Source: Chitinophagales bacterium (GTDB lineage Bacteria > Bacteroidota > Bacteroidia > Chitinophagales > Chitinophagaceae). From it: a stretch of DNA of 64,000 nt. Each line of letters begins with the position of its first letter. Position 1 is the stretch's first letter. The position numbers and the translations under genes were made by a program. The notes beneath the pieces are model-generated. The model was not told the DNA's origin and did no database searches. It was given only the letters and a program-made list of their open reading frames with translations. Shown one piece after another: positions 1 through 64,000 of this stretch. The stretch lies in NCBI GenBank assembly GCA_026936105.1, contig JAIXKI010000026.1:100193-164192 (forward strand), in the 5' to 3' direction.

Positions 1-891
1 GCCATCTCTTATTACAATATCCCGGTTGAAAAAATGATAGAAGACCTGGAAGCAAAGAGAAAAGAGTTAGAAAAACTTATTTTTTCCGATCCGGAGACCA
101 TGTGGAAATATCTTCACCAATTGTTTCCTCAGAATTCTTTTTTGTTATGTGCATTGGATATTGCCTTATGGGATATTTATGGAAAGATGAAAAACAAAAA
201 GCTCTATGAATTATGGGGCGGTGATATCTCAAAGAATCCACTGACTGATTATACGATCGGGATTGACAGCATTGAGAACATGGTCGCCAAGCTGAGAGAG
301 AAACCCTGGCCGATTTATAAAATTAAGGTGGGCACTGCAGAAGACCTGGCCATAGTTCAGGCATTGCGTGCCAACACAGATGCCACTCTGAGAGTGGATG
401 CTAATGCAGCATGGGACGTGGACACGGCATTGCAGATCATTCCGGAATTAAATACGTTGGATGTGGAGCTTGTGGAGCAGCCTCTGGCAAAAGACGACTG
501 GAAGGGAATGGAAGTGCTTTATAAAAGATCATCGCTTCCTTTGTTTGCAGATGAAAGCTGCGTTTCTGAGCAGGATGTGGGCAAATGCAAAGACCGTTTT
601 CACGGCATCAATATCAAGTTGACCAAATGCGGAGGCATTACCCCTGCGCTGAGAATGATAAAGAGAGCCCGTGAATTGAATATGAAAGTGATGGTGGGCA
701 GCATGAATGAATCCACCGTAGGCTCTGCTGCGGTAGCTCACCTGCTTCCTTTTATTGATCATGTGGATATGGATGGCCCTTTGCTTCAATCGCAGGATGT
801 GGCTACCGGTATCCGTTTTGATTTCGGGAAGATTATTTATTCAGACAAACCCGGCCTTGGAATTGAATTCACCGGCCTCTATGAAAAATAA
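1..891 (+). CDS. Dipeptide epimerase (L-Ala-D/L-Glu epimerase type), 5' end outside window
   Basis: Enolase-superfamily enzyme that epimerises L-Ala-D-Glu or related dipeptides, usually in cytoplasmic recycling of murein peptides. The frame is open from base 1, so the true start lies upstream; the first Met (34) is internal. Numbering from that Met, the barrel-domain residues are all present: KIK (K96/K98), metal ligands D122 (RVDAN), E148 (VEQP) and D173 (ADES), the second base K195 in NIKL, and a DMDGP motif near the C-terminus that in this family binds the dipeptide ammonium group. That last motif argues for a dipeptide epimerase rather than a muconate-lactonizing enzyme or o-succinylbenzoate synthase. 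Exact dipeptide preference cannot be read from sequence. The stop codon runs straight into a terminator hairpin. Confidence 0.88.
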   Translation, partial: AISYYNIPVEKMIEDLEAKRKELEKLIFSDPETMWKYLHQLFPQNSFLLCALDIALWDIYGKMKNKKLYELWGGDISKNPLTDYTIGIDSIENMVAKLREKPWPIYKIKVGTAEDLAIVQALRANTDATLRVDANAAWDVDTALQIIPELNTLDVELVEQPLAKDDWKGMEVLYKRSSLPLFADESCVSEQDVGKCKDRFHGINIKLTKCGGITPALRMIKRARELNMKVMVGSMNESTVGSAAVAHLLPFIDHVDMDGPLLQSQDVATGIRFDFGKIIYSDKPGLGIEFTGLYEK

Positions 892-919
892 ATGCCGGCT
901 TCACCGGCATTCTTTTTTT
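884..919. terminator. Bidirectional intrinsic terminator
   Basis: Perfect 8-bp stem AATGCCGG (891-898) / CCGGCATT (904-911) with loop CTTCA, followed by seven T on the plus strand and an A-rich stretch on the other side that gives a U-tract on the minus strand. It lies between the convergent epimerase and M13 peptidase genes and probably ends both; its first base is the last base of the epimerase stop codon. Confidence 0.85.
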
Positions 920-956
920 AAATTATCTTATTCTCTCTTTGATCTTCTTCATTAGG

Positions 957-2990
957 CTACCATATCCTGGCTCTTAAACTATCAGCCCGGTACATGGGAT
1001 CTCCCGGTTTTACATTGAAAGTGGTGTAGAACTCATCCACATCCATAAAGGGGCCGTTCACTCTGTATTTCGCCGGCGCATGCACATCAGTAAGCAAACG
1101 GCTTCTTGCCAATTCTTCACGTCCCTGCCATAACCAGCCCAACGCATATCCAAGGAAGAAACGTTGCATCGGAGTGAGGCCATTGATCTTTTCACCTTTT
1201 TTGTATTGCTCAGTTTTTTTGAAGGCATCAATTCCCAAAACAATCCCACCGAGGTCGGCAATGTTTTCACCCTGGGTAGCATCACCATTAATGTGATAAC
1301 CTTTGACCGGTTCAAATTCATCGAACTGTTTTACGATCAGTTTTGCTCTTTTTGTGAACTCAGCAGAATCTTTGTCCGTCCACCATTTTACCAGATTTCC
1401 TTTTGCATCGAATTTTCTTCCCTGGTCATCAAAACCATGAGTGATTTCATGCCCGATAGTGGATGCAGCGCCATAACCATAGACTATCGCATCATCCAGT
1501 TCACTGTCTTTAAATCCCGGAACGATGAATTGTGCGGCAGGTAAAGTGATGTCATTGTTGGATGGATCATACGAGGCATTATAGGTCTGGGGGTTCATTC
1601 CCCATTCGTCCCTGTCAACCGGCTTACCCAGTTTATTGAACTGGTAATTATGATTCCATTCATTGGCATTGATCACATTCTGTACATAACTGTCCGTTCC
1701 TATTTCCAACGCTGAATAATCTCTCCATTTATCGGGATAAAAAACTTTCTTTTTTATGGCAGCCAATTTTTCATAAGCTTTTTGCTTGGTGCTGTCGCTC
1801 ATCCAGGTCAGTTTACTGATGTGATCTTTCAATGCCTCACGGATATACTCTACCATTTTTTCATATCGCTCCTTATCTTTAGGGCTTACATACGCTTTTA
1901 CATAAAGCTGGCCCAATAACTGTCCCATGAACCGGTTTTCCTGGTTGATCACTGTTTTCCATCTTGGGGTTCTCTGTTGGGCGCCACTGAATAGTTTACT
2001 GAAATCAAATGCTGCCTGCACATACGCTTCAGGAAGTTCTGCAGCAAAGCTGTTGATCAATCTGGCTCTCAGGTAACTTTTCCAGATATTGACCGGGGTG
2101 GTTTTTAAAATTTTATCCAGTGATTTGAAAAATTCAGGCTGGCCTACGATCAAGGAGTCAATATTTTTTGCTCCTATAGTGTTGAGATAAGTAGTCCAAT
2201 CAATGGAAGGTGATAATTTGGATAATTCAGTTACGCCCATCTTGTTATAATTCTTATAATCATCACGCAATTCATTGATCGTTCTTGATGATGCGGCCAG
2301 TTTTGTTTCCAGTGCGAGAATATCTTTGGCATCATTTGCCGCAACGCCTGCATCTTCACCTGACATAGTGAGAATCTTTGCCAGGTATTTTACATATTCT
2401 TTCCGGATATTATCAGTTGCAGAATCTTTTCTGAAATAATATTCTCTTTCCGGCAATCCCAGTCCGCCTTGCCATAATGTGTAAGACATTTCTTCACTGT
2501 TCTTGCTGTCCTGGTTCACAAAATCTGAGAACAGCGAAGACGACCCGATCTTTTTTAATTCGGCAACCGTATTCACCAATAACTTTACATCGGTAATAGC
2601 ATTTATTTTATCGAGCCAGGGCTGAAGAGGTTTCAATCCCAATGATTCCGCTTTGGCGCTATCCATCGCCGTTGTCCAGAAGTCAGCTATCTTCTGATCA
2701 GAAGTTCCTTTGGCTGCTTTTGCAGTAACTGCTTGTTCGTTGATCTCTTTGAATCGCTTCAGATTCTCTTCATTGACCAGGTTCCCGATTCCCCAACTGC
2801 TCTGATCTGCAGGAATAGGATTCCTCTTTAACCATCCGCCATTGGCATATTGAAAAAAATCCACTGCCGGGCTTACGGTGGTGTCCATGTTTTCGATCAG
2901 CGGATCCCTTTTTGCCGTTTCTGAATTGTTGGTACAGGAAATGACCAGGGTTGCTGCGGTCGCAGCAGATAATAAATACTTTAAACGCAT
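957..2990 (-). CDS. M13 family metallopeptidase lipoprotein (neprilysin/PepO-like)
   Basis: Zinc endopeptidase that cleaves oligopeptides outside the cytoplasm. The 677-residue protein starts with a lipoprotein signal peptide ending in LVISC (Cys about residue 19), so it is likely anchored in an outer or inner membrane. The long helical N-terminal M13 domain is followed by the catalytic domain, with zinc motif HEITH near residue 515 and the second conserved motif ENIADLGG near residue 576 supplying the third ligand. It ends in ARIW where many M13 enzymes end in CxxW, so the usual terminal-region Cys is absent. Length fits the family. It is divergent from the UbiD-like gene at 3129 and convergent with the epimerase. 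Substrate is unknown. Confidence 0.93.
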   Translation of the reverse strand: MRLKYLLSAATAATLVISCTNNSETAKRDPLIENMDTTVSPAVDFFQYANGGWLKRNPIPADQSSWGIGNLVNEENLKRFKEINEQAVTAKAAKGTSDQKIADFWTTAMDSAKAESLGLKPLQPWLDKINAITDVKLLVNTVAELKKIGSSSLFSDFVNQDSKNSEEMSYTLWQGGLGLPEREYYFRKDSATDNIRKEYVKYLAKILTMSGEDAGVAANDAKDILALETKLAASSRTINELRDDYKNYNKMGVTELSKLSPSIDWTTYLNTIGAKNIDSLIVGQPEFFKSLDKILKTTPVNIWKSYLRARLINSFAAELPEAYVQAAFDFSKLFSGAQQRTPRWKTVINQENRFMGQLLGQLYVKAYVSPKDKERYEKMVEYIREALKDHISKLTWMSDSTKQKAYEKLAAIKKKVFYPDKWRDYSALEIGTDSYVQNVINANEWNHNYQFNKLGKPVDRDEWGMNPQTYNASYDPSNNDITLPAAQFIVPGFKDSELDDAIVYGYGAASTIGHEITHGFDDQGRKFDAKGNLVKWWTDKDSAEFTKRAKLIVKQFDEFEPVKGYHINGDATQGENIADLGGIVLGIDAFKKTEQYKKGEKINGLTPMQRFFLGYALGWLWQGREELARSRLLTDVHAPAKYRVNGPFMDVDEFYTTFNVKPGDPMYRADSLRARIW

Positions 2991-3104
2991 GTTTTTATTT
3001 TATGATTATTAAAAGTAAATAAACCGGACTTCCGGAAAAAAAATATTTGACAAGTGGCACTCATAGAATGAAAGTAATTTTTAATGAATACGACAGTTGC
3101 AGGT

Positions 3105-3112
3105 TACCTTTG
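3105..3112 (+). promoter_or_regulatory. Bacteroidota -7 element (TACCTTTG) of the UbiD-like gene
   Basis: TACCTTTG fits the Bacteroidota TAnnTTTG -7 consensus. It predicts transcription starting around 3115-3117, 13 or so bases ahead of the ATG at 3129. This favours 3129 over the in-frame ATG at 3084, which would lie upstream of the transcript. No convincing -33 TTTG is seen. Confidence 0.45.
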
Positions 3113-3128
3113 CCGATCAATTTTTAAA

Positions 3129-5042
3129 ATGGCATATAAAGGTCTTCAGGAGTTCATCAGTGCATTGGAAAAAGAAGGAGAGCTGATCCGTATCCGGTCT
3201 TATGCAGATCCGAAACTGGAAATGACAGAGATTGCAAGCAGGGTAAGAAGTCAAAGCGGTGGCGATAAAGCTTTGCTTTTTGAAAACAACGGAACAGATT
3301 TTCCTGTCCTGATGAATTTATATGGAAATGAAAAAAGAATGAACCTTGCATTGGGCATCCGCTCCTCTGATGATGTGATCATGGAAATGAAAGACCTTAT
3401 CAAATTATTTTCAGAGTTTAAAGACGGGCTAACCGATAAGCTGAAATTACTTCAGCGGCTGGGAAATCTTACTTCATTGATGCCATCGGTGAAGAGCGGG
3501 AGAGGAGATTGCCAGCATGGGATCAGGAAAGATCCGGACATCACAAATCTTCCGGTTCTTACTAATTGGCCGATGGAGCAAAACCCAACCCTCACCTCAT
3601 GTGTGGTGCATACAAAAGATCCTGAGACGGAGAGACGCGGTATATGTCTTTCAAGAATGAAAATATCAGGCGCCACACTTTCGGGAATACATTGGAATAA
3701 GCATGACCTGTTTGCAAAACATTACCGGAAATATAAAGAATTGAGGAGGAAGATGCCGGTTGCTGTTGTGCTGGGAGGCGATCCTGTCTATATGTATTCT
3801 TCTTCCGTTCCTTTGCCCGAGGTTATAGAAGGATATGTCTTTGCCGGTTTTTTAAGAAAGAAAAAAGTGGAACTGGTGAAATGTATCACACAAAGTGAGA
3901 TCGAAATACCGCATGATGCAGATGTGGTCATTGAAGGTTATGTTGATCCTTCAGAAGAAATGATGGATGAAGGTGTGATTAGTGATCATAACGGTTTTTA
4001 TTCTTTAGGAGGTCAATGCCTGCCATTTCATATCACTGCTGTCACGCATAGGAAAAATGCAGTATATCCGTCATTGTCTTCAGGCATATTGAATGACGAG
4101 CTTTTTCTTTTTCAGAAAATGACAGAGAAAATATTTCTGATGCCTATGAAAATGCTGATGGCGCCCGAACTGACCGGAATAAATGTTCCTGCAGAAGGGT
4201 TCCCCAATAACCTCACTCTTGTCCGGATCAAAAAAGAATATGCAGGGCAGGCAACAAAAGTGATGAATGCAATCCTGGGCTCCGATAAAATGATGTTGAA
4301 TAAAATTTTGGTTGCCTTTGATCAGGAAACTTCATCACATAATCCGGCAGAAATTGCAAGGACAATATTTAAAGATCTTGACCCGGCGAATGACATTGTT
4401 TACCTGCGGGGAGCAGCTGAGGGATCAAACTTTGCAGGTATCGGGCCGGAAATGGGAGGGAAGATGGTCATTGATGGGACATGGAAATTCAAAGAAGAAA
4501 GAGACAAAAATTACCTGAATAAAAGTTTTGAAGGTAATCCGGCAATTATAGAAAAGATTCTCCGTCCTTTCAAGGAAATCAAGGATCTGAATATTTCTCT
4601 TTTGAATAAGGATATTCCCTGTATTATTGTTTCTGTTAAGAAAGACAGAAGGGATCATATCCGGGATCTGCACAGGAAGATCTGTTCCTTTGCTGAGACG
4701 GATGGGATAAAAATGATCCTGTATGTTGACCCGGTAAAAGATATTCACAACCTGTCATCCGTGATATGGAAATTTCTAAATTATCTTGACCCTTACAGGG
4801 ATCACATAGCTTTTAAAAAACAAATGACAGATAACAGTGGTGCAGACACGGCGAAATTTCAGGCTTGCATCGGCTTTGACGGAACCAAAAAGACAAAGGA
4901 ATATGATGGAGTGGATGAAGAATGGCCCGGGGTCGTAATTTCAAATGATGATACCATAAACAGAATTGATAAGAAATGGGATGAGTTAGGGATCGGACCT
5001 TTCATTTCCTCTCCGTCATTAAAATTTAAAGATCAGTTATAA
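3129..5042 (+). CDS. UbiD family decarboxylase
   Basis: Member of the UbiD family, prenylated-FMN-dependent (de)carboxylases acting on aromatic or unsaturated acids. The 637-residue protein has the family layout: N-terminal segment (KGLQEFISALEKEGELIRI), the long central prFMN domain, and the active-site block EGYVDPSEEM...DEGVISDHNGFYS corresponding to the conserved E...EGxxxDHxGYY signature. Met at 3129 was chosen because the upstream 15 residues (from 3084) do not resemble the family and a -7 element lies between the two. No UbiX or other aromatic-metabolism gene is nearby, so the substrate, and whether it serves quinone synthesis, is unknown. It is somewhat longer than E. coli UbiD (about 500 residues), in line with the longer Bacteroidota subgroup. 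Confidence 0.88.
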   Translation: MAYKGLQEFISALEKEGELIRIRSYADPKLEMTEIASRVRSQSGGDKALLFENNGTDFPVLMNLYGNEKRMNLALGIRSSDDVIMEMKDLIKLFSEFKDGLTDKLKLLQRLGNLTSLMPSVKSGRGDCQHGIRKDPDITNLPVLTNWPMEQNPTLTSCVVHTKDPETERRGICLSRMKISGATLSGIHWNKHDLFAKHYRKYKELRRKMPVAVVLGGDPVYMYSSSVPLPEVIEGYVFAGFLRKKKVELVKCITQSEIEIPHDADVVIEGYVDPSEEMMDEGVISDHNGFYSLGGQCLPFHITAVTHRKNAVYPSLSSGILNDELFLFQKMTEKIFLMPMKMLMAPELTGINVPAEGFPNNLTLVRIKKEYAGQATKVMNAILGSDKMMLNKILVAFDQETSSHNPAEIARTIFKDLDPANDIVYLRGAAEGSNFAGIGPEMGGKMVIDGTWKFKEERDKNYLNKSFEGNPAIIEKILRPFKEIKDLNISLLNKDIPCIIVSVKKDRRDHIRDLHRKICSFAETDGIKMILYVDPVKDIHNLSSVIWKFLNYLDPYRDHIAFKKQMTDNSGADTAKFQACIGFDGTKKTKEYDGVDEEWPGVVISNDDTINRIDKKWDELGIGPFISSPSLKFKDQL

Positions 5043-5111
5043 ATCAGTGGCTGCACATTTCCGTTAACTGAAATCTGTAATTAGATTGTAAATTGCTGAA
5101 AATTGATCCCC

Positions 5112-6023
5112 ATGAAAAAATTCGGAGTCTTGTTTTTGATCGGTGTACTCTCTTTGGATGGATTTGCCCAGGGCAATGCGGATGTTGATACCAAAGCATT
5201 ACTCTGGAAGATCAGCGGGAATGGCTTGGAAAAACCTTCCTATCTCTTTGGCACCATTCACATGATCTGTGAAGAGGATGCAGTTTTAAGTGATAGTTTG
5301 AAAAAAGCCATCAGCCGGTGTGATAATGTTTACCTGGAAGTGCAGATGGATAATCTGTTTGAGATAATCGGCGCCCTTTCTCAAATGAAAATGACCGGCG
5401 ACACTACGCTCCGTGATCTGCTGAGCCCGGAAGATTATGAGAAAGTGAAAAATTATTTTGGAGAGAAAAGTTCCATGCTGCCTTTTTCGATGCTGGAAAC
5501 TTTAAAGCCCATGCTGGCTGCTTCTACACTTGAAGAATCTTCGATAGATTGTGGAAAGCCTGTCGCTATGGAACAACTGATCATGGCAGAGGCAAAAAAT
5601 AAAGGAAAAGAAATCAAAGGGCTGGAAACAATGGCTTACCAGGCTGGTTTACTGGACAGCATTCCTTATAAACTGCAGGCGATGCAATTGGTAAATTTTA
5701 TTGACAGTGTGCATAAAGGTGTGGATGAATCCAGGGGATTCAATGAACTGATGGATGCATATAAAAATGAAGATCTGAGCAAGCTGGAAGAATTGACTAA
5801 AGAAAGTGACATCGGCATGAGTCATTACACAGATATTTTATTGTATAACAGAAACAGGAACTGGGTAAAAAAATTAAAATCCCTGATGCCCGGTAAATCA
5901 TTAGTGATCGCTGTTGGTGCGGGCCACTTACCCGGTGATCAGGGAATAATCAACCTGCTGCGCAAGGAAGGATATACTTTAACTCCGATCCCGAACAAAC
6001 TGGCCGGACTTAAAGTGATCTGA
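5112..6023 (+). CDS. TraB/GumN family protein, secreted
   Basis: The 303-residue protein has a signal peptide (MKKFGVLFLIGVLSLDGFAQ) and then a TraB/GumN domain: the start motif SYLFGTIH, and a C-terminal block with AVGAGHLPGDQG followed by LLRKEGY. In this family the paired His/Glu-containing motifs are proposed to form a metal-dependent hydrolase (Tiki-like) site; the biochemical role in bacteria is not settled. Start set at the ATG at 5112; the TTG at 5103 would add only three residues. It follows the UbiD-like gene by about 70 bp and may have its own promoter. Probably periplasmic or surface-exposed. Confidence 0.85.
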   Translation: MKKFGVLFLIGVLSLDGFAQGNADVDTKALLWKISGNGLEKPSYLFGTIHMICEEDAVLSDSLKKAISRCDNVYLEVQMDNLFEIIGALSQMKMTGDTTLRDLLSPEDYEKVKNYFGEKSSMLPFSMLETLKPMLAASTLEESSIDCGKPVAMEQLIMAEAKNKGKEIKGLETMAYQAGLLDSIPYKLQAMQLVNFIDSVHKGVDESRGFNELMDAYKNEDLSKLEELTKESDIGMSHYTDILLYNRNRNWVKKLKSLMPGKSLVIAVGAGHLPGDQGIINLLRKEGYTLTPIPNKLAGLKVI

Positions 6024-6066
6024 CCTTTTTCAGGAAATATTTCATCAGGATTTTCCCGGGCAGCTA

Positions 6067-6102
6067 TAAAAAATAAGTCCCGCTGTAGACACAGCCGGAC
6101 TT
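6067..6102 (-). terminator. Intrinsic terminator of the pyrophosphatase gene
   Basis: Hairpin AAGTCCCGCTGT (6075-6086) / ACAGCCGGACTT (6091-6102), 12 bp with one mismatch and a four-base loop, followed on the minus strand by a T-rich tract (TATTTTTTATAG). It lies about 30 bp past the hppA stop, between hppA and the convergent TraB/GumN gene. Confidence 0.75.
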
Positions 6103-6130
6103 AAGTAATGGTTCTGATTAAGCTCTTCAG

Positions 6131-8353
6131 TTATTTATATTGAACCATGTTGTTCGTATTTATTGAAACGATTGGTTCAGATTTTATTTCAATTTTTTTC
6201 TCCTTTGTTACCTGCGTTTCATTTTTTGAATAAATCTGCGTCAGAGTAGGAGCTATGACCAAAGATACAATAGACATCAATTTAATCAAAATATTCATTG
6301 AAGGTCCTGAAGTATCTTTAAAAGGATCACCCACTGTGTCTCCCGTCACGGAAGCTTTGTGAGGCTCAGACTTTTTATAATATATCTGTCCGTTGATCTC
6401 AACCCCTTTTTCAAAACTCTTTTTTGCATTATCCCAGGCGCCGCCGGCATTGTTCTGAAACATTCCCATCAGCACGCCGCTTACTGTAGCTCCGGCCAGG
6501 AATCCTCCTAAAGCTTCAGGGCCGAGTAAAAATCCGATAGCAAGGGGTGAAAGGATGGCAATCGCTCCCGGAGCGATCATTTTCTTAATAGAAGCATTGG
6601 TGGAAATGGCAACGCATTTGTCATATTCGGGTTTGCCTTTTCCTTCCATGATGCCGGGAATTTCTTTAAACTGTCTCCTCACTTCTTCCACCATGCTCAT
6701 GGCAGCTTTTCCAACAGCTTGAATTGCCAGGGATGAGAAAATGAAAGGGATCATTCCACCTACAAATAAAGAAGCCAATACTTTGGCTTTATAAATATCA
6801 ATATGCTGATTATCCGGCATGGCCACACCCACAAAAGCAGCGAACAAGGCTAATGCAGTAAGAGCGGCAGATGCTATGGCGAACCCTTTCCCGGTGGCAG
6901 CTGTAGTATTTCCAACGGCATCCAGAACGTCAGTTTTTTCGCGGACATCTTTAGGGAGCTCACTCATTTCTGCAATCCCTCCTGCATTATCTGCGATTGG
7001 CCCGAATGCGTCAATGGCAAGTTGCATGGCTGTGGTCGCCATCATTCCGGCGGCTGCAATGGCCACTCCATACAAGCCTGCACATTCATAAGAACCCCAG
7101 ATACCGCCGGCCAAAACAAGGATGGGGAATAAAGTCGAATGCATTCCCATTGCCAATCCTCCAATGATGTTGGTGGCGTGGCCGGTCACTGATTGCCTGA
7201 TGATTGTTTTTACAGGCCATTTACCCATGGCGGTATAATATTCTGTGATGGCGCTCATCAATGTCCCTACTAAAAGTCCGACTGCAATAGCTCCCATCAC
7301 TCCCCACTTGGTGAATTCATAGCCACGCAGGATCATTTTATCAGGAAGAATGAAATTGACTAATAAAAATGCAGCAATGGCCGTCAGGATAATAGAACCC
7401 CAGTTACCCATATTCAGCGCTTTCTGCACATTAGCTGTATTAATACCTTTTGCATCGCTGACACGAACGAACCAAGTTCCGGCAATGCAGAATAAGATTC
7501 CGACACCGGCAATCAACATAGGGAGAAGGATAGGGGACATACCGCCCATTCCATCATCCGACTGAACAATTGTTTCCTGACCCAGAACGATGGTGGCAAG
7601 AATGGTGGCTACATAAGAACCGAACAGGTCTGCCCCCATACCTGCAACGTCACCCACATTGTCGCCGACATTGTCGGCAATCGTTGCCGGGTTGCGTGGA
7701 TCATCTTCAGGGATGCCGGCTTCCACTTTTCCAACGAGGTCTGCGCCAACATCGGCAGCTTTTGTATAAATACCGCCGCCGACACGGGCAAATAATGCGA
7801 TAGATTCGGAACCGAGAGAAAAACCGGTAAGCACTTCAATAGTCCTTAGCATTTCATCACTGTGAACAGGAGCATCCGGGGCGAAGATCTGTTTCAGCAC
7901 AATGAACAATCCTCCCAATCCCAGGACGGCAAGACCCGTAACACCCATACCCATTACCGATCCTCCGGTGAATGATACATGCAGCGCTTTACTCAGGCTG
8001 GTACGGGCAGCTTGTGCGGTGCGTACGTTAGCTTTGGTTGCGACCCTCATCCCTATATATCCTGCCGTAGCACTGAGAAGAGCTCCGATGATAAAGGAGC
8101 CGGCAATAAGCCAGTGAGAATGAGGATTGGCACTTGCCATCACAGCAAGAAGTATTGCCACAATAACAACAAAATATCCGAGTATTTTCCACTCGGACTT
8201 CAAAAATGCCATAGCACCTTCGGCAATGTAAGTACTGATCTCTTTCATGCGGTCATTGCCCGCTTCCTGGCGTGATACCCATCCTGATTTAATGAAAGTG
8301 AAGATCAATCCTATTAAGCCCATCACAGGCACGAGATAAATCAACTTGTCCAT
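6131..8353 (-). CDS. hppA: Membrane-bound K+-dependent pyrophosphatase (H+ or Na+ pumping)
   Basis: Integral membrane enzyme that couples pyrophosphate hydrolysis to export of H+ or Na+. The 740 residues carry about 16 hydrophobic segments. The active-site sequences are intact: [34 protein letters not shown], and the later [12 protein letters not shown]+ dependence is read from [11 protein letters not shown] at the position equivalent to 460 and G at 463, where K+-independent enzymes have K and T. Whether it pumps Na+ or H+ is not decided here, though K+-dependent enzymes of Bacteroidota are often Na+ pumps. The C-terminus has an extra charged tail (about 30 residues, [10 protein letters not shown] onward). 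Single-gene unit with its own promoter and terminator. Confidence 0.95.
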
Positions 8354-8766
8354 AAGCCTTGATTCTTAATTCAAATTTTAGTGATCATTTACTCCGAACC
8401 GGTTAATTCCGGTACAGATGATCGGGGGCGGCAAAGATAGGGGTTGGAGGTGAATTTTAATAATTTACGGTGAGCCGTTTTACCCTTGCTAAAACGTTTG
8501 CATGAAACGGGTTAGATTGTTCTTTTTCAGCCTGCCTGAATAGAGGAATTTTACCTGACTTTAATTAATAAAAGGGTTCTGATAGTATCACTGAACTCGG
8601 GTACAGGAATCTATATTCAAATATCACCGGCTATGTAGTTACGGAGCCACAAGACGTTTATTTTTTTCAGTACATGTGAAGAACTGCATTTTCTGTTTTT
8701 TTGGAGTGATTATTGTGGCGTTTCATTACGGACGGAAATTAATTTCAGGTTTAAATAAGGTCTTCC
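8354..8766. other. Non-coding spacer upstream of hppA
   Basis: No recognisable gene in about 410 bases. Its left part is the hppA leader: it holds a dyad ACCGG-N6-CCGGT (8398-8413) and the TATCTTTG element. The rest (about 8460-8766) is AT-rich with poor coding potential on both strands and shows no clear repeat or RNA gene. Confidence 0.5.
8432..8439 (-). promoter_or_regulatory. -7 element (TATCTTTG) of hppA
   Basis: On the minus strand this reads TATCTTTG, an exact TAnnTTTG match. It predicts a 5' leader of roughly 75 nt before the hppA ATG, containing a small ACCGG/CCGGT hairpin. No -33 TTTG at 19-21 nt was found. Confidence 0.45.
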
Positions 8767-9123
8767 ATGAAAAATCCATGGTTCAATATTTTTAAAAAAC
8801 CGCCTATTAGAAAAGCTCTGAATGACAGTTGTGTTATCAGACCTTTGACATCGGTCGTTGCTTCCTTACAGGAGCCGGAACTTCTCAAAAGCCTGGTTGA
8901 AAAGTTGGCGCTTAGAGATGAGATCGATTCAGAATCTGATCCGGATACTTCAGACTGGCAGCCGGTTTCCACCTCTTCGTTGGAAGGGTATGCTTTGGGT
9001 GATCTGGTTCTTGAAAATGATGAGGATCTGGTTAATTCTCTTTTTGACACCTGTTTTCTTTTCACCTGTGTCAGGGAGAAGAAAATGAATTACAGTCTTA
9101 CCTGGATCTCCTCACTTTCCTGA
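8767..9123 (+). CDS. Hypothetical protein, doubtful orphan ORF
   Basis: A 118-residue open frame I do not recognise. It has a basic N-terminus (MKNPWFNIFKKPPIRK), an acidic middle rich in Asp/Glu/Ser, and a Cys-containing C-terminal part. No signal peptide, membrane segment or known motif. The complementary strand is also open over most of the same stretch (8751-9065), so coding status is uncertain; the plus-strand reading looks better because its amino-acid composition is closer to that of a normal acidic soluble protein. Its stop lies 8 bp from the stop of the convergent nnr gene, inside an inverted repeat. Confidence 0.35.
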   Translation: MKNPWFNIFKKPPIRKALNDSCVIRPLTSVVASLQEPELLKSLVEKLALRDEIDSESDPDTSDWQPVSTSSLEGYALGDLVLENDEDLVNSLFDTCFLFTCVREKKMNYSLTWISSLS

Positions 9124-9145
9124 GACATTTTTCAGGAGGAGATCC
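9104..9145. repeat. Inverted repeat across two convergent 3' ends
   Basis: GGATCTCCTC (9104-9113) is exactly complementary to GAGGAGATCC (9136-9145), with an inner CTGA (9120-9123) / TCAG (9132-9135) stem. It covers the stop codons of both the 8767 ORF and nnr. There is no T-run on either side, so it is not a standard intrinsic terminator. Confidence 0.6.
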
Positions 9146-10640
9146 GGGCAAAGGCTTCGCCCAGGTTATCGGCAATATCCCCGGCGGTCATCGCTTCCTG
9201 CGATAATTTTTTTGCAGCAATATCTCCTGCCAGTCCATGTAAATACACTCCGAATATAGCGGCATGTTCAGGTTCATATTTCTGCGCCAGCAAAGCAGTA
9301 ATAATCCCTGATAAAACATCACCGCTTCCTGCAGTTGCCATTCCTGCATTCCCGGTATTATTGAAATAGCCTTTCTCTTCCGGTGTGGCAATGAAAGTAT
9401 GATGCCCTTTCAGTACTATGATGCAATTCAATTCTTTTGAGTTTTTCATTGCCTGATCAATTCTCTCGTATTCATTGGAGCAGCTTCCGAAGAGCCTTTC
9501 AAATTCTTTCGGATGTGGAGTAAGTATGGATTTTGCCGGGAGAGAGCGGAACATATCTTTTTCCATGGAGATACAGTTCAGCCCGTCGGCATCAATTACT
9601 AAAGGCATTTTAAATTTTCTTATCAGATCCTTGATGGCTGTCCTTGTTTCCTTAGCCGTCCCGATACCGGGACCGATACCTATGGAATTATAGATCATAA
9701 GGTCGGTATCAATATTTGTGATGAAAGATGAATTGAAATCAGTTATAACCATTGCCTCAGGTTGAGCTGTTTGTAAGACCTGGTAACCACACTGGGGAAT
9801 ATGGCAGGTGAGCAGTCCCAAACCGCTCCGAAGGCAGGCTTTTGCTGCTAAAACAGCAGCGCCCATTTTGCCGTAGCTTCCAGCAGCAATCAAGGCGTGT
9901 CCGAAATTTCCTTTGTGAGAGAACGGATCCCTGGGTTTGTAAATGGAACGGATCATTACCTCATCTATTAATTCTTTTTTTGTTGCTATCTCAGAGAAGA
10001 ATCCGGGCTTCAACCCGATATTGATGATATGGATTGATCCGGTGAAAGGGGAGTTTTCTGCAAGGAAGAATGAGGGCTTCAGGCTTTGAAGGCTCAGGGT
10101 ATGGGTGGCTTTGACGATTGCATTCCCTTTAGAAGATGAGTCAATGAACATTCCGCTCGGTATGTCTATGGAGATCACCTCACATCCTGCAGCATTGATA
10201 TGGTTGATCAGCCCGGCAAAAATTCCTTCAGGTGGACGGCTGAGTCCGGAGCCGAACAAGGTATCAATGATGACCCAATCCGGTGACAGATCAGGGAATG
10301 TAGTTCCCTCCTGAATAAAATGAATGTCTTTGTGATGGGACTTTTGCATTCTTACAAGGTTTGTTTGAAAATTATCTGTCCCTTTATGCCCCGATTCTAT
10401 AATATAAAGAGTGGCTGTGCTATCCTTTTCAGTAAGCATTCTTGCAATAGCCAGTCCATCGCCGCCATTATTTCCCTTGCCGCAAAAGATCACAAAATGT
10501 TTTCCTGCACTATAATGTTCCAGTATCCATTTTACGCAGTTTGCAGAGGCTCTTTCCATCAGGTCTATAGAAGCAATTGGTTCATGTTGAATAGTATATT
10601 GATCCCATTCCCTGACCTGTTTTGCGGAAAGTAATTTCAT
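9132..10640 (-). CDS. nnr: Bifunctional NAD(P)HX epimerase / ADP-dependent NAD(P)HX dehydratase
   Basis: Metabolite-repair enzyme that converts hydrated NAD(P)H back to NAD(P)H. The N-terminal YjeF_N epimerase half (about residues 1-215) contains the GNNGGDGL motif near residue 56; the C-terminal ribokinase-like dehydratase half (about 225-500) has LTPHPKEFERL and the catalytic-loop motif GNAGMATAGSGDVLSGI. The 502-residue length is right for the fused bacterial enzyme. It sits 40 bp downstream of the serine hydrolase gene on the same strand and may be co-transcribed. Nothing suggests damage. Confidence 0.95.
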   Translation of the reverse strand: MKLLSAKQVREWDQYTIQHEPIASIDLMERASANCVKWILEHYSAGKHFVIFCGKGNNGGDGLAIARMLTEKDSTATLYIIESGHKGTDNFQTNLVRMQKSHHKDIHFIQEGTTFPDLSPDWVIIDTLFGSGLSRPPEGIFAGLINHINAAGCEVISIDIPSGMFIDSSSKGNAIVKATHTLSLQSLKPSFFLAENSPFTGSIHIINIGLKPGFFSEIATKKELIDEVMIRSIYKPRDPFSHKGNFGHALIAAGSYGKMGAAVLAAKACLRSGLGLLTCHIPQCGYQVLQTAQPEAMVITDFNSSFITNIDTDLMIYNSIGIGPGIGTAKETRTAIKDLIRKFKMPLVIDADGLNCISMEKDMFRSLPAKSILTPHPKEFERLFGSCSNEYERIDQAMKNSKELNCIIVLKGHHTFIATPEEKGYFNNTGNAGMATAGSGDVLSGIITALLAQKYEPEHAAIFGVYLHGLAGDIAAKKLSQEAMTAGDIADNLGEAFARISS

Positions 10641-10680
10641 GACCCGTAAAGTTGAGAAACTATTCGCAAATAATAAATGA

Positions 10681-11928
10681 TCAGCGTTTTAGTTTTTTTG
10701 TACGGGATGTCCTGATCTTTGATCTTCCTTTGTTTTTATTTGCCGGCCTGATCTTTTTGGGTGGCTCTGAAACAGTTTCTTCGTCATTGGCAACTTCGTT
10801 AAAATAATCCCCGAATAAATTATAAGACCTCCATGCAGTATTATAGATCATTTCATTGAACTTATTGCCAAGTATGATGATAGTCACATTTTCATCCTGA
10901 AGCTTTGCGAATGCTGCGTTAAAACCATGCCATCTGCCAAAATGGTAGATTACTTTTTTACCTGCGGGAGTGATCATCAGACGGAATCCCAATCCATAAT
11001 AATGATGAGGAAATTTTTTCCCGTCGGTCAAATGGATATCAGAGAATTGAGGTGAAAAAGCTGAGTCCATCATGGCTGCATTGATAAGCCGGCCTGAGAA
11101 CAACATATTGCTCCAGCGAAGCAGGTCCCTGGGCGTGGAATAAACATTTTTATCGCCATAGGTCTCATCAAACATATCATTTTGCCAAAGATTATTATTG
11201 CCATAAAAAGACATGGTTGCCAAACTGTCTCCCGGAGTGTAAACGTAAGTATCATGCATCTGCAGAGGATCGAAAAAATATTCTTTCATGTACTGCGGAA
11301 AACTTTTCCCGCTGATCTTCTCGATAATAAGAGCCAGTAAAACAAAATTGGTGTTACTGTAATTATAGCGGGATCCCGGAGTATAAGTGATCCCCGGTTG
11401 CTGTGTAGTTAAAAAATTGAGTACATCATTGTTGGTCACATTACCGGGTTTATCCCAATTTTTATTGGTAATAAAGTAAATATAATTCGGTAATCCGCTT
11501 CGATGGCTCAGAAGCATTCGTACGCTGACGCCTCTGTAAGGAAAATCGGGGAAAAACTTTTGCAGGCTGTCTTCCAGGGAAAGTTTTCCTTCTTGTACCA
11601 TTTGTAATATGGCAATTGCAGTCAGCGTCTTGCTGGTGGAAGCGATCTGAAATGAAGTGTGTTCATTGATACTGTCCTTCTTTCTCAGGTCTGTACTGCC
11701 GGAATATTTTTCATACACTATTGTATCTCCTTTTGCAACAAGAATGCTACCATTGAATCCATTCATCAGCAATTTATTTTCCATGAAATCGCTCACCCGG
11801 TCGTAAAGAGGGCCGGAATGAAGAATGACCTCTCGGTCTATGACCTTTTTGGAATTATCCCTGGATAAAAGCTCATTGCATCCGCATAGCGCCAATAGTA
11901 TGAGAAAGCCTAAGAGATTTTTTTTCAT
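10681..11928 (-). CDS. Serine hydrolase, beta-lactamase class C / DD-peptidase-like lipoprotein
   Basis: Member of the large class C beta-lactamase-related family (Pfam Beta-lactamase), usually peptidases or esterases rather than true beta-lactamases. Signal peptide ends LLALCGC, making it a predicted lipoprotein (415 residues). The catalytic set is visible: S-x-x-K in ASTSKTL, Y-x-N as YSN in RYNYSNTNF, and an HFGRWHGF block at the position of the third (KTG/HxG) motif. A Lys/Arg-rich C-terminal tail (last 25 residues) is unusual and may be a poorly structured extension. A -7 element lies just upstream. Natural substrate unknown. Confidence 0.88.
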   Translation of the reverse strand: MKKNLLGFLILLALCGCNELLSRDNSKKVIDREVILHSGPLYDRVSDFMENKLLMNGFNGSILVAKGDTIVYEKYSGSTDLRKKDSINEHTSFQIASTSKTLTAIAILQMVQEGKLSLEDSLQKFFPDFPYRGVSVRMLLSHRSGLPNYIYFITNKNWDKPGNVTNNDVLNFLTTQQPGITYTPGSRYNYSNTNFVLLALIIEKISGKSFPQYMKEYFFDPLQMHDTYVYTPGDSLATMSFYGNNNLWQNDMFDETYGDKNVYSTPRDLLRWSNMLFSGRLINAAMMDSAFSPQFSDIHLTDGKKFPHHYYGLGFRLMITPAGKKVIYHFGRWHGFNAAFAKLQDENVTIIILGNKFNEMIYNTAWRSYNLFGDYFNEVANDEETVSEPPKKIRPANKNKGRSKIRTSRTKKLKR

Positions 11929-11942
11929 AAAGCCGGTTTGAA

Positions 11943-11950
11943 CAAAAATA
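11943..11950 (-). promoter_or_regulatory. -7 element (TATTTTTG) of the serine hydrolase gene
   Basis: Minus-strand TATTTTTG matches TAnnTTTG and predicts a very short leader (about 10 nt) ahead of the ATG at 11928. No -33 match seen. Confidence 0.38.
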
Positions 11951-12028
11951 AAACGGAAGGTTTATATATGGGATTGTTTAGCTTCAGAAACTTTTCCCCA
12001 TAGGTGAGTTGTCATATCGCCAACAAAG

Positions 12029-12036
12029 TATATTTG
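12029..12036 (+). promoter_or_regulatory. -7 element (TATATTTG) of serA, nearly leaderless
   Basis: TATATTTG ends only four bases before the serA ATG at 12041. A TTG at 12009-12011 lies 17 nt upstream, close to but shorter than the usual spacing. The predicted transcription start is at or beside the start codon, so the serA mRNA may be leaderless. Confidence 0.42.
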
Positions 12037-12040
12037 TACA

Positions 12041-13279
12041 ATGACACAAGGTTCAGCCACCAGTTATCCTAAAGAAAAAGTTAGGATCCTTTTTTTGGAA
12101 AACATCAGCGACGTTGCCGTAAAAAATTTCAGGCAGCAGGGTTATATCCGCGTTGAAAAGATCAATAAGGCTTTGACTGAAGAAGAATTGATCCGCGAGG
12201 TCAGTGATGTGCATATTCTGGGCATACGCTCCAAAACGAAGATTACAGGAAAAGTTCTGGATGCTGCAAAAAAATTGCAGGCTATCGGTTGTTTTTGTAT
12301 TGGAGTAAACCAAGTGGATCTTAAAGAAGCAACTAAAAAAGGAGTGGTGGTCTTCAATGCACCGTACTCCAATACGAGATCAGTTGCCGAGCTGGTGATC
12401 GGAGCATCGGTGATGTTGATACGGCGTATTCCGGATAAGAACAAAGCTGCTCATGAGGGCATCTGGATGAAAGAAGCAAAAGGAAGCTTTGAGCTGCGTG
12501 GAAAAACACTCGGCATCATCGGTTATGGAAATATCGGATCACAGGTTAGTGTGCTGGCAGAATCGTTGGGCATGAAAATACTTTCTTATGATATTGAAAC
12601 CAAACTCCCACTAGGGAATGCCGAGAGTGCAAAAACATTAAAAGACCTTGTAAGTCGTTCTGATATTGTTACACTTCATGTCCCTGAAACTCCGCTCACC
12701 AAAAACCTGATCAATAAAAACAACCTGAAGTTTTTTAAAAAAGGCGCCATCCTGATTAACTATGCAAGAGGTGAAGTGGTGGACCTTGATGCATTAAGCA
12801 AAGCAATCGAAGAAGGACACATCGGTGGTGCGGCAGTGGATGTATTTCCGGCAGAACCGGAAAAGAATGGAGATAAATTTCATACTCCCTTGCAAAATTG
12901 TTCTAATGTTATCCTGACACCACATATTGGCGGGAGTACTGAAGAAGCACAACAAAACATCGGAGAAGATGTAAGCAGTAAATTATTTAATTATCTGGAA
13001 AAAGGAATCACCAACGGATCGCATACCGTTCCTGCATTATCGCTTCCTCCTCAGGAAGGAGCACACAGGATTTTACACATACATAACAATGTTCCCGGAG
13101 TCCTTTCCGAGATCAACACTCAGCTTTCCAATCACAACATAAACATACTTGCTCAATATCTTAAAACCAATGATGAAATCGGATACGTGGTGCTGGACGT
13201 GGACAAAAAGATCTCTTCGCAGGCATTTCAGCTTCTGAAAGAAGTGAAACAAACGATCAAGGTACGTTTGCTTTATTAG
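12041..13279 (+). CDS. serA: D-3-phosphoglycerate dehydrogenase
   Basis: First step of serine synthesis: NAD-dependent oxidation of 3-phosphoglycerate to 3-phosphohydroxypyruvate. The 412 residues show the 2-hydroxyacid dehydrogenase fold: Rossmann motif GIIGYGNIGSQ near residue 160, catalytic Arg in NYARGEVVD near 240, and catalytic His in LTPHIGGST near 294. A C-terminal ACT domain (about 335-412, HNNVPGVLSEINTQL) points to serine feedback control as in E. coli SerA, whose length it matches. Predicted to be transcribed from a promoter touching the start codon. serB and serC are not in the window. Confidence 0.95.
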   Translation: MTQGSATSYPKEKVRILFLENISDVAVKNFRQQGYIRVEKINKALTEEELIREVSDVHILGIRSKTKITGKVLDAAKKLQAIGCFCIGVNQVDLKEATKKGVVVFNAPYSNTRSVAELVIGASVMLIRRIPDKNKAAHEGIWMKEAKGSFELRGKTLGIIGYGNIGSQVSVLAESLGMKILSYDIETKLPLGNAESAKTLKDLVSRSDIVTLHVPETPLTKNLINKNNLKFFKKGAILINYARGEVVDLDALSKAIEEGHIGGAAVDVFPAEPEKNGDKFHTPLQNCSNVILTPHIGGSTEEAQQNIGEDVSSKLFNYLEKGITNGSHTVPALSLPPQEGAHRILHIHNNVPGVLSEINTQLSNHNINILAQYLKTNDEIGYVVLDVDKKISSQAFQLLKEVKQTIKVRLLY

Positions 13280-13333
13280 AAATTATAAAAAAATGTATTT
13301 CTGAGCTCGCAACAGAACCCGTTTCGCTGAACA

Positions 13334-13369
13334 TAGCTTTGTGATCTGAAAGATCTGTTTTCTTTCAGA
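13334..13369 (+). promoter_or_regulatory. Promoter element and 5' stem-loop of the NDH-2 gene
   Basis: TAGCTTTG (13334-13341) matches TAnnTTTG. It is followed at once by an 8-bp perfect stem TCTGAAAG (13345-13352) / CTTTCAGA (13362-13369) with a nine-base loop. Transcription from this promoter would place the stem-loop at the extreme 5' end of a roughly 42-nt leader, where such structures commonly protect mRNA. The following A-rich stretch rules out an intrinsic terminator for serA. Confidence 0.45.
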
Positions 13370-13386
13370 AAAAAATTAAAATCTCT

Positions 13387-14739
13387 ATGAAAGTGATCAT
13401 TGCAGGAGCTGGCTTCGGTGGCCTGACTCTCTGCCGCAAGCTCAACAATAAAAAAGGTTTTGATATTCTTCTGATAGACCGTTTCAATTACCATCAGTTT
13501 CAGCCGTTATTTTACCAGGTGGCCACCAGCGGGCTGGATGCCAGCAACATTTCTTTTCCATTAAGGAAGGTCTTTCAGAAAAGTAAAAACGTACGGATCC
13601 GTATTGCGGAGATTAAAAAGATCCTTCCGGAAAAGAATCTTGTTCTTACGAATGCCGGAGAATTTGATTATGATGTCTTGGTACTTGCTTTGGGTGCCGG
13701 CACCAATTTTTACAATAATCAGGATATCAGTGAAAACAGTTTCCCGATGAAATCAACCGTGGAGGCTCTGCAGATACGCCACAGGCTGATCCAGAATTTT
13801 GAAGACGCATTGACTGCAAATGACAAAGAAGAATTGCAGCGGTTAATGAATATTGTTGTAGTTGGTGGCGGGCCTACAGGCGTTGAGCTTTCAGGAGCCA
13901 TGGCAGAAATGAAAAAATATGTGCTGCCCAATGATTATCCGGAACTCGATTTTTCCATGATGCATATTTACCTGGTGGAAGGAACAGAACATGTGTTGGG
14001 AACCATGAGCAAAAGGTCATCGAATCAGGCAAAAGAATATCTGGAGAAGCTTGGTGTAAAACTATTGCTCGAAAAATTGGTTGAGGACTATAACGGTATG
14101 AAGGTGACTTTTCGTGATGGGGACTTTCTGGATGCGGGAATCCTGATCTGGGCAGCAGGAATTAAAGGAAATATTCCGGCAGGTTTGGATAAAAGCCTCA
14201 TCGTCAGTGGCGCAAGACTCTCAGTCGATGGCACCTGCCGTCTGCTTACATACAATAATATATATTGCATTGGCGACCTGGCATATTTGGAAACGCCGGA
14301 ATTCCCAAAAGGGCTTCCGCAGGTGGCGCCGGTAGCCATTCAGCAGGCCCGGTATTTAGCAAAGCTTTTTAAAAAAAAGGGGATAGGGGCACAAGGCACG
14401 CCACCACCCGAGTTTCGATACAAAGACAAAGGCTCGATGGCCACCGTGGGCCGGAACCTAGCAGTGGTGGATCTCTTCAAATCGAAAATACATTTCGGTG
14501 GTTTTCTTGCCTGGATGGCCTGGATGAGTCTTCATCTGATGATGATCCTTGGCATCAAAAACAGATTCTTTGTTTTCAGCAACTGGCTTTATAAGTATTT
14601 CACGTATGATCAGAATTTAAGATTGATATTCAAAGAATTTTATAAGCCGGCCCAAAAGGATTTTCACAAAAACAAATCAGTTATCGAAACGGGAGCTACT
14701 ATTCTGGATAAAAAGATCAGCGAAAGTCATTCTTTATAA
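13387..14739 (+). CDS. Type II NADH dehydrogenase (NDH-2-like FAD oxidoreductase)
   Basis: Non-pumping NADH:quinone oxidoreductase of the respiratory chain, peripheral on the cytoplasmic face. The 450-residue protein has the FAD-binding GAGFGG at residues 7-12, NYHQFQPLFYQVATSG typical of NDH-2, a second Rossmann motif VVGGGPTGVELSG near 158, and the C-terminal FAD block CIGDLAY near 300. The C-terminal tail has a hydrophobic segment (FGGFLAWMAWMSLHLMMILG) that should bind the membrane. Other members of the family act as demethylphylloquinone or thioredoxin-like reductases, but the layout fits NDH-2 best. Lies 107 bp behind serA with its own promoter. Confidence 0.88.
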   Translation: MKVIIAGAGFGGLTLCRKLNNKKGFDILLIDRFNYHQFQPLFYQVATSGLDASNISFPLRKVFQKSKNVRIRIAEIKKILPEKNLVLTNAGEFDYDVLVLALGAGTNFYNNQDISENSFPMKSTVEALQIRHRLIQNFEDALTANDKEELQRLMNIVVVGGGPTGVELSGAMAEMKKYVLPNDYPELDFSMMHIYLVEGTEHVLGTMSKRSSNQAKEYLEKLGVKLLLEKLVEDYNGMKVTFRDGDFLDAGILIWAAGIKGNIPAGLDKSLIVSGARLSVDGTCRLLTYNNIYCIGDLAYLETPEFPKGLPQVAPVAIQQARYLAKLFKKKGIGAQGTPPPEFRYKDKGSMATVGRNLAVVDLFKSKIHFGGFLAWMAWMSLHLMMILGIKNRFFVFSNWLYKYFTYDQNLRLIFKEFYKPAQKDFHKNKSVIETGATILDKKISESHSL

Positions 14740-14864
14740 ACTTTCCTGTTAAGTGATTCTAAAGAGGGCAAGTCAATTCTTCATAAGCCATATAATTTAC
14801 TGCCCATTTTTTCTTATAATTTATATTATGTTAAGTAAATTAATGCAACGTTCTGTTGTTCTAA

Positions 14865-14896
14865 ATAAAAAAAAGAGGCATCGTTTTAATGCCTCT
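14865..14896 (-). terminator. Intrinsic terminator of the TPR gene
   Basis: Perfect 8-bp stem AGAGGCAT (14874-14881) / ATGCCTCT (14889-14896), seven-base loop, followed on the minus strand by eight T (CTTTTTTTTATT). It lies about 50 bp beyond the stop of the minus-strand TPR gene. Confidence 0.85.
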
Positions 14897-14947
14897 GTAT
14901 GATTTTAAACACCACCTCTATCTGATATCTGAGACAGCGCCTGCCGT

Positions 14948-16192
14948 TTAATCAAGGGATTTCATTTTGTCCTGGTATAGTTTGATCTTGGCAGCATCTT
15001 TCTTGTATTCCCAATAACCGAGGATCATATTGGTTGCCATACGGAAATTGCCTTTTTCAAATGATTTCAGATCATCTTTTTTGTCATAAATGTCGTAAGC
15101 TGCAGTTGCATAGCTGAGCAATTTATCATATGTGCTGTTGATGTCCGACATGATCGTGTTTTTCTTTTTCACATCATCCGGCTTGTTTCCCTTAATGGCG
15201 CTGTAAGCATCACTCAGGTCAAATATCTTATTATTCAGAATCCTTGCCATCAGCAGGTTAGCCTCAGGTCTTGTTTTATCAATGTCAATGGCTTTCTGAG
15301 TTAAGACTTCCAATTGCTCTTCTTTTTCATTATAATCGGCCGGTTGTTTCTCGCTGGCGAATAATTCATTGAATTGTTCGGCAGCATAATTGTAATAAAG
15401 TGTGTAACTCTTAGGATACTTTGCCAATACTTCTGCTCTTTTCTGAGGATCTTTTCCGGCAAATTTCCAGTCATAATCTTCCCAATAACTCTCATCAGGA
15501 AAAACTTCTTTGGAGATCGCTAAATATTTATCTCTATTCGCAATATCGCCTTTGGAATCATAATACTCGATCAAAAAACGGTAGTTATCCACAAGGTTAT
15601 TGCTTTTGATCTTTGCATCAGCCAGTTTCTGATAGTAGGTAGCTGCTTCAGCGCTGTCTTTGTTCATCAGCGCTGCCAGGGCAACATTCTGGATTAATTG
15701 GGTATCCACAGCAGGGAAAGAAAATCCTTTATATGAATAGTTCTTGGACCTGATAAAAGTTTCTATGGTGTAAGCGTCTTTAAAATCCTTAAAAGCCTCA
15801 CTGTATTTTTTTGCATTATAATTGTTAACAGCGTCATCAAAATATCCATTGTATATTACGAAATATTCAACGTTTTCCCCATCTTTCATCATTTCATTTT
15901 TCGGGTCCATTTCCTGGTATTTTTTGAAAGCGTCGAACGCCTGCATACGGATATCGGTTCCGGCATAAGCTGGCTGCTTGGACAATTCAGAATAAATGTA
16001 TCCTTTGTAATACCACGCCTCTGCATTTTTTTGATTTTTCTCCACCGCCAGGTATTTGTCAACATTTGTCTTGGCTTCATCCCATTTTTGGAGGATCGCA
16101 TATTTTTTTACGTCATCAAAACTCTGGGAAAAAACGCTGGCAGAAATAATAACCAGCAGCAACGATAGAAGTAACTTTTGCATTGTTGTCAT
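14948..16192 (-). CDS. Secreted tetratricopeptide-repeat protein
   Basis: A 414-residue protein with a signal peptide (MQKLLLSLLLVIISASVFSQ) followed by helical TPR-like repeats (for example AEAWYYKGYIYSEL, EAFKDFKDAY, AATYYQKLADAK, YTLYYNYAAEQFNEL). No catalytic motif; probably a periplasmic or outer-membrane-associated scaffold. Two in-frame ATGs (16192 and 16183) are possible; the second begins exactly at the signal peptide. It follows gyrA by 56 bp on the same strand, a spacer with no visible terminator, so read-through from gyrA is likely. Specific role unknown. Confidence 0.8.
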   Translation of the reverse strand: MTTMQKLLLSLLLVIISASVFSQSFDDVKKYAILQKWDEAKTNVDKYLAVEKNQKNAEAWYYKGYIYSELSKQPAYAGTDIRMQAFDAFKKYQEMDPKNEMMKDGENVEYFVIYNGYFDDAVNNYNAKKYSEAFKDFKDAYTIETFIRSKNYSYKGFSFPAVDTQLIQNVALAALMNKDSAEAATYYQKLADAKIKSNNLVDNYRFLIEYYDSKGDIANRDKYLAISKEVFPDESYWEDYDWKFAGKDPQKRAEVLAKYPKSYTLYYNYAAEQFNELFASEKQPADYNEKEEQLEVLTQKAIDIDKTRPEANLLMARILNNKIFDLSDAYSAIKGNKPDDVKKKNTIMSDINSTYDKLLSYATAAYDIYDKKDDLKSFEKGNFRMATNMILGYWEYKKDAAKIKLYQDKMKSLD

Positions 16193-16248
16193 TTTTTTTA
16201 TAGAAAAAATATTTAAAGGGTCTGTCCTCTTTTTTTATCAGATGATGT

Positions 16249-18780
16249 TTATTGTTCTGTGGTTGCTTCTTCTTCTCCGTTTCCGTTCCCGTTTTCTTCA
16301 TTATCGCTCATTCTTGTGATTGCAGCGATTTCGTCTCCTTCATCCAGCCGGATCAGTTTCACTCCCTGGGTAGCTCTTCCTTGTTCACTGATGTCAGAAA
16401 CTTTCATTCTGATGGTCACTCCGCTCTTGCAGGTGATCATCAGGTCTTCATTTTCAGCTACGGCCAGCATTCCGACCAAGGTACCTGTTTTTTCCGTTAC
16501 ATGGATCGTCTTCACTCCTTTACCTCCACGATTGGTCATTCTGTAATCTTCCACAGGGGTTCTTTTCCCGAATCCTTTTTCACTCACTACTAAAACCGTT
16601 CTGCTTGCCTGCTCTACCGGGTTCACACAGATCATGCCCACTACTTCATCGCCGTTCTTATCCACTTCAATTCCCGCCACTCCAATCGCTCCTCTTCCGG
16701 TTGGCCTTACTTTCGACTCATTGAAACGGATGGCTCTTCCACTTTTTACGGCCATCATAATCTCGCTCTCGCCATCGGTCATCTTTGCTTCCAGCAGTTC
16801 ATCTCCTTCCACTATGGTGATCGCATTTACTCCCGTCTGTCTGGGCCGGCTGAAGTCTTCCAATTCTGTTTTCTTGATGATCCCTTTCCTGGTGCAAAGA
16901 ACAATATTATGCGATTTTACGAATTCTTCATCTTTCAGATCTTTTACATCAATGATTGCCCTGATCTTGTCATCAGGAGGCAGTTGTATCAGATTCTGAA
17001 TGGCCCTGCCTTTACCTGTTTTTTCCCCTTCGGGAATCTCGTAAACATTCAACCAATAACACCGGCCTTTTTCAGTAAAGAAAAGCATGGTGTGATGCGT
17101 GGACGCCACGAAAAGATGTTCTATATAATCCTCTTCTCTCGTTTTTCCGCCAAGCACTCCCCTGCCACCACGGCGCTGAGACCTGTACTCTGTTGCAGAA
17201 GTTCTCTTAATGTAACCCAAATGTGAAATGGTGATCACCACATCTTCTTCTTTGATGAGATCCTTGATTTTTACTTCATCGTCCAGATATGTGATCCCTG
17301 TTTTTCTTTCATCTCCGAATTTTTCTTTGATCTCCAGTAGTTCTGTTTTAATCAGCTCAAACCGTTTACCTTCATCAGCAAGCAGATCTTTCAGATAAGC
17401 GATCGTTTTCATCAACTCATCATATTCCAGCCTGATCTTGTCTCGTTCCATTCCGGTAAGGCGTTGCAGTCTGAGTTCCAGGATGGCTTTTGCCTGAATT
17501 TCATCCAGCCCCCATCCGGCATTCACTAAATTTTCTTTAGCTATTTCGGGTGTTGCTGAACTGCGGATCAACCGGATCACTTCATCCAGATGATCCAGTG
17601 CAATAAGGTAGCCTTGCAGAATATGGGCTTTCTTTTCAGCTTCCCTCAATTCGAATTTTGTACGGCGTACAACAACTTCATGACGGAATTCAATGAACTC
17701 ACTAATCATTTCTTTCAGGTTCAGCGTCCGCGGCCTTCCTTTTACCAGCGCTACATTGTTTATGCCGAAGCTTGTCTGAAGTTCGGTGTGTTTATAAAGC
17801 TGATTGATGATGACATTGGCTACTGCATCCCTTCTCAGATCCAGTACGATCCGGGTGCCTTCTTTTTTGTTGGATTCATTATTGACATGAGCAATGCCTT
17901 CGATCACTTTTTCATTTACCAGTTCACCTATTTTGTTGGTCAATGTATCCCTGTTGACCTGGTAGGGAACTTCTGTGATGATGATCTGCTCTTTACCATT
18001 CGCCTTGGTATCCACGTGTAATTTCCCTCTCAGCACTACCCTTCCCCTTCCGAAATGCATGGCGGCTTTTACTCCTTCCATTCCATAAATAATGCCTCCT
18101 GTTGGAAAATCCGGAGCTTTCACATATTGCATCAATTCATCAATGGTGATATCCTTTTTGTCAATATAAGCAATACATCCGTCAATGACTTCGGATAGAT
18201 TGTGAGGCATTATGTTGGTGGCCATTCCAACGGCAATCCCACTCGAACCGTTGATCAGTAATTGCGGAATACGGGTGGGTAATATGGTTGGTTCCTTTTC
18301 TGAATCATCAAAGTTCAATTGAAAATCTACCGTGTCTTTTTCAATATCATCGAGCATGTGTTCGGTCAGCCGTCTCAGCCTTGCTTCGGTGTAACGCATG
18401 GCAGCAGGTCCGTCGCCATCTTCATTTCCGAAATTTCCCTGCCCGTCAACGAGCGTATACCTCATGCTCCATTCCTGGGCCATACGCACCATAGCATCAT
18501 AAACAGCGCTATCTCCATGCGGATGATATTTACCGAGAACCTCTCCTACAATACGTGCAGATTTCTTATAAGGCTTGTTATAGTTCAGCCCTAATTCATT
18601 CATCGCATACAAAATGCGGCGATGTACCGGTTTCAATCCATCCCGCACATCTGGTAAAGCCCTGCCTACGATCACAGACATGGAATAGTCAATGTATGCA
18701 GTTTTCATCTGCTCCTCAATGTTCACCTGTATGATGCGGTTATTGTCACTGGTTTCCTGTGGCTGAAATGTCTCGTCCAT
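16249..18780 (-). CDS. gyrA: DNA gyrase subunit A
   Basis: Breakage-reunion subunit of the type II topoisomerase that introduces negative supercoils. The 843-residue protein contains the winged-helix domain with [10 protein letters not shown], identical to the quinolone-sensitive E. coli arrangement (Ser at 83, Asp at 87 equivalents), catalytic Tyr in AMRYTEARL near residue 128, the coiled-coil/C-gate region, and a six-bladed C-terminal domain. The GyrA box QRRGGRG near residue 537 distinguishes it from ParC. The acidic tail ([16 protein letters not shown]) is normal for the phylum. gyrB is not in the window. A -7 element sits about 45 bp upstream. Confidence 0.98.
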
Positions 18781-18822
18781 AGCTAATTACACCGGTTTCT
18801 GAAATAGAATTTTTGAAGTCAG

Positions 18823-18830
18823 CAAATGTA
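18823..18830 (-). promoter_or_regulatory. -7 element (TACATTTG) of gyrA
   Basis: Minus-strand TACATTTG matches TAnnTTTG and predicts a leader of about 40 nt before the gyrA ATG. No -33 TTTG is apparent. Confidence 0.42.
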
Positions 18831-18991
18831 CCGGAATTGCCTCTGAAAACCTGATAAATGGTGTCGTTTTTTTAGCTGTTTTTTCCACTCATTGTGAATT
18901 ATTTCTTAACTGAATTTTTCAGTACTATAACAAGTATTTTGCATTCTTCGGCGTAATTTTCCATTGAAAAGAGTTTCAATTAAAATGGGCT

Positions 18992-20248
18992 ATGGCAAAT
19001 TATCTTTTATTACGCGACAATAAGGAAACCGGTCCTTATTCATTGGATGAACTGCTTAAGCTGAATCTCAAAGCATATGATCTTGTATGGGTAGAAGGGA
19101 AAAGCGCTGCCTGGAGATACCCCGGTGAGGTGGCTGAACTGAAACCTTATGCACCGGATGTGGAAGAACAACCCTATGACCGTTTTTTCAGAAGGAATAT
19201 CATTGAAGAAGAACAACCGAAAACTGTGCAGGAAGAAAAGCCTTCTGTTTCTGCTCCGAACAAGGTATTTGTAACCTTGCCGGAACAAAGGAAAGAGATT
19301 AAAGAAACGATCATCCCTAAAAAAGAAGTAACTGAACCGGTCGCAGTAATTCCTCCGGCACAGGATAATACTTATCAGAGAATAAGGACGATCACTGTAA
19401 CTGAGAACCCTGTTGCTGCTGAGGTCAAATATGCACAGCCTCTGGATGAGATCAAAGAAATGTATGTGCAGACCTTGCAACACCGTAAGCAAAAGATTGC
19501 CAGAAAAGACGGGGTGATGAGAAATTTAAAAAGGGCTTCAGTTGTATTATACCTGGTTGCGCTGGGAGTATTGATCGGCCTTACCCTGAAGCCATCCCTC
19601 TTGAAGAAAACTAATTCAGCTAAAACAAGTATAAGCGGCGACAAAACAGTTGATCCTTTGCTTGTGCAGCCGTCTCAGGAAATTCCATCCGCACAAGGAG
19701 TCGCTGATGCGGATAATACTTCGCAACAGCAAGCGGCAACAATTAGTCCTGAAACAAAATCCCCTAAAGTTGAAAACCACTCTGCACAAAAAACGGCCAG
19801 GCCCAACGCAGAGGATTTAAGGCCGGGCAACACTACTGCATCTCAAAAAGGCAGTTCAAATCAAAACAACCCTTCGGTTGAAGTAAATGCAGTTACCGGA
19901 GAACGAAATAAAACGACCCGCAATGACGGGAATGCGGCTGCGTCATCTACAAAGGAAAACATATCAAGCCTGGTATCTGTGAAAAGCAATGACTATAAAA
20001 GAGGTGCATTCGGCGGTATCCGCGACCTTCAACTCACGGTGAGCAATAATTCAAATTATATTCTGGATAATGTGGTCGTAGAATTGCAATATCTGAAACC
20101 GAGTGAGCAACCGTTGAAGACCGAAAATATCTCTTTCAATTCTGTAGCTCCCAAAGGGTCAATGACTATTGCCATCCCACCTACCAAAAGGGGAGTCAAA
20201 GTGGCTTTCAGGATCGTGAAGATAGAATCGAAAGAATTGAATGATTAA
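18992..20248 (+). CDS. GYF_2-like domain protein with one transmembrane segment
   Basis: A 418-residue protein of unknown role. Residues 1-50 (YLLLRDNKETGPYSLDELL, then VWVEGKSAAWRYPGEV) match the GYF_2/DUF4339 pattern, in which a GPYS-like motif precedes a hydrophobic/aromatic surface thought to bind peptides. A charged linker leads to a single membrane helix (about 184-203, ASVVLYLVALGVLIGLTL), then a long Ser/Thr/Asn/Gln-rich linker (205-325) and a C-terminal beta-rich domain (about 326-418: RDLQLTVSNNSNYILDNVVV) resembling an Ig-like fold. The GYF-like part should be cytoplasmic and the beta domain periplasmic. Divergent from gyrA. Confidence 0.7.
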   Translation: MANYLLLRDNKETGPYSLDELLKLNLKAYDLVWVEGKSAAWRYPGEVAELKPYAPDVEEQPYDRFFRRNIIEEEQPKTVQEEKPSVSAPNKVFVTLPEQRKEIKETIIPKKEVTEPVAVIPPAQDNTYQRIRTITVTENPVAAEVKYAQPLDEIKEMYVQTLQHRKQKIARKDGVMRNLKRASVVLYLVALGVLIGLTLKPSLLKKTNSAKTSISGDKTVDPLLVQPSQEIPSAQGVADADNTSQQQAATISPETKSPKVENHSAQKTARPNAEDLRPGNTTASQKGSSNQNNPSVEVNAVTGERNKTTRNDGNAAASSTKENISSLVSVKSNDYKRGAFGGIRDLQLTVSNNSNYILDNVVVELQYLKPSEQPLKTENISFNSVAPKGSMTIAIPPTKRGVKVAFRIVKIESKELND

Positions 20249-20331
20249 TCAACAACTTTGTAATTGTTTAGGTTCTTCTTTCGGGTTAGAAGAAATGTCC
20301 TAATTTACCGTCTTGATTTAAGAAGGATTTT

Positions 20332-21837
20332 ATGAAAGAAATTTTATTATTCGGCGCCGGCAAGGCAGCTACTGTATTGATAGAATACATTATTGAAAAC
20401 ACAGCACAGGAAAACTGGAAGTTGACAGTTGTGGATGCAGATCTTGGTCTTGCACAATCGAAAATCGGTAATGCCGGCCGTGCCTCTGCTATCTCTTTTG
20501 ACATTCATAATTCCGAAGAAAGAATCCGTCATATAAAACATTCCGACATAGTAATTTCTTTACTTCCTGCAGCACTGCATTATCTGGTGGCACAGGACTG
20601 TGTCGCCTGCAATAAAGATCTTCTTACAGCTTCTTATGTGGATGAACATATTAAACAACTTCAGCCGGAAATCGAAAAGAGAAAATTATTGTTCCTCGGA
20701 GAAATGGGGCTGGATCCCGGGATAGATCATATGAGCGCCATGAAGGTGATCAATGATATTCATGAGAAAGGCGGAGAGATCACATCATTTAAATCACATT
20801 GCGGAGGGCTGGTAGCTCCTGAAAGCGATGACAATCCCTGGCACTATAAAATCAGCTGGAACACCAGAAATGTGGTCCTTGCCGGTAAAGCGGGAGCTCA
20901 TTTCAGAGAAAACGGTGCAGAAAAGAAATTACCTTATGAAGCGCTTTTTACTGCTGACCGGCTCGTTGATATCCCAGAAATAGGTTATCTGAGCTGGTAT
21001 CCTAACAGAGACTCGTTGAGCTACAGCAAAACATACGGACTGGAATCGGCTTCCACTTTTATAAGAACAACTCTGCGACACCCCGATTTTATGTACGGGT
21101 GGAAAAATATAATAGATCTAAAACTTACCGATGAAACTCCTCAATATGAAACAGACGGGAAATCATTATATGAGCTTTTCAGGGAGCACATGGATCAGCA
21201 TGGCTTCGGCGAATGGCTGGGTGAAAAGATCAATGAACGTTTGTCTAAAACAAAAGAGACATTGGAAAACCTGATGAAACTGTTGGAAGCAGAACAGGAA
21301 GCGGAGAACGAAGGCGAGTCTTTGCCTGATTCTTTTCTCTCTGCAGATAAAGAAGGGAATCTTGAGCATATTGAAATCGGCGAGGTGAAGAATAAAGCGG
21401 CTGCCTTTGTTGCCCATAATATGCACGAAACAAACCTGATCTTAAAGCAGCTGTTCTTCCTGGGGCTGGATGATAAAGAGACCATAGTGAATAAAGGATT
21501 GTGCAGCGCTGCCGATATACTTCAGTTTGCCCTCGAAAAGAAACTTGCACTCAGACCTTACGATAGGGATATGATCGTCATGCTTCACGAATTTGAATAT
21601 CTGCTGAACGGAAAAAAGTCTTTTGTCAACAGCCTGCTTGTAGTAAAAGGAGAAGAAAGTGTTCACACCGCAATGGCCAAGACGGTAGGATTACCTTTAG
21701 GCATAGCTGCAAAACTGATCTTAAACGGAAAGATCAGGTTGACCGGTCTTCATATCCCCACTTCAAAAGAGATCTATGAACCTGTACTGAAAGAATTAGA
21801 AACCCAGGGAATAAAATTTCAGGAAGAATGGAAATAA
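20332..21837 (+). CDS. Saccharopine dehydrogenase / reductase family protein with an acidic insert
   Basis: NAD(P)-dependent oxidoreductase of the saccharopine dehydrogenase family, which acts in lysine or related amino-acid metabolism. N-terminal Rossmann motif LFGAGKAATVL (residues 6-16), conserved EMGLDPGIDHM near 123-134, and the C-terminal catalytic-like domain with SHCGGLVAP are present. At 501 residues it is longer than my expectation for the family (about 440): residues about 295-355 form an acidic, probably helical insertion (LLEAEQEAENEGES and neighbours) before the last lobe resumes at KNKAAAFVAHNMHETNL. Whether it makes saccharopine or works on another secondary amine is not readable; no other lysine-pathway gene is adjacent. 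Confidence 0.85.
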   Translation: MKEILLFGAGKAATVLIEYIIENTAQENWKLTVVDADLGLAQSKIGNAGRASAISFDIHNSEERIRHIKHSDIVISLLPAALHYLVAQDCVACNKDLLTASYVDEHIKQLQPEIEKRKLLFLGEMGLDPGIDHMSAMKVINDIHEKGGEITSFKSHCGGLVAPESDDNPWHYKISWNTRNVVLAGKAGAHFRENGAEKKLPYEALFTADRLVDIPEIGYLSWYPNRDSLSYSKTYGLESASTFIRTTLRHPDFMYGWKNIIDLKLTDETPQYETDGKSLYELFREHMDQHGFGEWLGEKINERLSKTKETLENLMKLLEAEQEAENEGESLPDSFLSADKEGNLEHIEIGEVKNKAAAFVAHNMHETNLILKQLFFLGLDDKETIVNKGLCSAADILQFALEKKLALRPYDRDMIVMLHEFEYLLNGKKSFVNSLLVVKGEESVHTAMAKTVGLPLGIAAKLILNGKIRLTGLHIPTSKEIYEPVLKELETQGIKFQEEWK

Positions 21838-21841
21838 TATT

Positions 21842-22531
21842 TCAGAGCTGAGCCAATAACTTTTTCAGGTCTTCCACACCTTCGGTTGCGGGTTTTTCAA
21901 TTGCAGTTAGGTTGGGTATGCGTGATGTATAGGGTATCCTTTTATCAATGATGAATTTGGGAATGTCTGCCCGTGCATATTCTGTCAATCCTGCTGCAGG
22001 ATATACCAGTAATGAAGTCCCGACGATCACAAAAATATCGGCAAGGCTGATCTCGATCATTGCCTCTTCAATTTTGGGCACAGGTTCTCCGAACCACACA
22101 ATGAATGGGCGGTACTGAGCTCCGTCCTCTGCAAGGTCGCCGGTACTGATATCTCCCCTGATCTCACGAACCAGGCTTTTATCCCTTTCACTGCACATTT
22201 TGAATATCTCACCGTGAAGATGAATGACCTGAGTGGAACCTGCCCTTTCGTGAAGGTCGTCTATGTTTTGAGTAATGATGATAACATCATGATCTTTTTC
22301 CAGTTCTGCCAGTCCATAATGAGCGGCATTGGGTTTTGCCTGTGCCACATTTCTTCTCCGTGAATTATAAAATTCAAGCACCAGCCGGGGGTCTTTTTTC
22401 CATGCTGACGGAGTAGCTACATCTTCTATCCTGTAATTTTCCCATAGGCCGTCACTGTCACGAAAAGTCTGCAATCCGCTTTCTGCGCTGATACCCGCCC
22501 CGGTCAATACTGCGATCCTGTTTCTTTTCAT
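21842..22531 (-). CDS. cobB: Sirtuin, NAD+-dependent protein deacylase lacking the zinc cysteines
   Basis: Removes acyl groups from lysine side chains using NAD+. All core motifs are present in 229 residues: GAGISAESGLQTFRD, TQNIDDLHERAG and catalytic His in HLHGE, then VIVGTSL. FYNSRR contains the Tyr-x-x-Arg pair that in SIRT5-class enzymes binds succinyl or malonyl groups. Only one Cys (MCSE) remains in the region that normally holds four zinc ligands, so the zinc ribbon has been lost. Stand-alone, without the extra domains of defence-type Sir2 proteins. Convergent with the saccharopine gene with a 4-bp gap; a -7 element almost touches its start codon. Confidence 0.9.
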   Translation of the reverse strand: MKRNRIAVLTGAGISAESGLQTFRDSDGLWENYRIEDVATPSAWKKDPRLVLEFYNSRRRNVAQAKPNAAHYGLAELEKDHDVIIITQNIDDLHERAGSTQVIHLHGEIFKMCSERDKSLVREIRGDISTGDLAEDGAQYRPFIVWFGEPVPKIEEAMIEISLADIFVIVGTSLLVYPAAGLTEYARADIPKFIIDKRIPYTSRIPNLTAIEKPATEGVEDLKKLLAQL

Positions 22532-22535
22532 TGAT

Positions 22536-22543
22536 CAAAATTA
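22536..22543 (-). promoter_or_regulatory. -7 element (TAATTTTG) of cobB, nearly leaderless
   Basis: Minus-strand TAATTTTG ends four bases before the cobB ATG, the same spacing as seen at serA. If used, the mRNA would be leaderless or nearly so. Confidence 0.38.
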
Positions 22544-22644
22544 CAATGTGAGTGAAAAGAGGTCTTTCATTGTTGAGATGGAAGTACGTTTAGTTTCTTC
22601 TGATTGCATTAAATTTTGAAAACCTAAAAGGATGCTCTTATGCG

Positions 22645-23058
22645 TTAATAGTTTTCTCCGGAGAGTTTCAGTACAACATCCCATTCTTTCTTGCTAACCG
22701 GCTGTACCGATAACCTGCTGTTATTGATCAGCGCCATTTCAGATAATCGTTTATCGGCCTTTATCAGGCTTAATGAAACAGGCCTTTTCAGTTTTTTTAC
22801 CGGCTTGATATCCACTGCCACCCATCTTTCATCGTTAATCGTTGGATCAGGATAGTGTTCTTTGATCACTCTTGCAATGCCTACGATCTCCATCCCTTCA
22901 TTGCTATGATAGAAAAAAAGCTCATCACCTTTTTTCATACTCTTCAGATTGTTTCGTGCCGTATAATTGCGTACTCCGCTCCAGCAGGTGCTCCCTTCTT
23001 CAACAAACTGAGCCCAGCCATAAACGAAAGGTTCAGATTTTACCAGCCAATAAGCCAT
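22645..23058 (-). CDS. EVE domain protein (THYN1-like)
   Basis: Small (137-residue) single-domain EVE protein of the PUA-like fold, thought to recognise modified bases in DNA or RNA. It opens with AYWLVKSEPFVYGW, has the conserved WSGVRNYTARNNLKSM and GDELFFYHSN motifs, and IVGIARVIKEHYPD; these aromatic and Arg/Asn residues line the proposed binding pocket. Start placed at the ATG at 23058 where the conserved domain begins; the upstream Met at 23064 adds only two residues. No restriction or modification gene is adjacent, so a housekeeping role is more likely than a defence role. Confidence 0.88.
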   Translation of the reverse strand: MAYWLVKSEPFVYGWAQFVEEGSTCWSGVRNYTARNNLKSMKKGDELFFYHSNEGMEIVGIARVIKEHYPDPTINDERWVAVDIKPVKKLKRPVSLSLIKADKRLSEMALINNSRLSVQPVSKKEWDVVLKLSGENY

Positions 23059-23165
23059 GATCAAAGAATTTTCTACTTCAAATTTAAAATAAGTTGAGAA
23101 GACATAACTACTGAAAGAATTTTTAAAAAAAGGAAGATTGTAGAATTGATATAGGGATCATTTCT

Positions 23166-23885
23166 TTACCATCCGGAAGCCAGCACATCTGCCAGATGAA
23201 GTGTTTTTAAAGAATATCCCTTGTTATTGATATATCCCTGCAAGTGCATCAGACAGGAAAGATCGGTGGAAATAAGATATTCAGCATCTGTGGCCAGAGC
23301 ATTTTCCACTTTCTGCTCTCCCATTCCAATGGAGATCGGTTCATATTTGACAGCAAAAGTTCCGCCGAAACCACAACAGGTTTCTACATCTTTCATCTCT
23401 GCCAGTTCAAGGCCTTTTACATGGGATAATAGTTTTCTTGGTTCTGATTTGATGTGGACCTCCCTAAGTCCGGTACAGCTGTCATGATAGGTGGCTTTCC
23501 CTTTCAGTTCAGCGCCTACATCCTCCACCTGAAGTATCCTGATCATGAACTCTGAAAATTCAAATATTCTTTTATTCAGTGAGGCGATCTCATGATGAAG
23601 GGAAGAATTATCGAAAAGTCTTCCGTAATAATTTTTTACAAAACCCACACAGCTTGCGCTGGGGGCAACGATATAATCATCACCCGAAAAATCACGGATG
23701 AACTTACTGCACACCTTTTTGGCATCGTCCCAGAAACCTGCATTGAAGGCAGGCTGCCCGCAACAGGTTTGTGAACTGTTGTAAGAAACAGTGCAACCGG
23801 CTTTCTCCAGCACTTTGATCATGTTGAATCCGGTCTGGGGATAAAGCTGATCAACAAAACACGGTATGAAAATCTGAATGTTCAA
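23166..23885 (-). CDS. LutA/YkgE-type (Fe-S) oxidoreductase subunit
   Basis: Cysteine-rich protein of the family that includes LutA of the lactate-utilisation LutABC complex. The 239 residues hold two CCG domains: SSQTCCGQPAFNAG in the N-terminal half and ETCCGFGGTFAVK in the C-terminal half, plus the Cys residues in CTGLREVH and SASCVGF. These bind an unusual iron-sulfur cluster in relatives. LutB and LutC are not next to it, so lactate oxidation is only a possibility; the partner genes may be elsewhere. It is an isolated gene between the EVE and TPR genes on the same strand. Confidence 0.85.
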   Translation of the reverse strand: MNIQIFIPCFVDQLYPQTGFNMIKVLEKAGCTVSYNSSQTCCGQPAFNAGFWDDAKKVCSKFIRDFSGDDYIVAPSASCVGFVKNYYGRLFDNSSLHHEIASLNKRIFEFSEFMIRILQVEDVGAELKGKATYHDSCTGLREVHIKSEPRKLLSHVKGLELAEMKDVETCCGFGGTFAVKYEPISIGMGEQKVENALATDAEYLISTDLSCLMHLQGYINNKGYSLKTLHLADVLASGW

Positions 23886-24049
23886 GATCAGTGATTAAGA
23901 AATCAGGATACAAAGTAAGCTTACGGATCTTTAAAGATAAAATTATTTAACCTTAACAGACCTGCATCTTCCCGGATGTAATTATTTCTTATAGATTTTT
24001 TTCTGAAGGATGATGCCCGGTCTTGTTCTTGTTTTTCTAAGTTGCGTTT

Positions 24050-24733
24050 TTAGTTGGCATCATACACGCCCAACTGAGCGAGGTATTTATCGGCATCCAT
24101 TCCCTGCTGCGTGGAAGGATATTTATCCTTCAGCTCTTTGTATAATGAGATCGCTTCTTTGGAATCTTTCATTACCCTGTCGGCAAAATAAGCAGCCATA
24201 AATAATGATTCGGCAGAATTAGCCTGATCGTCAGTAAAATGCCGTGCTGCCTTTTTATAATAATTCAAAGCATCTGAATTTTTTCCCATATCGGCATAAG
24301 CATCACCTAATAGTTTATAAGCTCTTGCCTGTACTGCTTTGGCATCTGTGCTGAAGTCTTTCAGGTATTTTACCGCATTAGCGTCATCACCCAGTTTCAG
24401 ATAGCAGCTGCCTGCATAGAAATGAGCCAGGTTTGCTGCATCGGTGCCGCCATATTTACTGATAACACTGAGAAAGCCGGGATATTGCCCGTCACCGTTG
24501 AGGGCAAGATTCACTGAATCTATGCGGTAATATTCTTCAGCTTTGAACATGGCATCAGCCGCTTTTTCATTTTTGGGTTTTACAATAAAATTTTTATAGC
24601 TGAAATACCCTCCAACAAGGACAATGATGGCTATTGCCACGTAAGATACCGGCTTACTGTATTTATCCCAGAAATCTTTTGCTTTAGCAATGATAACTTC
24701 TTCTGTTAAACCTTTAGTTTTCTTGTCTGCCAT
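24050..24733 (-). CDS. TPR membrane protein (YfgM-like architecture)
   Basis: A 227-residue protein with a cytoplasmic N-terminus, one transmembrane helix (about residues 32-50, VSYVAIAIIVLVGGYFSYKNF), then TPR-type helices (AANLAHFYAGSCYLKLGD, QARAYKLLGDAYADMGK, SLFMAAYFADRV). This is the layout of YfgM-like proteins that assist periplasmic chaperone transfer, but the match is by architecture only. It lies 59 bp downstream of pdhA on the same strand and may be co-transcribed. Confidence 0.78.
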   Translation of the reverse strand: MADKKTKGLTEEVIIAKAKDFWDKYSKPVSYVAIAIIVLVGGYFSYKNFIVKPKNEKAADAMFKAEEYYRIDSVNLALNGDGQYPGFLSVISKYGGTDAANLAHFYAGSCYLKLGDDANAVKYLKDFSTDAKAVQARAYKLLGDAYADMGKNSDALNYYKKAARHFTDDQANSAESLFMAAYFADRVMKDSKEAISLYKELKDKYPSTQQGMDADKYLAQLGVYDAN

Positions 24734-24792
24734 TTTATTTTTATACTTTATGAAATTATCTATTACGGTTTTGTGCTTGCCGCGTAGGATTT

Positions 24793-25818
24793 TTAATCTA
24801 CAATGAACGGATAGTCTTTATCTACATAAATGTCTTTAGTCACTTCGCTGTCATCAGGCCAGGGGCTTTCTTCGGCAAATTTTACGGATTCAGAAACTTT
24901 CGCACCTACCCTCTCGTCAATAGTGTTAAGGTCTGATTCGGCAGCTATTCCTTTTGAAAGAATAATCTTCCTGATCTGCTGGATTGGGTCTTTTTCCCGG
25001 TATTCATCCAACTCTTCTTTGCTTCTGTATTTTGCGGGATCGCTGATCGAGTGGCCTTTATAGCGGTAAGTTTTCATTTCAATTAAAGTGGGGCCGCCTT
25101 TTTCCCTTGCTCTTTTTACTGCTCTTGCCACACTTTCATGCACTGCTTCGGCATTCATTCCATCCACAGTGTCTGCCGGCATCTCATATCCATCGGCAAG
25201 TTTATAAATGTCTATCACCACTGAGGTACGCTCCACCGATGTGCCCATTGCATAATTATTGTTCTCACAGATGAACACAACCGGAAGCTTCCACAACATG
25301 GCCAGGTTGAAAGTTTCGTGCAATATTCCCTGTCTGGCAGCGCCATCACCAAAAAAGCAAAGCACCACATTATTGGTGCCGCGGTATTGCTCTGCAAAAG
25401 CCAGCCCTGCTCCAACACCAATTTGAGCCCCGACTATTCCATGTCCCCCGTAAAAGTTGACATCTTTGCCAAAGAAGTGCATACTGCCGCCTTTCCCTTT
25501 TGCATTACCGGTTGCTTTTCCATAAAGCTCCGCCATACAGCTATTCATTGACACCCCTTTTGCCAGCGCCAGACCATGATCACGATATCCTGTGATGAAC
25601 AGATCTTCGGGAGTTGTTGCCGTAATGCATCCTGCCGCAATGGCCTCCTGCCCTACATAAGCATGAAAAAATCCCCTGATCTTTCCCTCCATTTTGTATT
25701 TTTCTTCTGCCGTTAATTCAAACTGGCGGATCAGTTGCATCAATTCATACCAGTACAGGTAAGTCTCATTCGTAAATTTATTTGACACAGCTTTTGCTAC
25801 TTGTGTTTTTTCTGCCAT
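24793..25818 (-). CDS. pdhA: Pyruvate dehydrogenase E1 component, alpha subunit
   Basis: Thiamine-diphosphate-dependent alpha subunit of the heterotetrameric pyruvate dehydrogenase E1, which decarboxylates pyruvate in making acetyl-CoA. The 341-residue protein has the ThDP-binding motif from GDGAARQGILHE to ICENNNYA, GKGGSMHFF, and the phosphorylation-loop region YRYKGHSISDPAKYR. E1 beta and E2 genes are not in the window, as is common in this phylum where pdhA and pdhB can be apart. A related branched-chain keto-acid E1 alpha is the main alternative, but the sequence reads like PdhA. A -7 element lies about 25 bp upstream. Confidence 0.93.
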   Translation of the reverse strand: MAEKTQVAKAVSNKFTNETYLYWYELMQLIRQFELTAEEKYKMEGKIRGFFHAYVGQEAIAAGCITATTPEDLFITGYRDHGLALAKGVSMNSCMAELYGKATGNAKGKGGSMHFFGKDVNFYGGHGIVGAQIGVGAGLAFAEQYRGTNNVVLCFFGDGAARQGILHETFNLAMLWKLPVVFICENNNYAMGTSVERTSVVIDIYKLADGYEMPADTVDGMNAEAVHESVARAVKRAREKGGPTLIEMKTYRYKGHSISDPAKYRSKEELDEYREKDPIQQIRKIILSKGIAAESDLNTIDERVGAKVSESVKFAEESPWPDDSEVTKDIYVDKDYPFIVD

Positions 25819-25841
25819 CTGGCGGTTGGATTAAGCGTTTG

Positions 25842-25849
25842 CAAAAATA
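25842..25849 (-). promoter_or_regulatory. -7 element (TATTTTTG) of pdhA
   Basis: Minus-strand TATTTTTG matches TAnnTTTG and predicts a leader of about 20 nt before the pdhA ATG at 25818. No -33 element found. Confidence 0.4.
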
Positions 25850-25926
25850 AGGCAAAAAAGGGAATAAATTCTTTTGTGATTTCCCGGCTTCAGCAGTTAC
25901 GGATTACCCTTTAACTTGCACCATTT

Positions 25927-27009
25927 ATGTTCCGGATCAAGGACATATCACTTACCCAATTCAAGAACTACGAAAGCAGAAATTTTGATTTCAACGAGCG
26001 TATTGTATGCGTCTGTGGAAATAACGGAACAGGAAAAACCAGCCTCCTGGATGCCATCCATTACCTGTGTTTTACCAAAAGCTATTTCGTACGATCTGAC
26101 AGCAACAGTACAAAACAAGGAAAGAACGGGTTCCGGATTGAAGGTGACTTTGAACTGGAAAAGAAAGTGGAAAAGGCTGTTTGTATTTTAAGAGAAACCG
26201 GGAAAAAAGAATTTTCAGTAAATGCGTCAACGTATGAAAAATTTTCACTGCATATTGGCCATTATCCCTGCGTTGTCATTGCTCCGGATGATGCACAGCT
26301 TATAACCGGAGGAAGTGAAGAAAGGAGGAAATTTATAGATGCCCTTTTATCGCAGTTGGATGCCGGTTATCTGAAAACCCTGATCACATATAACAGGCTG
26401 CTTCAACAGCGAAATGCTTTTCTCCGATCGCTGCCGGAGAAGCCGAATAGCGATCTGTCTTTGCTCGATATACTGGACCGGCAAATTGCCGGGCCTGGTA
26501 AATTTATTTTTGAAAAAAGAAAAGCATTCCTGGATCCATTTATTCCCCTGGTTAAAAAACTGTATAACGAGATTGCAATGCAACCCGAAGAACTAAAATT
26601 TGCTTATAACAGTGAACTGACCGATGCTTCTTTCCCTGAATTGCTGAAGGAGAACCGTCAAAAAGATTGCAGGGCTCAAAGAAGCAGCAGCGGTATTCAT
26701 AAAGACGATCTTGATATTTTTTTGGGTAGCCTTCTTTTCAAAAATATTGCTTCGCAGGGCCAGAGAAAAAGCCTGTTGTTTGCATTGAAGCTCGCAGAAA
26801 TGGAAGCGCTTAAAAAAGAAAAAGGGTTCTCTCCTCTCCTTCTGCTGGATGATGTATTTGAAAAACTGGATGAAAGCCGGATTGCCAACCTGTTGAAAAG
26901 GGTTTGCATCGAAAATGATGGCCAGGTATTCATCACTGACACAAATAAAGAAAGGTTAGATCAGCATCTTAAGGCGCTGGAGCGAACTTACCAGATGATT
27001 GAGCTATGA
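25927..27009 (+). CDS. recF: DNA replication/repair protein RecF
   Basis: SMC-like ABC ATPase that loads RecA at single-strand gaps with RecO and RecR. Walker A is GNNGTGKTSLLDAI near residue 36, the signature region includes ASQGQRKSLLFALKLAEM, and Walker B is LLLLDDVFEKLDESR near 302-316; 360 residues is the usual length. It stands apart from dnaA/dnaN but is followed by a DUF721 gene, a pairing frequent in Bacteroidota. Divergent from pdhA. Confidence 0.95.
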   Translation: MFRIKDISLTQFKNYESRNFDFNERIVCVCGNNGTGKTSLLDAIHYLCFTKSYFVRSDSNSTKQGKNGFRIEGDFELEKKVEKAVCILRETGKKEFSVNASTYEKFSLHIGHYPCVVIAPDDAQLITGGSEERRKFIDALLSQLDAGYLKTLITYNRLLQQRNAFLRSLPEKPNSDLSLLDILDRQIAGPGKFIFEKRKAFLDPFIPLVKKLYNEIAMQPEELKFAYNSELTDASFPELLKENRQKDCRAQRSSSGIHKDDLDIFLGSLLFKNIASQGQRKSLLFALKLAEMEALKKEKGFSPLLLLDDVFEKLDESRIANLLKRVCIENDGQVFITDTNKERLDQHLKALERTYQMIEL

Positions 27010-27056
27010 ATTCAAAATTTAAAAGATCAGTTATGGTGTGTTACAATGACAAATCC

Positions 27057-27094
27057 TTTTGAATTTTGCATTTTTACTTTCTACTTTTGACTTA
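27057..27094 (+). repeat. Degenerate TTTTGA(A/C)T heptamer repeats
   Basis: Between recF and the DUF721 gene lie about four imperfect copies of a seven- to eight-base unit (TTTTGAAT, TTTTGCAT, TTTTACTT, TTTTGACT). An inverted relative (AATTCAAAAT) occurs at 27009-27018. Such short units resemble the intergenic microrepeats common in this group. Confidence 0.4.
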
Positions 27095-27126
27095 CCTGTT
27101 CAGCGGGCAGTATTTAAATTTATCTC

Positions 27127-27408
27127 ATGGGACAATTTTCACTTAGTGATGCTATTCAACAATTCCTTGATCAGAGCCGAATTAAAGGAGATATTCAGGC
27201 CATGCAGATAGAAGAAATCTGGGAGCAGATCATGGGAAAAACAATAGCCAGATATACAGAGAAATTACAGATCATAGGAGATAAACTCATTATTACAACA
27301 AGTGTTGCACCACTCAAAAGCGAACTGCTTTATCAGAAAGAGAAGATCAGATCAAGGGTGAATGAAGCGTTTGGCAAGAAAATTATTGAAGAAGTGATCG
27401 TACGCTGA
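27127..27408 (+). CDS. DUF721 (DciA-like) protein
   Basis: Short protein (93 residues) of the DUF721 family, to which the replicative helicase operator DciA belongs. It shows the family core IEEIWEQIMGKTIARYTEKLQI, IGDKLIITTSVAPLKSELLYQKEKI, with the KH-like alpha/beta fold and the typical W. The C-terminal disordered tail of proteobacterial DciA is missing. Its place behind recF agrees with a replication role, but this short form has not been shown by me to load DnaB. Its stop codon is immediately followed, with no gap, by the stop of the convergent CBS gene. Confidence 0.85.
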   Translation: MGQFSLSDAIQQFLDQSRIKGDIQAMQIEEIWEQIMGKTIARYTEKLQIIGDKLIITTSVAPLKSELLYQKEKIRSRVNEAFGKKIIEEVIVR

Positions 27409-27843
27409 TCATTCCGTGTACGGTATCAGGTTATCCGCTTCAAAGATTGTTCGCTCTCCGCTTTCCACGGCTTCCTGTAATATGTCATCACTGGAAATAA
27501 CGCCGCAAAATCTGAAATTATCAAAGACAGGGAGTTGATGAACCTTAAATAGCTGCATCATCTTCAGGCAGGTTTCAGCGCTTTCTTCCGAGTCAACAAT
27601 CGGGAAACCGGTTTTCATGGTTTCGCCGACAGTGATTTTTTCCAGGGGCCGTTTCTTTATCATTGCTTTGGAAAAAATATCATGCTCAGACAACAATCCT
27701 AAAAATCTTTCATTATCCATTACGATCAGGTAACGGAAATTTTCAATATTCATTTTATCAAGAGCATCATCGAGCGATGTTTCTGTGGAAACCACATTGA
27801 AGTAGGGTTGTTTCTTTGATAGAATTGTAATTACTTTTTTCAT
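27409..27843 (-). CDS. CBS-domain pair protein
   Basis: Small cytoplasmic protein (144 residues) made of two CBS motifs, a fold that senses adenine nucleotides: CBS1 around YFNVVSTETSLDDALDKM...GLLSEHDIFS and CBS2 around VGETMKTGFPIVDSEESAETCLKMM...GVISSDDILQ. No extra effector domain. The ATG at 27843 was chosen over a TTG at 27867 because the family begins near KKVITILSK. Ligand and partner unknown. Confidence 0.85.
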   Translation of the reverse strand: MKKVITILSKKQPYFNVVSTETSLDDALDKMNIENFRYLIVMDNERFLGLLSEHDIFSKAMIKKRPLEKITVGETMKTGFPIVDSEESAETCLKMMQLFKVHQLPVFDNFRFCGVISSDDILQEAVESGERTIFEADNLIPYTE

Positions 27844-27969
27844 AGAATGTAAGCCCTCCTGCGGCAATGAGTTTGTAAAATCAGGACTACCGTAATTTAA
27901 TCATTAATCACAATCAAAAGTTCACTTTGGGATAAATTGTGAAGAAAAAATGACAGTATTAACTTTTGG

Positions 27970-29019
27970 TTAGTGTACCCTGACCCTGGGGTCAACCAGC
28001 CCATAAAGTATATCGGCAAGAATATTGATGAGAATGAAAAACGCTGCCGTGATTAACACAGATCCCATGACCACAGGGTAGTCAAGTTTCTCCAGTGCAT
28101 CCACCGTTACTTTTCCTATGCCCTGCCATCCGAAAATGTATTCAACGAAAAAGGCGCCAGCCAGTAATTCGGCAAACCAGCCGGTGACGGCAGTGATCAC
28201 CGGGTTCAATGCATTACGGAGTGCATGTTTCCATATTACCACCCTGCGTGAAAGGCCTTTGGCATAGGCGGTCCTGATGAAATCCTGATCTAAAACATCC
28301 AGCATGGCGCTTCGTGTTAATTGGGTGATAATGGCTAGGGGACGAATGCCCAAAGTGATGGCAGGAAGAATGAGATTTTGAAGTGTGAGTTTCCTGGCAC
28401 CGGTTACTTCATCTATGTCAAACCAGTTTCCGGAAATATGAAGTCCTGTCCAGTCGCTCAGCACAAATCCGAAGACGTACGCGATAATGATCCCCATAAA
28501 AAAGGAAGGAGCCGAGATCCCAACGATGCTTGAAAAGATCGCCGAAGTGTCCATCCAGCTGTTTTGTTTCACGGCAGCCAGTACTCCCAATGGAATCCCT
28601 ATCATGATCGCAATGAACATAGCCGCCACCGCAAGCATCAAAGTGCCGGGCAAAGCCTGCATCAATACATTCCACACATCCCTTTTTGTCTGATACGACT
28701 GACGCAGATAAGGTATTTTCAATCCGAATTTTTCTTTTCCTCCAATAAAAATCCCTCTTAAACCTTTCTTTTGAATTTCTTCACTGCTATGAACACAGAC
28801 AGGTGAAACATCATTAAGATAGAAAACGAATTGTTTCCATCTGGGCTGATCCAGGTACAGTTCCTTGCGTATGTTGGCTTGTGTTGTAGAATCACCGGTT
28901 TGGCCCATCACCAGTCTGGAAGGATCACCAAAACCCTGGAAAAGAAAGAAGACCAGCATTACTACTCCTATCAAAACGAGAAGACTGTATAAAAACTTCC
29001 TGATAATGAAACCAAGCAT
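27970..29019 (-). CDS. ABC transporter permease, DppB/OppB type
   Basis: Inner-membrane permease subunit of a peptide/nickel-type ABC importer. The 349 residues show the DppB start (GFIIRKFLYSLLVLIGVVMLVFFLFQ), the periplasmic loop after the first helix, five further membrane helices, and the EAA loop that contacts the ATPase (DFIRTAYAKGLSRRVVIWKHALRNAL), ending in the family's DPRVR. No second permease, ATPase or binding protein is adjacent, so it must pair with subunits encoded elsewhere. It follows the BT_3928/DoxX gene by only 5 bp, indicating an operon. Confidence 0.88.
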   Translation of the reverse strand: MLGFIIRKFLYSLLVLIGVVMLVFFLFQGFGDPSRLVMGQTGDSTTQANIRKELYLDQPRWKQFVFYLNDVSPVCVHSSEEIQKKGLRGIFIGGKEKFGLKIPYLRQSYQTKRDVWNVLMQALPGTLMLAVAAMFIAIMIGIPLGVLAAVKQNSWMDTSAIFSSIVGISAPSFFMGIIIAYVFGFVLSDWTGLHISGNWFDIDEVTGARKLTLQNLILPAITLGIRPLAIITQLTRSAMLDVLDQDFIRTAYAKGLSRRVVIWKHALRNALNPVITAVTGWFAELLAGAFFVEYIFGWQGIGKVTVDALEKLDYPVVMGSVLITAAFFILINILADILYGLVDPRVRVH

Positions 29020-29024
29020 GTTTT

Positions 29025-30203
29025 TTAATTAAGGGTTGATGAAACTTTTTTGAATGCTTTATCAAAATTCCGGTAACTCCACTTTCCCAGTATCGTTCCC
29101 TTTTTCAGTAAATACAGGCAAGGATTTGCTCTTGCCGCCGTTCTTATGGCTGTATAATCGCATTTGAAAACGGGAATTTCTTTTAATGCATTTCCGGCAA
29201 ATGCTTTAATCACCTGATCCATCCTTGTCGTCACTATATAAACAGGGATGTTTTTCGCTTTTGCTGCATTATATATTTCAGTAAAAACATTTTGCCACGC
29301 TGAAACGGAGCCGGATAGGTCCATGCAGAATAAGAGCAACGCATACGGCTGGCTCAATACTATTTGCGTGGAATCTTCATCCGTTATGCCTGATAAGGAA
29401 AATCCTTTGATTGGAGGCTCATTGTTTTTTCCTTTCCGCACAACCTTGTCGTATCTGTCCACGAATTTGTATAATGAATCATTGAAGTCGGCAGGGAAAT
29501 TTTGGGAAGTGAATTCCACTTTTTTGCCTTGCCTGTCATAAACAAAAGTGATCACCGTGCTGTCGGGAACAGCATCAGCAGGCATTTTCATTTGTTCAGA
29601 AATATTGTTACCCACTTTAAATGGCAGGCAATCCCATACAGGCAGATAAGCAAGCATATACCACTGAATACCGAAGCTGAAAACGACTACTGCTAGCATT
29701 GTTAAAAGATTGGATCGTATGGATAAAAGAGGGTTGATCTTTTTACGCTGGAAGAAAAGAAAAGCAATCAACAGGGTAAGCAAGATGTCTTTTAAAAATG
29801 AGGTCAATGGAGAAATGGGTATGCAGTCGCCGAAGCATCCGCAATTTTTGAATTTTCCAGACAACAGCGCATAACCTGTAAGAAAAGTAAAAAAGATGAT
29901 CAGCGCCAGGAGCAACCTGCTGAAGATCTTCATTTGCCATCCCAGCAAAAGTGCAGCCCCTGCGATGATCTCAATAGCGATCATCCCTATGGACAATGCC
30001 AATGAATGCTGGTGAAAGAAATCAAAGACATGGATGAGCAAACCGTTCAGAAAAAATGAACCTTTGGATAAGCTGTCGTTCCAGGCTTCAAAGAACTCCT
30101 GCATTTTGTAACTTAATCCGAGAGGATCATTTGCTTTAACCATCCCGGAGAATATAAACAGTACTCCAACGATGAACCGGGTAATGTTGACGGTAAGTTT
30201 CAT
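29025..30203 (-). CDS. BT_3928/DoxX-like membrane protein with C-terminal thioredoxin-like part
   Basis: A 392-residue membrane protein. The N-terminal four-helix DoxX-like part (about residues 1-150: RFIVGVLFIFSGMVKANDP, then helices with GYALLSGKFKNCGCFGDCIPI) carries the conserved CGCFGDC cysteines. A fifth helix (about 165-182) leads to an outer or periplasmic C-terminal half whose end (KNIPVYIVTTRMDQV, IPVFKCDYTAIRTAARANPCLYLLKKG) has the pattern of a thioredoxin-like fold without the CxxC pair. Named after the Bacteroides BT_3928 family. It lies 29 bp behind DUF1599 and directly ahead of the permease; in many relatives tpiA follows it instead. Confidence 0.82.
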   Translation of the reverse strand: MKLTVNITRFIVGVLFIFSGMVKANDPLGLSYKMQEFFEAWNDSLSKGSFFLNGLLIHVFDFFHQHSLALSIGMIAIEIIAGAALLLGWQMKIFSRLLLALIIFFTFLTGYALLSGKFKNCGCFGDCIPISPLTSFLKDILLTLLIAFLFFQRKKINPLLSIRSNLLTMLAVVVFSFGIQWYMLAYLPVWDCLPFKVGNNISEQMKMPADAVPDSTVITFVYDRQGKKVEFTSQNFPADFNDSLYKFVDRYDKVVRKGKNNEPPIKGFSLSGITDEDSTQIVLSQPYALLLFCMDLSGSVSAWQNVFTEIYNAAKAKNIPVYIVTTRMDQVIKAFAGNALKEIPVFKCDYTAIRTAARANPCLYLLKKGTILGKWSYRNFDKAFKKVSSTLN

Positions 30204-30232
30204 AAGATTGTTGTAACTAAAAGACGGTGCAT

Positions 30233-30781
30233 TTAGCCTTTGCCATTTTCACCAAGCAGTATCAGGGCAAACACACTGTAATTGATAATGTCAATATAAT
30301 TTGCATCAATGCCTTCACTGGCGATTGTCTTTCCTTCATTGGCCAATATCTGGCGGATGCGTTGCAATTTCATCAGTACAAGGTCCACAAAGCTTGACTG
30401 GCTCATGGATCTCCAGGCTTCTCCGTAATCATGGTTTTTGTCCATCATGATCTTTTTAGAAGCGGCAATGTTTTTATCATACATTTTGGAGATCTTTTCT
30501 ATCTCGATTTCTTCCGGAGCATCTTTAGGCAATTCAAGTTGTATCAAACCAATCACGGCATAGTTAATAATGCCTTTGAATTCTCCGGGTATATTGTCTG
30601 CTACTTTTTGTGAACCTATTTCCTGTATGGTCCTTATCCGCTGAGCTTTAATGTAGATCTGGTCAACAATGGAGATCGTTCTTAATACACGCCAGGCGGT
30701 TCCATAATCAATTGCTTTTTTCAGAAAGATCTCTTTACTGGAAGCAATGACATGGTCATACTGTTTGCTGGTATTTGTCAT
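30233..30781 (-). CDS. DUF1599 protein with two tandem repeats
   Basis: A 182-residue protein built from two copies of one unit: residues 8-82 and about 102-176 align, each with an SKxI...DYGxAWR, a VDxxxxKxQRIR and an IINYxVxxLIxL block. DUF1599 (PF07659) has also been called nucleotide modification associated domain 1, but no catalytic role is established. The ATG at 30781 was chosen over the Met at 30799. It is divergent from folP and heads the run DUF1599 - BT_3928 - permease. The DUF1599 - BT_3928 order is conserved in Bacteroidota. Confidence 0.85.
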   Translation of the reverse strand: MTNTSKQYDHVIASSKEIFLKKAIDYGTAWRVLRTISIVDQIYIKAQRIRTIQEIGSQKVADNIPGEFKGIINYAVIGLIQLELPKDAPEEIEIEKISKMYDKNIAASKKIMMDKNHDYGEAWRSMSQSSFVDLVLMKLQRIRQILANEGKTIASEGIDANYIDIINYSVFALILLGENGKG

Positions 30782-30890
30782 AATTTTATGTTCTACCATT
30801 CTCAGGGAAGTTTGTATTTAAAATCCATGCATTCAAAAACTAAGATCGCCTTTGATTATCTTTAGCTCCAAAAGTAATAAACATCGGTTA

Positions 30891-31721
30891 ATGTTTGTAT
30901 TGAATTGTAAAGGCAGGCCGTTGGTTGTGGATAAGCCGCTTGTAATGGGCGTGATCAACATTACTCCTGATTCCTTCTATCCCGGCAGCCGCAGATCAGG
31001 AGTTGACAACGTATTGAGAATGGCAGAACAAATGCTGAATGAAGGAGCAGACATCATTGATATAGGTGGGCAAAGCACCCGGCCGGGAAGTGAACTTCTT
31101 TCTGCAGATGAAGAACTGAACAGAATTTTATCTTCTCTTGAAGCGATCCATAAAAATTTTCCGGATTCATTTATTTCGATTGATACTTTTCATTCCAAAG
31201 TGGCCGGGATCGCTGTGGAAGCAGGAGCCTGTATTGTCAACGATATCAGCGGCGGGAATATGGATGAAAATATGACTTCCGTGGTGGCTGCATTGAAAGT
31301 ACCGTTTGTACTGATGCACATGCAGGGAGTGCCTCAGACCATGCAGATCAATCCTCATTATGAAAATGTGGTTCAGGAAATTTTTGATTTTTTTCGGCAA
31401 AAGATCACTTCGATACATCATACGGGAGTGAAAGACGTAATCATAGACCCCGGCTTTGGTTTCGGAAAGACTATCAGGCATAATTTTGAATTATTGCAGC
31501 ATTTGCAAGTATTTCAAAAATTGAATTGCCCTGTTATGGCAGGATTGTCACGGAAATCTTTCGTTTATAAAACACTCAGAATGGGCTCTGAACAAGCCTT
31601 GACCGGAACAATTGTGATGAACACAATCGCTTTGATGAATGGCGCTGATATTTTAAGAGTGCATGACGTGAAAGAAGCAGTTCAAACGGTCAGGTTGTTT
31701 CAGTCATACATACAAAAATAA
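30891..31721 (+). CDS. folP: Dihydropteroate synthase
   Basis: Condenses p-aminobenzoate with hydroxymethyl-dihydropterin diphosphate in folate synthesis; the sulfonamide target. The TIM-barrel signatures are present in 276 residues: GVINITPDSFYPGS, DIIDIGGQSTRPGS, ISIDTFHSKV, VNDISGG and DPGFGFGK. The start is placed at ATG 30891; the TTG at 30852 is weaker. Upstream TATCTTTA (30857-30864) is one base off a -7 element, giving a leader of about 20 nt. Convergent with the FKBP gene across a strong terminator. Confidence 0.95.
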   Translation: MFVLNCKGRPLVVDKPLVMGVINITPDSFYPGSRRSGVDNVLRMAEQMLNEGADIIDIGGQSTRPGSELLSADEELNRILSSLEAIHKNFPDSFISIDTFHSKVAGIAVEAGACIVNDISGGNMDENMTSVVAALKVPFVLMHMQGVPQTMQINPHYENVVQEIFDFFRQKITSIHHTGVKDVIIDPGFGFGKTIRHNFELLQHLQVFQKLNCPVMAGLSRKSFVYKTLRMGSEQALTGTIVMNTIALMNGADILRVHDVKEAVQTVRLFQSYIQK

Positions 31722-31759
31722 AGAACGACCGGGCAGCCGTTCTTTATTCAATTTTTTTA
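31717..31759. terminator. Bidirectional intrinsic terminator, folP / FKBP
   Basis: Perfect 11-bp stem AATAAAGAACG (31717-31727) / CGTTCTTTATT (31738-31748) with a ten-base loop, then TTTTTTT on the plus strand. The stem starts within the folP stop codon. Convergent placement suggests it also serves the minus-strand FKBP gene, though the minus-strand U-tract is weaker. Confidence 0.75.
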
Positions 31760-31769
31760 AGGCCGTTAT

Positions 31770-32753
31770 TTAGTTTGCCGATGCGGGAGCTGCGTCTTTT
31801 ACATCCATTACTTCCACATCGAATATCAAAGCTTCAAAAGGTTTAAAAGGAGAACCGGCGCCGACATTTTTGCCATAAGCAAGAAATCCAGGAATATAAA
31901 GTGTTCCGGCGCCTCCTTTCCTGAACAGTTTCAATCCCTGATCCCATCCCTGGATAACCTGTCCCTTACCTAAAGGGAAAGTGTAGGTACTGCTTTCAAA
32001 CACGCTGTCTGTTGCAAGGATTCTGCCCGTATATTTTACTTCAACGATTTTTCCGTCTTCAACCTGGGGACCATCACCTTGTTTCTTAATTTCCACAAAA
32101 ACGCCCATCCCTGTTTTCTGAGCCTTGATATTTTTTTCTGCAAGATAGGCTTCCATTGCTTTTAATTCTTTATCTATCTCTCCGCTCTTTTGCAACTCAT
32201 CCATCTCCTTTTTCATTTCTTCTTCCCTCTGCTTTTGCATCTTTGCCTGCTGTTCCTCGGCTTCTTTGATACGCCTTGGTTCATCTTTTTTCATTTCAGC
32301 ATCATAATCAGCACGGGCCAGGCTGTCATTGTTAAATACTTCAAGTATTTTAAATGTGACGGTAAACCGGTCACCTTTTTTAGCTCCGGGAGGCAATTGC
32401 ATTTGCTGACCTTTTGCAATAAGTGTATCAACAAGAGCAACGGTTACTGCACTGTCACCCTTGCGCAGCATCGAAAAAATTTCTGCGGGCGAATAGGTCT
32501 GTTCACGATCTGATGGCACCTGTTGGTATTGTGGCGCTTTGCCGTAACTGCTGTATAAAAGAGAATCATTGAGTTTGCTGGTTACGTTGAACTTGATAAT
32601 ATCTCCGGGCCTTGCCAAGGAGTCTTTTGAGTTTGACCCCGGAAAGATCTGGTATAACAAGCCGGTTTTCGTTCTCTTGAAATCAAGGTTATTGCAAGAA
32701 AAGATCGTTGCAAGAGGTAATAGCATTAATAAAAGCCTGAATGTTTGTTTCAT
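31770..32753 (-). CDS. FKBP-type peptidyl-prolyl isomerase lipoprotein
   Basis: Extracytoplasmic prolyl isomerase and chaperone (327 residues). Lipoprotein signal ends in ATIFSC. A degenerate FKBP-like region (about residues 30-140) lacks much of the active-site pattern; then a highly charged helix of Glu/Lys/Gln (about 145-200) leads to an intact C-terminal FKBP domain (about 220-318: VEVKYTGRILATDSVFESS, QVIQGWDQGL, PGFLAYG, LIFDVEVMDV). The two-lobe form with linker helix is like outer-membrane-associated Mip/FkpA types. It starts 6 bp after the DHH phosphoesterase stop, so the two are probably one transcript. Confidence 0.9.
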   Translation of the reverse strand: MKQTFRLLLMLLPLATIFSCNNLDFKRTKTGLLYQIFPGSNSKDSLARPGDIIKFNVTSKLNDSLLYSSYGKAPQYQQVPSDREQTYSPAEIFSMLRKGDSAVTVALVDTLIAKGQQMQLPPGAKKGDRFTVTFKILEVFNNDSLARADYDAEMKKDEPRRIKEAEEQQAKMQKQREEEMKKEMDELQKSGEIDKELKAMEAYLAEKNIKAQKTGMGVFVEIKKQGDGPQVEDGKIVEVKYTGRILATDSVFESSTYTFPLGKGQVIQGWDQGLKLFRKGGAGTLYIPGFLAYGKNVGAGSPFKPFEALIFDVEVMDVKDAAPASAN

Positions 32754-32759
32754 AAATGT

Positions 32760-33767
32760 TTATTGTAATTGAGATTTGTTTTCTTTTATTGCCTGAACAA
32801 ATTTGCGGGCGGTCACTTCCAGCGGTTCACTGCTACGGCCACCTGCTGCTGCAAAATGTCCTCCGCCTTCAAAATACTTCCTGGCAAATGCATTACAGTC
32901 AAAATTACCTTTGCTGCGGAAGCTCCATTTTCTTTCTTCATCCCTGTCAATAACTACGGCAACCAGTTTGATCCCTTTTATGGTTTGAGGAAAATTCACC
33001 AACCCTTCGGTGTCGCCGGTTTTTATTTCGTAGCGCAGCAGATCTATTTTCGGAACAGTGATCAGCACGGTATTGTACTCATAATACACTTCCATCCTGT
33101 TGAGCAGTACATGCCCGATAAAGCGGAGACGGTTTTCCAGAAAGTTATCATATAAGGCTTCATGAACATGAGAATGTTCCAGCCCTCTTGATTTCAGATC
33201 GGCTGCCAAAAGATGAACACTTGCTTTTGCCGATGGGAACCTGAAAGAGCCGGTATCTCCCACCACACCGGCATAGATACATTCACTGATCTCATTATTG
33301 ATCTTATCACCATGCCCTGAGTTTATGATAAGATCATAGATCATTTCGCAGGTTGAACTTTTCCCGGTGTCGCTGATACCAAAATCGAATGATGCAGTAT
33401 CCGGTTCTTTGTGATGATCTATCAGTATCCTGGTACATTTCAGTTGAGCCAGCTTATTAACCATGGTTTTTGTTCTGCCCAGCGTATTGAAGTCAAGACA
33501 AAAAAGCCACTCTGCAGCATTTAAAGCCAATTCTGCCTTTTCTTTGTCTGCTTCATAATTGAGCACTGTATCACATCCCGGCATCCAATTTACCCAGGAA
33601 GCCCAGTTTGTCGGCGATATCACCGTAACGGTATGACCGAATTGTATCAGGAAATGGTAAAGTGCCAGAGAAGCTCCCATAGCGTCAGCATCAGGCTTTT
33701 GATGCATGGTAATTATTGTGGTGCGGGATTGCGCAAGTAAAGGGTATAGTTCTTCAACCGGTTTCAT
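32760..33767 (-). CDS. DHH-DHHA1 phosphoesterase (NrnA-like)
   Basis: Member of the bifunctional oligoribonuclease/pAp-phosphatase family NrnA, or a related c-di-AMP/pApA phosphodiesterase. The 335 residues contain metal-binding motifs HQKPDADAMGAS, LDFNTLG, LIDHHKEPD (the DHH motif), and YAGVVGDTGSFR, and the DHHA1 C-terminal GGGHFAAAGG. The start is taken at ATG 33767; the open frame continues upstream to 33986 but that stretch overlaps ndk and shows no similarity. Followed 6 bp later by the FKBP gene. Substrate among nanoRNA, pAp and pApA is not resolved. Confidence 0.88.
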   Translation of the reverse strand: MKPVEELYPLLAQSRTTIITMHQKPDADAMGASLALYHFLIQFGHTVTVISPTNWASWVNWMPGCDTVLNYEADKEKAELALNAAEWLFCLDFNTLGRTKTMVNKLAQLKCTRILIDHHKEPDTASFDFGISDTGKSSTCEMIYDLIINSGHGDKINNEISECIYAGVVGDTGSFRFPSAKASVHLLAADLKSRGLEHSHVHEALYDNFLENRLRFIGHVLLNRMEVYYEYNTVLITVPKIDLLRYEIKTGDTEGLVNFPQTIKGIKLVAVVIDRDEERKWSFRSKGNFDCNAFARKYFEGGGHFAAAGGRSSEPLEVTARKFVQAIKENKSQLQ

Positions 33768-33859
33768 AAAATGCTTGCGAAGGTAAGGAAAGAGTTTTTG
33801 TAAGGTTAATCCTGTTTTAAATTCTTCATAAATTAATCGGCAAACACAATGGATTGACT

Positions 33860-33867
33860 TACTTTTG
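33860..33867 (+). promoter_or_regulatory. -7 element (TACTTTTG) of ndk
   Basis: TACTTTTG matches TAnnTTTG and predicts a leader of about 20 nt ahead of the ndk ATG at 33891. No consensus -33. The divergent DHH gene must use another site in the same 120-bp spacer. Confidence 0.42.
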
Positions 33868-33890
33868 CGCCGCAAAAAAAAATCGAAACA

Positions 33891-34307
33891 ATGAGCAATC
33901 AGACATTTACCATGATTAAACCGGATGCAATGAGAAACGGACATGCCGGTGCTATTCTGGATAAGATCATTAAGGCAGGATTTCATATTTCAGCGCTGAA
34001 ACTGACGAAACTCACACCTGAAAGAGCGGGTGAATTTTATGCCATACATAAAGAGCGTCCTTTTTATAATGAGCTGGTAAATTTTATGAGCAGCGGGCCT
34101 ATCATTGCAGCCATTTTGACCAAAAAAAATGCAGTCGAAGAATTCAGGAACCTTATCGGCGCTACCGACCCTGCCAAAGCGGCTGAAGGAACGATCCGTA
34201 AATTATTTGCAGGCTCTGTTGGTGAAAATGCCGTTCATGGCAGCGACAGCGATGCGAATGCGAAGGTCGAAGGTGATTTCTTTTTCACTGAGAAAGAACG
34301 CTTTTAA
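33891..34307 (+). CDS. ndk: Nucleoside diphosphate kinase
   Basis: Transfers the terminal phosphate from ATP to NDPs through a phospho-His intermediate. The 138-residue protein has [16 protein letters not shown] at the N-terminus and the active-site loop ENAVHGSDS, with His about residue 116 as the phosphorylated residue, plus the nucleotide-binding Arg residues. Length is standard for the bacterial form. Confidence 0.97.
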
Positions 34308-34377
34308 AGAGAGCATTTCAATTTTTTGTCAGATAAGAAAGCGTGTTGGTTATTCATTGAGAATATCCTGATCTGCC

Positions 34378-34956
34378 ATGAACATAAGCATCAGTTTTAA
34401 AGCTCCCTCCCATTTTGACCTGACTGAAAAAACAGAAGAATATTTTCTTCAGTCAGGTTTTGACCTGAAAGAAAAGAAAGCAGGTTTCCTGAAGTTCTCC
34501 CATCGTGCATCATTGCTCAGCTCCTGGACTTTGGATCCGTTGAAATGGGATTCGGAAATCATTGTAACATTTCAAGGGTACGAGGTGAACGCAGATTTCA
34601 ACATTGACTCCGAAGGGGAAATGAACACACCTGAAGAGGAAAACACCTGGAACAAGTTCATTGAAAACTACAGGCGCTTCCTGATCAATAATATTGATTT
34701 CGAAGAAGAGAACAGGCGGGAATTGAAGAAAGCCAGAAAAAGCGGTTTAGGGTATATTTTATGGGCCGCCGGAGGCGCAGTTGCCGGAGGGATCATAGGC
34801 TTCGCACTGTCTCATTTTACCGGCATCGAAGGGATCAATTTTCTGGGGATTCCGGTGTTTGTATCCATGCTCCTTGCTTACAGGATAACGCATAACAGGA
34901 GAAAGAAAAGTAGCTATGAGATCCCGGGAAATCTTTCGAAAAATAATTTGAACTAA
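34378..34956 (+). CDS. Hypothetical membrane protein
   Basis: A 192-residue protein I do not recognise. Its N-terminal 120 residues are soluble and mixed alpha/beta (FLKFSHRASLLSSWTLDPLKWDSEIIVTF), followed by two close membrane helices (about 124-145, LGYILWAAGGAVAGGIIGFALS, and 151-168) and a basic tail. The pattern suggests a cytoplasmic domain anchored by a hairpin. It lies 70 bp behind ndk and may be co-transcribed. No motif points to a function. Confidence 0.6.
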   Translation: MNISISFKAPSHFDLTEKTEEYFLQSGFDLKEKKAGFLKFSHRASLLSSWTLDPLKWDSEIIVTFQGYEVNADFNIDSEGEMNTPEEENTWNKFIENYRRFLINNIDFEEENRRELKKARKSGLGYILWAAGGAVAGGIIGFALSHFTGIEGINFLGIPVFVSMLLAYRITHNRRKKSSYEIPGNLSKNNLN

Positions 34957-34981
34957 CGAAATGCCATTAGAACAGTATTAC

Positions 34982-35644
34982 TCACTTTCCGTACATCAAT
35001 TCCTTTTCCTTTTCTTTATCTTCTTTCTCTTTTTTCAGATCGAACATGGTACCGAACACATGATCCCATAAAGTAGAACTGACTCCAAAACCCATGTGTT
35101 CATTTTTATAATGGTGCAGATGATGGTTTCGCCAGTGCGGCTTCATCCATTTAAACGGAGGATTGCCTGCATGAATAGCGTAGTGAATGGTACCGTAAAG
35201 AAGATAGCCCAGCATGAATCCCGGAAAGAACATAAAAGTATTATGCCGCATTGCCAGGTACATCAGCCCAAATACGCTTCCCGATATCAATATACTGGGT
35301 AAGGGAGGCATGAACAGCCTTGTCGTATCTCGCGGATACTCGTGATGACATCCGTGAAAGATATAGACCAGCCGCTGCCCGGTTTTGTTTTTAGGTTCCA
35401 GATGAAATAAAAAGCGGTGAGCAAAGTATTCAAACAAACTCCAGAATAACATCCCACCTATGAACAACAAAACAATTTTTAATACTGCCTGATCTAACCT
35501 GGCGCTGCTATACCAGATCATCCAGGTAATAACAGGAATATACATTCCCCAAATGACAAGCGGATGAGCTTTGGTGAAAAACTCGAGTGCGTTACTTTTA
35601 AAAAGGCGTGCCTGGCCTTTATTATAAATTTTTTCGAATCTCAT
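34982..35644 (-). CDS. Sterol desaturase / fatty acid hydroxylase family protein
   Basis: Integral membrane di-iron enzyme (220 residues) of the fatty acid hydroxylase superfamily. The histidine clusters are present: HRFLFH (about 71-76), HGCHHEYPRD (about 93-102), a later HYAIH and the last cluster HWRNHHLHH. Membrane helices flank them. The HRFLFH and HGCHHEYPRD motifs resemble 2-hydroxylases of fatty acids, which would hydroxylate acyl chains in sphingolipid- or lipid A-type molecules. Assignment of substrate is inference. Convergent with the preceding gene. Confidence 0.85.
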   Translation of the reverse strand: MRFEKIYNKGQARLFKSNALEFFTKAHPLVIWGMYIPVITWMIWYSSARLDQAVLKIVLLFIGGMLFWSLFEYFAHRFLFHLEPKNKTGQRLVYIFHGCHHEYPRDTTRLFMPPLPSILISGSVFGLMYLAMRHNTFMFFPGFMLGYLLYGTIHYAIHAGNPPFKWMKPHWRNHHLHHYKNEHMGFGVSSTLWDHVFGTMFDLKKEKEDKEKEKELMYGK

Positions 35645-35870
35645 ACCTGAAAGTTAAGTTATTTCGATAGTGCCAAACAATGATTTTGGTCAGAGAATAA
35701 TTAGTTTGTAATGGATCTGTAAAAAGAAAATAATTGGCAATTTTCTTCCCGATATTGTAAATGGAAATGAAAGTTTTTAGTTACAACTGAAAATCCCGCT
35801 GATATCGTCACAAAATACTTCCCTTCATTTGTCTGGCAATTCTTCAGCAAAAGAGTGTTTCAATTTCACC

Positions 35871-35884
35871 AATTGCTAATTGCT
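35871..35884. repeat. Tandem AATTGCT repeat
   Basis: Two exact head-to-tail copies of AATTGCT, followed by AAATACTTG. Short microrepeats of this kind often occur in longer arrays in Chitinophagaceae spacers. Confidence 0.5.
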
Positions 35885-35955
35885 AAATACTTGTTTTACC
35901 TGCGCTGTTAATTTCTGTTAATAAAAATTAAATCCGGTTAAAATTTTCCTAACAT

Positions 35956-35971
35956 TACGAAATAGGTCGTA
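35956..35971. promoter_or_regulatory. Candidate BlaI operator, TACGA-N6-TCGTA
   Basis: A perfect 5-bp inverted repeat (TACGA 35956-35960, TCGTA 35967-35971) 25 bp ahead of the blaI ATG. BlaI/MecI dimers bind dyads of the general form TAC...GTA. The right arm overlaps the start of TATATTCG, a near-match to the -7 element, which is where a repressor would block transcription. Confidence 0.5.
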
Positions 35972-35996
35972 TATTCGGGCTATTAAATGATAAGAT

Positions 35997-36386
35997 ATGG
36001 CATACACTAAGGTCATCAAGCCCACTGACAGCGAATTGGAAATCCTGCAGGTCCTTTGGTCCAAAGGCCTTGCCACAGTCCGGGAAGTTCACGAAGAATT
36101 GTCAAAAACAAAAGAAGCGGGATATACCACCACGCTGAAGCTCATGCAGATCATGCATGAAAAAGGATTGGTGAAAAGGGATGATTCCATGCGCACTCAC
36201 ATATACCAGGCTGCCGTAAATAAAGAAAAGACCCAAAAGCATTTATTGAACAGAATGATCAACAACTTGTTTGGAGGCTCTCCTACTCAGTTGGTGATAC
36301 AGGCATTGGGAAACGATCACCAAAAAGCAAGCCCTGAAGAAATCGAAAAGATACAGGCATTATTGGACGATCTTAAAAAACAGTAA
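35997..36386 (+). CDS. BlaI/MecI/CopY family transcriptional repressor
   Basis: Winged-helix repressor of 129 residues, with the family start TDSELEILQVLWSKGLATVREVHEEL (about 9-34), the recognition-helix region GYTTTLKLMQIMHEKGLVKR (about 42-61), and a helical dimerisation region after residue 80. It binds dyads as a dimer and is inactivated by its partner protease's signal. It is 5 bp ahead of an M56 peptidase gene, the standard operon order, and preceded by a candidate operator. What it controls beyond its own operon is unknown. Confidence 0.93.
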   Translation: MAYTKVIKPTDSELEILQVLWSKGLATVREVHEELSKTKEAGYTTTLKLMQIMHEKGLVKRDDSMRTHIYQAAVNKEKTQKHLLNRMINNLFGGSPTQLVIQALGNDHQKASPEEIEKIQALLDDLKKQ

Positions 36387-36391
36387 TCTCC

Positions 36392-38101
36392 ATGACCACT
36401 ATTGGCCAATCAGAACTGATGCAAGCATTGGGCTGGGCTATTTTCAATAGCCTCTGGCAAATGGCTCTTTTATGGATCTTATTCCGGGCAATGGTCTTTT
36501 TATTCCGGATTGAAGATCCTTCGAAAAGAAGTTCTCTGGCAACCATCCTGTTGATCTCCGGATTTGCCTGGTTCATTTTCACATTTGTTACTTTCGGGAA
36601 AGCTGGTTCATCTACTGACGTTGCCCTGCCTGTTTTTATGCTTGATTCTTCGGATGGAAGAATACACGATTGGCTTCACACCATATTGCCTGTAGCTTCT
36701 GTTTTATACTTGGCCCTGCTGGTATTCCCTTTTGTTCAGTTCATAAAAAATTATCGCTTTGTACAGGTAATAAGATCGAGAGGAATAAAAAAGATAGAAG
36801 TTGAATGGAGAATTTTTGTGAAAAATATTTCAGGACACCTGGGAATCAAAAGAAAGATCAGGATCTGGATATCAAACCATATAAGCTCTCCGGTAACGAT
36901 CGGATTTTTAAAACCCGTGATCCTCGTTCCTCTTGCTGCCATCAATCATCTTACAACTCAACAGATGGAATCCGTTCTGCTCCATGAACTGGCACATATC
37001 CGCAGATATGATTATCTTATCAATCTTATCATCCATTTTATAAGAACTATTCTTTATTTCAATCCATTTGTCAAATCATTGGTAAGAACTATTGAAACAG
37101 AAAGAGAGAAGAGCTGTGATGAAATGGTGATGCAATATCAATATGATCCTCACGAATACGCTTCTGCCCTGTTAACTCTCGAAAAATCAAATTTGTTAAA
37201 CCGTTCTTTTGCAGTAGCTGCTTCCGGAAGTAAGAATGATCTGATGAATCGCATTGAGATCATAATGGGAGTTTCTAAAAAGCAAACTCTTTCATTCAGC
37301 AGGATTTCCGGGCTGATATCTGCTTTAATCTGTATTGTTGCACTAAATGCATTACTGATTTTTTCAAAACCCTTATCTAATAATGCTGATAAAAACATAA
37401 TTGCAGATGCAGTTCATCCTGCGTTTGCCCTTTTCACTTCGAATAAAAGCGTAAACACTGAGAAAGGGCCTGCTGCCCCTATTAAAGCAGATCCTCTCGT
37501 CACAGTAAAAAAGAAAAAGATCAAAGCTTCTCAAATCAATGAAAGACCTGAACAAATGCCGGAAGAGTCCATTCGTTTAAGCGCAAATGATATTCCGGTG
37601 ATCAATGTTAAGTATCTTGATAAACCTGAAGTGCCCGAACTGAAAGCTTATCAATCGGCACAGATTGATGAGGCATTGGCAAATTCGAAACAGATCCTGC
37701 AGGAAATGCAATGGAAAGCTATGGAAAAGTATATCGCCGATGCTATGACCTCTGATGAAAAAGAACAGGTGAGAGAAACTTATCTCAATGAATTTTCAAA
37801 ACTGGATCTCAGCAAATGGAAAGAAAAACTCAGCCTGGCTTATGATCAGATCGACTGGGATAACCTGAATGAAAAGATTGAAAGAGCAGCTTTTGACATC
37901 AAACTGGACAGCCTTAAAAATATCTATTCGGACCTGGAAACGAACCTGACAGAGCTGCATGATCAACTTACAAAAGCAAATCTTAAAGGCATTCCCGATA
38001 CCGGGATCACTCTTAAAATGATCGATGAGCAAAGAGCAAAGGTTCAGAAATTACTGAGCAGGATCACAGCGCTCAAGACCAGGAAGATCATCAGACTCTA
38101 A
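36392..38101 (+). CDS. M56 family membrane metallopeptidase (BlaR1/MecR1-like) with a helical outer domain
   Basis: Sensor protease (569 residues) expected to signal to the upstream BlaI. N-terminal membrane helices enclose the gluzincin site HELAHIRRYDYLI (HExxH near residue 198-202), with ETEREKSCDEM near 240 giving the third ligand. A last helix (about 307-325) leads to a 240-residue C-terminal domain that would be periplasmic. Unlike BlaR1/MecR1 this part has no penicillin-binding SxxK/KTG motifs; it has a basic linker and then a charged helical region (about 420-569, many EKxx and DLxx heptads) suggestive of a coiled coil. Its stimulus is unknown. Confidence 0.88.
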   Translation: MTTIGQSELMQALGWAIFNSLWQMALLWILFRAMVFLFRIEDPSKRSSLATILLISGFAWFIFTFVTFGKAGSSTDVALPVFMLDSSDGRIHDWLHTILPVASVLYLALLVFPFVQFIKNYRFVQVIRSRGIKKIEVEWRIFVKNISGHLGIKRKIRIWISNHISSPVTIGFLKPVILVPLAAINHLTTQQMESVLLHELAHIRRYDYLINLIIHFIRTILYFNPFVKSLVRTIETEREKSCDEMVMQYQYDPHEYASALLTLEKSNLLNRSFAVAASGSKNDLMNRIEIIMGVSKKQTLSFSRISGLISALICIVALNALLIFSKPLSNNADKNIIADAVHPAFALFTSNKSVNTEKGPAAPIKADPLVTVKKKKIKASQINERPEQMPEESIRLSANDIPVINVKYLDKPEVPELKAYQSAQIDEALANSKQILQEMQWKAMEKYIADAMTSDEKEQVRETYLNEFSKLDLSKWKEKLSLAYDQIDWDNLNEKIERAAFDIKLDSLKNIYSDLETNLTELHDQLTKANLKGIPDTGITLKMIDEQRAKVQKLLSRITALKTRKIIRL

Positions 38102-38119
38102 TAAAATCAGGGGATGTCA

Positions 38120-39160
38120 TTACCAATTACACCTCGGACATTTCTCGCTGTACTTATTTCCTATTAAAAAGCCAAGCACAATTTCATGTGTACCTTTGCT
38201 TACGGTCCTTAATGCTGTTCGAGTGAAATCGTAGGAATAACCCAGGTTAAAAGTATTGCTGACATTCACCCCGAACATTACGGCATATCCATCCTGGTAG
38301 CGGTACGACCCTCCCACCCAGAAATCATCCCTGTATTGAAGTTTAAGATTGGTTTCAACCTGGAAATCATTTTTGGAAGATCCTTTAATGTATTTGAACA
38401 TCAAGGAAGGAATGGCATTGATGTCATCATTGAGCAGAAAACGGTAACCTGCCGTCAGGAAAGTGTGAGGTATCAATCTCCCTTTTACCGGTATAGCGGC
38501 ATCATCCACGAAAGCCAGTTTCTGAGGAACGATCTGCTGAGCCGATAATCCGATAAAATAGTCGCGTGAATATAACCAGAGGCCTGCTCCGATATCGGGC
38601 CTCAATCGGTTCAACTCACCACTGATGGCATTCCCGGTTGCCGGGTCGCTTGGATCTCCTCCACCGAAATCATTCTTTGATTTGTCAATGCTGATCATAG
38701 TGATACCTGCAGAAAAACCTGCTGAAAGATTGGTTGTTGGATTTAACCCGATATGATACGCATAGGTTCCTGCAGCGCTGAAACGGTTGAAACTTCCGGT
38801 ACGGTCATTCACCACAACAAGGCCTACTCCATGATGAGGTTCCGCTGCTGTATAATTTTCCCAATAAGCCTGCCCTCTTGGATTCTCTCCCGGTATATCA
38901 AATGAAGTGGCCGTAGTTCTGTAATCTTTTTTTCCGATCGGGCCCTGAATGGTAAGATAAGCTGTTCTGGGTGCTCCGTTTAATCCTACCCACTGATCCC
39001 TGGCGCTCACTTTCAGATCTGCATAATTCTCTATTCCGCTTAGTGCAGGATTCAGGATATAATTATTCAGAATGTACTGGGTATATTGAGGCCTTTGCTG
39101 AGCCCATCCGTTCAGCACAACCAGAAGCACGCACAACAAAAGCAGATCTTTTTTCATCAT
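38120..39160 (-). CDS. PorP/SprF family type IX secretion outer-membrane protein
   Basis: Outer-membrane protein (346 residues) of the PorP/SprF family, which helps secrete or hold T9SS cargo with type B C-terminal domains. It has a signal peptide (LLLLCVLLVVLNGWAQ) and the family opening QRPQYTQYILNNYILNPALSGIENYADLKVS-like block, then alternating beta-strand patterns (GLWLYSRDYFIGLSAQQI, YRDDFWVGGSYRYQDG) ending in a short Cys-containing tail CPRCNW. Its start codon overlaps the stop of the adhesin gene (TAATG), so the two are translated together. A second Met two codons in is also possible. Confidence 0.9.
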   Translation of the reverse strand: MMKKDLLLLCVLLVVLNGWAQQRPQYTQYILNNYILNPALSGIENYADLKVSARDQWVGLNGAPRTAYLTIQGPIGKKDYRTTATSFDIPGENPRGQAYWENYTAAEPHHGVGLVVVNDRTGSFNRFSAAGTYAYHIGLNPTTNLSAGFSAGITMISIDKSKNDFGGGDPSDPATGNAISGELNRLRPDIGAGLWLYSRDYFIGLSAQQIVPQKLAFVDDAAIPVKGRLIPHTFLTAGYRFLLNDDINAIPSLMFKYIKGSSKNDFQVETNLKLQYRDDFWVGGSYRYQDGYAVMFGVNVSNTFNLGYSYDFTRTALRTVSKGTHEIVLGFLIGNKYSEKCPRCNW

Positions 39161-42100
39161 TATCTTATTACGTCAACATAACCACTCATCTTTCGTTGAC
39201 CGTTCTTCGGATCAACGATGTAATAATAAGTTCCTACGGGAACCGGTTTGCCTTTCACAGTGCCATCCCAAGGAGTGCCATAGCCGACAGAATGAAAGAT
39301 CAACTGGCCATACCGGTTATACACATCTACTGTACATCCGGAATAGCTACTAAGGAATTGAATCTCCCATCGGTCATGTACTCCATCGCCGTTTGGACTG
39401 AAAATATTAGGAATATCAGGCTTCTTCACTACTTGTACAAAAACCTGATCGCTGGTAGTACATCCTTTATCCGAAGTTACCGTAAGTGTGTACGTAACGT
39501 CTTCCGTTGGGGTAACGATGGCCTCAGCAATATTTGGATCACTTAATCCTGTGGCAGGAGACCATAAATAACTGACCGGTATTCCCTGAATTAAAACCGG
39601 AGTAAGCGTGACCGTACCTCCTTGCAAGGCTGTTTTATCAGGTCCTGCATTGGCAACCGGAGTCGGATCTACATAAATCGTTTGCTCCACATAATTACTG
39701 CAGCCGTTGAGATCGGAGAAAGTATATCTCAGAGTTTTCATTCCAGCGCCAGCCACTGAAGGATCGAACATACCGGCTGAACTTACTCCGGGTCCACTGA
39801 AAACCCCTGCACCTGTAACACCATTTAAAGCACGGGCACCTGTGATCTGGAATGACGGGGCATTAGAACAGATGTCTGATATCGGATCGAACTGCAGTTC
39901 AGGCACAGGAATCGAGGTGATATTTTTTGTAATGACGCTCACACAGGATTCACCTGAATAGGCTACATATTGTATGGTATAATTCTTTGGAGAAGAGCCT
40001 GTGAACTTCGGATAATTATGCGAATAAGTTTTTCCTTGCACGGGGTTATTGACTACGGTTTTGTTTGTAGGGTCATTTGCATAATCCCAATAAATTTCCA
40101 GCCTGACCAGACTTCCAAAGTCAACAGTGGAAGCATCATTGAGATCTACCGATTGATCGCTGCAGATTGCGTTGGCATTTTGCGTGGTAAATGAAGCAAC
40201 CGGAACAGATCCGTTTACAGTGAATGAATGTGATACAGTGTCTTTGCAACCTTTGTCTGAACTAACTATTAAAGTTCCTGTATAGTTCCCTACAGCAGAA
40301 TAGTGATGCCCGGGGTTTTGCTGAGTGGAATTATTGCCGTCGCCAAAATTCCAGTTCCATGCAGTGATCGTTCCTACCGAAACGGTACTTGTATCCGTAA
40401 ACGGAGCTGCAGGGTCACTCAGGCAAACCTGCGGAGGAATAAAACCGGCTTTGGGTTTAGGATTTACAGTTAATTGTTTGCTTATGGCACTGCTAACGCA
40501 ACCTTTATCTGTTTTCACCTGAAGGCTGACATTATAGGTTCCCGTTGCAGAATAAAAGTGATCGAATGAATTACCCGAATTAAGAGTCGTTCTGGTTCCA
40601 TCTCCAAAGTCCCAAACCCATTGATCCAAAGCCCCTGCGTTTGCTGCAGATGCATCGGCAATAGTCACAGTATTATTTTCACAGGCAGCAGAAACAAAAT
40701 TGAAATCAGGAGAAGGCAACGGGTCAATGATAATATTTTTAACAGCGATATTATTCACTGTCTGGCAACCGATAGCTGAAGTCACTGAAAGTTTCACAGT
40801 ATAAGTCCCGGGAGTTGTATAATTTTTTACAGGGTTTTGTGAACCTGAAGATGTGCCGTCGCCAAAATCCCAATTCCACTGAGTGATAGAACTTCCGGAT
40901 GCTGTACTTTGGTCTTTGAGGTTTGCAGCCAGTCCCAAACAAACTTCCAAAGGCATGTCAAATGATGCAACCGGTTCAGGATAAATGGTATTTATCGTTT
41001 GAGTGGTATCATCAACACAACCATTACCGGAAGTGACGGTCAATGTAACATTGAACGGCCCTGCTCCGGAATAATTATGTAAAGGATTTTTTACTACATC
41101 AGTTCCGCCATCACCAAAACTCCAGGCATAAGAAAATTGATCCTGTGTCCCATCACTGATCGTTGACCTGTCGGTAAATTGAGCCGCTCCTGCCGGCAAA
41201 CAAATATTTGGGAAACTGAAATTAGCTACCGGGCTTGGATGAATGGTGACAGGCAATGAATAGGCAGCACTTTTACAACCCGAATTCGATTCTAAAGACA
41301 GGGTCACATTATAATTTCCTGTGTTTGGATAGGAATGAGACTGAGCTGAATTATTTGATGCAATCACCTGTGGAGAACCGTCACCGAAATTCCAATACCA
41401 TTTCGCTATGGAGCCTGTTCCTGAAAGAGTTGAATTATCTGAGAAGGTGATCTGTTTTCCCACACAGTTAGGTGCGGAAACAGAGAAATTGGCTGCAGGC
41501 GGATCGGTTACGGTTACGGTTTTTATTACTGTATCAGAAATACATCCGATATCGGTGATCACAGAAAATCTGACATTATAAGTTCCCTGGGAAAGATATT
41601 TATGCTTTGTGTTTTTAACACTGTCAATTTTTGAATCTCCGAAATCCCAGTTCCACCTGATGGAGGTTCTTCCATTCGGGCTCGATGCATCATTAAATGC
41701 AATAGAATCATAGGCGCATCCATTAGTGATGAAATTGAAATCTGCTTTTGGGGGATCATAAACTTTGAGTTCATAATCTATTTCCTGCTCACCATTGCAA
41801 CCTTCCGCTGTAGAATTCAGTGCAAAAACCTTTACGGGGTATGTGCCCGGGTTGGATACTTTAAAATTGCTCGTCAGTTTATACAAATAAAGCTGTTTCC
41901 CGTTTACAAACCAGGTCGAATCATAAACAGGATTGTTTATGGTATCATTGGGAAACAGGCCGCCAAAATCCCAACGGATCTGTAATGGTTGATAAGGGAA
42001 GGTCATGGAAAACCGGAAAGGAGAATTTTTGCAGGCAGCGGGAAAATTTATTGTTGCATATTCATTGATTATGGAAACGAACTGATAAAGATCTTTTGCG

Positions 42101-43488
42101 TTGGTCCCTGCATTATATCCGTAAGATTCCACATCGCCAAAACCGTAAGCAATAGCATTGAATCCTGAATCTGAAGCGATGATATGCTGGCCTGACGATA
42201 CGGTCAATGTTGCATAAGAATAATCCGGCGCCTGGGGATGTATGGTGAAAGAAGAAGGCGGCACAGAGGATCCGTCGAGGGTAAAAGAACTGATGGCAGT
42301 TCCTTTATTGGGAATGATTACATTGATAAAATGTTGAGTGATCTTGTAATTGGGAGTAGCATTCCATAAAACCCGGTTGATATTTTGTTCAACAGGACTC
42401 AGGTAAATAACTTCAGGATCGCCAGGCTGGCCATTACCACAAGAGTTTTGAGAAGTGATATATTGAGCTACCAGGATCGGTTTGTCTGCCTGAATCTTTT
42501 GTGGTGCAGCCGTTATCGGCAATTCATAATAAAAATTATTCAACAGGGGAAGCCCTATAGGTGTGCCATTTACAGTCACCACTGTTGCAGGATCGGAAAC
42601 ACAAATCCTGTATATATTATTTTTCATGGCACCCCCTGTCGGTGAACTAAGATAGTTCTTCCCCCAGGCAGATTTGGGAAGCGCCTGCACCATATAACTG
42701 TCCGAAGAAGAAACCTCTGGTTTGCAAACAACGCTGATCCTTCCGCTACCTGAAAATACTGCGATCTTTTTGCACGTTCCGTTGGATGTAGTGATACTTT
42801 TAATAGTGGATCCCGTAAGGTCAACACCCGAATACATACCTGACGAAGGAGAATTGGAAAATTGACCCATTACATTGTACACCTGCCCTTGCTTAAGCGT
42901 TATGGTGAAAGGAGTACCCGCTGCATGATTAAGTGTGGCTGCGCTGGGAACGATCTCTACGGTAGTAGTTCCCGTATCACACGCTACTACATAAAACCAG
43001 CAATTTGAATTGGGAAAGTTTGAAAAGTTTTTATAGTTCACAGAATAATATTCCCTTCCTAATGTATTGGTTGGAAAAAGTATTGTTGCTCCGGATGCGT
43101 TGTCATAATAAATGTGGGCATAAGCCACAATGGGATTATCTGCTACAATATGAATGCCTTTGTTTTCCGGAGTTGTGGATTCAGTGATCAATCTGGCATC
43201 CTGGGCTCCTGCTTTGGGAATAGGATTTGTTGTAAATACCGTATTGGCAGGAATATTCGGATAGGTGGCTGAGTAACCGAGGCCCGGAATACTAACAGTT
43301 ACCGTGGTGACAGATTCGGTAGCAAAATAAAGCACCATCTGCTGCATATTGTTCACGTCCACCATAGCTTCATGATAACCATAAGCCACCCAAAAATCTT
43401 TTCCTTTATTGGAAAAATCCTGGGCAACGGATCTGCTTCCCATCAGCATAGCAAATACCAGGGCGGACAAATAGAATATGCGTTTCAT
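39160..43488 (-). CDS. Large PKD-repeat surface protein with IgGFc-binding-like N-terminus and gliding-motility C-terminal domain
   Basis: A 1442-residue secreted protein. After a signal peptide (MKRIFYLSALVFAMLMGSRSVA) comes a region to about residue 460 resembling the IgGFc-binding family (GKDFWVAYGYHEA, VVACDTGTTTVEIVP). Seven PKD domains with WxFGDG-type motifs follow at a regular 85-110 residue pitch (about 508, 616, 701, 791, 876, 961, 1049), then two more beta domains, and finally the gliding motility-associated C-terminal domain from about 1358 (NIFSPNGDGVHDRWEI, YNRYGQLIF, PVGTYYY). That type B domain sends proteins out through T9SS, and SprB-type cargo commonly needs the PorP/SprF partner encoded directly downstream. 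Adhesion or gliding role is inference. Confidence 0.9.
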   Translation of the reverse strand: MKRIFYLSALVFAMLMGSRSVAQDFSNKGKDFWVAYGYHEAMVDVNNMQQMVLYFATESVTTVTVSIPGLGYSATYPNIPANTVFTTNPIPKAGAQDARLITESTTPENKGIHIVADNPIVAYAHIYYDNASGATILFPTNTLGREYYSVNYKNFSNFPNSNCWFYVVACDTGTTTVEIVPSAATLNHAAGTPFTITLKQGQVYNVMGQFSNSPSSGMYSGVDLTGSTIKSITTSNGTCKKIAVFSGSGRISVVCKPEVSSSDSYMVQALPKSAWGKNYLSSPTGGAMKNNIYRICVSDPATVVTVNGTPIGLPLLNNFYYELPITAAPQKIQADKPILVAQYITSQNSCGNGQPGDPEVIYLSPVEQNINRVLWNATPNYKITQHFINVIIPNKGTAISSFTLDGSSVPPSSFTIHPQAPDYSYATLTVSSGQHIIASDSGFNAIAYGFGDVESYGYNAGTNAKDLYQFVSIINEYATINFPAACKNSPFRFSMTFPYQPLQIRWDFGGLFPNDTINNPVYDSTWFVNGKQLYLYKLTSNFKVSNPGTYPVKVFALNSTAEGCNGEQEIDYELKVYDPPKADFNFITNGCAYDSIAFNDASSPNGRTSIRWNWDFGDSKIDSVKNTKHKYLSQGTYNVRFSVITDIGCISDTVIKTVTVTDPPAANFSVSAPNCVGKQITFSDNSTLSGTGSIAKWYWNFGDGSPQVIASNNSAQSHSYPNTGNYNVTLSLESNSGCKSAAYSLPVTIHPSPVANFSFPNICLPAGAAQFTDRSTISDGTQDQFSYAWSFGDGGTDVVKNPLHNYSGAGPFNVTLTVTSGNGCVDDTTQTINTIYPEPVASFDMPLEVCLGLAANLKDQSTASGSSITQWNWDFGDGTSSGSQNPVKNYTTPGTYTVKLSVTSAIGCQTVNNIAVKNIIIDPLPSPDFNFVSAACENNTVTIADASAANAGALDQWVWDFGDGTRTTLNSGNSFDHFYSATGTYNVSLQVKTDKGCVSSAISKQLTVNPKPKAGFIPPQVCLSDPAAPFTDTSTVSVGTITAWNWNFGDGNNSTQQNPGHHYSAVGNYTGTLIVSSDKGCKDTVSHSFTVNGSVPVASFTTQNANAICSDQSVDLNDASTVDFGSLVRLEIYWDYANDPTNKTVVNNPVQGKTYSHNYPKFTGSSPKNYTIQYVAYSGESCVSVITKNITSIPVPELQFDPISDICSNAPSFQITGARALNGVTGAGVFSGPGVSSAGMFDPSVAGAGMKTLRYTFSDLNGCSNYVEQTIYVDPTPVANAGPDKTALQGGTVTLTPVLIQGIPVSYLWSPATGLSDPNIAEAIVTPTEDVTYTLTVTSDKGCTTSDQVFVQVVKKPDIPNIFSPNGDGVHDRWEIQFLSSYSGCTVDVYNRYGQLIFHSVGYGTPWDGTVKGKPVPVGTYYYIVDPKNGQRKMSGYVDVIR

Positions 43489-43930
43489 TAAATTGAATTC
43501 CTGGCTCGGAATGAGACTTGCAATTTATAAAAAAGAGGTAAGAATACTAAGTATTTAGCCTACTTACCTTCATTTCTTTAGTAAGTCCTGAATTAAGCAA
43601 TGAAATTCTATCAATTTCAGCCTGTCAGTTAGTAAACTTACTATCGTTTTGTATTCTTCATAGGCACATCGAAATGATCTTTTAGCATCGGTATTATTCA
43701 GCTTTTTTGAAAACTATTTCGACAGTGAAGCTTTTAGACAGTTCTAATTTTTTTAAGTTCTGCTGAAAATTAATTCGGAACAGGGTATAAATAAATCGCG
43801 GCACATCGCCTAATCCTTTTTCTCCACATATGTTCTTAACTGAAAATCACAGGACTTCAATGATCAACTTACCTGCGATTTGTCTTAATTTGTAAAATAA
43901 TTTTTGATGATCCTTTGAAAATAACCTGCC
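43489..43930. other. Spacer upstream of the adhesin, rich in short dyads
   Basis: About 440 bp with no gene. The part nearest the adhesin (43536-43643) has a cluster of alternating GTAAG/CTTAC elements, annotated separately. The remainder is AT-rich without a recognisable RNA gene. Confidence 0.5.
43536..43643. repeat. Cluster of inverted GTAAG(T)/ACTTAC repeats upstream of the adhesin
   Basis: AGGTAAG (43536-43542) pairs with CTTACCT (43563-43569); inside it lies AATACT-A-AGTATT. ACTTAC (43562-43567) also pairs with GTAAGT (43581-43586). A further dyad TAGTAA-AC-TTACTA is at 43630-43643. These alternate-orientation copies may be protein-binding sites or alternative hairpins in the adhesin's leader. 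Confidence 0.5.
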
Positions 43931-44839
43931 ATGTATTCCCAAACAGAAACGCTGAAAGAACTAACGCGGAAAAATGAAATACTTTTAACCAGGCTGAATA
44001 AGATGCCGGATAAAGAGAAAATAATTCCCCTGCTTTCACTGCCCTTGGCAGCTTTTGTTGTCACCGCAAGCATAGCAGGTATGTTATCACATGGTTTTTA
44101 TTCCAACGAAAATCATTCCTGGGCAGTTCAATCTTCAGGCCAGGATGCGGTAGATCTTTTTTTGATATCGCCGTTACTGATTGTGACCGTTATACTGATC
44201 TCACAAAAAAATAAAATTGCTATTCCTGTATGGGCCGGTACTAATTTTTATCTTTCTTATACTTTCGCCATTTATTGTTTTGATCTTCATTTCAACAGGA
44301 TCTTCCTGATTTACTGCTTTTGTTTGGGACTTTCTGTTTTTTCCTTTATTTATTATTTGATTGCTTTACGAAAAGAATCACCCGGATATAACCTGAAGCA
44401 CAGAACACCTCTGCGGTACATTGGTATTTATTTTATCATTATTTCATCCTTGTTTTATTTATTATGGCTGGGTGATATTATTCCTGCAATTATAAACGAT
44501 ACCATTCCGGCAAGCCTGGCACAAACCGGGCTTTTCACCAATCCTGTTGAAGTGCTTGATCTCTCCCTGATACTCCCTTTTATTTTCCTTAGCGGATTAC
44601 TTTTATTGAAAGGAAAAAGTTTTGGCTTTGTTCTTGCTCCTGTGCTGCTTACTTTCATTTTCTTAATGGATGTCACGGTCAGTGTACTTACTTTTTTTGC
44701 CGGCTATAATGGCATAGCTATAGATATTTCCATCGGAATTGTTATGTTGATGATGGCCATCTTCTCATTGGCCCTACTCATCATTTATTTTATAAATATC
44801 AGGAGTTGTAATCTCAGGTATTACCATGAACACAGGTAA
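43931..44839 (+). CDS. Hypothetical polytopic membrane protein
   Basis: A 302-residue protein with a short N-terminal coiled-coil-like helix (ETLKELTRKNEILLTRLNKM) and about eight hydrophobic segments (starting near residues 36, 74, 96, 122, 158, 197, 225 and 254). No catalytic or transporter motif recognised. It lies divergent from the adhesin and 46 bp ahead of a small membrane protein. Function unknown. Confidence 0.62.
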   Translation: MYSQTETLKELTRKNEILLTRLNKMPDKEKIIPLLSLPLAAFVVTASIAGMLSHGFYSNENHSWAVQSSGQDAVDLFLISPLLIVTVILISQKNKIAIPVWAGTNFYLSYTFAIYCFDLHFNRIFLIYCFCLGLSVFSFIYYLIALRKESPGYNLKHRTPLRYIGIYFIIISSLFYLLWLGDIIPAIINDTIPASLAQTGLFTNPVEVLDLSLILPFIFLSGLLLLKGKSFGFVLAPVLLTFIFLMDVTVSVLTFFAGYNGIAIDISIGIVMLMMAIFSLALLIIYFINIRSCNLRYYHEHR

Positions 44840-44885
44840 GGGATGAATCTTTTCAAAAAAAATTGTACCTTTTAGGTTAAAAAAA

Positions 44886-45125
44886 ATGGCTAGGTCTCAT
44901 CACAGGAAAAGGCACAAACATTTTCAACCCCCGGCACATACAGGAAACTATTCAAAGAAAAAAGGAAGAGGGGCAACAGTGATTGCCGTTGCAGGCGCAG
45001 TTGTGGCATTTGCCATCAGTTATTTTGCTACAGAAGGAAATTGGATCTGGGTAGCAGTAATCACCATCATTGGTGCAACGATCGGCTATTTCATCGGAAA
45101 TAATCTCGATAAGAGCGTGGAATAG
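44886..45125 (+). CDS. Small membrane protein, two transmembrane helices
   Basis: A 79-residue protein with a His/Arg/Lys-rich N-terminus (MARSHHRKRHKHFQPP) and two membrane helices (about 30-47 and 51-70) rich in Gly/Ala, ending in GNNLDKSVE. Type of protein common in Bacteroidota and uncharacterised. Its stop lies 17 bp from the convergent pullulanase stop, a gap holding GAAAC-AAAA-GTTTC (45126-45139). Confidence 0.55.
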   Translation: MARSHHRKRHKHFQPPAHTGNYSKKKGRGATVIAVAGAVVAFAISYFATEGNWIWVAVITIIGATIGYFIGNNLDKSVE

Positions 45126-45142
45126 AAACAAAAGTTTCCAGG

Positions 45143-47119
45143 TCATTGATACAGGATCGTGCAACTGTGCGGATCAAGTACCGCTTTTCCCGACACCTGA
45201 AAATCCTGCATGATGATGTTGTTTTGAATGAACGTTTTCCAGTTGCCGTCAGGAAGCAGAGTGATGGTCTGCTCTCCCCTGCCGTTGAATGCGACAAGGA
45301 TCTTTTTCCAGGAGTCTTGTACAGCCTCACCATGGATCAGATAAGTAACAACGCCGGGGGCATTCTGCGCACCATAATCGAAGTCAATGTAGCGGTCAAT
45401 TTCTTTTGCGGTAGTCATGTGGAAAGCAGGATGTTCTTTTCTCATTCTGATCAAAGCTTTCACCAATTCCAAAACATCTGCGTTTTGGGATTTCAGGCTC
45501 CAGTCAATTTCATTGATACTGTCCGGTGAATGGTAAGAATTCTCCACTCCTTTTTTGCTGCGCAAAAATTCTGATCCGGCATGCAGAAAAGGAATACCCT
45601 GGGATGTAAGTACGATGGCCAGAGAGAGTTTCTGCATTTCCTTACGGTCTGCCTCTGGCGCATCTTTTACCGAAAGGCTTAATTTATCCCATAAGGTATT
45701 ATTGTCATGGCATGAACAATACGTGATTGTATTGAATGGCCCGGCTGCATACGGCGCTTTGGAATAATTCACTTTTGAGTAATCTACCTGAGGATGTTCG
45801 CAGGATGCCACCACACCAAAACGGATACTCTGTTCCATTCCGGGCTTGCCGCTTGCAAAGCCTCTGTCATTGATGTCGAACACACTGCCTTTGATGGCAT
45901 CGCGGATATCATCACTGAACACAGCAATCCGGTCTAATTTGTAAGCATACTTTTTTAAAGCTCTCAATGAATCCGGCAAAGGCGAGCTGCCCGCGGTCCA
46001 GCCTTCGCCATAAAGCAAAATATCCGGTTTGATCCTGTGTAATTCTTTTGAGATGAGGTTCATGGTTTTTATATCCATCACTCCCATCAGGTCAAAGCGG
46101 AACCCGTCCACATGATATTGCTGCACCCAATACTTCACCGATTCCAGAATGAATTTCCTGACCATGGGCCTCTCACTGGCAATTTCATTGCTGCAGGCAG
46201 TGGCATCCGAAAATTTTCCGTCCGCCGTATGACGGTAATAATAGCCAGGAACCAATTGATTGAAATATGAATCTTCCGTAAGGGCAGTGTGATTATAGAC
46301 CACATCCATGATCACCCGCAAACCATTTTGATGAAATGCCTGCACCAATTGCTTGAACTCTTTGATACGGCTTATCCCGTCGTACGGGTTGGTGGAATAA
46401 GAACCTTCCGGCACATTGTAGTTGAGCGGATCATAGCCCCAGTTGTATTGAGGAGTATTCAATTTTGTTTCATCCACCGAGTTAAAGTCGAAACAGGGAA
46501 GCAGGTGAACCTCTGTGACGCCAAGTTCTTTCAGGTGATCCAATCCTGTTGATAAACCGTCATTGTTTATTGTTCCGGTCTCTGTCAATCCTAAAAATTT
46601 ACCTTTATTTTTTATCCCCGAATTATCTGAAATACTTGCATCCCTGACATGCAATTCATAAATGATCGCATCAGTTGTATTCATAAGTTTGGGGCCTTTA
46701 TCTTTTTCCCAATCTGCCGGGTTTGTATTTTTCAGATCAACTACCATTGCTCTTCTCCCATTCACTCCGACTGACTTCGCATAAGGATCGGGCACATCAT
46801 TCATCCATTTGCCGTTGATCATCACGCGGAAAGTGTAAAATTTTCCAAGCATATCTCCTTTGATGATCTTGACCCAGGTTCCTTCTTTGCTTTTTTGCAT
46901 TTCTTCTTCCATGATTGCTGTTCCATTCTCTCCGTTATCGTAAAACAATATTTGCACTTTTTCAGCCGTAGGCGCCCAGATGCGGAATTTTGATCCGGAA
47001 GGAGCATAGGTCAAACCGAGATCATCACCGTTGTAAACGGGATATCTATCATAAACACTTTTTTGTGCATGGGCGAAAAATACTGTTATCAGAAAAAAAA
47101 TACTGAAAAGCTTTTTCAT
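45143..47119 (-). CDS. pulA: Type I pullulanase (GH13)
   Basis: Secreted or periplasmic debranching enzyme that cuts alpha-1,6 links in pullulan, glycogen or starch. The 658 residues comprise a signal peptide (MKKLFSIFFLITVFFAHAQ), an N-terminal CBM48-like beta domain (about 30-115), and a GH13 barrel. The type I marker YNWGYDP is near residue 225; catalytic residues are visible as nucleophile Asp in VDGFRFDLMG, acid Glu in ILLYGEGW, and Asp in SCHDNNTLWDKL. An upstream TATCTTTA (47138-47145 on the minus strand) is one base off a -7 element. No other starch gene is adjacent. Confidence 0.94.
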   Translation of the reverse strand: MKKLFSIFFLITVFFAHAQKSVYDRYPVYNGDDLGLTYAPSGSKFRIWAPTAEKVQILFYDNGENGTAIMEEEMQKSKEGTWVKIIKGDMLGKFYTFRVMINGKWMNDVPDPYAKSVGVNGRRAMVVDLKNTNPADWEKDKGPKLMNTTDAIIYELHVRDASISDNSGIKNKGKFLGLTETGTINNDGLSTGLDHLKELGVTEVHLLPCFDFNSVDETKLNTPQYNWGYDPLNYNVPEGSYSTNPYDGISRIKEFKQLVQAFHQNGLRVIMDVVYNHTALTEDSYFNQLVPGYYYRHTADGKFSDATACSNEIASERPMVRKFILESVKYWVQQYHVDGFRFDLMGVMDIKTMNLISKELHRIKPDILLYGEGWTAGSSPLPDSLRALKKYAYKLDRIAVFSDDIRDAIKGSVFDINDRGFASGKPGMEQSIRFGVVASCEHPQVDYSKVNYSKAPYAAGPFNTITYCSCHDNNTLWDKLSLSVKDAPEADRKEMQKLSLAIVLTSQGIPFLHAGSEFLRSKKGVENSYHSPDSINEIDWSLKSQNADVLELVKALIRMRKEHPAFHMTTAKEIDRYIDFDYGAQNAPGVVTYLIHGEAVQDSWKKILVAFNGRGEQTITLLPDGNWKTFIQNNIIMQDFQVSGKAVLDPHSCTILYQ

Positions 47120-47264
47120 GGATCACTTAATTTGGTTTAAAGATACTTTCAATATGGGTTTACTTTCGGGTGCACTGTGCAGAAATTATCTTAAAATTTT
47201 ATGCATGGTAAATATCAAATCTGTAAATTGTTCTTTTAAATAATACACCGATATATTTTGCCAT

Positions 47265-48965
47265 ATGGGAGAATTTCAGGTAAAAAAACAAAGTAAAAAA
47301 TATGATGTGGTCATTGTTGGCTCGGGCGCCGGTGGAGGCATGGCCACATACATGCTGGCAACAGCAGGAATAAAGGTCTGCCTTATTGAAGCAGGCCCCA
47401 TGTATAATCCGCAAAAGAATGTGACCCAATTAAAAAATCCATGGGACTCTCCCCGACGCGGCGCCAGTACTCATTACCGCCCGTTCGGTGATTTTGATGC
47501 CTGTTACGGCGGATGGGAAATTGATGGTGAACCTTATACTAAAGCGGAGGGTACTGACTGGCTATGGTGGAGAGCCAGGATGATCGGGGGAAGGACCAAC
47601 CATTGGGGAAGAATTTCCCTTCGTTTTGGCCCTAAAGATTTCAGAAGGAAAGATCAGGATGGATTGGGTGAGAACTGGCCGATCAGTTATGATGATATCA
47701 AACCCTATTACGATCGTGTAGATCAGCTCATTGGTGTATTCGGCACCAATGAAGGTTTGGAAAATGATCCGGATGGATATTTTCTTCCTCCGCCCAAGCC
47801 AAGGCTTCATGAGCTTTTTATTAAGGATGCTGCAGCAAAAGCAAAAGTCAGGGTTATTCCGGGCAGGCTTTCCATGCTAACGCAAAAAATCAAAAGTACC
47901 ACTGACAGAGGCCCTTGCTTTTTCTGCGGCCAGTGCAACCGTAACTGCAGTATTGCCAAAGCAGATTTCTCTTCGTCCAATGTATTGGTTTATCCGGCTC
48001 TGGAAACAAATAATGTGGACGTGATCACGAATGCCATGGCAAGAGAAGTGTTGACAGACAATGAAGGTAAAGCCACAGGTATTTCCTATATCAACAAAGA
48101 TGACAGGATGGAGTACCAGGTAATGGGTAAAGTGGTGATAGTTGCTGCCGGCGCCTGCGAGTCTGCAAGATTATTGCTCAATTCAAAATCACAAAGGCAT
48201 CCGAACGGACTGGCCAACTCAAGTAATGTGGTAGGAAAATACCTTCATGATTCCACCGGCGCTTCATTGGGCGGTTACCTGCCAAAACTTTTTGGAAGAA
48301 AAAGATATAATGAAGATGGTGTGGGCGGAATGCATGTCTATTCACCCTGGTGGCTGGACAATAAAAAACTGGATTTTCCCCGAGGATATCATATTGAATA
48401 TTGGGGAGGAATGAGTCAGCCAGCTTACGGATTCGGATTCGGTATAGAATCGCAAAACGGTAAGTATCCTGTAAATGGGAAAAAGAAAGAAGCCGGAGGA
48501 TACGGTGCTTCATTAAAAGAAGATTACCGTTACTTCTATGGAGCCAGCGTGGGCATGGGCGGACGTGGTGAAGCTATTCCGCTCGAATCCAATTATTGTG
48601 AGATAGATCCTAATGTGGTAGATCAGTTTGGTATTCCGGTATTGCGATTCAATGTTAAGTGGAGCGATCACGAGATCAAGCAAGCCAAACACATGAAGGA
48701 AACATTCAAAGAGATCATGCACAATATGGGTGCCGTCATCACCTGGGGCGGTGATGACGATGAAAAGAATAACTGGGGCCTTGCCAAGCCCGGCGAGATC
48801 ATTCATGAAGCCGGTACGGTGAGAATGGGCGATGATCCGAAACGTTTTGCACTCAATAAATGGAACCAGGCGCATGACTGCAAAAATTTATTCGTCGTGG
48901 ATGGAGGTGCATTCACCTCACAGGCAGACAAGAATATAACCTGGACCATACTGGCCTTGCGATGA
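47265..48965 (+). CDS. GMC family oxidoreductase, C-terminus lost by a frameshift
   Basis: FAD-dependent sugar or alcohol dehydrogenase of the glucose-methanol-choline family (566 residues as read). FAD motif VVIVGSGAGGGM near residue 15 and LIEAGP near 41; GGRTNHWGR; a cysteine cluster CFFCGQCNRNC near 219-229; and near the end VVDGGAFTSQADKNITWT. The reading frame stops at 48963 within ILAL, but the next frame (48962-49012) continues as MRASDYIVDELKKQNL, the expected family end. One missing G (TTGCG for TTGGCG) would restore a full protein. The small subunit gene follows 91 bp after this stop. Likely a membrane-linked dehydrogenase passing electrons to quinone or cytochrome. Confidence 0.88.
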   Translation: MGEFQVKKQSKKYDVVIVGSGAGGGMATYMLATAGIKVCLIEAGPMYNPQKNVTQLKNPWDSPRRGASTHYRPFGDFDACYGGWEIDGEPYTKAEGTDWLWWRARMIGGRTNHWGRISLRFGPKDFRRKDQDGLGENWPISYDDIKPYYDRVDQLIGVFGTNEGLENDPDGYFLPPPKPRLHELFIKDAAAKAKVRVIPGRLSMLTQKIKSTTDRGPCFFCGQCNRNCSIAKADFSSSNVLVYPALETNNVDVITNAMAREVLTDNEGKATGISYINKDDRMEYQVMGKVVIVAAGACESARLLLNSKSQRHPNGLANSSNVVGKYLHDSTGASLGGYLPKLFGRKRYNEDGVGGMHVYSPWWLDNKKLDFPRGYHIEYWGGMSQPAYGFGFGIESQNGKYPVNGKKKEAGGYGASLKEDYRYFYGASVGMGGRGEAIPLESNYCEIDPNVVDQFGIPVLRFNVKWSDHEIKQAKHMKETFKEIMHNMGAVITWGGDDDEKNNWGLAKPGEIIHEAGTVRMGDDPKRFALNKWNQAHDCKNLFVVDGGAFTSQADKNITWTILALR

Positions 48966-49012
48966 GAGCATCGGATTATATTGTGGATGAACTGAAGAAA
49001 CAGAATTTATGA
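48962..49012 (+). pseudogene. Out-of-frame C-terminal remnant of the GMC dehydrogenase
   Basis: Sixteen codons in a different frame, reading MRASDYIVDELKKQNL and ending in TGA. This is the normal C-terminal sequence of GMC proteins of this type, so the junction at about 48957-48962 is a probable one-base deletion or sequencing error. Confidence 0.75.
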
Positions 49013-49056
49013 CCCTCTAAATCTCCCGATAATTATAATTAAAGGAATTTTTTAAA

Positions 49057-49719
49057 ATGGACAGAAGAGAATCTTTAAAACTGATCGCAACCGGAGCTGT
49101 AGCAGTTCCTGCAGTGATCGCTGCGTGCAACACAGAAGAGAAAAAGACAACAGAGCAGAAAGCTGAACCTTCTTTCAATCTTGACAGATACCCGGAAGAA
49201 TTGAAAAGAGAGAAAAAACTGCTGGCAGAAGAAAATTTCTTCACTCCTGAAGAAATGGCCACAATCACGATCCTTGCCGATATCATCATTCCGAAAGATG
49301 AAGTAAGCGGCAGCGCTTCCGATGCCAAAGTCCCCGACTTCATAGAATTCATTGTGAAGGATATGCCGGAGCACCAGGTTCCCCTGCGGGGCGGGCTGAG
49401 CTGGCTGGATGTTGAATGCCTGAAAAGGTATGAAAAACCATTCCGTGAATGCAGCCATGAGCAACAGATAGAAATGGTGGATGACATTGCATATCCCGAG
49501 CGGAAATTAAAACCGGGAATGTCACAAGGAGTGAAATTTTTCAATAAAATGAGAGACCTTGTGGCCACCGGCTTTTATACTTCAGAGATCGGTGTGAAAG
49601 ACCTTGGCTATATGGGCAACAGGCCTAATCAATGGAATGGAGTTCCGGATGATGTATTAAAGCAATACGGAATGGCTTATACCGAAAAAGAATTGAAAGA
49701 GTGTGTGAAGTTCGATTAG
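49057..49719 (+). CDS. Gluconate 2-dehydrogenase subunit 3 family protein
   Basis: Small exported subunit (220 residues) that accompanies GMC dehydrogenases. Its N-terminus carries a twin-arginine-type signal (DRRESLKLIATGAVAVP) and a lipobox VIAAC (Cys24), so it can be Tat-exported and lipid-anchored, carrying the dehydrogenase with it. The family core from FFTPEEMATITILADIIIP through the C-terminal MGNRPNQWNGVPDDVLK region is present. Directly downstream of the GMC gene, confirming the pair. Needed for export or maturation in related systems; the electron acceptor is not encoded here. Confidence 0.9.
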   Translation: MDRRESLKLIATGAVAVPAVIAACNTEEKKTTEQKAEPSFNLDRYPEELKREKKLLAEENFFTPEEMATITILADIIIPKDEVSGSASDAKVPDFIEFIVKDMPEHQVPLRGGLSWLDVECLKRYEKPFRECSHEQQIEMVDDIAYPERKLKPGMSQGVKFFNKMRDLVATGFYTSEIGVKDLGYMGNRPNQWNGVPDDVLKQYGMAYTEKELKECVKFD

Positions 49720-49873
49720 AATATCTTATTTCTGATCATAAGTCCACTCTCTATTTTTATTGCTTCCTGATTATTCTTATTGATATAAAATAATTTCTTT
49801 TTAAAGGGTCACTATTTTGTTCCTTACAATTTTTATTTCAGGTGAAGATCTGTAAGAAGCAGTTGATAAAAGG

Positions 49874-50347
49874 TTACAACCAACGGCGTACTTGCTTTTT
49901 ATATTCCCCGTAGCTTTCTCCGAAAGCCCTTTCCAGATACCTTTCTTCCGGCTTGATCACTAACAAAGTAATTATGATCACTGCCACGGGAATCAGGATC
50001 AGTGTCCACCAGTTACCGTATAGGAGTGCCAGGCCGGTGTACAAAGACGTCAGGCTTAAATACATCGGATTCCTGGAGAAAGAATAGATCCCGGAAGTTT
50101 GTAATGAATTTGCCGGCTTCACCGTAACCACCGTATTCCTTGTTTTGAAAAATTGCAGAACAGCAGTCCCACCGATAATCATACAGGCTATAATGAAAAA
50201 GATACCTGCGATCCATGCTGCTTCGGTGTGAAAAAATGTACGGCTGACCGGCATCCATTTCTGTAAAAGGAATGACAACAGAAAGATGGAAGCAAAAAAC
50301 AAAGGCGGAGGAATGAACACACCAGGGCTATCCGTTTTTTGGGACAT
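49874..50347 (-). CDS. Isoprenylcysteine carboxyl methyltransferase-like membrane protein
   Basis: A 157-residue membrane protein with four hydrophobic helices and the ICMT/PEMT signature at the C-terminal end: IYSFSRNPMYLSLTSLYTG (RNPMY motif that binds SAM) and IKPEERYLERAFGESYGEYKKQVRRWL. Family members methylate small or lipid-linked substrates; in bacteria the substrate is usually unknown. Isolated unit on the minus strand beyond the EF-G terminator. Confidence 0.85.
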   Translation of the reverse strand: MSQKTDSPGVFIPPPLFFASIFLLSFLLQKWMPVSRTFFHTEAAWIAGIFFIIACMIIGGTAVLQFFKTRNTVVTVKPANSLQTSGIYSFSRNPMYLSLTSLYTGLALLYGNWWTLILIPVAVIIITLLVIKPEERYLERAFGESYGEYKKQVRRWL

Positions 50348-50462
50348 ATTGTTCTTTAAAATGAGAATGATCTAAGTTTAGAAAATAAAGCTATACTTAT
50401 TTTTTGATTGTTTCAGTTTTCTCTTTGCCATTCATAATGGCTGAATCTCTTTTTAGTGTTAT

Positions 50463-50489
50463 AAAAAAACCACCCCGGTCAGGGATGGC
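50463..50489 (-). terminator. Intrinsic terminator of the EF-G paralogue
   Basis: On the minus strand GCCATCCC pairs with GGGGTGGT (eight positions with G-T wobbles; plus-strand coordinates 50469-50489) around a five-base loop, followed by seven T. It sits about 45 bp beyond the EF-G gene stop. Confidence 0.7.
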
Positions 50490-50534
50490 TATTGTGGTGC
50501 ACTTAGTATTGGGTTTCTGCTTTGCGGCAGCATT

Positions 50535-52670
50535 TTAAACAAGCTCTTCCTTGGCTGTCTTACTATAGTCGTCAATTAATTTCCTTTGTATTTCAAACGG
50601 CACCGGCTCATAGGCATGATATTTCATGTTGAACTTAGCACGGCCTTGTGTAATGGAACGCAGTGAAGAAGAATAGCCTTCCATTTCTGCAAGTGGAACT
50701 TTTGCTATGATCTTCTGAAAATTTCCTTCATTGTCTATTCCTTCCACAATGGCCCGGCGGCTTTGCAGATCGCCCATTACAGCGCCGGTAAGATCATCAG
50801 GACAAAGTACTTCCACACGATAGATCGGCTCCAGTATTTGCGGATCTGCCTGCTGAAATGCCTGGCGGAAAGCCTGCAGTCCTGCTATCTTGAATGAGAT
50901 ATCATTGCTGTCCACGGGGTGCATCTTACCGTCATACACACATACTCGTATATCCCTTGCATAAGATCCTGTCAGCGGGCCGTTCTGCATTTTTTCCATC
51001 ACTCCTTTCAATATCGAAGGAAGGAACCGTGCATCAATGGCGCCTCCGACAATACAATTGTAAAACACAAGTTTTCCGCCCCAGTTAAGGTCATAAGTAT
51101 CCCTTGCCCTCACGGTAAGATCTTTGGGTTCCGGCATGCCTTCGTACCAGGGTTCTATTTTCATATAAACCTCTGCAAACTGACCGGCGCCTCCTGATTG
51201 TTTTTTATGACGGTAATTGGAGTCGGCCATTTTCCGGATTGTTTCCCGGTATGGGATCCTGGGTTTCAAAAATTTCACTTCCAGTTTATGTATGTGTTCG
51301 ATCTTCCACTTGGCAACAGCCAGGTGCATATCTCCCTGGCAATGGATCAGGGTCTGTTTCAGTTCCTGTGAGATCTCTACCAGTAAGGTAGGATCTTCTT
51401 CTCTTAATTGATGAAGCGCCTGGGACAGTTTTTCTTCTTCTCCTTTTTTTAGTGTCTCGATGGCTACCGTCATATTGGGCGGAGGGAATACAATAGGTTT
51501 CAGTTCAATATTCTTCCCTTTTATATGAAGCGTATTATTGACATGAGTGTTCTTTAGTTTCAGGGTAGCTCCAATATCGCCTGCCACCAATTCATTAACG
51601 CTTGTTCTCTTATTCCCTTCTACAAGGAAGAGTTGATTCAATTTTTCAGTGACTCCCGTTGATTCGTTTTCCAATTCCATTCCATTCCTGATGGTACCTG
51701 AATAAACTTTAAAGAATGAGAGTTCCCCTATGTGAGGCTCGGTAATTGTCTTGTAAACAAATAGGCAGGCAGGACCGTTTGCATCACACGGGAGGCTTTC
51801 CCCGCTTTTGGTGATCTGCGGAGGCATTTCATTGGCGCTGGGGCATACATTATCAATAAATCCCATAATGCGGCCACTTCCCATATTACGGATGGCAGAA
51901 AGGCAGAACAACGGGAACAAGTCATGATGGATCATTGCCTTTTTCAATCCGTCTTTCATCTCATCTTCATCCAGTTCTCCTTTTTCAAAATATTTTTCCA
52001 TCAGCCCTTCATCATTACTGGCGATGGACTCTACCAGTTCTTTTTGCAATTCTTCTGCCCTGGCTCTTTCTTCTTCAGGTATGGGAAGCTTTTCGGGTTT
52101 GCCGCCTTCATCTTTGAATTTGTACATGGTCATCCGGAGCACATCAATGATCTCATGAAATCCGGCGCCGGTATGTCTCGGGTATTGCACCACTACTACA
52201 TTATTTCCAAAATGAGATTTTGCTTCCCTTACGGCCTTGTCAAAATCCGCATTGTCATCATCCAGTTTGTTTACGGCAAAAATCATTGGCGTTTTAAATC
52301 GTTCCGTATAATCCCAGATGATATCAGTTCCCACTTCCACTCCCAGCACTGCATTCAACAGCATGATGCCGGTATCAGCAACACGGAGGGCTGAGATCAC
52401 TTCACCAACAAAATCATCATAGCCCGGTGTGTCAATGATATTGATCTTGTATCCTCTCCATTTTGCATGAAGGAGTTTACTGAAAATGGAGTTACCACGC
52501 TCCTGTTCCAGTTCGTGATAATCCCCGGTTGTATTCCTCTCGGCAATGTTGCCCCGTCGGGTAATCAGTCCGGCTTCATAAAGCATGCATTCCGCTAAAG
52601 TGGTCTTACCTGAGCCTGCATGGCCCAGTAAGACAATATTTTTTACATGTGAAGTATCAAACTCTGGCAT
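50535..52670 (-). CDS. Elongation factor G paralogue (EF-G-2 type)
   Basis: Translational GTPase of 711 residues, related to EF-G-2 of Thermus (GHAGSGKT G1 loop) rather than to canonical EF-G (usually HIDAGKT). G1 is GHAGSGKTTL at residues 16-25, G3 DTPGYDDFVG near 82, G4 NKLDDD near 132. Domains II-V follow: CIVGGAIDARF, a domain IV region FAEVYMKIEPW, and LTGAVMGDLQSRRAIVEGI in domain V. Such paralogues have been proposed to act in ribosome recycling or under special conditions; in this organism it is unlikely to be the only EF-G. No str-operon genes (rpsL, rpsG, tuf) are adjacent. Confidence 0.9.
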   Translation of the reverse strand: MPEFDTSHVKNIVLLGHAGSGKTTLAECMLYEAGLITRRGNIAERNTTGDYHELEQERGNSIFSKLLHAKWRGYKINIIDTPGYDDFVGEVISALRVADTGIMLLNAVLGVEVGTDIIWDYTERFKTPMIFAVNKLDDDNADFDKAVREAKSHFGNNVVVVQYPRHTGAGFHEIIDVLRMTMYKFKDEGGKPEKLPIPEEERARAEELQKELVESIASNDEGLMEKYFEKGELDEDEMKDGLKKAMIHHDLFPLFCLSAIRNMGSGRIMGFIDNVCPSANEMPPQITKSGESLPCDANGPACLFVYKTITEPHIGELSFFKVYSGTIRNGMELENESTGVTEKLNQLFLVEGNKRTSVNELVAGDIGATLKLKNTHVNNTLHIKGKNIELKPIVFPPPNMTVAIETLKKGEEEKLSQALHQLREEDPTLLVEISQELKQTLIHCQGDMHLAVAKWKIEHIHKLEVKFLKPRIPYRETIRKMADSNYRHKKQSGGAGQFAEVYMKIEPWYEGMPEPKDLTVRARDTYDLNWGGKLVFYNCIVGGAIDARFLPSILKGVMEKMQNGPLTGSYARDIRVCVYDGKMHPVDSNDISFKIAGLQAFRQAFQQADPQILEPIYRVEVLCPDDLTGAVMGDLQSRRAIVEGIDNEGNFQKIIAKVPLAEMEGYSSSLRSITQGRAKFNMKYHAYEPVPFEIQRKLIDDYSKTAKEELV

Positions 52671-52788
52671 AATATGGTATTTTAAGAATAAAAAAATGAA
52701 TGTCTTTCGAATTGAATGATCAAAAAGACAACTATACAGGTGATGAAATCAGGCAGGCTAATACCTGTTTCAACATTATGTAATCTGA

Positions 52789-53169
52789 TTAATGCGCTCG
52801 TTCCAGGAATCCGCTGAATTCTTCACGAAGTTCCTGTAAGGTTTTTTCCAATGATTGATACTGCCCCTGCAAGTTTTCGTGATATGTAATAGTGTCCTTA
52901 TTCAGAGAACCATCACTGTCTGCGATCTCCATGCTTAGCTTGCGGTCATGTGTTTTGATCGCCTGCTTCAGATCGTGAATGTTGATAAGCTGAATGTGAA
53001 ATTGATTGTGGAGATGTTCTACCTGTTGGAGCTGGTCTTTGTCAAGCGGCTGGCTGGCCACTTGCTGGAGGTGAGATTTGTTTTTAGAGAATTCGTCTCT
53101 GTATTTCCGAAGAGCTTCCCTCCAGGTGTTGCACTCTCCGGAGAGCTGCGGGATGTCTGCCTGAACCAT
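52789..53169 (-). CDS. Hypothetical coiled-coil protein
   Basis: A 126-residue highly charged helical protein (VASQPLDKDQLQQVEHLHNQF, YQSLEKTLQELREEFSGFL) without signal peptide or membrane helix. Heptad-like spacing suggests two or three coiled-coil segments. I do not recognise a family. It lies 118 bp upstream of the EF-G paralogue on the same strand and might be expressed with it. Confidence 0.6.
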   Translation of the reverse strand: MVQADIPQLSGECNTWREALRKYRDEFSKNKSHLQQVASQPLDKDQLQQVEHLHNQFHIQLINIHDLKQAIKTHDRKLSMEIADSDGSLNKDTITYHENLQGQYQSLEKTLQELREEFSGFLERAH

Positions 53170-53274
53170 GGTATTAAAATTTTAGTGGTGAAGAAAATTA
53201 TTTACCGGTTTACAGGGGTCGGAAGTAATACTCTAAATTTAAAACTCTTTTTGAAATTACAGAAGAAAATTTTT

Positions 53275-53309
53275 ACACAAAAAACCTGCAGTGAGTTTTA
53301 CTGCAGGTT
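53275..53309 (-). terminator. Intrinsic terminator of the Trp/His/Arg-rich protein gene
   Basis: Perfect 10-bp stem AACCTGCAGT (53283-53292) / ACTGCAGGTT (53300-53309) with a seven-base loop, followed on the minus strand by TTTTTTGTGTAAAAA. About 95 bp past the gene's stop. Confidence 0.82.
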
Positions 53310-53311
53310 CG

Positions 53312-53329
53312 TATTTGGTTAACCAAATA
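53312..53329. repeat. 18-bp perfect palindrome TATTTGGTTAACCAAATA
   Basis: A perfect palindrome two bases from the terminator stem, in the 3' untranslated part of the minus-strand gene 53404-54288. Its size fits a protein-binding site rather than a hairpin with a loop. Confidence 0.6.
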
Positions 53330-53403
53330 TTAATTCTAATTAACGTTTTATTCTTTTTGCAGGCCGTGCAGCCGTGTTTTAATACATCAATCCGGAAATA
53401 GCC

Positions 53404-54288
53404 TTATCCTTTTCTTCTCCTTTTTATTACTGCTTTTTTTGCTTTTGTCTTATGGCCATTCTTCTTATAAATGGTGGTACGGCTGACCCTGTATTGATTA
53501 ATCGCACCCTGGTGTCGGGTTCTTACTATTACCGAAGTGGTTCGGCAAGGTGTATAGAGGGCACGGGCATGAACCATCCTGTTAGTACGAACAACTACAA
53601 AACTTCTGTGGTAGGTGCGGACATAGGGATGAAACACGTGCCAGGCAAATGGCCTCCAGGGATGCCACCAAACCGGATAATGGCGCCAGCGCCAGGGTGA
53701 AACCCATAAGGTATAAGCTGGCCTGTAAACAAAGCGGACACAGGGCCAGAACCACACATTGACGATCAGGCCATCGGTTGCAGAAACGGATACTATGTCA
53801 TTATCAGGGTTATAATAAGGGCCGCTTCCATTACCGGAATTATCATTTTCGGCAGATGTGGTATTTTCAGGCTCCACAATTTTTTGCTCACCATAAATAT
53901 CTTCATCACCCACTATTTGTAAAGAAGCAAATTCATTACCACTTTTTTCCAATTCAATAACGGCAATATCCTGGCTCTCATTTTCTGATACAGGCACCTG
54001 CAAAATAAATACATGATTGTTGCCGTCAGATTTGTCTATTACACGGACATAATCTGTTTCACCATCGCCGTTCTGGTCCAGGTTATTTACATGATTATCC
54101 GGCGTATTGATAAGTTTTTCAAATTCCTCAGGGGAACCGGCTTTTTCAAACATGGCCAGGGCACCCTGCAGGCTGAAATTATCTCCCGGCAGACCGGTGG
54201 AATCGTCAGCTGAATTGTCCTGTGCTTTCAGGGAAACACCGGATAGGCACCACCCTAAAAGAGGAATTGCAATGATTTTCAGATTCAT
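53404..54288 (-). CDS. Secreted protein with a Trp/His/Arg-rich C-terminal half
   Basis: A 294-residue exported protein (signal peptide ending at LKAQ, about residue 22). The N-terminal half is acidic and contains LDQNGDGETDYVRV (an EF-hand-like DxNxDG calcium loop) and FILQVPVSENESQDIAVIELEKSG. The C-terminal half (about 165-294) is a dense run of Trp, Tyr, His and Arg (VWFWPCVRFVYRP, WRWRHYPVWW, WRPFAWHVFHPYVRTYHR) and ends in Lys/Arg-rich repeats. Similar proteins occur in other Bacteroidota but have no known function. The basic aromatic tail could bind an anionic polymer or metal. Confidence 0.7.
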   Translation of the reverse strand: MNLKIIAIPLLGWCLSGVSLKAQDNSADDSTGLPGDNFSLQGALAMFEKAGSPEEFEKLINTPDNHVNNLDQNGDGETDYVRVIDKSDGNNHVFILQVPVSENESQDIAVIELEKSGNEFASLQIVGDEDIYGEQKIVEPENTTSAENDNSGNGSGPYYNPDNDIVSVSATDGLIVNVWFWPCVRFVYRPAYTLWVSPWRWRHYPVWWHPWRPFAWHVFHPYVRTYHRSFVVVRTNRMVHARALYTPCRTTSVIVRTRHQGAINQYRVSRTTIYKKNGHKTKAKKAVIKRRRKG

Positions 54289-54544
54289 AAAAATAAAATT
54301 TGTAGTGAGACGGAATAAACTTCCAAAAGTTTATCAGTTATTCTGCGGGATGGAAAAAAAATATTGGTTAAAGCGGGAATTTACCTGGTCTTAACCGGAA
54401 AAAATGTCTGAAGTATTCCTTTGATCCGGTATAAAATCATATTCCTGCAAACTCTGATGTTAACACTAAATTTCGCAGTTCATTTAGGGCGAGTCAGGGT
54501 TTCCTGATCGGGGCAAGCTCAAAATTCGATAACTTGCCATTTCC

Positions 54545-56578
54545 ATGATCACTCAGAATACTATTCAGCAAATTCTTGGAAGGATTGACATCGTTGAGGT
54601 TATTGGCGGTTTTGTCAAGCTGAAAAAACGGGGTACCAACTATCTCGGGCTTTGCCCTTTCCACAATGAAAAGACACCTTCTTTTACGGTCTCTCCTTCT
54701 AAAGAAATTTATAAATGCTTTGGTTGTGGCCGGAGCGGAAATACGATCAGCTTCCTGATGGAGCATGAAAAGTACAGCTATGTGGAATCCCTGAAATGGC
54801 TGGCCAATAAATATGGGGTGGAAGTGGAAGAGACTTTCACTTCGGATGAGGAACGGAAGCAATTGCAGGAAACAGAAAGCCTTTATATTATCAACAGTTT
54901 TGCGCAGCAGTTCTTTACCAGAATGCTTTTTGAAACGGAAGAAGGCAGGGATATCGGCTTAAGCTATCTGAAAGAAAGAGGATTCAGAGAAGATATTATT
55001 AAAAAATTCCAGTTGGGCTATTCTCCGGAACAAAAAGATGCATTTTCGAAAGAAGCTCTGGCAAAACAATTCAGTAAAGTGGTTTTAGTAAAGACCGGCC
55101 TTACCGTCATAAGAAATGAACAGCCGGTTGATAACTACCGGGGCAGGATTATTTTCCCGGTACATAATCACAGCGGTAAAGTGCTGGGCTTTGGCGCCAG
55201 GATAATAAAAAGCAATGATAAGGCTCCCAAGTATATCAATACACCGGAAAATGAGATATACATTAAAAGCAAAATTCTCTATGGTTCATATTTTGCCAGG
55301 CAGGCCATTGACAAGGCGGATGAGTGCCTGCTCGTGGAAGGATATACTGATGTGATCTCATTACATCAGGCAGGAATAGAAAACGTTGTGGCATCCGGTG
55401 GTACTTCGCTGACACAAGATCAGTTGAGGCTGATTAAGAAATATACTAAGAATTTGACGATCATTTATGATGGAGATGCAGCAGGCGTAAAAGCTGCGCT
55501 CAGAGGCTTGGATATGGCGTTGGAAGAAGGCCTTAATGTCAAACTGGTGCTTATTCCTGACAATGAAGACCCGGACAGCTATGTCAACAAAGCGGGCGCA
55601 CCGGGGTTTATCCGGTTCATTCAGGAGAATAAAAAAGATTTCATTCTTTTTCAGCTTCAGGTGGCTTTAAAAGATGCCGGCAATGATCCGAATAAAAAAT
55701 CCGAAGTGGTGAACCAGATCGCGGAAACGATCTCCAGGATCAATAAGGCTGAAGACTTTACCAAACAGCAGGACTATATCAAGCAATGTTCTGAAGTGTT
55801 GAAGATTGATGAAAGCGGAATGCATGCATTGGTCAATAAATTTATCCGCAACCGTATTTCCACTCTTGAAAAGAAATTGCCCTTTGAAGAAGCTAAGAGT
55901 ATTGAAGAGAACGCCCAAAAAGCTGCAGCTTCCGGTTATGAAGACAATACATTCACCCTGTTATTCAAAGATGAATTGCAGGAAAGAGAAATTGCACGGG
56001 TATTGCTGGAGCATGGCGTAAAAAAATGGAATGAGCATCAGCTTATAGCAGAATATATTTTGTCTGAGTTAATGGAGGAAAATCTTTTTGATAATGCCAA
56101 TGTCCTGAAGCTGATCAATACATACAGAAAATTACTTGAAGATAACATTACCACTATTGATAAAAGCTACTTTATTTATCATTCCGATACTACGTTGAGC
56201 AGCCTGGCCGTATCCCTTCTCAATTTTCCTTATGAAGAAAGCGAACGCTGGCGCCGTGAATACAATCAGAAAGCAGGATTTCAGGATAAACTTTTTGAGC
56301 AGGATTACGAGGATTTTATGAGAACGGTGACCACGGAAAAAGACAGCTCACTTATTAACTTTCTGAAAACGGAAGAAGACAGAACCGGCGAAGAGATTAA
56401 TTCCGCATTGAATTATTTAAAATTGAAAAAGATAAAAAGGCTTCTTATACAAAATCAATCAGACCTGGAAAACGCACAAACGGCTGAAGAATCCGAGGTG
56501 TTGCAAAAAACACATCTTCATTTGAAGCAATTAGAACAGGAATTATCAAAGAGGTCAGGCATTGTGATCATTCGTTAA
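54545..56578 (+). CDS. dnaG: DNA primase
   Basis: Makes RNA primers for replication. The 677 residues have the zinc-binding domain CPFHNEK...KCFGCGRSGN (about 36-64), the TOPRIM domain with DECLLVEGYTDVISLHQAG and TIIYDGDAAGVKAALRG (about 260-340), and a C-terminal helicase-interaction region. Start ATG at 54545 is preceded by TAACTTG, a poor -7 look-alike also seen before recF. rpoD and rpsU are not adjacent. Its last 11 bp overlap the convergent CYTH gene. Confidence 0.96.
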   Translation: MITQNTIQQILGRIDIVEVIGGFVKLKKRGTNYLGLCPFHNEKTPSFTVSPSKEIYKCFGCGRSGNTISFLMEHEKYSYVESLKWLANKYGVEVEETFTSDEERKQLQETESLYIINSFAQQFFTRMLFETEEGRDIGLSYLKERGFREDIIKKFQLGYSPEQKDAFSKEALAKQFSKVVLVKTGLTVIRNEQPVDNYRGRIIFPVHNHSGKVLGFGARIIKSNDKAPKYINTPENEIYIKSKILYGSYFARQAIDKADECLLVEGYTDVISLHQAGIENVVASGGTSLTQDQLRLIKKYTKNLTIIYDGDAAGVKAALRGLDMALEEGLNVKLVLIPDNEDPDSYVNKAGAPGFIRFIQENKKDFILFQLQVALKDAGNDPNKKSEVVNQIAETISRINKAEDFTKQQDYIKQCSEVLKIDESGMHALVNKFIRNRISTLEKKLPFEEAKSIEENAQKAAASGYEDNTFTLLFKDELQEREIARVLLEHGVKKWNEHQLIAEYILSELMEENLFDNANVLKLINTYRKLLEDNITTIDKSYFIYHSDTTLSSLAVSLLNFPYEESERWRREYNQKAGFQDKLFEQDYEDFMRTVTTEKDSSLINFLKTEEDRTGEEINSALNYLKLKKIKRLLIQNQSDLENAQTAEESEVLQKTHLHLKQLEQELSKRSGIVIIR

Positions 56579-57095
56579 GCGGATCTTTCTCCGGCATATC
56601 GCTGTACGATCCGGGAAGCAGATCCTCTTTTCTGATTCCGAATTCATTCAGGTAGTGTTCGCATTGTGTCTTCAACTGCTCTGCTGAAAATCCGGCAAGC
56701 ATATTCCCTGCCTCGATCTCTACAAAATTTCCAAGCCCGGGGACTTCATCCAAATGAAATTTTACATTGCCGATATAATAGATCTCTCTTTTTTTCCTGA
56801 CAATGGTCTTTATTCCGGCAGCCTGTGTAAGAATTTGTTTCAATAAAAGAGGGTCATTCACTTTCATCAGCGTGAATTCAGAATCTTTTGGGCCTTCCTT
56901 GTCTTCTCTTTGATAATAGATCAGATTATTTTCGATCACACCTTCACGAAGCTTCAATCTTCCGTAAGGGACATTGAAATAGGTGTCTGTTTGATCGTCA
57001 GTACCTTTAAATTCTGCTTTATGCTGCACCAGGTATTCTCTGATGAAAGATGCATCAGGGCATCTCGCTTTTATCTCTACATTGATATAAGACAT
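56568..57095 (-). CDS. CYTH domain protein (class IV adenylate cyclase-like)
   Basis: A 175-residue protein of the CYTH superfamily, whose members hydrolyse or cyclise nucleoside triphosphates or tripolyphosphate with metal ions. The diagnostic VEIKAR (ExK motif) is at residues 6-11, followed by QTDTYFNVPYGRLKLRE, RKKREIYYIG, FHLDEVPGLGNFVEIEAG and the tunnel-lining Arg/Lys residues. Adenylate cyclase CyaB-like, triphosphatase and a plain phosphate-binding role are all possible. The start codon abuts the U-tract of a hairpin upstream, and its 3' end overlaps dnaG by 11 bp. Confidence 0.85.
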   Translation of the reverse strand: MSYINVEIKARCPDASFIREYLVQHKAEFKGTDDQTDTYFNVPYGRLKLREGVIENNLIYYQREDKEGPKDSEFTLMKVNDPLLLKQILTQAAGIKTIVRKKREIYYIGNVKFHLDEVPGLGNFVEIEAGNMLAGFSAEQLKTQCEHYLNEFGIRKEDLLPGSYSDMPEKDPLNE

Positions 57096-57123
57096 AAAAA
57101 GGCTTGCCGTTGTGCAGCAAACC
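57096..57123 (-). terminator. Terminator-like hairpin touching the CYTH start codon
   Basis: On the minus strand GGTTTGC (plus coordinates 57117-57123) pairs with GCAAGCC (57101-57107, one wobble), then TTTTT immediately precedes the ATG of the CYTH gene. It could end the upstream DUF3052-like transcript or be an attenuator that controls read-through into CYTH. Confidence 0.55.
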
Positions 57124-57147
57124 TAATTCATTTTATAAACCGGTGAT

Positions 57148-57600
57148 CTAGTCAGCCATTGAAGCTGCGACTCTTTTACGGGTAGTAGTCACTTCGATCT
57201 CACGGATATTCTGACTATCTGATTTTTCAAAACGGGTGGCGACCCATACATGATCCAGTTCTACACGGTGGATACATTCATAACCTGCATTGGTAAGGCG
57301 TTCCCAACTGCAATCACGGTTCAGGTCAGTGACAATTTTGGATGTTACTTTCGGATAAGCTACCCAAAACTTGGAATCTTCCTTCAGCGCCGGCATTACA
57401 TCATTCAGAATACCGTGGAGCTGATTCACATTCACGGCAAAGATCAATGCGAAATCAATTTTCCTGCTTCTTAAAAGAGGAGTTACATTTTTCGCAAATG
57501 ATAATTTGTGAAATTGTTTCTCAATAGAAGAAGGAAGACCCTGGATCAAAAGATTCTTTTCATCTGCATATTGCAGTTTTTCAAACAACGTTTGTGACAT
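57148..57600 (-). CDS. DUF3052-like protein
   Basis: A 150-residue protein resembling the DUF3052 family (Rossmann-like): LFEKLQYADEKNLLIQGLP, then FALIFAVN and DSKFWVAYPK (a typical core), TDLNRDCSWERLTNAGY, RVELDHVWVATRF. No catalytic residue is assigned in the family. The ATG at 57600 is preferred over 57684 because a -7 element (57674-57681) would otherwise fall inside the coding region. Extends in the same direction as the CYTH gene, separated by a hairpin. Confidence 0.7.
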   Translation of the reverse strand: MSQTLFEKLQYADEKNLLIQGLPSSIEKQFHKLSFAKNVTPLLRSRKIDFALIFAVNVNQLHGILNDVMPALKEDSKFWVAYPKVTSKIVTDLNRDCSWERLTNAGYECIHRVELDHVWVATRFEKSDSQNIREIEVTTTRKRVAASMAD

Positions 57601-57673
57601 AGTAGAAACTATTTTAAGGGTTTCAGGCAACAGGCCACTATGGTCGTATGCGAAGTTCTCAAAGTAGGGACTG

Positions 57674-57681
57674 CAAAGATA
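57674..57681 (-). promoter_or_regulatory. -7 element (TATCTTTG) of the DUF3052-like gene
   Basis: Minus-strand TATCTTTG, an exact TAnnTTTG match, gives a leader of about 70 nt to the ATG at 57600. It would lie within codons of the longer open frame starting at 57684, favouring the shorter protein. Confidence 0.42.
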
Positions 57682-57764
57682 CAAAAATTCAGCGGGATAA
57701 GGAAGATTTTTTTTGAAACAAAGAGAAGAACTGTATTTAAAAAAAATACACCTATCTTATTAAA

Positions 57765-58577
57765 TCACTTGCCTATGGCTTTATGATAATATTCAAGTGC
57801 CTTAGGCATATATTTTTCAAGATCCTGTATTCTGTGTCCTTCCGAAGGGTGTGTGCTTAAAAATTCCGGCGGCGTTTGACCATTAGCTGCTTTCTCCATT
57901 CTTTGCCAGAGTGGAATAGCTTGTCTCGGATCATATCCTGCCATGGCGGCCCAGTACAATCCATACTGATCAGCTTCCAGCTCATGTTTTCTTGAAAAAG
58001 GCAACAACACTCCCAGTTGTGCTCCGATGCCAAATGACATCAAAAAAATATTTCTTGTCTCAGCCGGCTTATTGGCCAGGGCAACATTCAAACCTTCCTG
58101 CACTACAGCAGCTCCCAATTGCTGGCTCATCCTTTCATTACCATGATTAAAAATGGCATGCGAAACTTCATGCCCCATCACCACTGCCAGCGCCGCTTCA
58201 TTTTGCGTGATAGGAAGCAATCCTGTGTAAACAACGATCTTTCCTCCCGGCATACACCAGGCATTCACTTCTTTACTGTCCACCAGCTTATACTCCCATT
58301 TATAACCTTCCAGTTCTTTTGAAAGCCCTTTAGACGCATAATAATTTTCCACTGCCTTGGTGATGCGCTCTCCCACTCTTTTTACCATTTCTGCATCTTT
58401 GTTAGTACCGGCAACGACTTTACTGGTTGTCAGAAATTGAGTGTACTCCTGCAAAGCCATGGCCTGAACCTCGGATTCAGGCAATAGTTTAAATTGTTTC
58501 CGTCCTGTGATTGTATTGGAAGAACAGGAAAAAAGGATGGCCGGCAAGGCAAGTAAAAAAAGAATTGTTCTTTTCAT
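57765..58577 (-). CDS. M48 family metallopeptidase lipoprotein
   Basis: Zinc peptidase of the Oma1/BepA-type subgroup, periplasmic and lipid-anchored (signal ends in ILFSC; 270 residues). HEVSH (VVMGHEVSHAIFNHG, near residue 140-150) carries the zinc His residues, and the third-ligand region KHELEADQYGLYWAAMAG is present. The motifs STHPSEGHRI and the C-terminal YMPKALEYY complete the family. Probably degrades misfolded outer-membrane or periplasmic proteins. Single gene, convergent with none; a same-strand plsY gene follows upstream at 59304. Confidence 0.9.
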   Translation of the reverse strand: MKRTILFLLALPAILFSCSSNTITGRKQFKLLPESEVQAMALQEYTQFLTTSKVVAGTNKDAEMVKRVGERITKAVENYYASKGLSKELEGYKWEYKLVDSKEVNAWCMPGGKIVVYTGLLPITQNEAALAVVMGHEVSHAIFNHGNERMSQQLGAAVVQEGLNVALANKPAETRNIFLMSFGIGAQLGVLLPFSRKHELEADQYGLYWAAMAGYDPRQAIPLWQRMEKAANGQTPPEFLSTHPSEGHRIQDLEKYMPKALEYYHKAIGK

Positions 58578-58632
58578 TTCACTGATTGTTTGACAGGATT
58601 TTTATTTGTTTTATTGGTTGACCGGATAGTTA

Positions 58633-59304
58633 TTAATCTTCCCGGTGCGTATGCAGCTCTTTCTTCCGCTGGCGGCGTTTATCCCTGTGTTTCAGGATCG
58701 GTACCTTGCTTTCAATCCCTTTGAAGATCCTTCCAATATTTTTTTGATGCGTCAGCAATACCATCAAAGCGACAGCAATGGCAAATATCCTGTACAAAGG
58801 TTCTCTTTCATTAAATATTACAAGGATAAAAACCGGAAAAGCAATACTGGCCAATATGGAGCTTAAGGATACAAATCTTGTCAGATAAAGAACAAGCAAA
58901 AAAACACCGATACAACTCATTGCAGTCCAGGGAGAGATGCCCAATACCAATCCGAATAATGTGGCTACTCCTTTTCCTCCCCTGAATTCGGCCCATATCG
59001 GGAAGATATGACCGATTACCGCAGCCAGGCCCAATCCTAACTGGAGATTGATCAGTTGGGCATCATTGTCAAAATAATTGGGAAGTAAAAAAGCCAGTTT
59101 CACAGCGGCAATACCTTTCAGCATGTCCACGATCATCACAATAGTACCCCATTTGAAACCAAATACCCTGTATGTATTGGTAGCGCCGGAGTTGCCACTG
59201 CCGTATTCACGTATATCAATGCCAAAAAAGTATTTGCTTACCCAAACTGCTGTTGGTATGCTGCCGATTAGGTAAGCAAGAACGATCAATAATAGTTCGT
59301 TCAT
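58633..59304 (-). CDS. plsY: Glycerol-3-phosphate acyltransferase PlsY
   Basis: Integral membrane acyltransferase that uses acyl-phosphate to form lysophosphatidic acid, the first step of phospholipid synthesis. The 223-residue protein has five or more helices and the three PlsY motifs: YGSGNSGATNTYRVFG (the first), GHIFPIWAEFRGGKGVATLFG (the second) and a later Thr/His-containing loop (LLTHQKNIGRIFKG). Its tail is strongly basic. A -7 element at 59328-59335 lies about 25 bp upstream. Confidence 0.94.
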   Translation of the reverse strand: MNELLLIVLAYLIGSIPTAVWVSKYFFGIDIREYGSGNSGATNTYRVFGFKWGTIVMIVDMLKGIAAVKLAFLLPNYFDNDAQLINLQLGLGLAAVIGHIFPIWAEFRGGKGVATLFGLVLGISPWTAMSCIGVFLLVLYLTRFVSLSSILASIAFPVFILVIFNEREPLYRIFAIAVALMVLLTHQKNIGRIFKGIESKVPILKHRDKRRQRKKELHTHRED

Positions 59305-59327
59305 AATTTTCGGTTAGAGATGAATTA

Positions 59328-59335
59328 CAAAAATA
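59328..59335 (-). promoter_or_regulatory. -7 element (TATTTTTG) of plsY
   Basis: Minus-strand TATTTTTG matches TAnnTTTG; a TTG at 59358-59360 lies 22 nt upstream, a little longer than the usual -33 spacing. Leader about 20 nt. Confidence 0.4.
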
Positions 59336-59390
59336 CAGTAAATACGACGAGTATTTACAACGGTATCTTTTCATCAAACGATTGCATTCC

Positions 59391-59409
59391 GATGATAATT
59401 TTTATCATC
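59391..59409 (-). other. AT-rich 3' hairpin just beyond pnp
   Basis: GATGATAA (59391-59398) / TTATCATC (59402-59409), a perfect 8-bp stem with a three-base loop, starting a few bases past the pnp stop on the minus strand. There is no U-tract, so an RNA-stability or processing element is more plausible than a terminator. Confidence 0.4.
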
Positions 59410-59412
59410 AGA

Positions 59413-61587
59413 TCAATCATTGTTACTTTTTGCAGGCGGTTTGTCCTGCCTTTCCGGCTTTGGCAACAACACTTTTCTGCTCAGTTTGAATTTGCCCGAT
59501 TTCGGATCGGTTCCGATCAGTTTTACTTTTATCTTATATCCTTCTGCCAAAACTCCATCCAGTGTTTCCAGTCTTTTCCAGCTTACTTCTGAAATGTGAA
59601 CCAACCCCTGTTTACCCGGTAAGAATTCGACAAAAGCTCCGAAGGGCATTATAGATTTCACTGTGGCCTCATAAACATCGCCAACAGTAGGCACGGCAAC
59701 AATTCCTTTTACCCAGTTATGAGCTTTTTCTACTCCTTCTTTGTTGGTACCGAAAATGCTGACCTCGCCCATGTTATTGATCTCTTCAATATTAATGGTC
59801 GTTCCGGTTTCACGCTGTATTTCCTGAATCACTTTTCCACCGGGCCCGATAACAGCGCCGATGAATTCACGGTCAATAAACATTTTCACCATTCGTGGCG
59901 CATGAGGCTTCACTTCAGATCTTGCTTCAGGAATGCATCGATACATGGCATCCAGAATATGCATTCTTCCGCGGCGGGCCTGCTCCAGCGCCTCTGCCAT
60001 CACTTCCATCTTCAATCCATCTACTTTAATATCCATCTGTACTCCGCAGATGCCATCTCTTGTTCCGGTCACTTTAAAATCCATATCACCAAGATGGTCT
60101 TCATCTCCGAGAATATCGGTAAGGATTGCATATTTATCTCCTTTGGTGATCAATCCCATTGCCACTCCCGACACATGTTTGGGGATCGGAACACCGGCAT
60201 CCATTAATGCAAGAGAACCGGCACAAACCGTAGCCATGGATGAAGAGCCATTCGATTCCAGAATATCACTCACCACACGAACGGTGTAAGCAAAATCGCC
60301 TGAAGGCATCATTTGTTTTAAAGAACGCATTGCCAGGTTTCCATGGCCAACCTCTCTTCTTCCGGGACCTCTCATCATTTTCACCTCGCCGGTAGAGAAA
60401 GGAGGAAAATTATAGTGAAGAATGAATCTTGTATAGTCCGATTTTGCAGCGCTTTCGACCAATAATTCATCTAACGGTGTTCCTAAAGTAACTGTTGTAA
60501 GAGATTGGGTCTCACCTCTGGTAAATAGTGCTGCACCATGCGGTGAAGGGAGCACATCCACTTCCATATCCAACTGTCTGATGTCTTCCAGCCCACGCCC
60601 ATCCAAACGAATTTTTTCGTCCAGGATCATATCCCGGACCACATCATATTGAAGGTCGTCATAGTACCTGCCTGCCATTTTCTTTGTTTCGTCCGGCAGT
60701 TCTTCACCTTCTGCTATATTAAACTCTTTCTTTAGATACTCTTGTAATTCTTCTTTGATCGCTTTGAACTTTTCAGACCTTTCAGTTTTCCCTAATTTTC
60801 CTTTAGCAACTTCATATACTTTCTCTTTGGCAAACACTTCTACCTTTTTAAGCAGCGCTTCATCCTGCTTTGGTTTCTCATAATCTCTTTTTCCTTTCAC
60901 TCCGGCCAGGTCTCTTAATTCTTCCTGTGCCTTCACCTGAATACGGATCGCTTCATGTGCGATTTCCAGCACTTTGCAAAGATCTGCTTCACTGCACTCC
61001 TGCGCTTCCCCTTCCACCATCATCAGGTTCTTATCGGTAGCAGCTACCATGAAATCAATATCTGACTTCTCCATTTCCGTACGGCTTGGATTGATCTTGA
61101 ATTGACCATCTACCCTGCCTACCCGTACTTCCGAAATAATTTCTTTAATGGGAACATCAGAAACTGCTAATGCGGCAGAAGCTGCAAGGCAAGCCATTGC
61201 ATCAGGTAAGATCTCAGGGTCACTTGAAATTAGTGTAACCAGCACCTGCACATCACATAAATAATCATCAGGGAATAAAGGGCGGAGTGCTCTGTCTATC
61301 AGCCTTGAGGTCAGTACCTCGTAATCATTCAGCCTGGCTTCTCTTTTAAAAAACGATCCGGGTATGCGGCCGGCAGAAGCAAATTTTTCCTGATAGTCAA
61401 CTGTCAATGGGAAAAATGATTGTCCTTCTTTAACCTCTTTACTTGCCACCACGGTAGCAAGGATCATGCAATTACCAATGGATACCGTAACGGCTCCATC
61501 GGCCTGCCGGGCCAGCCTGCCGGTTTCAATAGTGACCATGCGGCCATCGCCGATATCAAATGTTTTACGAATGGGTTGTTTTAGCAT
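59413..61587 (-). CDS. pnp: Polyribonucleotide nucleotidyltransferase
   Basis: 3'-to-5' phosphorolytic exoribonuclease of the RNA degradation machinery. The 724 residues include two RNase PH-like domains (first with GRIPGSFFKREARLNDYE near 78; second with RDGICGVQMDIK and the GPGRREVGHGNLA motif), an alpha-helical linker, a KH domain (about 570-625: GAVIGPGGKVIQEIQ) and an S1 domain (about 640-705: PFGAFVEFLPGKQGLVHISE). It lies 200 bp downstream of rpsO on the same strand, the gene order known from many bacteria. Confidence 0.97.
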   Translation of the reverse strand: MLKQPIRKTFDIGDGRMVTIETGRLARQADGAVTVSIGNCMILATVVASKEVKEGQSFFPLTVDYQEKFASAGRIPGSFFKREARLNDYEVLTSRLIDRALRPLFPDDYLCDVQVLVTLISSDPEILPDAMACLAASAALAVSDVPIKEIISEVRVGRVDGQFKINPSRTEMEKSDIDFMVAATDKNLMMVEGEAQECSEADLCKVLEIAHEAIRIQVKAQEELRDLAGVKGKRDYEKPKQDEALLKKVEVFAKEKVYEVAKGKLGKTERSEKFKAIKEELQEYLKKEFNIAEGEELPDETKKMAGRYYDDLQYDVVRDMILDEKIRLDGRGLEDIRQLDMEVDVLPSPHGAALFTRGETQSLTTVTLGTPLDELLVESAAKSDYTRFILHYNFPPFSTGEVKMMRGPGRREVGHGNLAMRSLKQMMPSGDFAYTVRVVSDILESNGSSSMATVCAGSLALMDAGVPIPKHVSGVAMGLITKGDKYAILTDILGDEDHLGDMDFKVTGTRDGICGVQMDIKVDGLKMEVMAEALEQARRGRMHILDAMYRCIPEARSEVKPHAPRMVKMFIDREFIGAVIGPGGKVIQEIQRETGTTINIEEINNMGEVSIFGTNKEGVEKAHNWVKGIVAVPTVGDVYEATVKSIMPFGAFVEFLPGKQGLVHISEVSWKRLETLDGVLAEGYKIKVKLIGTDPKSGKFKLSRKVLLPKPERQDKPPAKSNND

Positions 61588-61787
61588 ATAGATTTAAATG
61601 TGTGATATGATAAATAAATAGAAAAAGAAAGTACGAATGCCGGTTCATACATTTCATCTTTTTTCAATTCTGAATTCTTTCCGGTACCCAATTGATCTTT
61701 GAAGATCTAAACAAAACAGTTCAGCATTTCAACAGTGAAGAAAACAGGAATGATAACCTTAGTAAAAGGAATGATCCGGCGAACTGC

Positions 61788-62057
61788 TTATTTTCTTAAT
61801 CCCAATTTCTCGATCAATTGGCGGTAGCCTGTAAGATCGTGCTTTTGCAAATAGTTCAGTAATCGTTTGCGTTTACCAACCAGTTGCATCAAACCGCGGT
61901 GTGTGGAGAAATCTTTTTTGTTTTGCTGAAGGTGACTGCTGATCTGGCTGATTCGTTGAGTCAGTTGTGCAATTTGTCCTTCAATAGACCCGGTGTTTGT
62001 AGTTTTTCCACCAAACTCTGTAAAAATTTTTGTGTTTTGTTCTTTTGTTAAAGGCAT
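61788..62057 (-). CDS. rpsO: 30S ribosomal protein S15
   Basis: Binds 16S rRNA in the central domain of the small subunit. The 89-residue length and motifs (TGSIEGQIAQLTQRISQISSHLQ, DFSTHRGLMQLVGKRKRLLNYLQK, YRQLIEKLGLR) are classic. Preceded by the best promoter in the window and a leader of about 45 nt. Followed by pnp; the 200-bp spacer between them contains small dyads (AATTC-T-GAATT near 61668 and GATCTT-TG-AAGATC at 61694-61707) that could be processing sites. Confidence 0.98.
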   Translation of the reverse strand: MPLTKEQNTKIFTEFGGKTTNTGSIEGQIAQLTQRISQISSHLQQNKKDFSTHRGLMQLVGKRKRLLNYLQKHDLTGYRQLIEKLGLRK

Positions 62058-62108
62058 CTCGATTTTTTTAATTTTTCATCCGATTAGTCATCCATTTATT
62101 TGCGGATG

Positions 62109-62139
62109 CAAAGGTAAGACAGAAATGCCTGACAACAAA
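62109..62139 (-). promoter_or_regulatory. Full Bacteroidota promoter of rpsO (TTTG-N19-TACCTTTG)
   Basis: On the minus strand TTTG (62139-62136) is followed by exactly 19 nt and then TACCTTTG (62116-62109), matching the -33/-7 consensus of the Bacteroidota housekeeping sigma factor in both elements and in spacing. The transcript would start near 62104-62105. Confidence 0.7.
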
Positions 62140-62222
62140 AACATTAAAATCTAAATTTTTCCCCTTCCTTTCACAAAAAAACCGGCTTTTATCCGCTTAC
62201 ATTAAAATTAAGCCTCATCAGT

Positions 62223-62230
62223 TATTTTTG
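62223..62230 (+). promoter_or_regulatory. -7 element (TATTTTTG) of miaE
   Basis: TATTTTTG matches TAnnTTTG and ends six bases before the miaE ATG at 62237, giving a leaderless or nearly leaderless transcript. No -33 element. Confidence 0.4.
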
Positions 62231-62236
62231 CATTAA

Positions 62237-62845
62237 ATGGAGCTTTCTGCACATACAAAAGCCATCCTGGGCCTGAAGCTTCCCACGGATCCACGGTGGG
62301 TGGATCTTACCAAAAAGTCCCTGGAAGACATATTGACCGACCATGCTTATTGCGAACAGAAAGCAGCAACTTCCTGCATCTCGTTGATACAGCGCTATAG
62401 CGAAAAGGAGCGCCTGGTGCAAGAACTCTCTCCCATCGTCACTGAAGAATGGGGCCATTTCAGGGCAGTTTTGGCGGAATTAAAGAAAAGAAATCTGAAG
62501 CTGGGCAAACAAAGAAAGGATGAATATGTGAATCAACTGATGCAATATGAAACCAAAGGAGGCAGCGAAGAAGACCGGTTACTTGACAAACTCCTCATCT
62601 GCGCACTGATAGAAGCCCGGAGTTGTGAGCGATTCAAACGCCTTAGCGAGGGCCTTGATGATAAATACCTGAGAAATTTTTACCGGAAGTTCATGGAAAG
62701 TGAAGCCGGACATTACAGCTTATTTATAGAATTAGCTGAGGCCTATATTGACAAGAAAAAAGTACGGCACAGATGGCGGGAATGGCTTTACATTGAAGCA
62801 GAGATTATGAAAGGTTTAAGGCTTCGTGGCGACCGGATGCATTGA
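62237..62845 (+). CDS. miaE: tRNA-(ms2io6A)-hydroxylase MiaE
   Basis: Non-haem di-iron ferritin-like enzyme that hydroxylates the isopentenyl group at A37 of tRNA. The 202 residues show the helical bundle with metal ligands in HAYCEQKAA (Glu/His), TEEWGHFRAVL (Glu-x-x-His), LIEARSCERF and ESEAGHYSLF. Matching length and pattern make the assignment firm. miaA and miaB are not in the window. Confidence 0.93.
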   Translation: MELSAHTKAILGLKLPTDPRWVDLTKKSLEDILTDHAYCEQKAATSCISLIQRYSEKERLVQELSPIVTEEWGHFRAVLAELKKRNLKLGKQRKDEYVNQLMQYETKGGSEEDRLLDKLLICALIEARSCERFKRLSEGLDDKYLRNFYRKFMESEAGHYSLFIELAEAYIDKKKVRHRWREWLYIEAEIMKGLRLRGDRMH

Positions 62846-62911
62846 TTAATATGGAAGCACTTAGTTTTTTTAAAATAATAACTCGTAAAGTTTTTACCTT
62901 TCAGTAAATTC

Positions 62912-64000
62912 ATGAAAACTGCTGACCATCACGAAGCTGCTTTTGCATTTGCCAGTTACAATGCCGGGCTGTGCAAGCTTGCTCCCGGGAAAATAAACAT
63001 ACTTCCGGTTGGCAACGGGCTGATTAATCATACTTACCAAGTAACTTGTGCTTCCGGCCATTCCTTTTTACTGCAGCAGATCAATAAAAATGTTTTTACC
63101 AATCCCCGGGATGTACAGGATAATTATATAAAAATATGGCGTTACTCTGAATTTGAGTCCATAGGATTAAAGCTGCCTTCGCCTTGCTATCATGCCAAAC
63201 TAAATTCTTTATATAAGGATAGTAACGGAGAATACTGGAGAGCTTTTGAATTCATTAAAGATTCTGTAACTCATAGCATTGCCAAAACACCGCAGCAGGC
63301 TAAAGCCACGGCAAAGGCATTTGCAAAATTCACATCTGCATTTAAAGGGTTCGATGTAGATACTTTAAAGATAATCATCCCTGACTTTCATAATGTATCC
63401 TACCGTTATTCAGAGATGGAGAATGCTGAAAAGAAAGGAAGAAAGGATCTTATTGAAAAAGCGCAGCCCATCGTTAAGGAATTAAAAGACAGGGAGCGAT
63501 ATCTCCACTTTTATGAGGTGATCACATCAACCGAAGAATTTCCCTTGCGGGTGATGCATCATGACGCTAAAATAGCGAATGTGCTTTTTAATAAAACTAC
63601 GGGGAGGGTGAGCTGTATCGTTGATTTTGACACGGTGATGCCGGGGTATTTCTTTTCGGACCTTGGCGATATGATTCGCTCCATGGCATGCAATTATGAC
63701 GAGAATTTCCTGCATCCGGAAAAAATCAAAATTCGTAAAGCCTACTATGAGTCCATCATTAATGGGTATTTATCCATGATGGAAAAAGACCTCACTGCCC
63801 CCGAGAAAAAATATATTCATTACTCCGGCCTGCTGATGATTTATATGCAGGCGATGAGATTTATCAGCGATTTCATGAACGGTAGCATATATTATAAAGT
63901 GGAGTATGCAGGCCAGAATTTTGACAGGGCATTGAACCAGCTTACGCTTTTAAAAAGACTTGAGGAATATCTGAGATCAGAACACAAGCTTAAGATCTGA
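62912..64000 (+). CDS. Phosphotransferase, N-acetylhexosamine kinase-like (APH fold)
   Basis: Protein-kinase-like aminoglycoside phosphotransferase-family enzyme (362 residues, complete, with its stop codon ending at base 64000). Conserved features: INILPVGNGLINHTYQV (nucleotide loop), catalytic loop VMHHDAKIANVLFN and the metal motif IVDFDTVMPG near residue 240, with SDLGDMIRS after. The GNGLINxTY and DFDTVMPG pattern resembles NahK, which phosphorylates GlcNAc/GalNAc at C1; the substrate here is inferred, not shown. TACCTTTC (62895-62902) upstream is one base off a -7 element. Confidence 0.85.
   Translation: MKTADHHEAAFAFASYNAGLCKLAPGKINILPVGNGLINHTYQVTCASGHSFLLQQINKNVFTNPRDVQDNYIKIWRYSEFESIGLKLPSPCYHAKLNSLYKDSNGEYWRAFEFIKDSVTHSIAKTPQQAKATAKAFAKFTSAFKGFDVDTLKIIIPDFHNVSYRYSEMENAEKKGRKDLIEKAQPIVKELKDRERYLHFYEVITSTEEFPLRVMHHDAKIANVLFNKTTGRVSCIVDFDTVMPGYFFSDLGDMIRSMACNYDENFLHPEKIKIRKAYYESIINGYLSMMEKDLTAPEKKYIHYSGLLMIYMQAMRFISDFMNGSIYYKVEYAGQNFDRALNQLTLLKRLEEYLRSEHKLKI

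Follow-up and report, generated by a model that had tools for sequence, protein, structure and literature searches.

The window, a 64,000-nucleotide stretch of a Chitinophagales bacterium contig, contains a sugar-dehydrogenase-like gene for the large subunit of a GMC-type FAD oxidoreductase (47265..48965, + strand) whose frame ends early, and our comparisons point to a private, isolated loss of one base close to the 3' end of a gene that is intact elsewhere and under selection. With little doubt the loss is one of two ordinary things, a very recent mutation in the strain or a consensus or assembly error, and between these two the balance is about level; it would not be programmed, and the predicted 566-residue product would keep the whole Pfam match. 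We read the loss as private because the relatives keep the C-terminal tail, the alignment with the closest relative (genome G002) holds one gap, constraint on the gene is strong, and no other true frameshift was found among the 222 ORFs compared.

The ORF encodes 566 amino acids and belongs to the GMC oxidoreductases by its Pfam matches, with the N-terminal domain (GMC_oxred_N, PF00732) at 51.7 bits (cut-off 23) and the C-terminal domain (GMC_oxred_C, PF05199) at 66.3 bits (cut-off 24.6). Whether the tail is present or not, the C-terminal match covers the profile as far as position 138 of 139; a full-length, orthologue-like C-terminus, which lies outside the Pfam definition, is absent from the window ORF, its tail being out of frame. 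The source genome, which spans 3.6 Mb in 37 contigs and is 99.88% complete, contains no second orthologue, the sole other match being 35% identical. At 47916-47948 (residues 218-228) the protein carries a C-x2-C-x2-C-x3-C motif (CFFCGQCNRNC), whose four cysteines are invariant across 32 aligned sequences and whose position matches a cysteine-rich stretch of a solved glucose dehydrogenase; we take these cysteines to be a likely Fe-S cluster site.

The last codons of the window ORF read ATA CTG GCC TTG CGA TGA, placing the premature TGA stop at 48963..48965 on the + strand. Reading of the ORFs bears out the initial annotation, which had the frame from 47265 stop at this triplet and the normal tail begin at 48962: from the ATG there, the + strand spells M-R-A-S-D-Y-I-V-D-E-L-K-K-Q-N-L, 16 codons followed by a stop at 49010-49012 (48962..49012 overall). 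This is not a chance match, because all 16 residues are identical to the in-frame tail of G002, and every one of the 102 relative loci covering the site has a tail in frame; its codons differ from those of G002 by one silent change, in addition to the stop codon. The tail frame lies 1,697 bases from the start of the ORF (48962-47265), a remainder of 2 modulo 3, so that a ribosome would need a one-base back-step to enter it. The annotation's phrase "+1-shifted" was thus right about the loss of one base and loose about the frame, which is the -1 frame.

Alignments with G002 and other relatives, made with blastn and MAFFT, show that the stretch at 48955..48962 (+ strand) is one base shorter than in the relatives. 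Over the whole gene the gap relative to G002 is single and one base long, set after 48955 by blastn and after 48961 by MAFFT. The relatives' in-frame tails and this single gap agree with the original proposal that a one-base frameshift removes a conserved C-terminus; its further claim that the missing base is a particular G proves to be one of several placements, and the identity of the lost base cannot be fixed because synonymous positions differ between the two species. As a result of the shift the window protein ends in R566, and the 17 residues that relatives carry beyond position 565 are missing.

To place the lesion among relatives, we assembled 105 loci, comprising the window itself (L001), a paralogue (L002), one locus that meets a contig edge before the site (L022) and the remaining 102, which cover it; four genomes are present twice among these 102, leaving 98 distinct ORF sequences. 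The relatives are named as Chitinophagaceae and other Bacteroidota, many from metagenome assemblies, with a few records titled as other groups, and the closest, G002, shares 97% amino acid identity with the window protein. After residue 565 all 102 continue in frame, for 17 residues in 100 loci, 18 in one and 22 in another, and the paralogue carries a tail as well. Nine of the 17 tail positions are at least 90% invariant across 32 aligned sequences. In a family-wide search of 294 genomes with the intact G002 protein as query, 176 had a match; among the 150 matches listed, 149 extend to residues 578-581 of 581, the window alone ends at 565, and none contains an internal stop. Homologues that also lack the tail, which the initial annotation said would refute it, are found neither in the 102 covering loci nor among the other 149 matches listed.

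Comparison of the window gene with that of G002 over the 565 shared codons yields a dN of 0.0175 and a dS of 0.754, values that indicate strong constraint on the gene. When L004 and L005 serve as outgroups, the window branch receives 52 synonymous-codon and 11 non-synonymous-codon differences and the G002 branch receives 30 and 9, respectively; a further 82 and 11 are assigned to neither. These branch counts reveal no clear excess of amino acid change on the window branch, as relaxed selection would produce; a very young pseudogene would likewise give none. We rejected an old pseudogene, as the constraint appears unbroken. Judged from these alignments and counts, the one-base loss is private to the window and either very recent or spurious.

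The partner gene lies directly downstream and is intact: it encodes a 220-residue small subunit of the gluconate 2-dehydrogenase subunit 3 family (49057..49719, + strand; PF13618, E = 6.3e-35), with a dN of 0.032 and a dS of 0.71 relative to G002 over 654 bases. The Pfam matches, the constraint and this partner agree with the earlier reading that the small-subunit gene and everything upstream of the lesion are intact. A loose motif search detected a small-subunit-like start downstream of the gene in 53 of 54 loci checked. The spacer between the subunit genes is only 44 bases long in the window (49013-49056), beginning CCCTCTAAATCTCCCG, and ~370 bases long in G002 (C2:104589-104960), where a CCC..TAAAT..CC-type sequence stands at its start and a weak DUF559 remnant scores below the cut-off (E = 0.00078; 19.7 bits, cut-off 20.6). 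The 44-base spacer is perhaps the remnant of an element like that in the G002 spacer; in a loose scan of 54 loci, a CCC..TAAAT..CC-like motif followed the stop in two.

DNA identity with G002 climbs to 97–98% at 48795-48993. Tracts of 96–100% identity, on a background of ~80%, are seen at window positions 48795-49156 and at ~84–91 kb and 203–211 kb of contig C35 of the source genome, and perhaps reflect recombination or strongly conserved genes. A recombination tract at the lesion was considered, and we draw nothing from it because similar tracts occur elsewhere in contig C35. An Rfam scan of the window gave no matches, a plasmid search gave one partial match, and a literature search at the level of record listings found nothing useful.

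As a check on assembly quality, we compared ORFs of at least 100 amino acids from 749 kb of G002 with ~0.6 Mb of the window's genome, thus parts of both genomes, retaining those whose best segment had at least 60% identity. This left 222 of 589 G002 ORFs (87,190 residues, ~262 kb of coding sequence), of which three were flagged: the GMC gene, what we read as the boundary between two genes that are one ORF in G002, and an ORF in tandem repeat DNA. In the window, two adjacent genes on the - strand at 9132-11928, by eye NAD(P)H-hydrate epimerase/dehydratase-like and serine-hydrolase-like, correspond to one continuous ORF in G002. In the reverse direction, 221 of 471 ORFs were compared. The three flags raised there all lay at 5' ends, and two showed a one-base gap ahead of a later in-frame ATG; by our reading, all three are consistent with over-long ORF starts. 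An earlier run at 65% identity, without a relative-score filter and without contig C31, gave five flags among 102 ORFs and three among 98, including a second ORF in repeat DNA and, for G002, a single flag at a 5' end. No other true frameshift was found among the 222 ORFs compared with G002, and within the compared parts the GMC frameshift is thus isolated. The flags lend no support to an error-rich assembly; a single residual error is still compatible with them.

The consequences of the truncation were considered with predicted structures. The model of L027, an intact relative (mean pLDDT 56.8), has a confidently predicted last helix at 558-578; a cut after residue 565 takes 13 residues from this 21-residue helix but none from the Pfam domain match. 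The model of the window protein (mean pLDDT 45.1) has no terminal helix, and residues 505-566 fall below 50. The models are no more than suggestive of an effect of tail loss on the terminal fold, since both are of low confidence and the L027 and window proteins differ at 8% of residues. The family profile stays aligned with the solved Gluconobacter fructose dehydrogenase through the tail, as far as the end of that enzyme. The truncation is probably, though not certainly, harmful, because the last helix is mostly lost and the tail aligns with the end of fructose dehydrogenase, although the Pfam match is unchanged; we infer that the 566-residue protein would have reduced stability or no activity. 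Given that its Pfam match reaches position 138 of 139 without the tail, the truncated enzyme might retain some activity.

A genuine and very recent one-base deletion, truncating the large subunit in this strain, has close to an even chance of being the cause. Its position fits: it lies within the gene's final 3%, past the Pfam domain match, and truncation is tolerated best at a gene's end. The assembly is otherwise clean in the compared parts; on the other hand, the tail is kept in all 102 covering relatives, with the invariance noted above at nine of its 17 positions, and without clear relaxed selection the mutation would have to be very young. A consensus or assembly error, in which the cells carry the relatives' frame and sequencing or assembly dropped the base, is about as likely, also close to an even chance. 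Such an error would account for a gene that is intact in every covering relative examined, strongly constrained and accompanied by an intact partner, and one true frameshift in 222 ORFs, or ~262 kb of coding sequence, is a rate to be expected from a few residual consensus errors. However, the absence of other frameshifts marks the compared parts as clean, which makes an error precisely here unexpected, and a random error within the gene would hit its last 3% only ~3% of the time.

Recoding, in which the tail would still be made through a -1 shift of the ribosome or by stop-start reinitiation at the ATGA of 48962-48965, is very improbable, even though the TGA stop overlaps the ATG that opens the tail frame. 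The out-of-frame arrangement occurs in none of the 102 covering relative loci and in none of the 149 other family matches listed; the tail's first methionine is in frame in 97 of the 102, which makes the stop overlap a by-product of the shift. A slippery heptamer has the form X XXY YYZ, and reading CTG GCC TTG CGA TGA by eye reveals none. Reinitiation, moreover, would yield only a detached 16-residue peptide. A lineage-specific version, in which a -1 slip supplies the tail or the separately reinitiated peptide docks on the truncated enzyme, is more improbable still. Programmed frameshifting, which the initial annotation had listed among the causes, was rejected, as the relatives read straight through the site and no relative examined shows or needs it. 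The mutation-or-error reading looks like an ordinary finding that involves no new mechanism.

Automatic annotation would label this locus a truncated GMC dehydrogenase or else a pseudogene. The comparison shows instead that strong selection kept the gene in this lineage, at least until very recently. If the lesion is real, nature would here be testing whether the enzyme family can dispense with its last helix.

Orthologous GMC oxidoreductases of Bacteroidota, including those of G002 (C2:104961-106703), Terrimonas ferruginea (L061), Lacibacter (L051 and L053) and Pedobacter (L062), are 66–97% identical to the window protein over the 565 shared residues and, in the alignment of 32 sequences, share its four invariant cysteines; they differ in continuing in frame past 565 for 17 residues (18 and 22 in two loci), whereas the window protein continues for one, R566. 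By sequence the nearest solved proteins are the large subunit of Gluconobacter japonicus fructose dehydrogenase (7w2j, 8xcm) and the FAD glucose dehydrogenase of Burkholderia cepacia (6a2u). A fold search with an intact relative's model led to the same Gluconobacter and Burkholderia enzymes, which come from another phylum and share ~22–24% identity in the fold alignments; fructose dehydrogenase aligns with the orthologue family profile through the very tail that the window frame leaves out.
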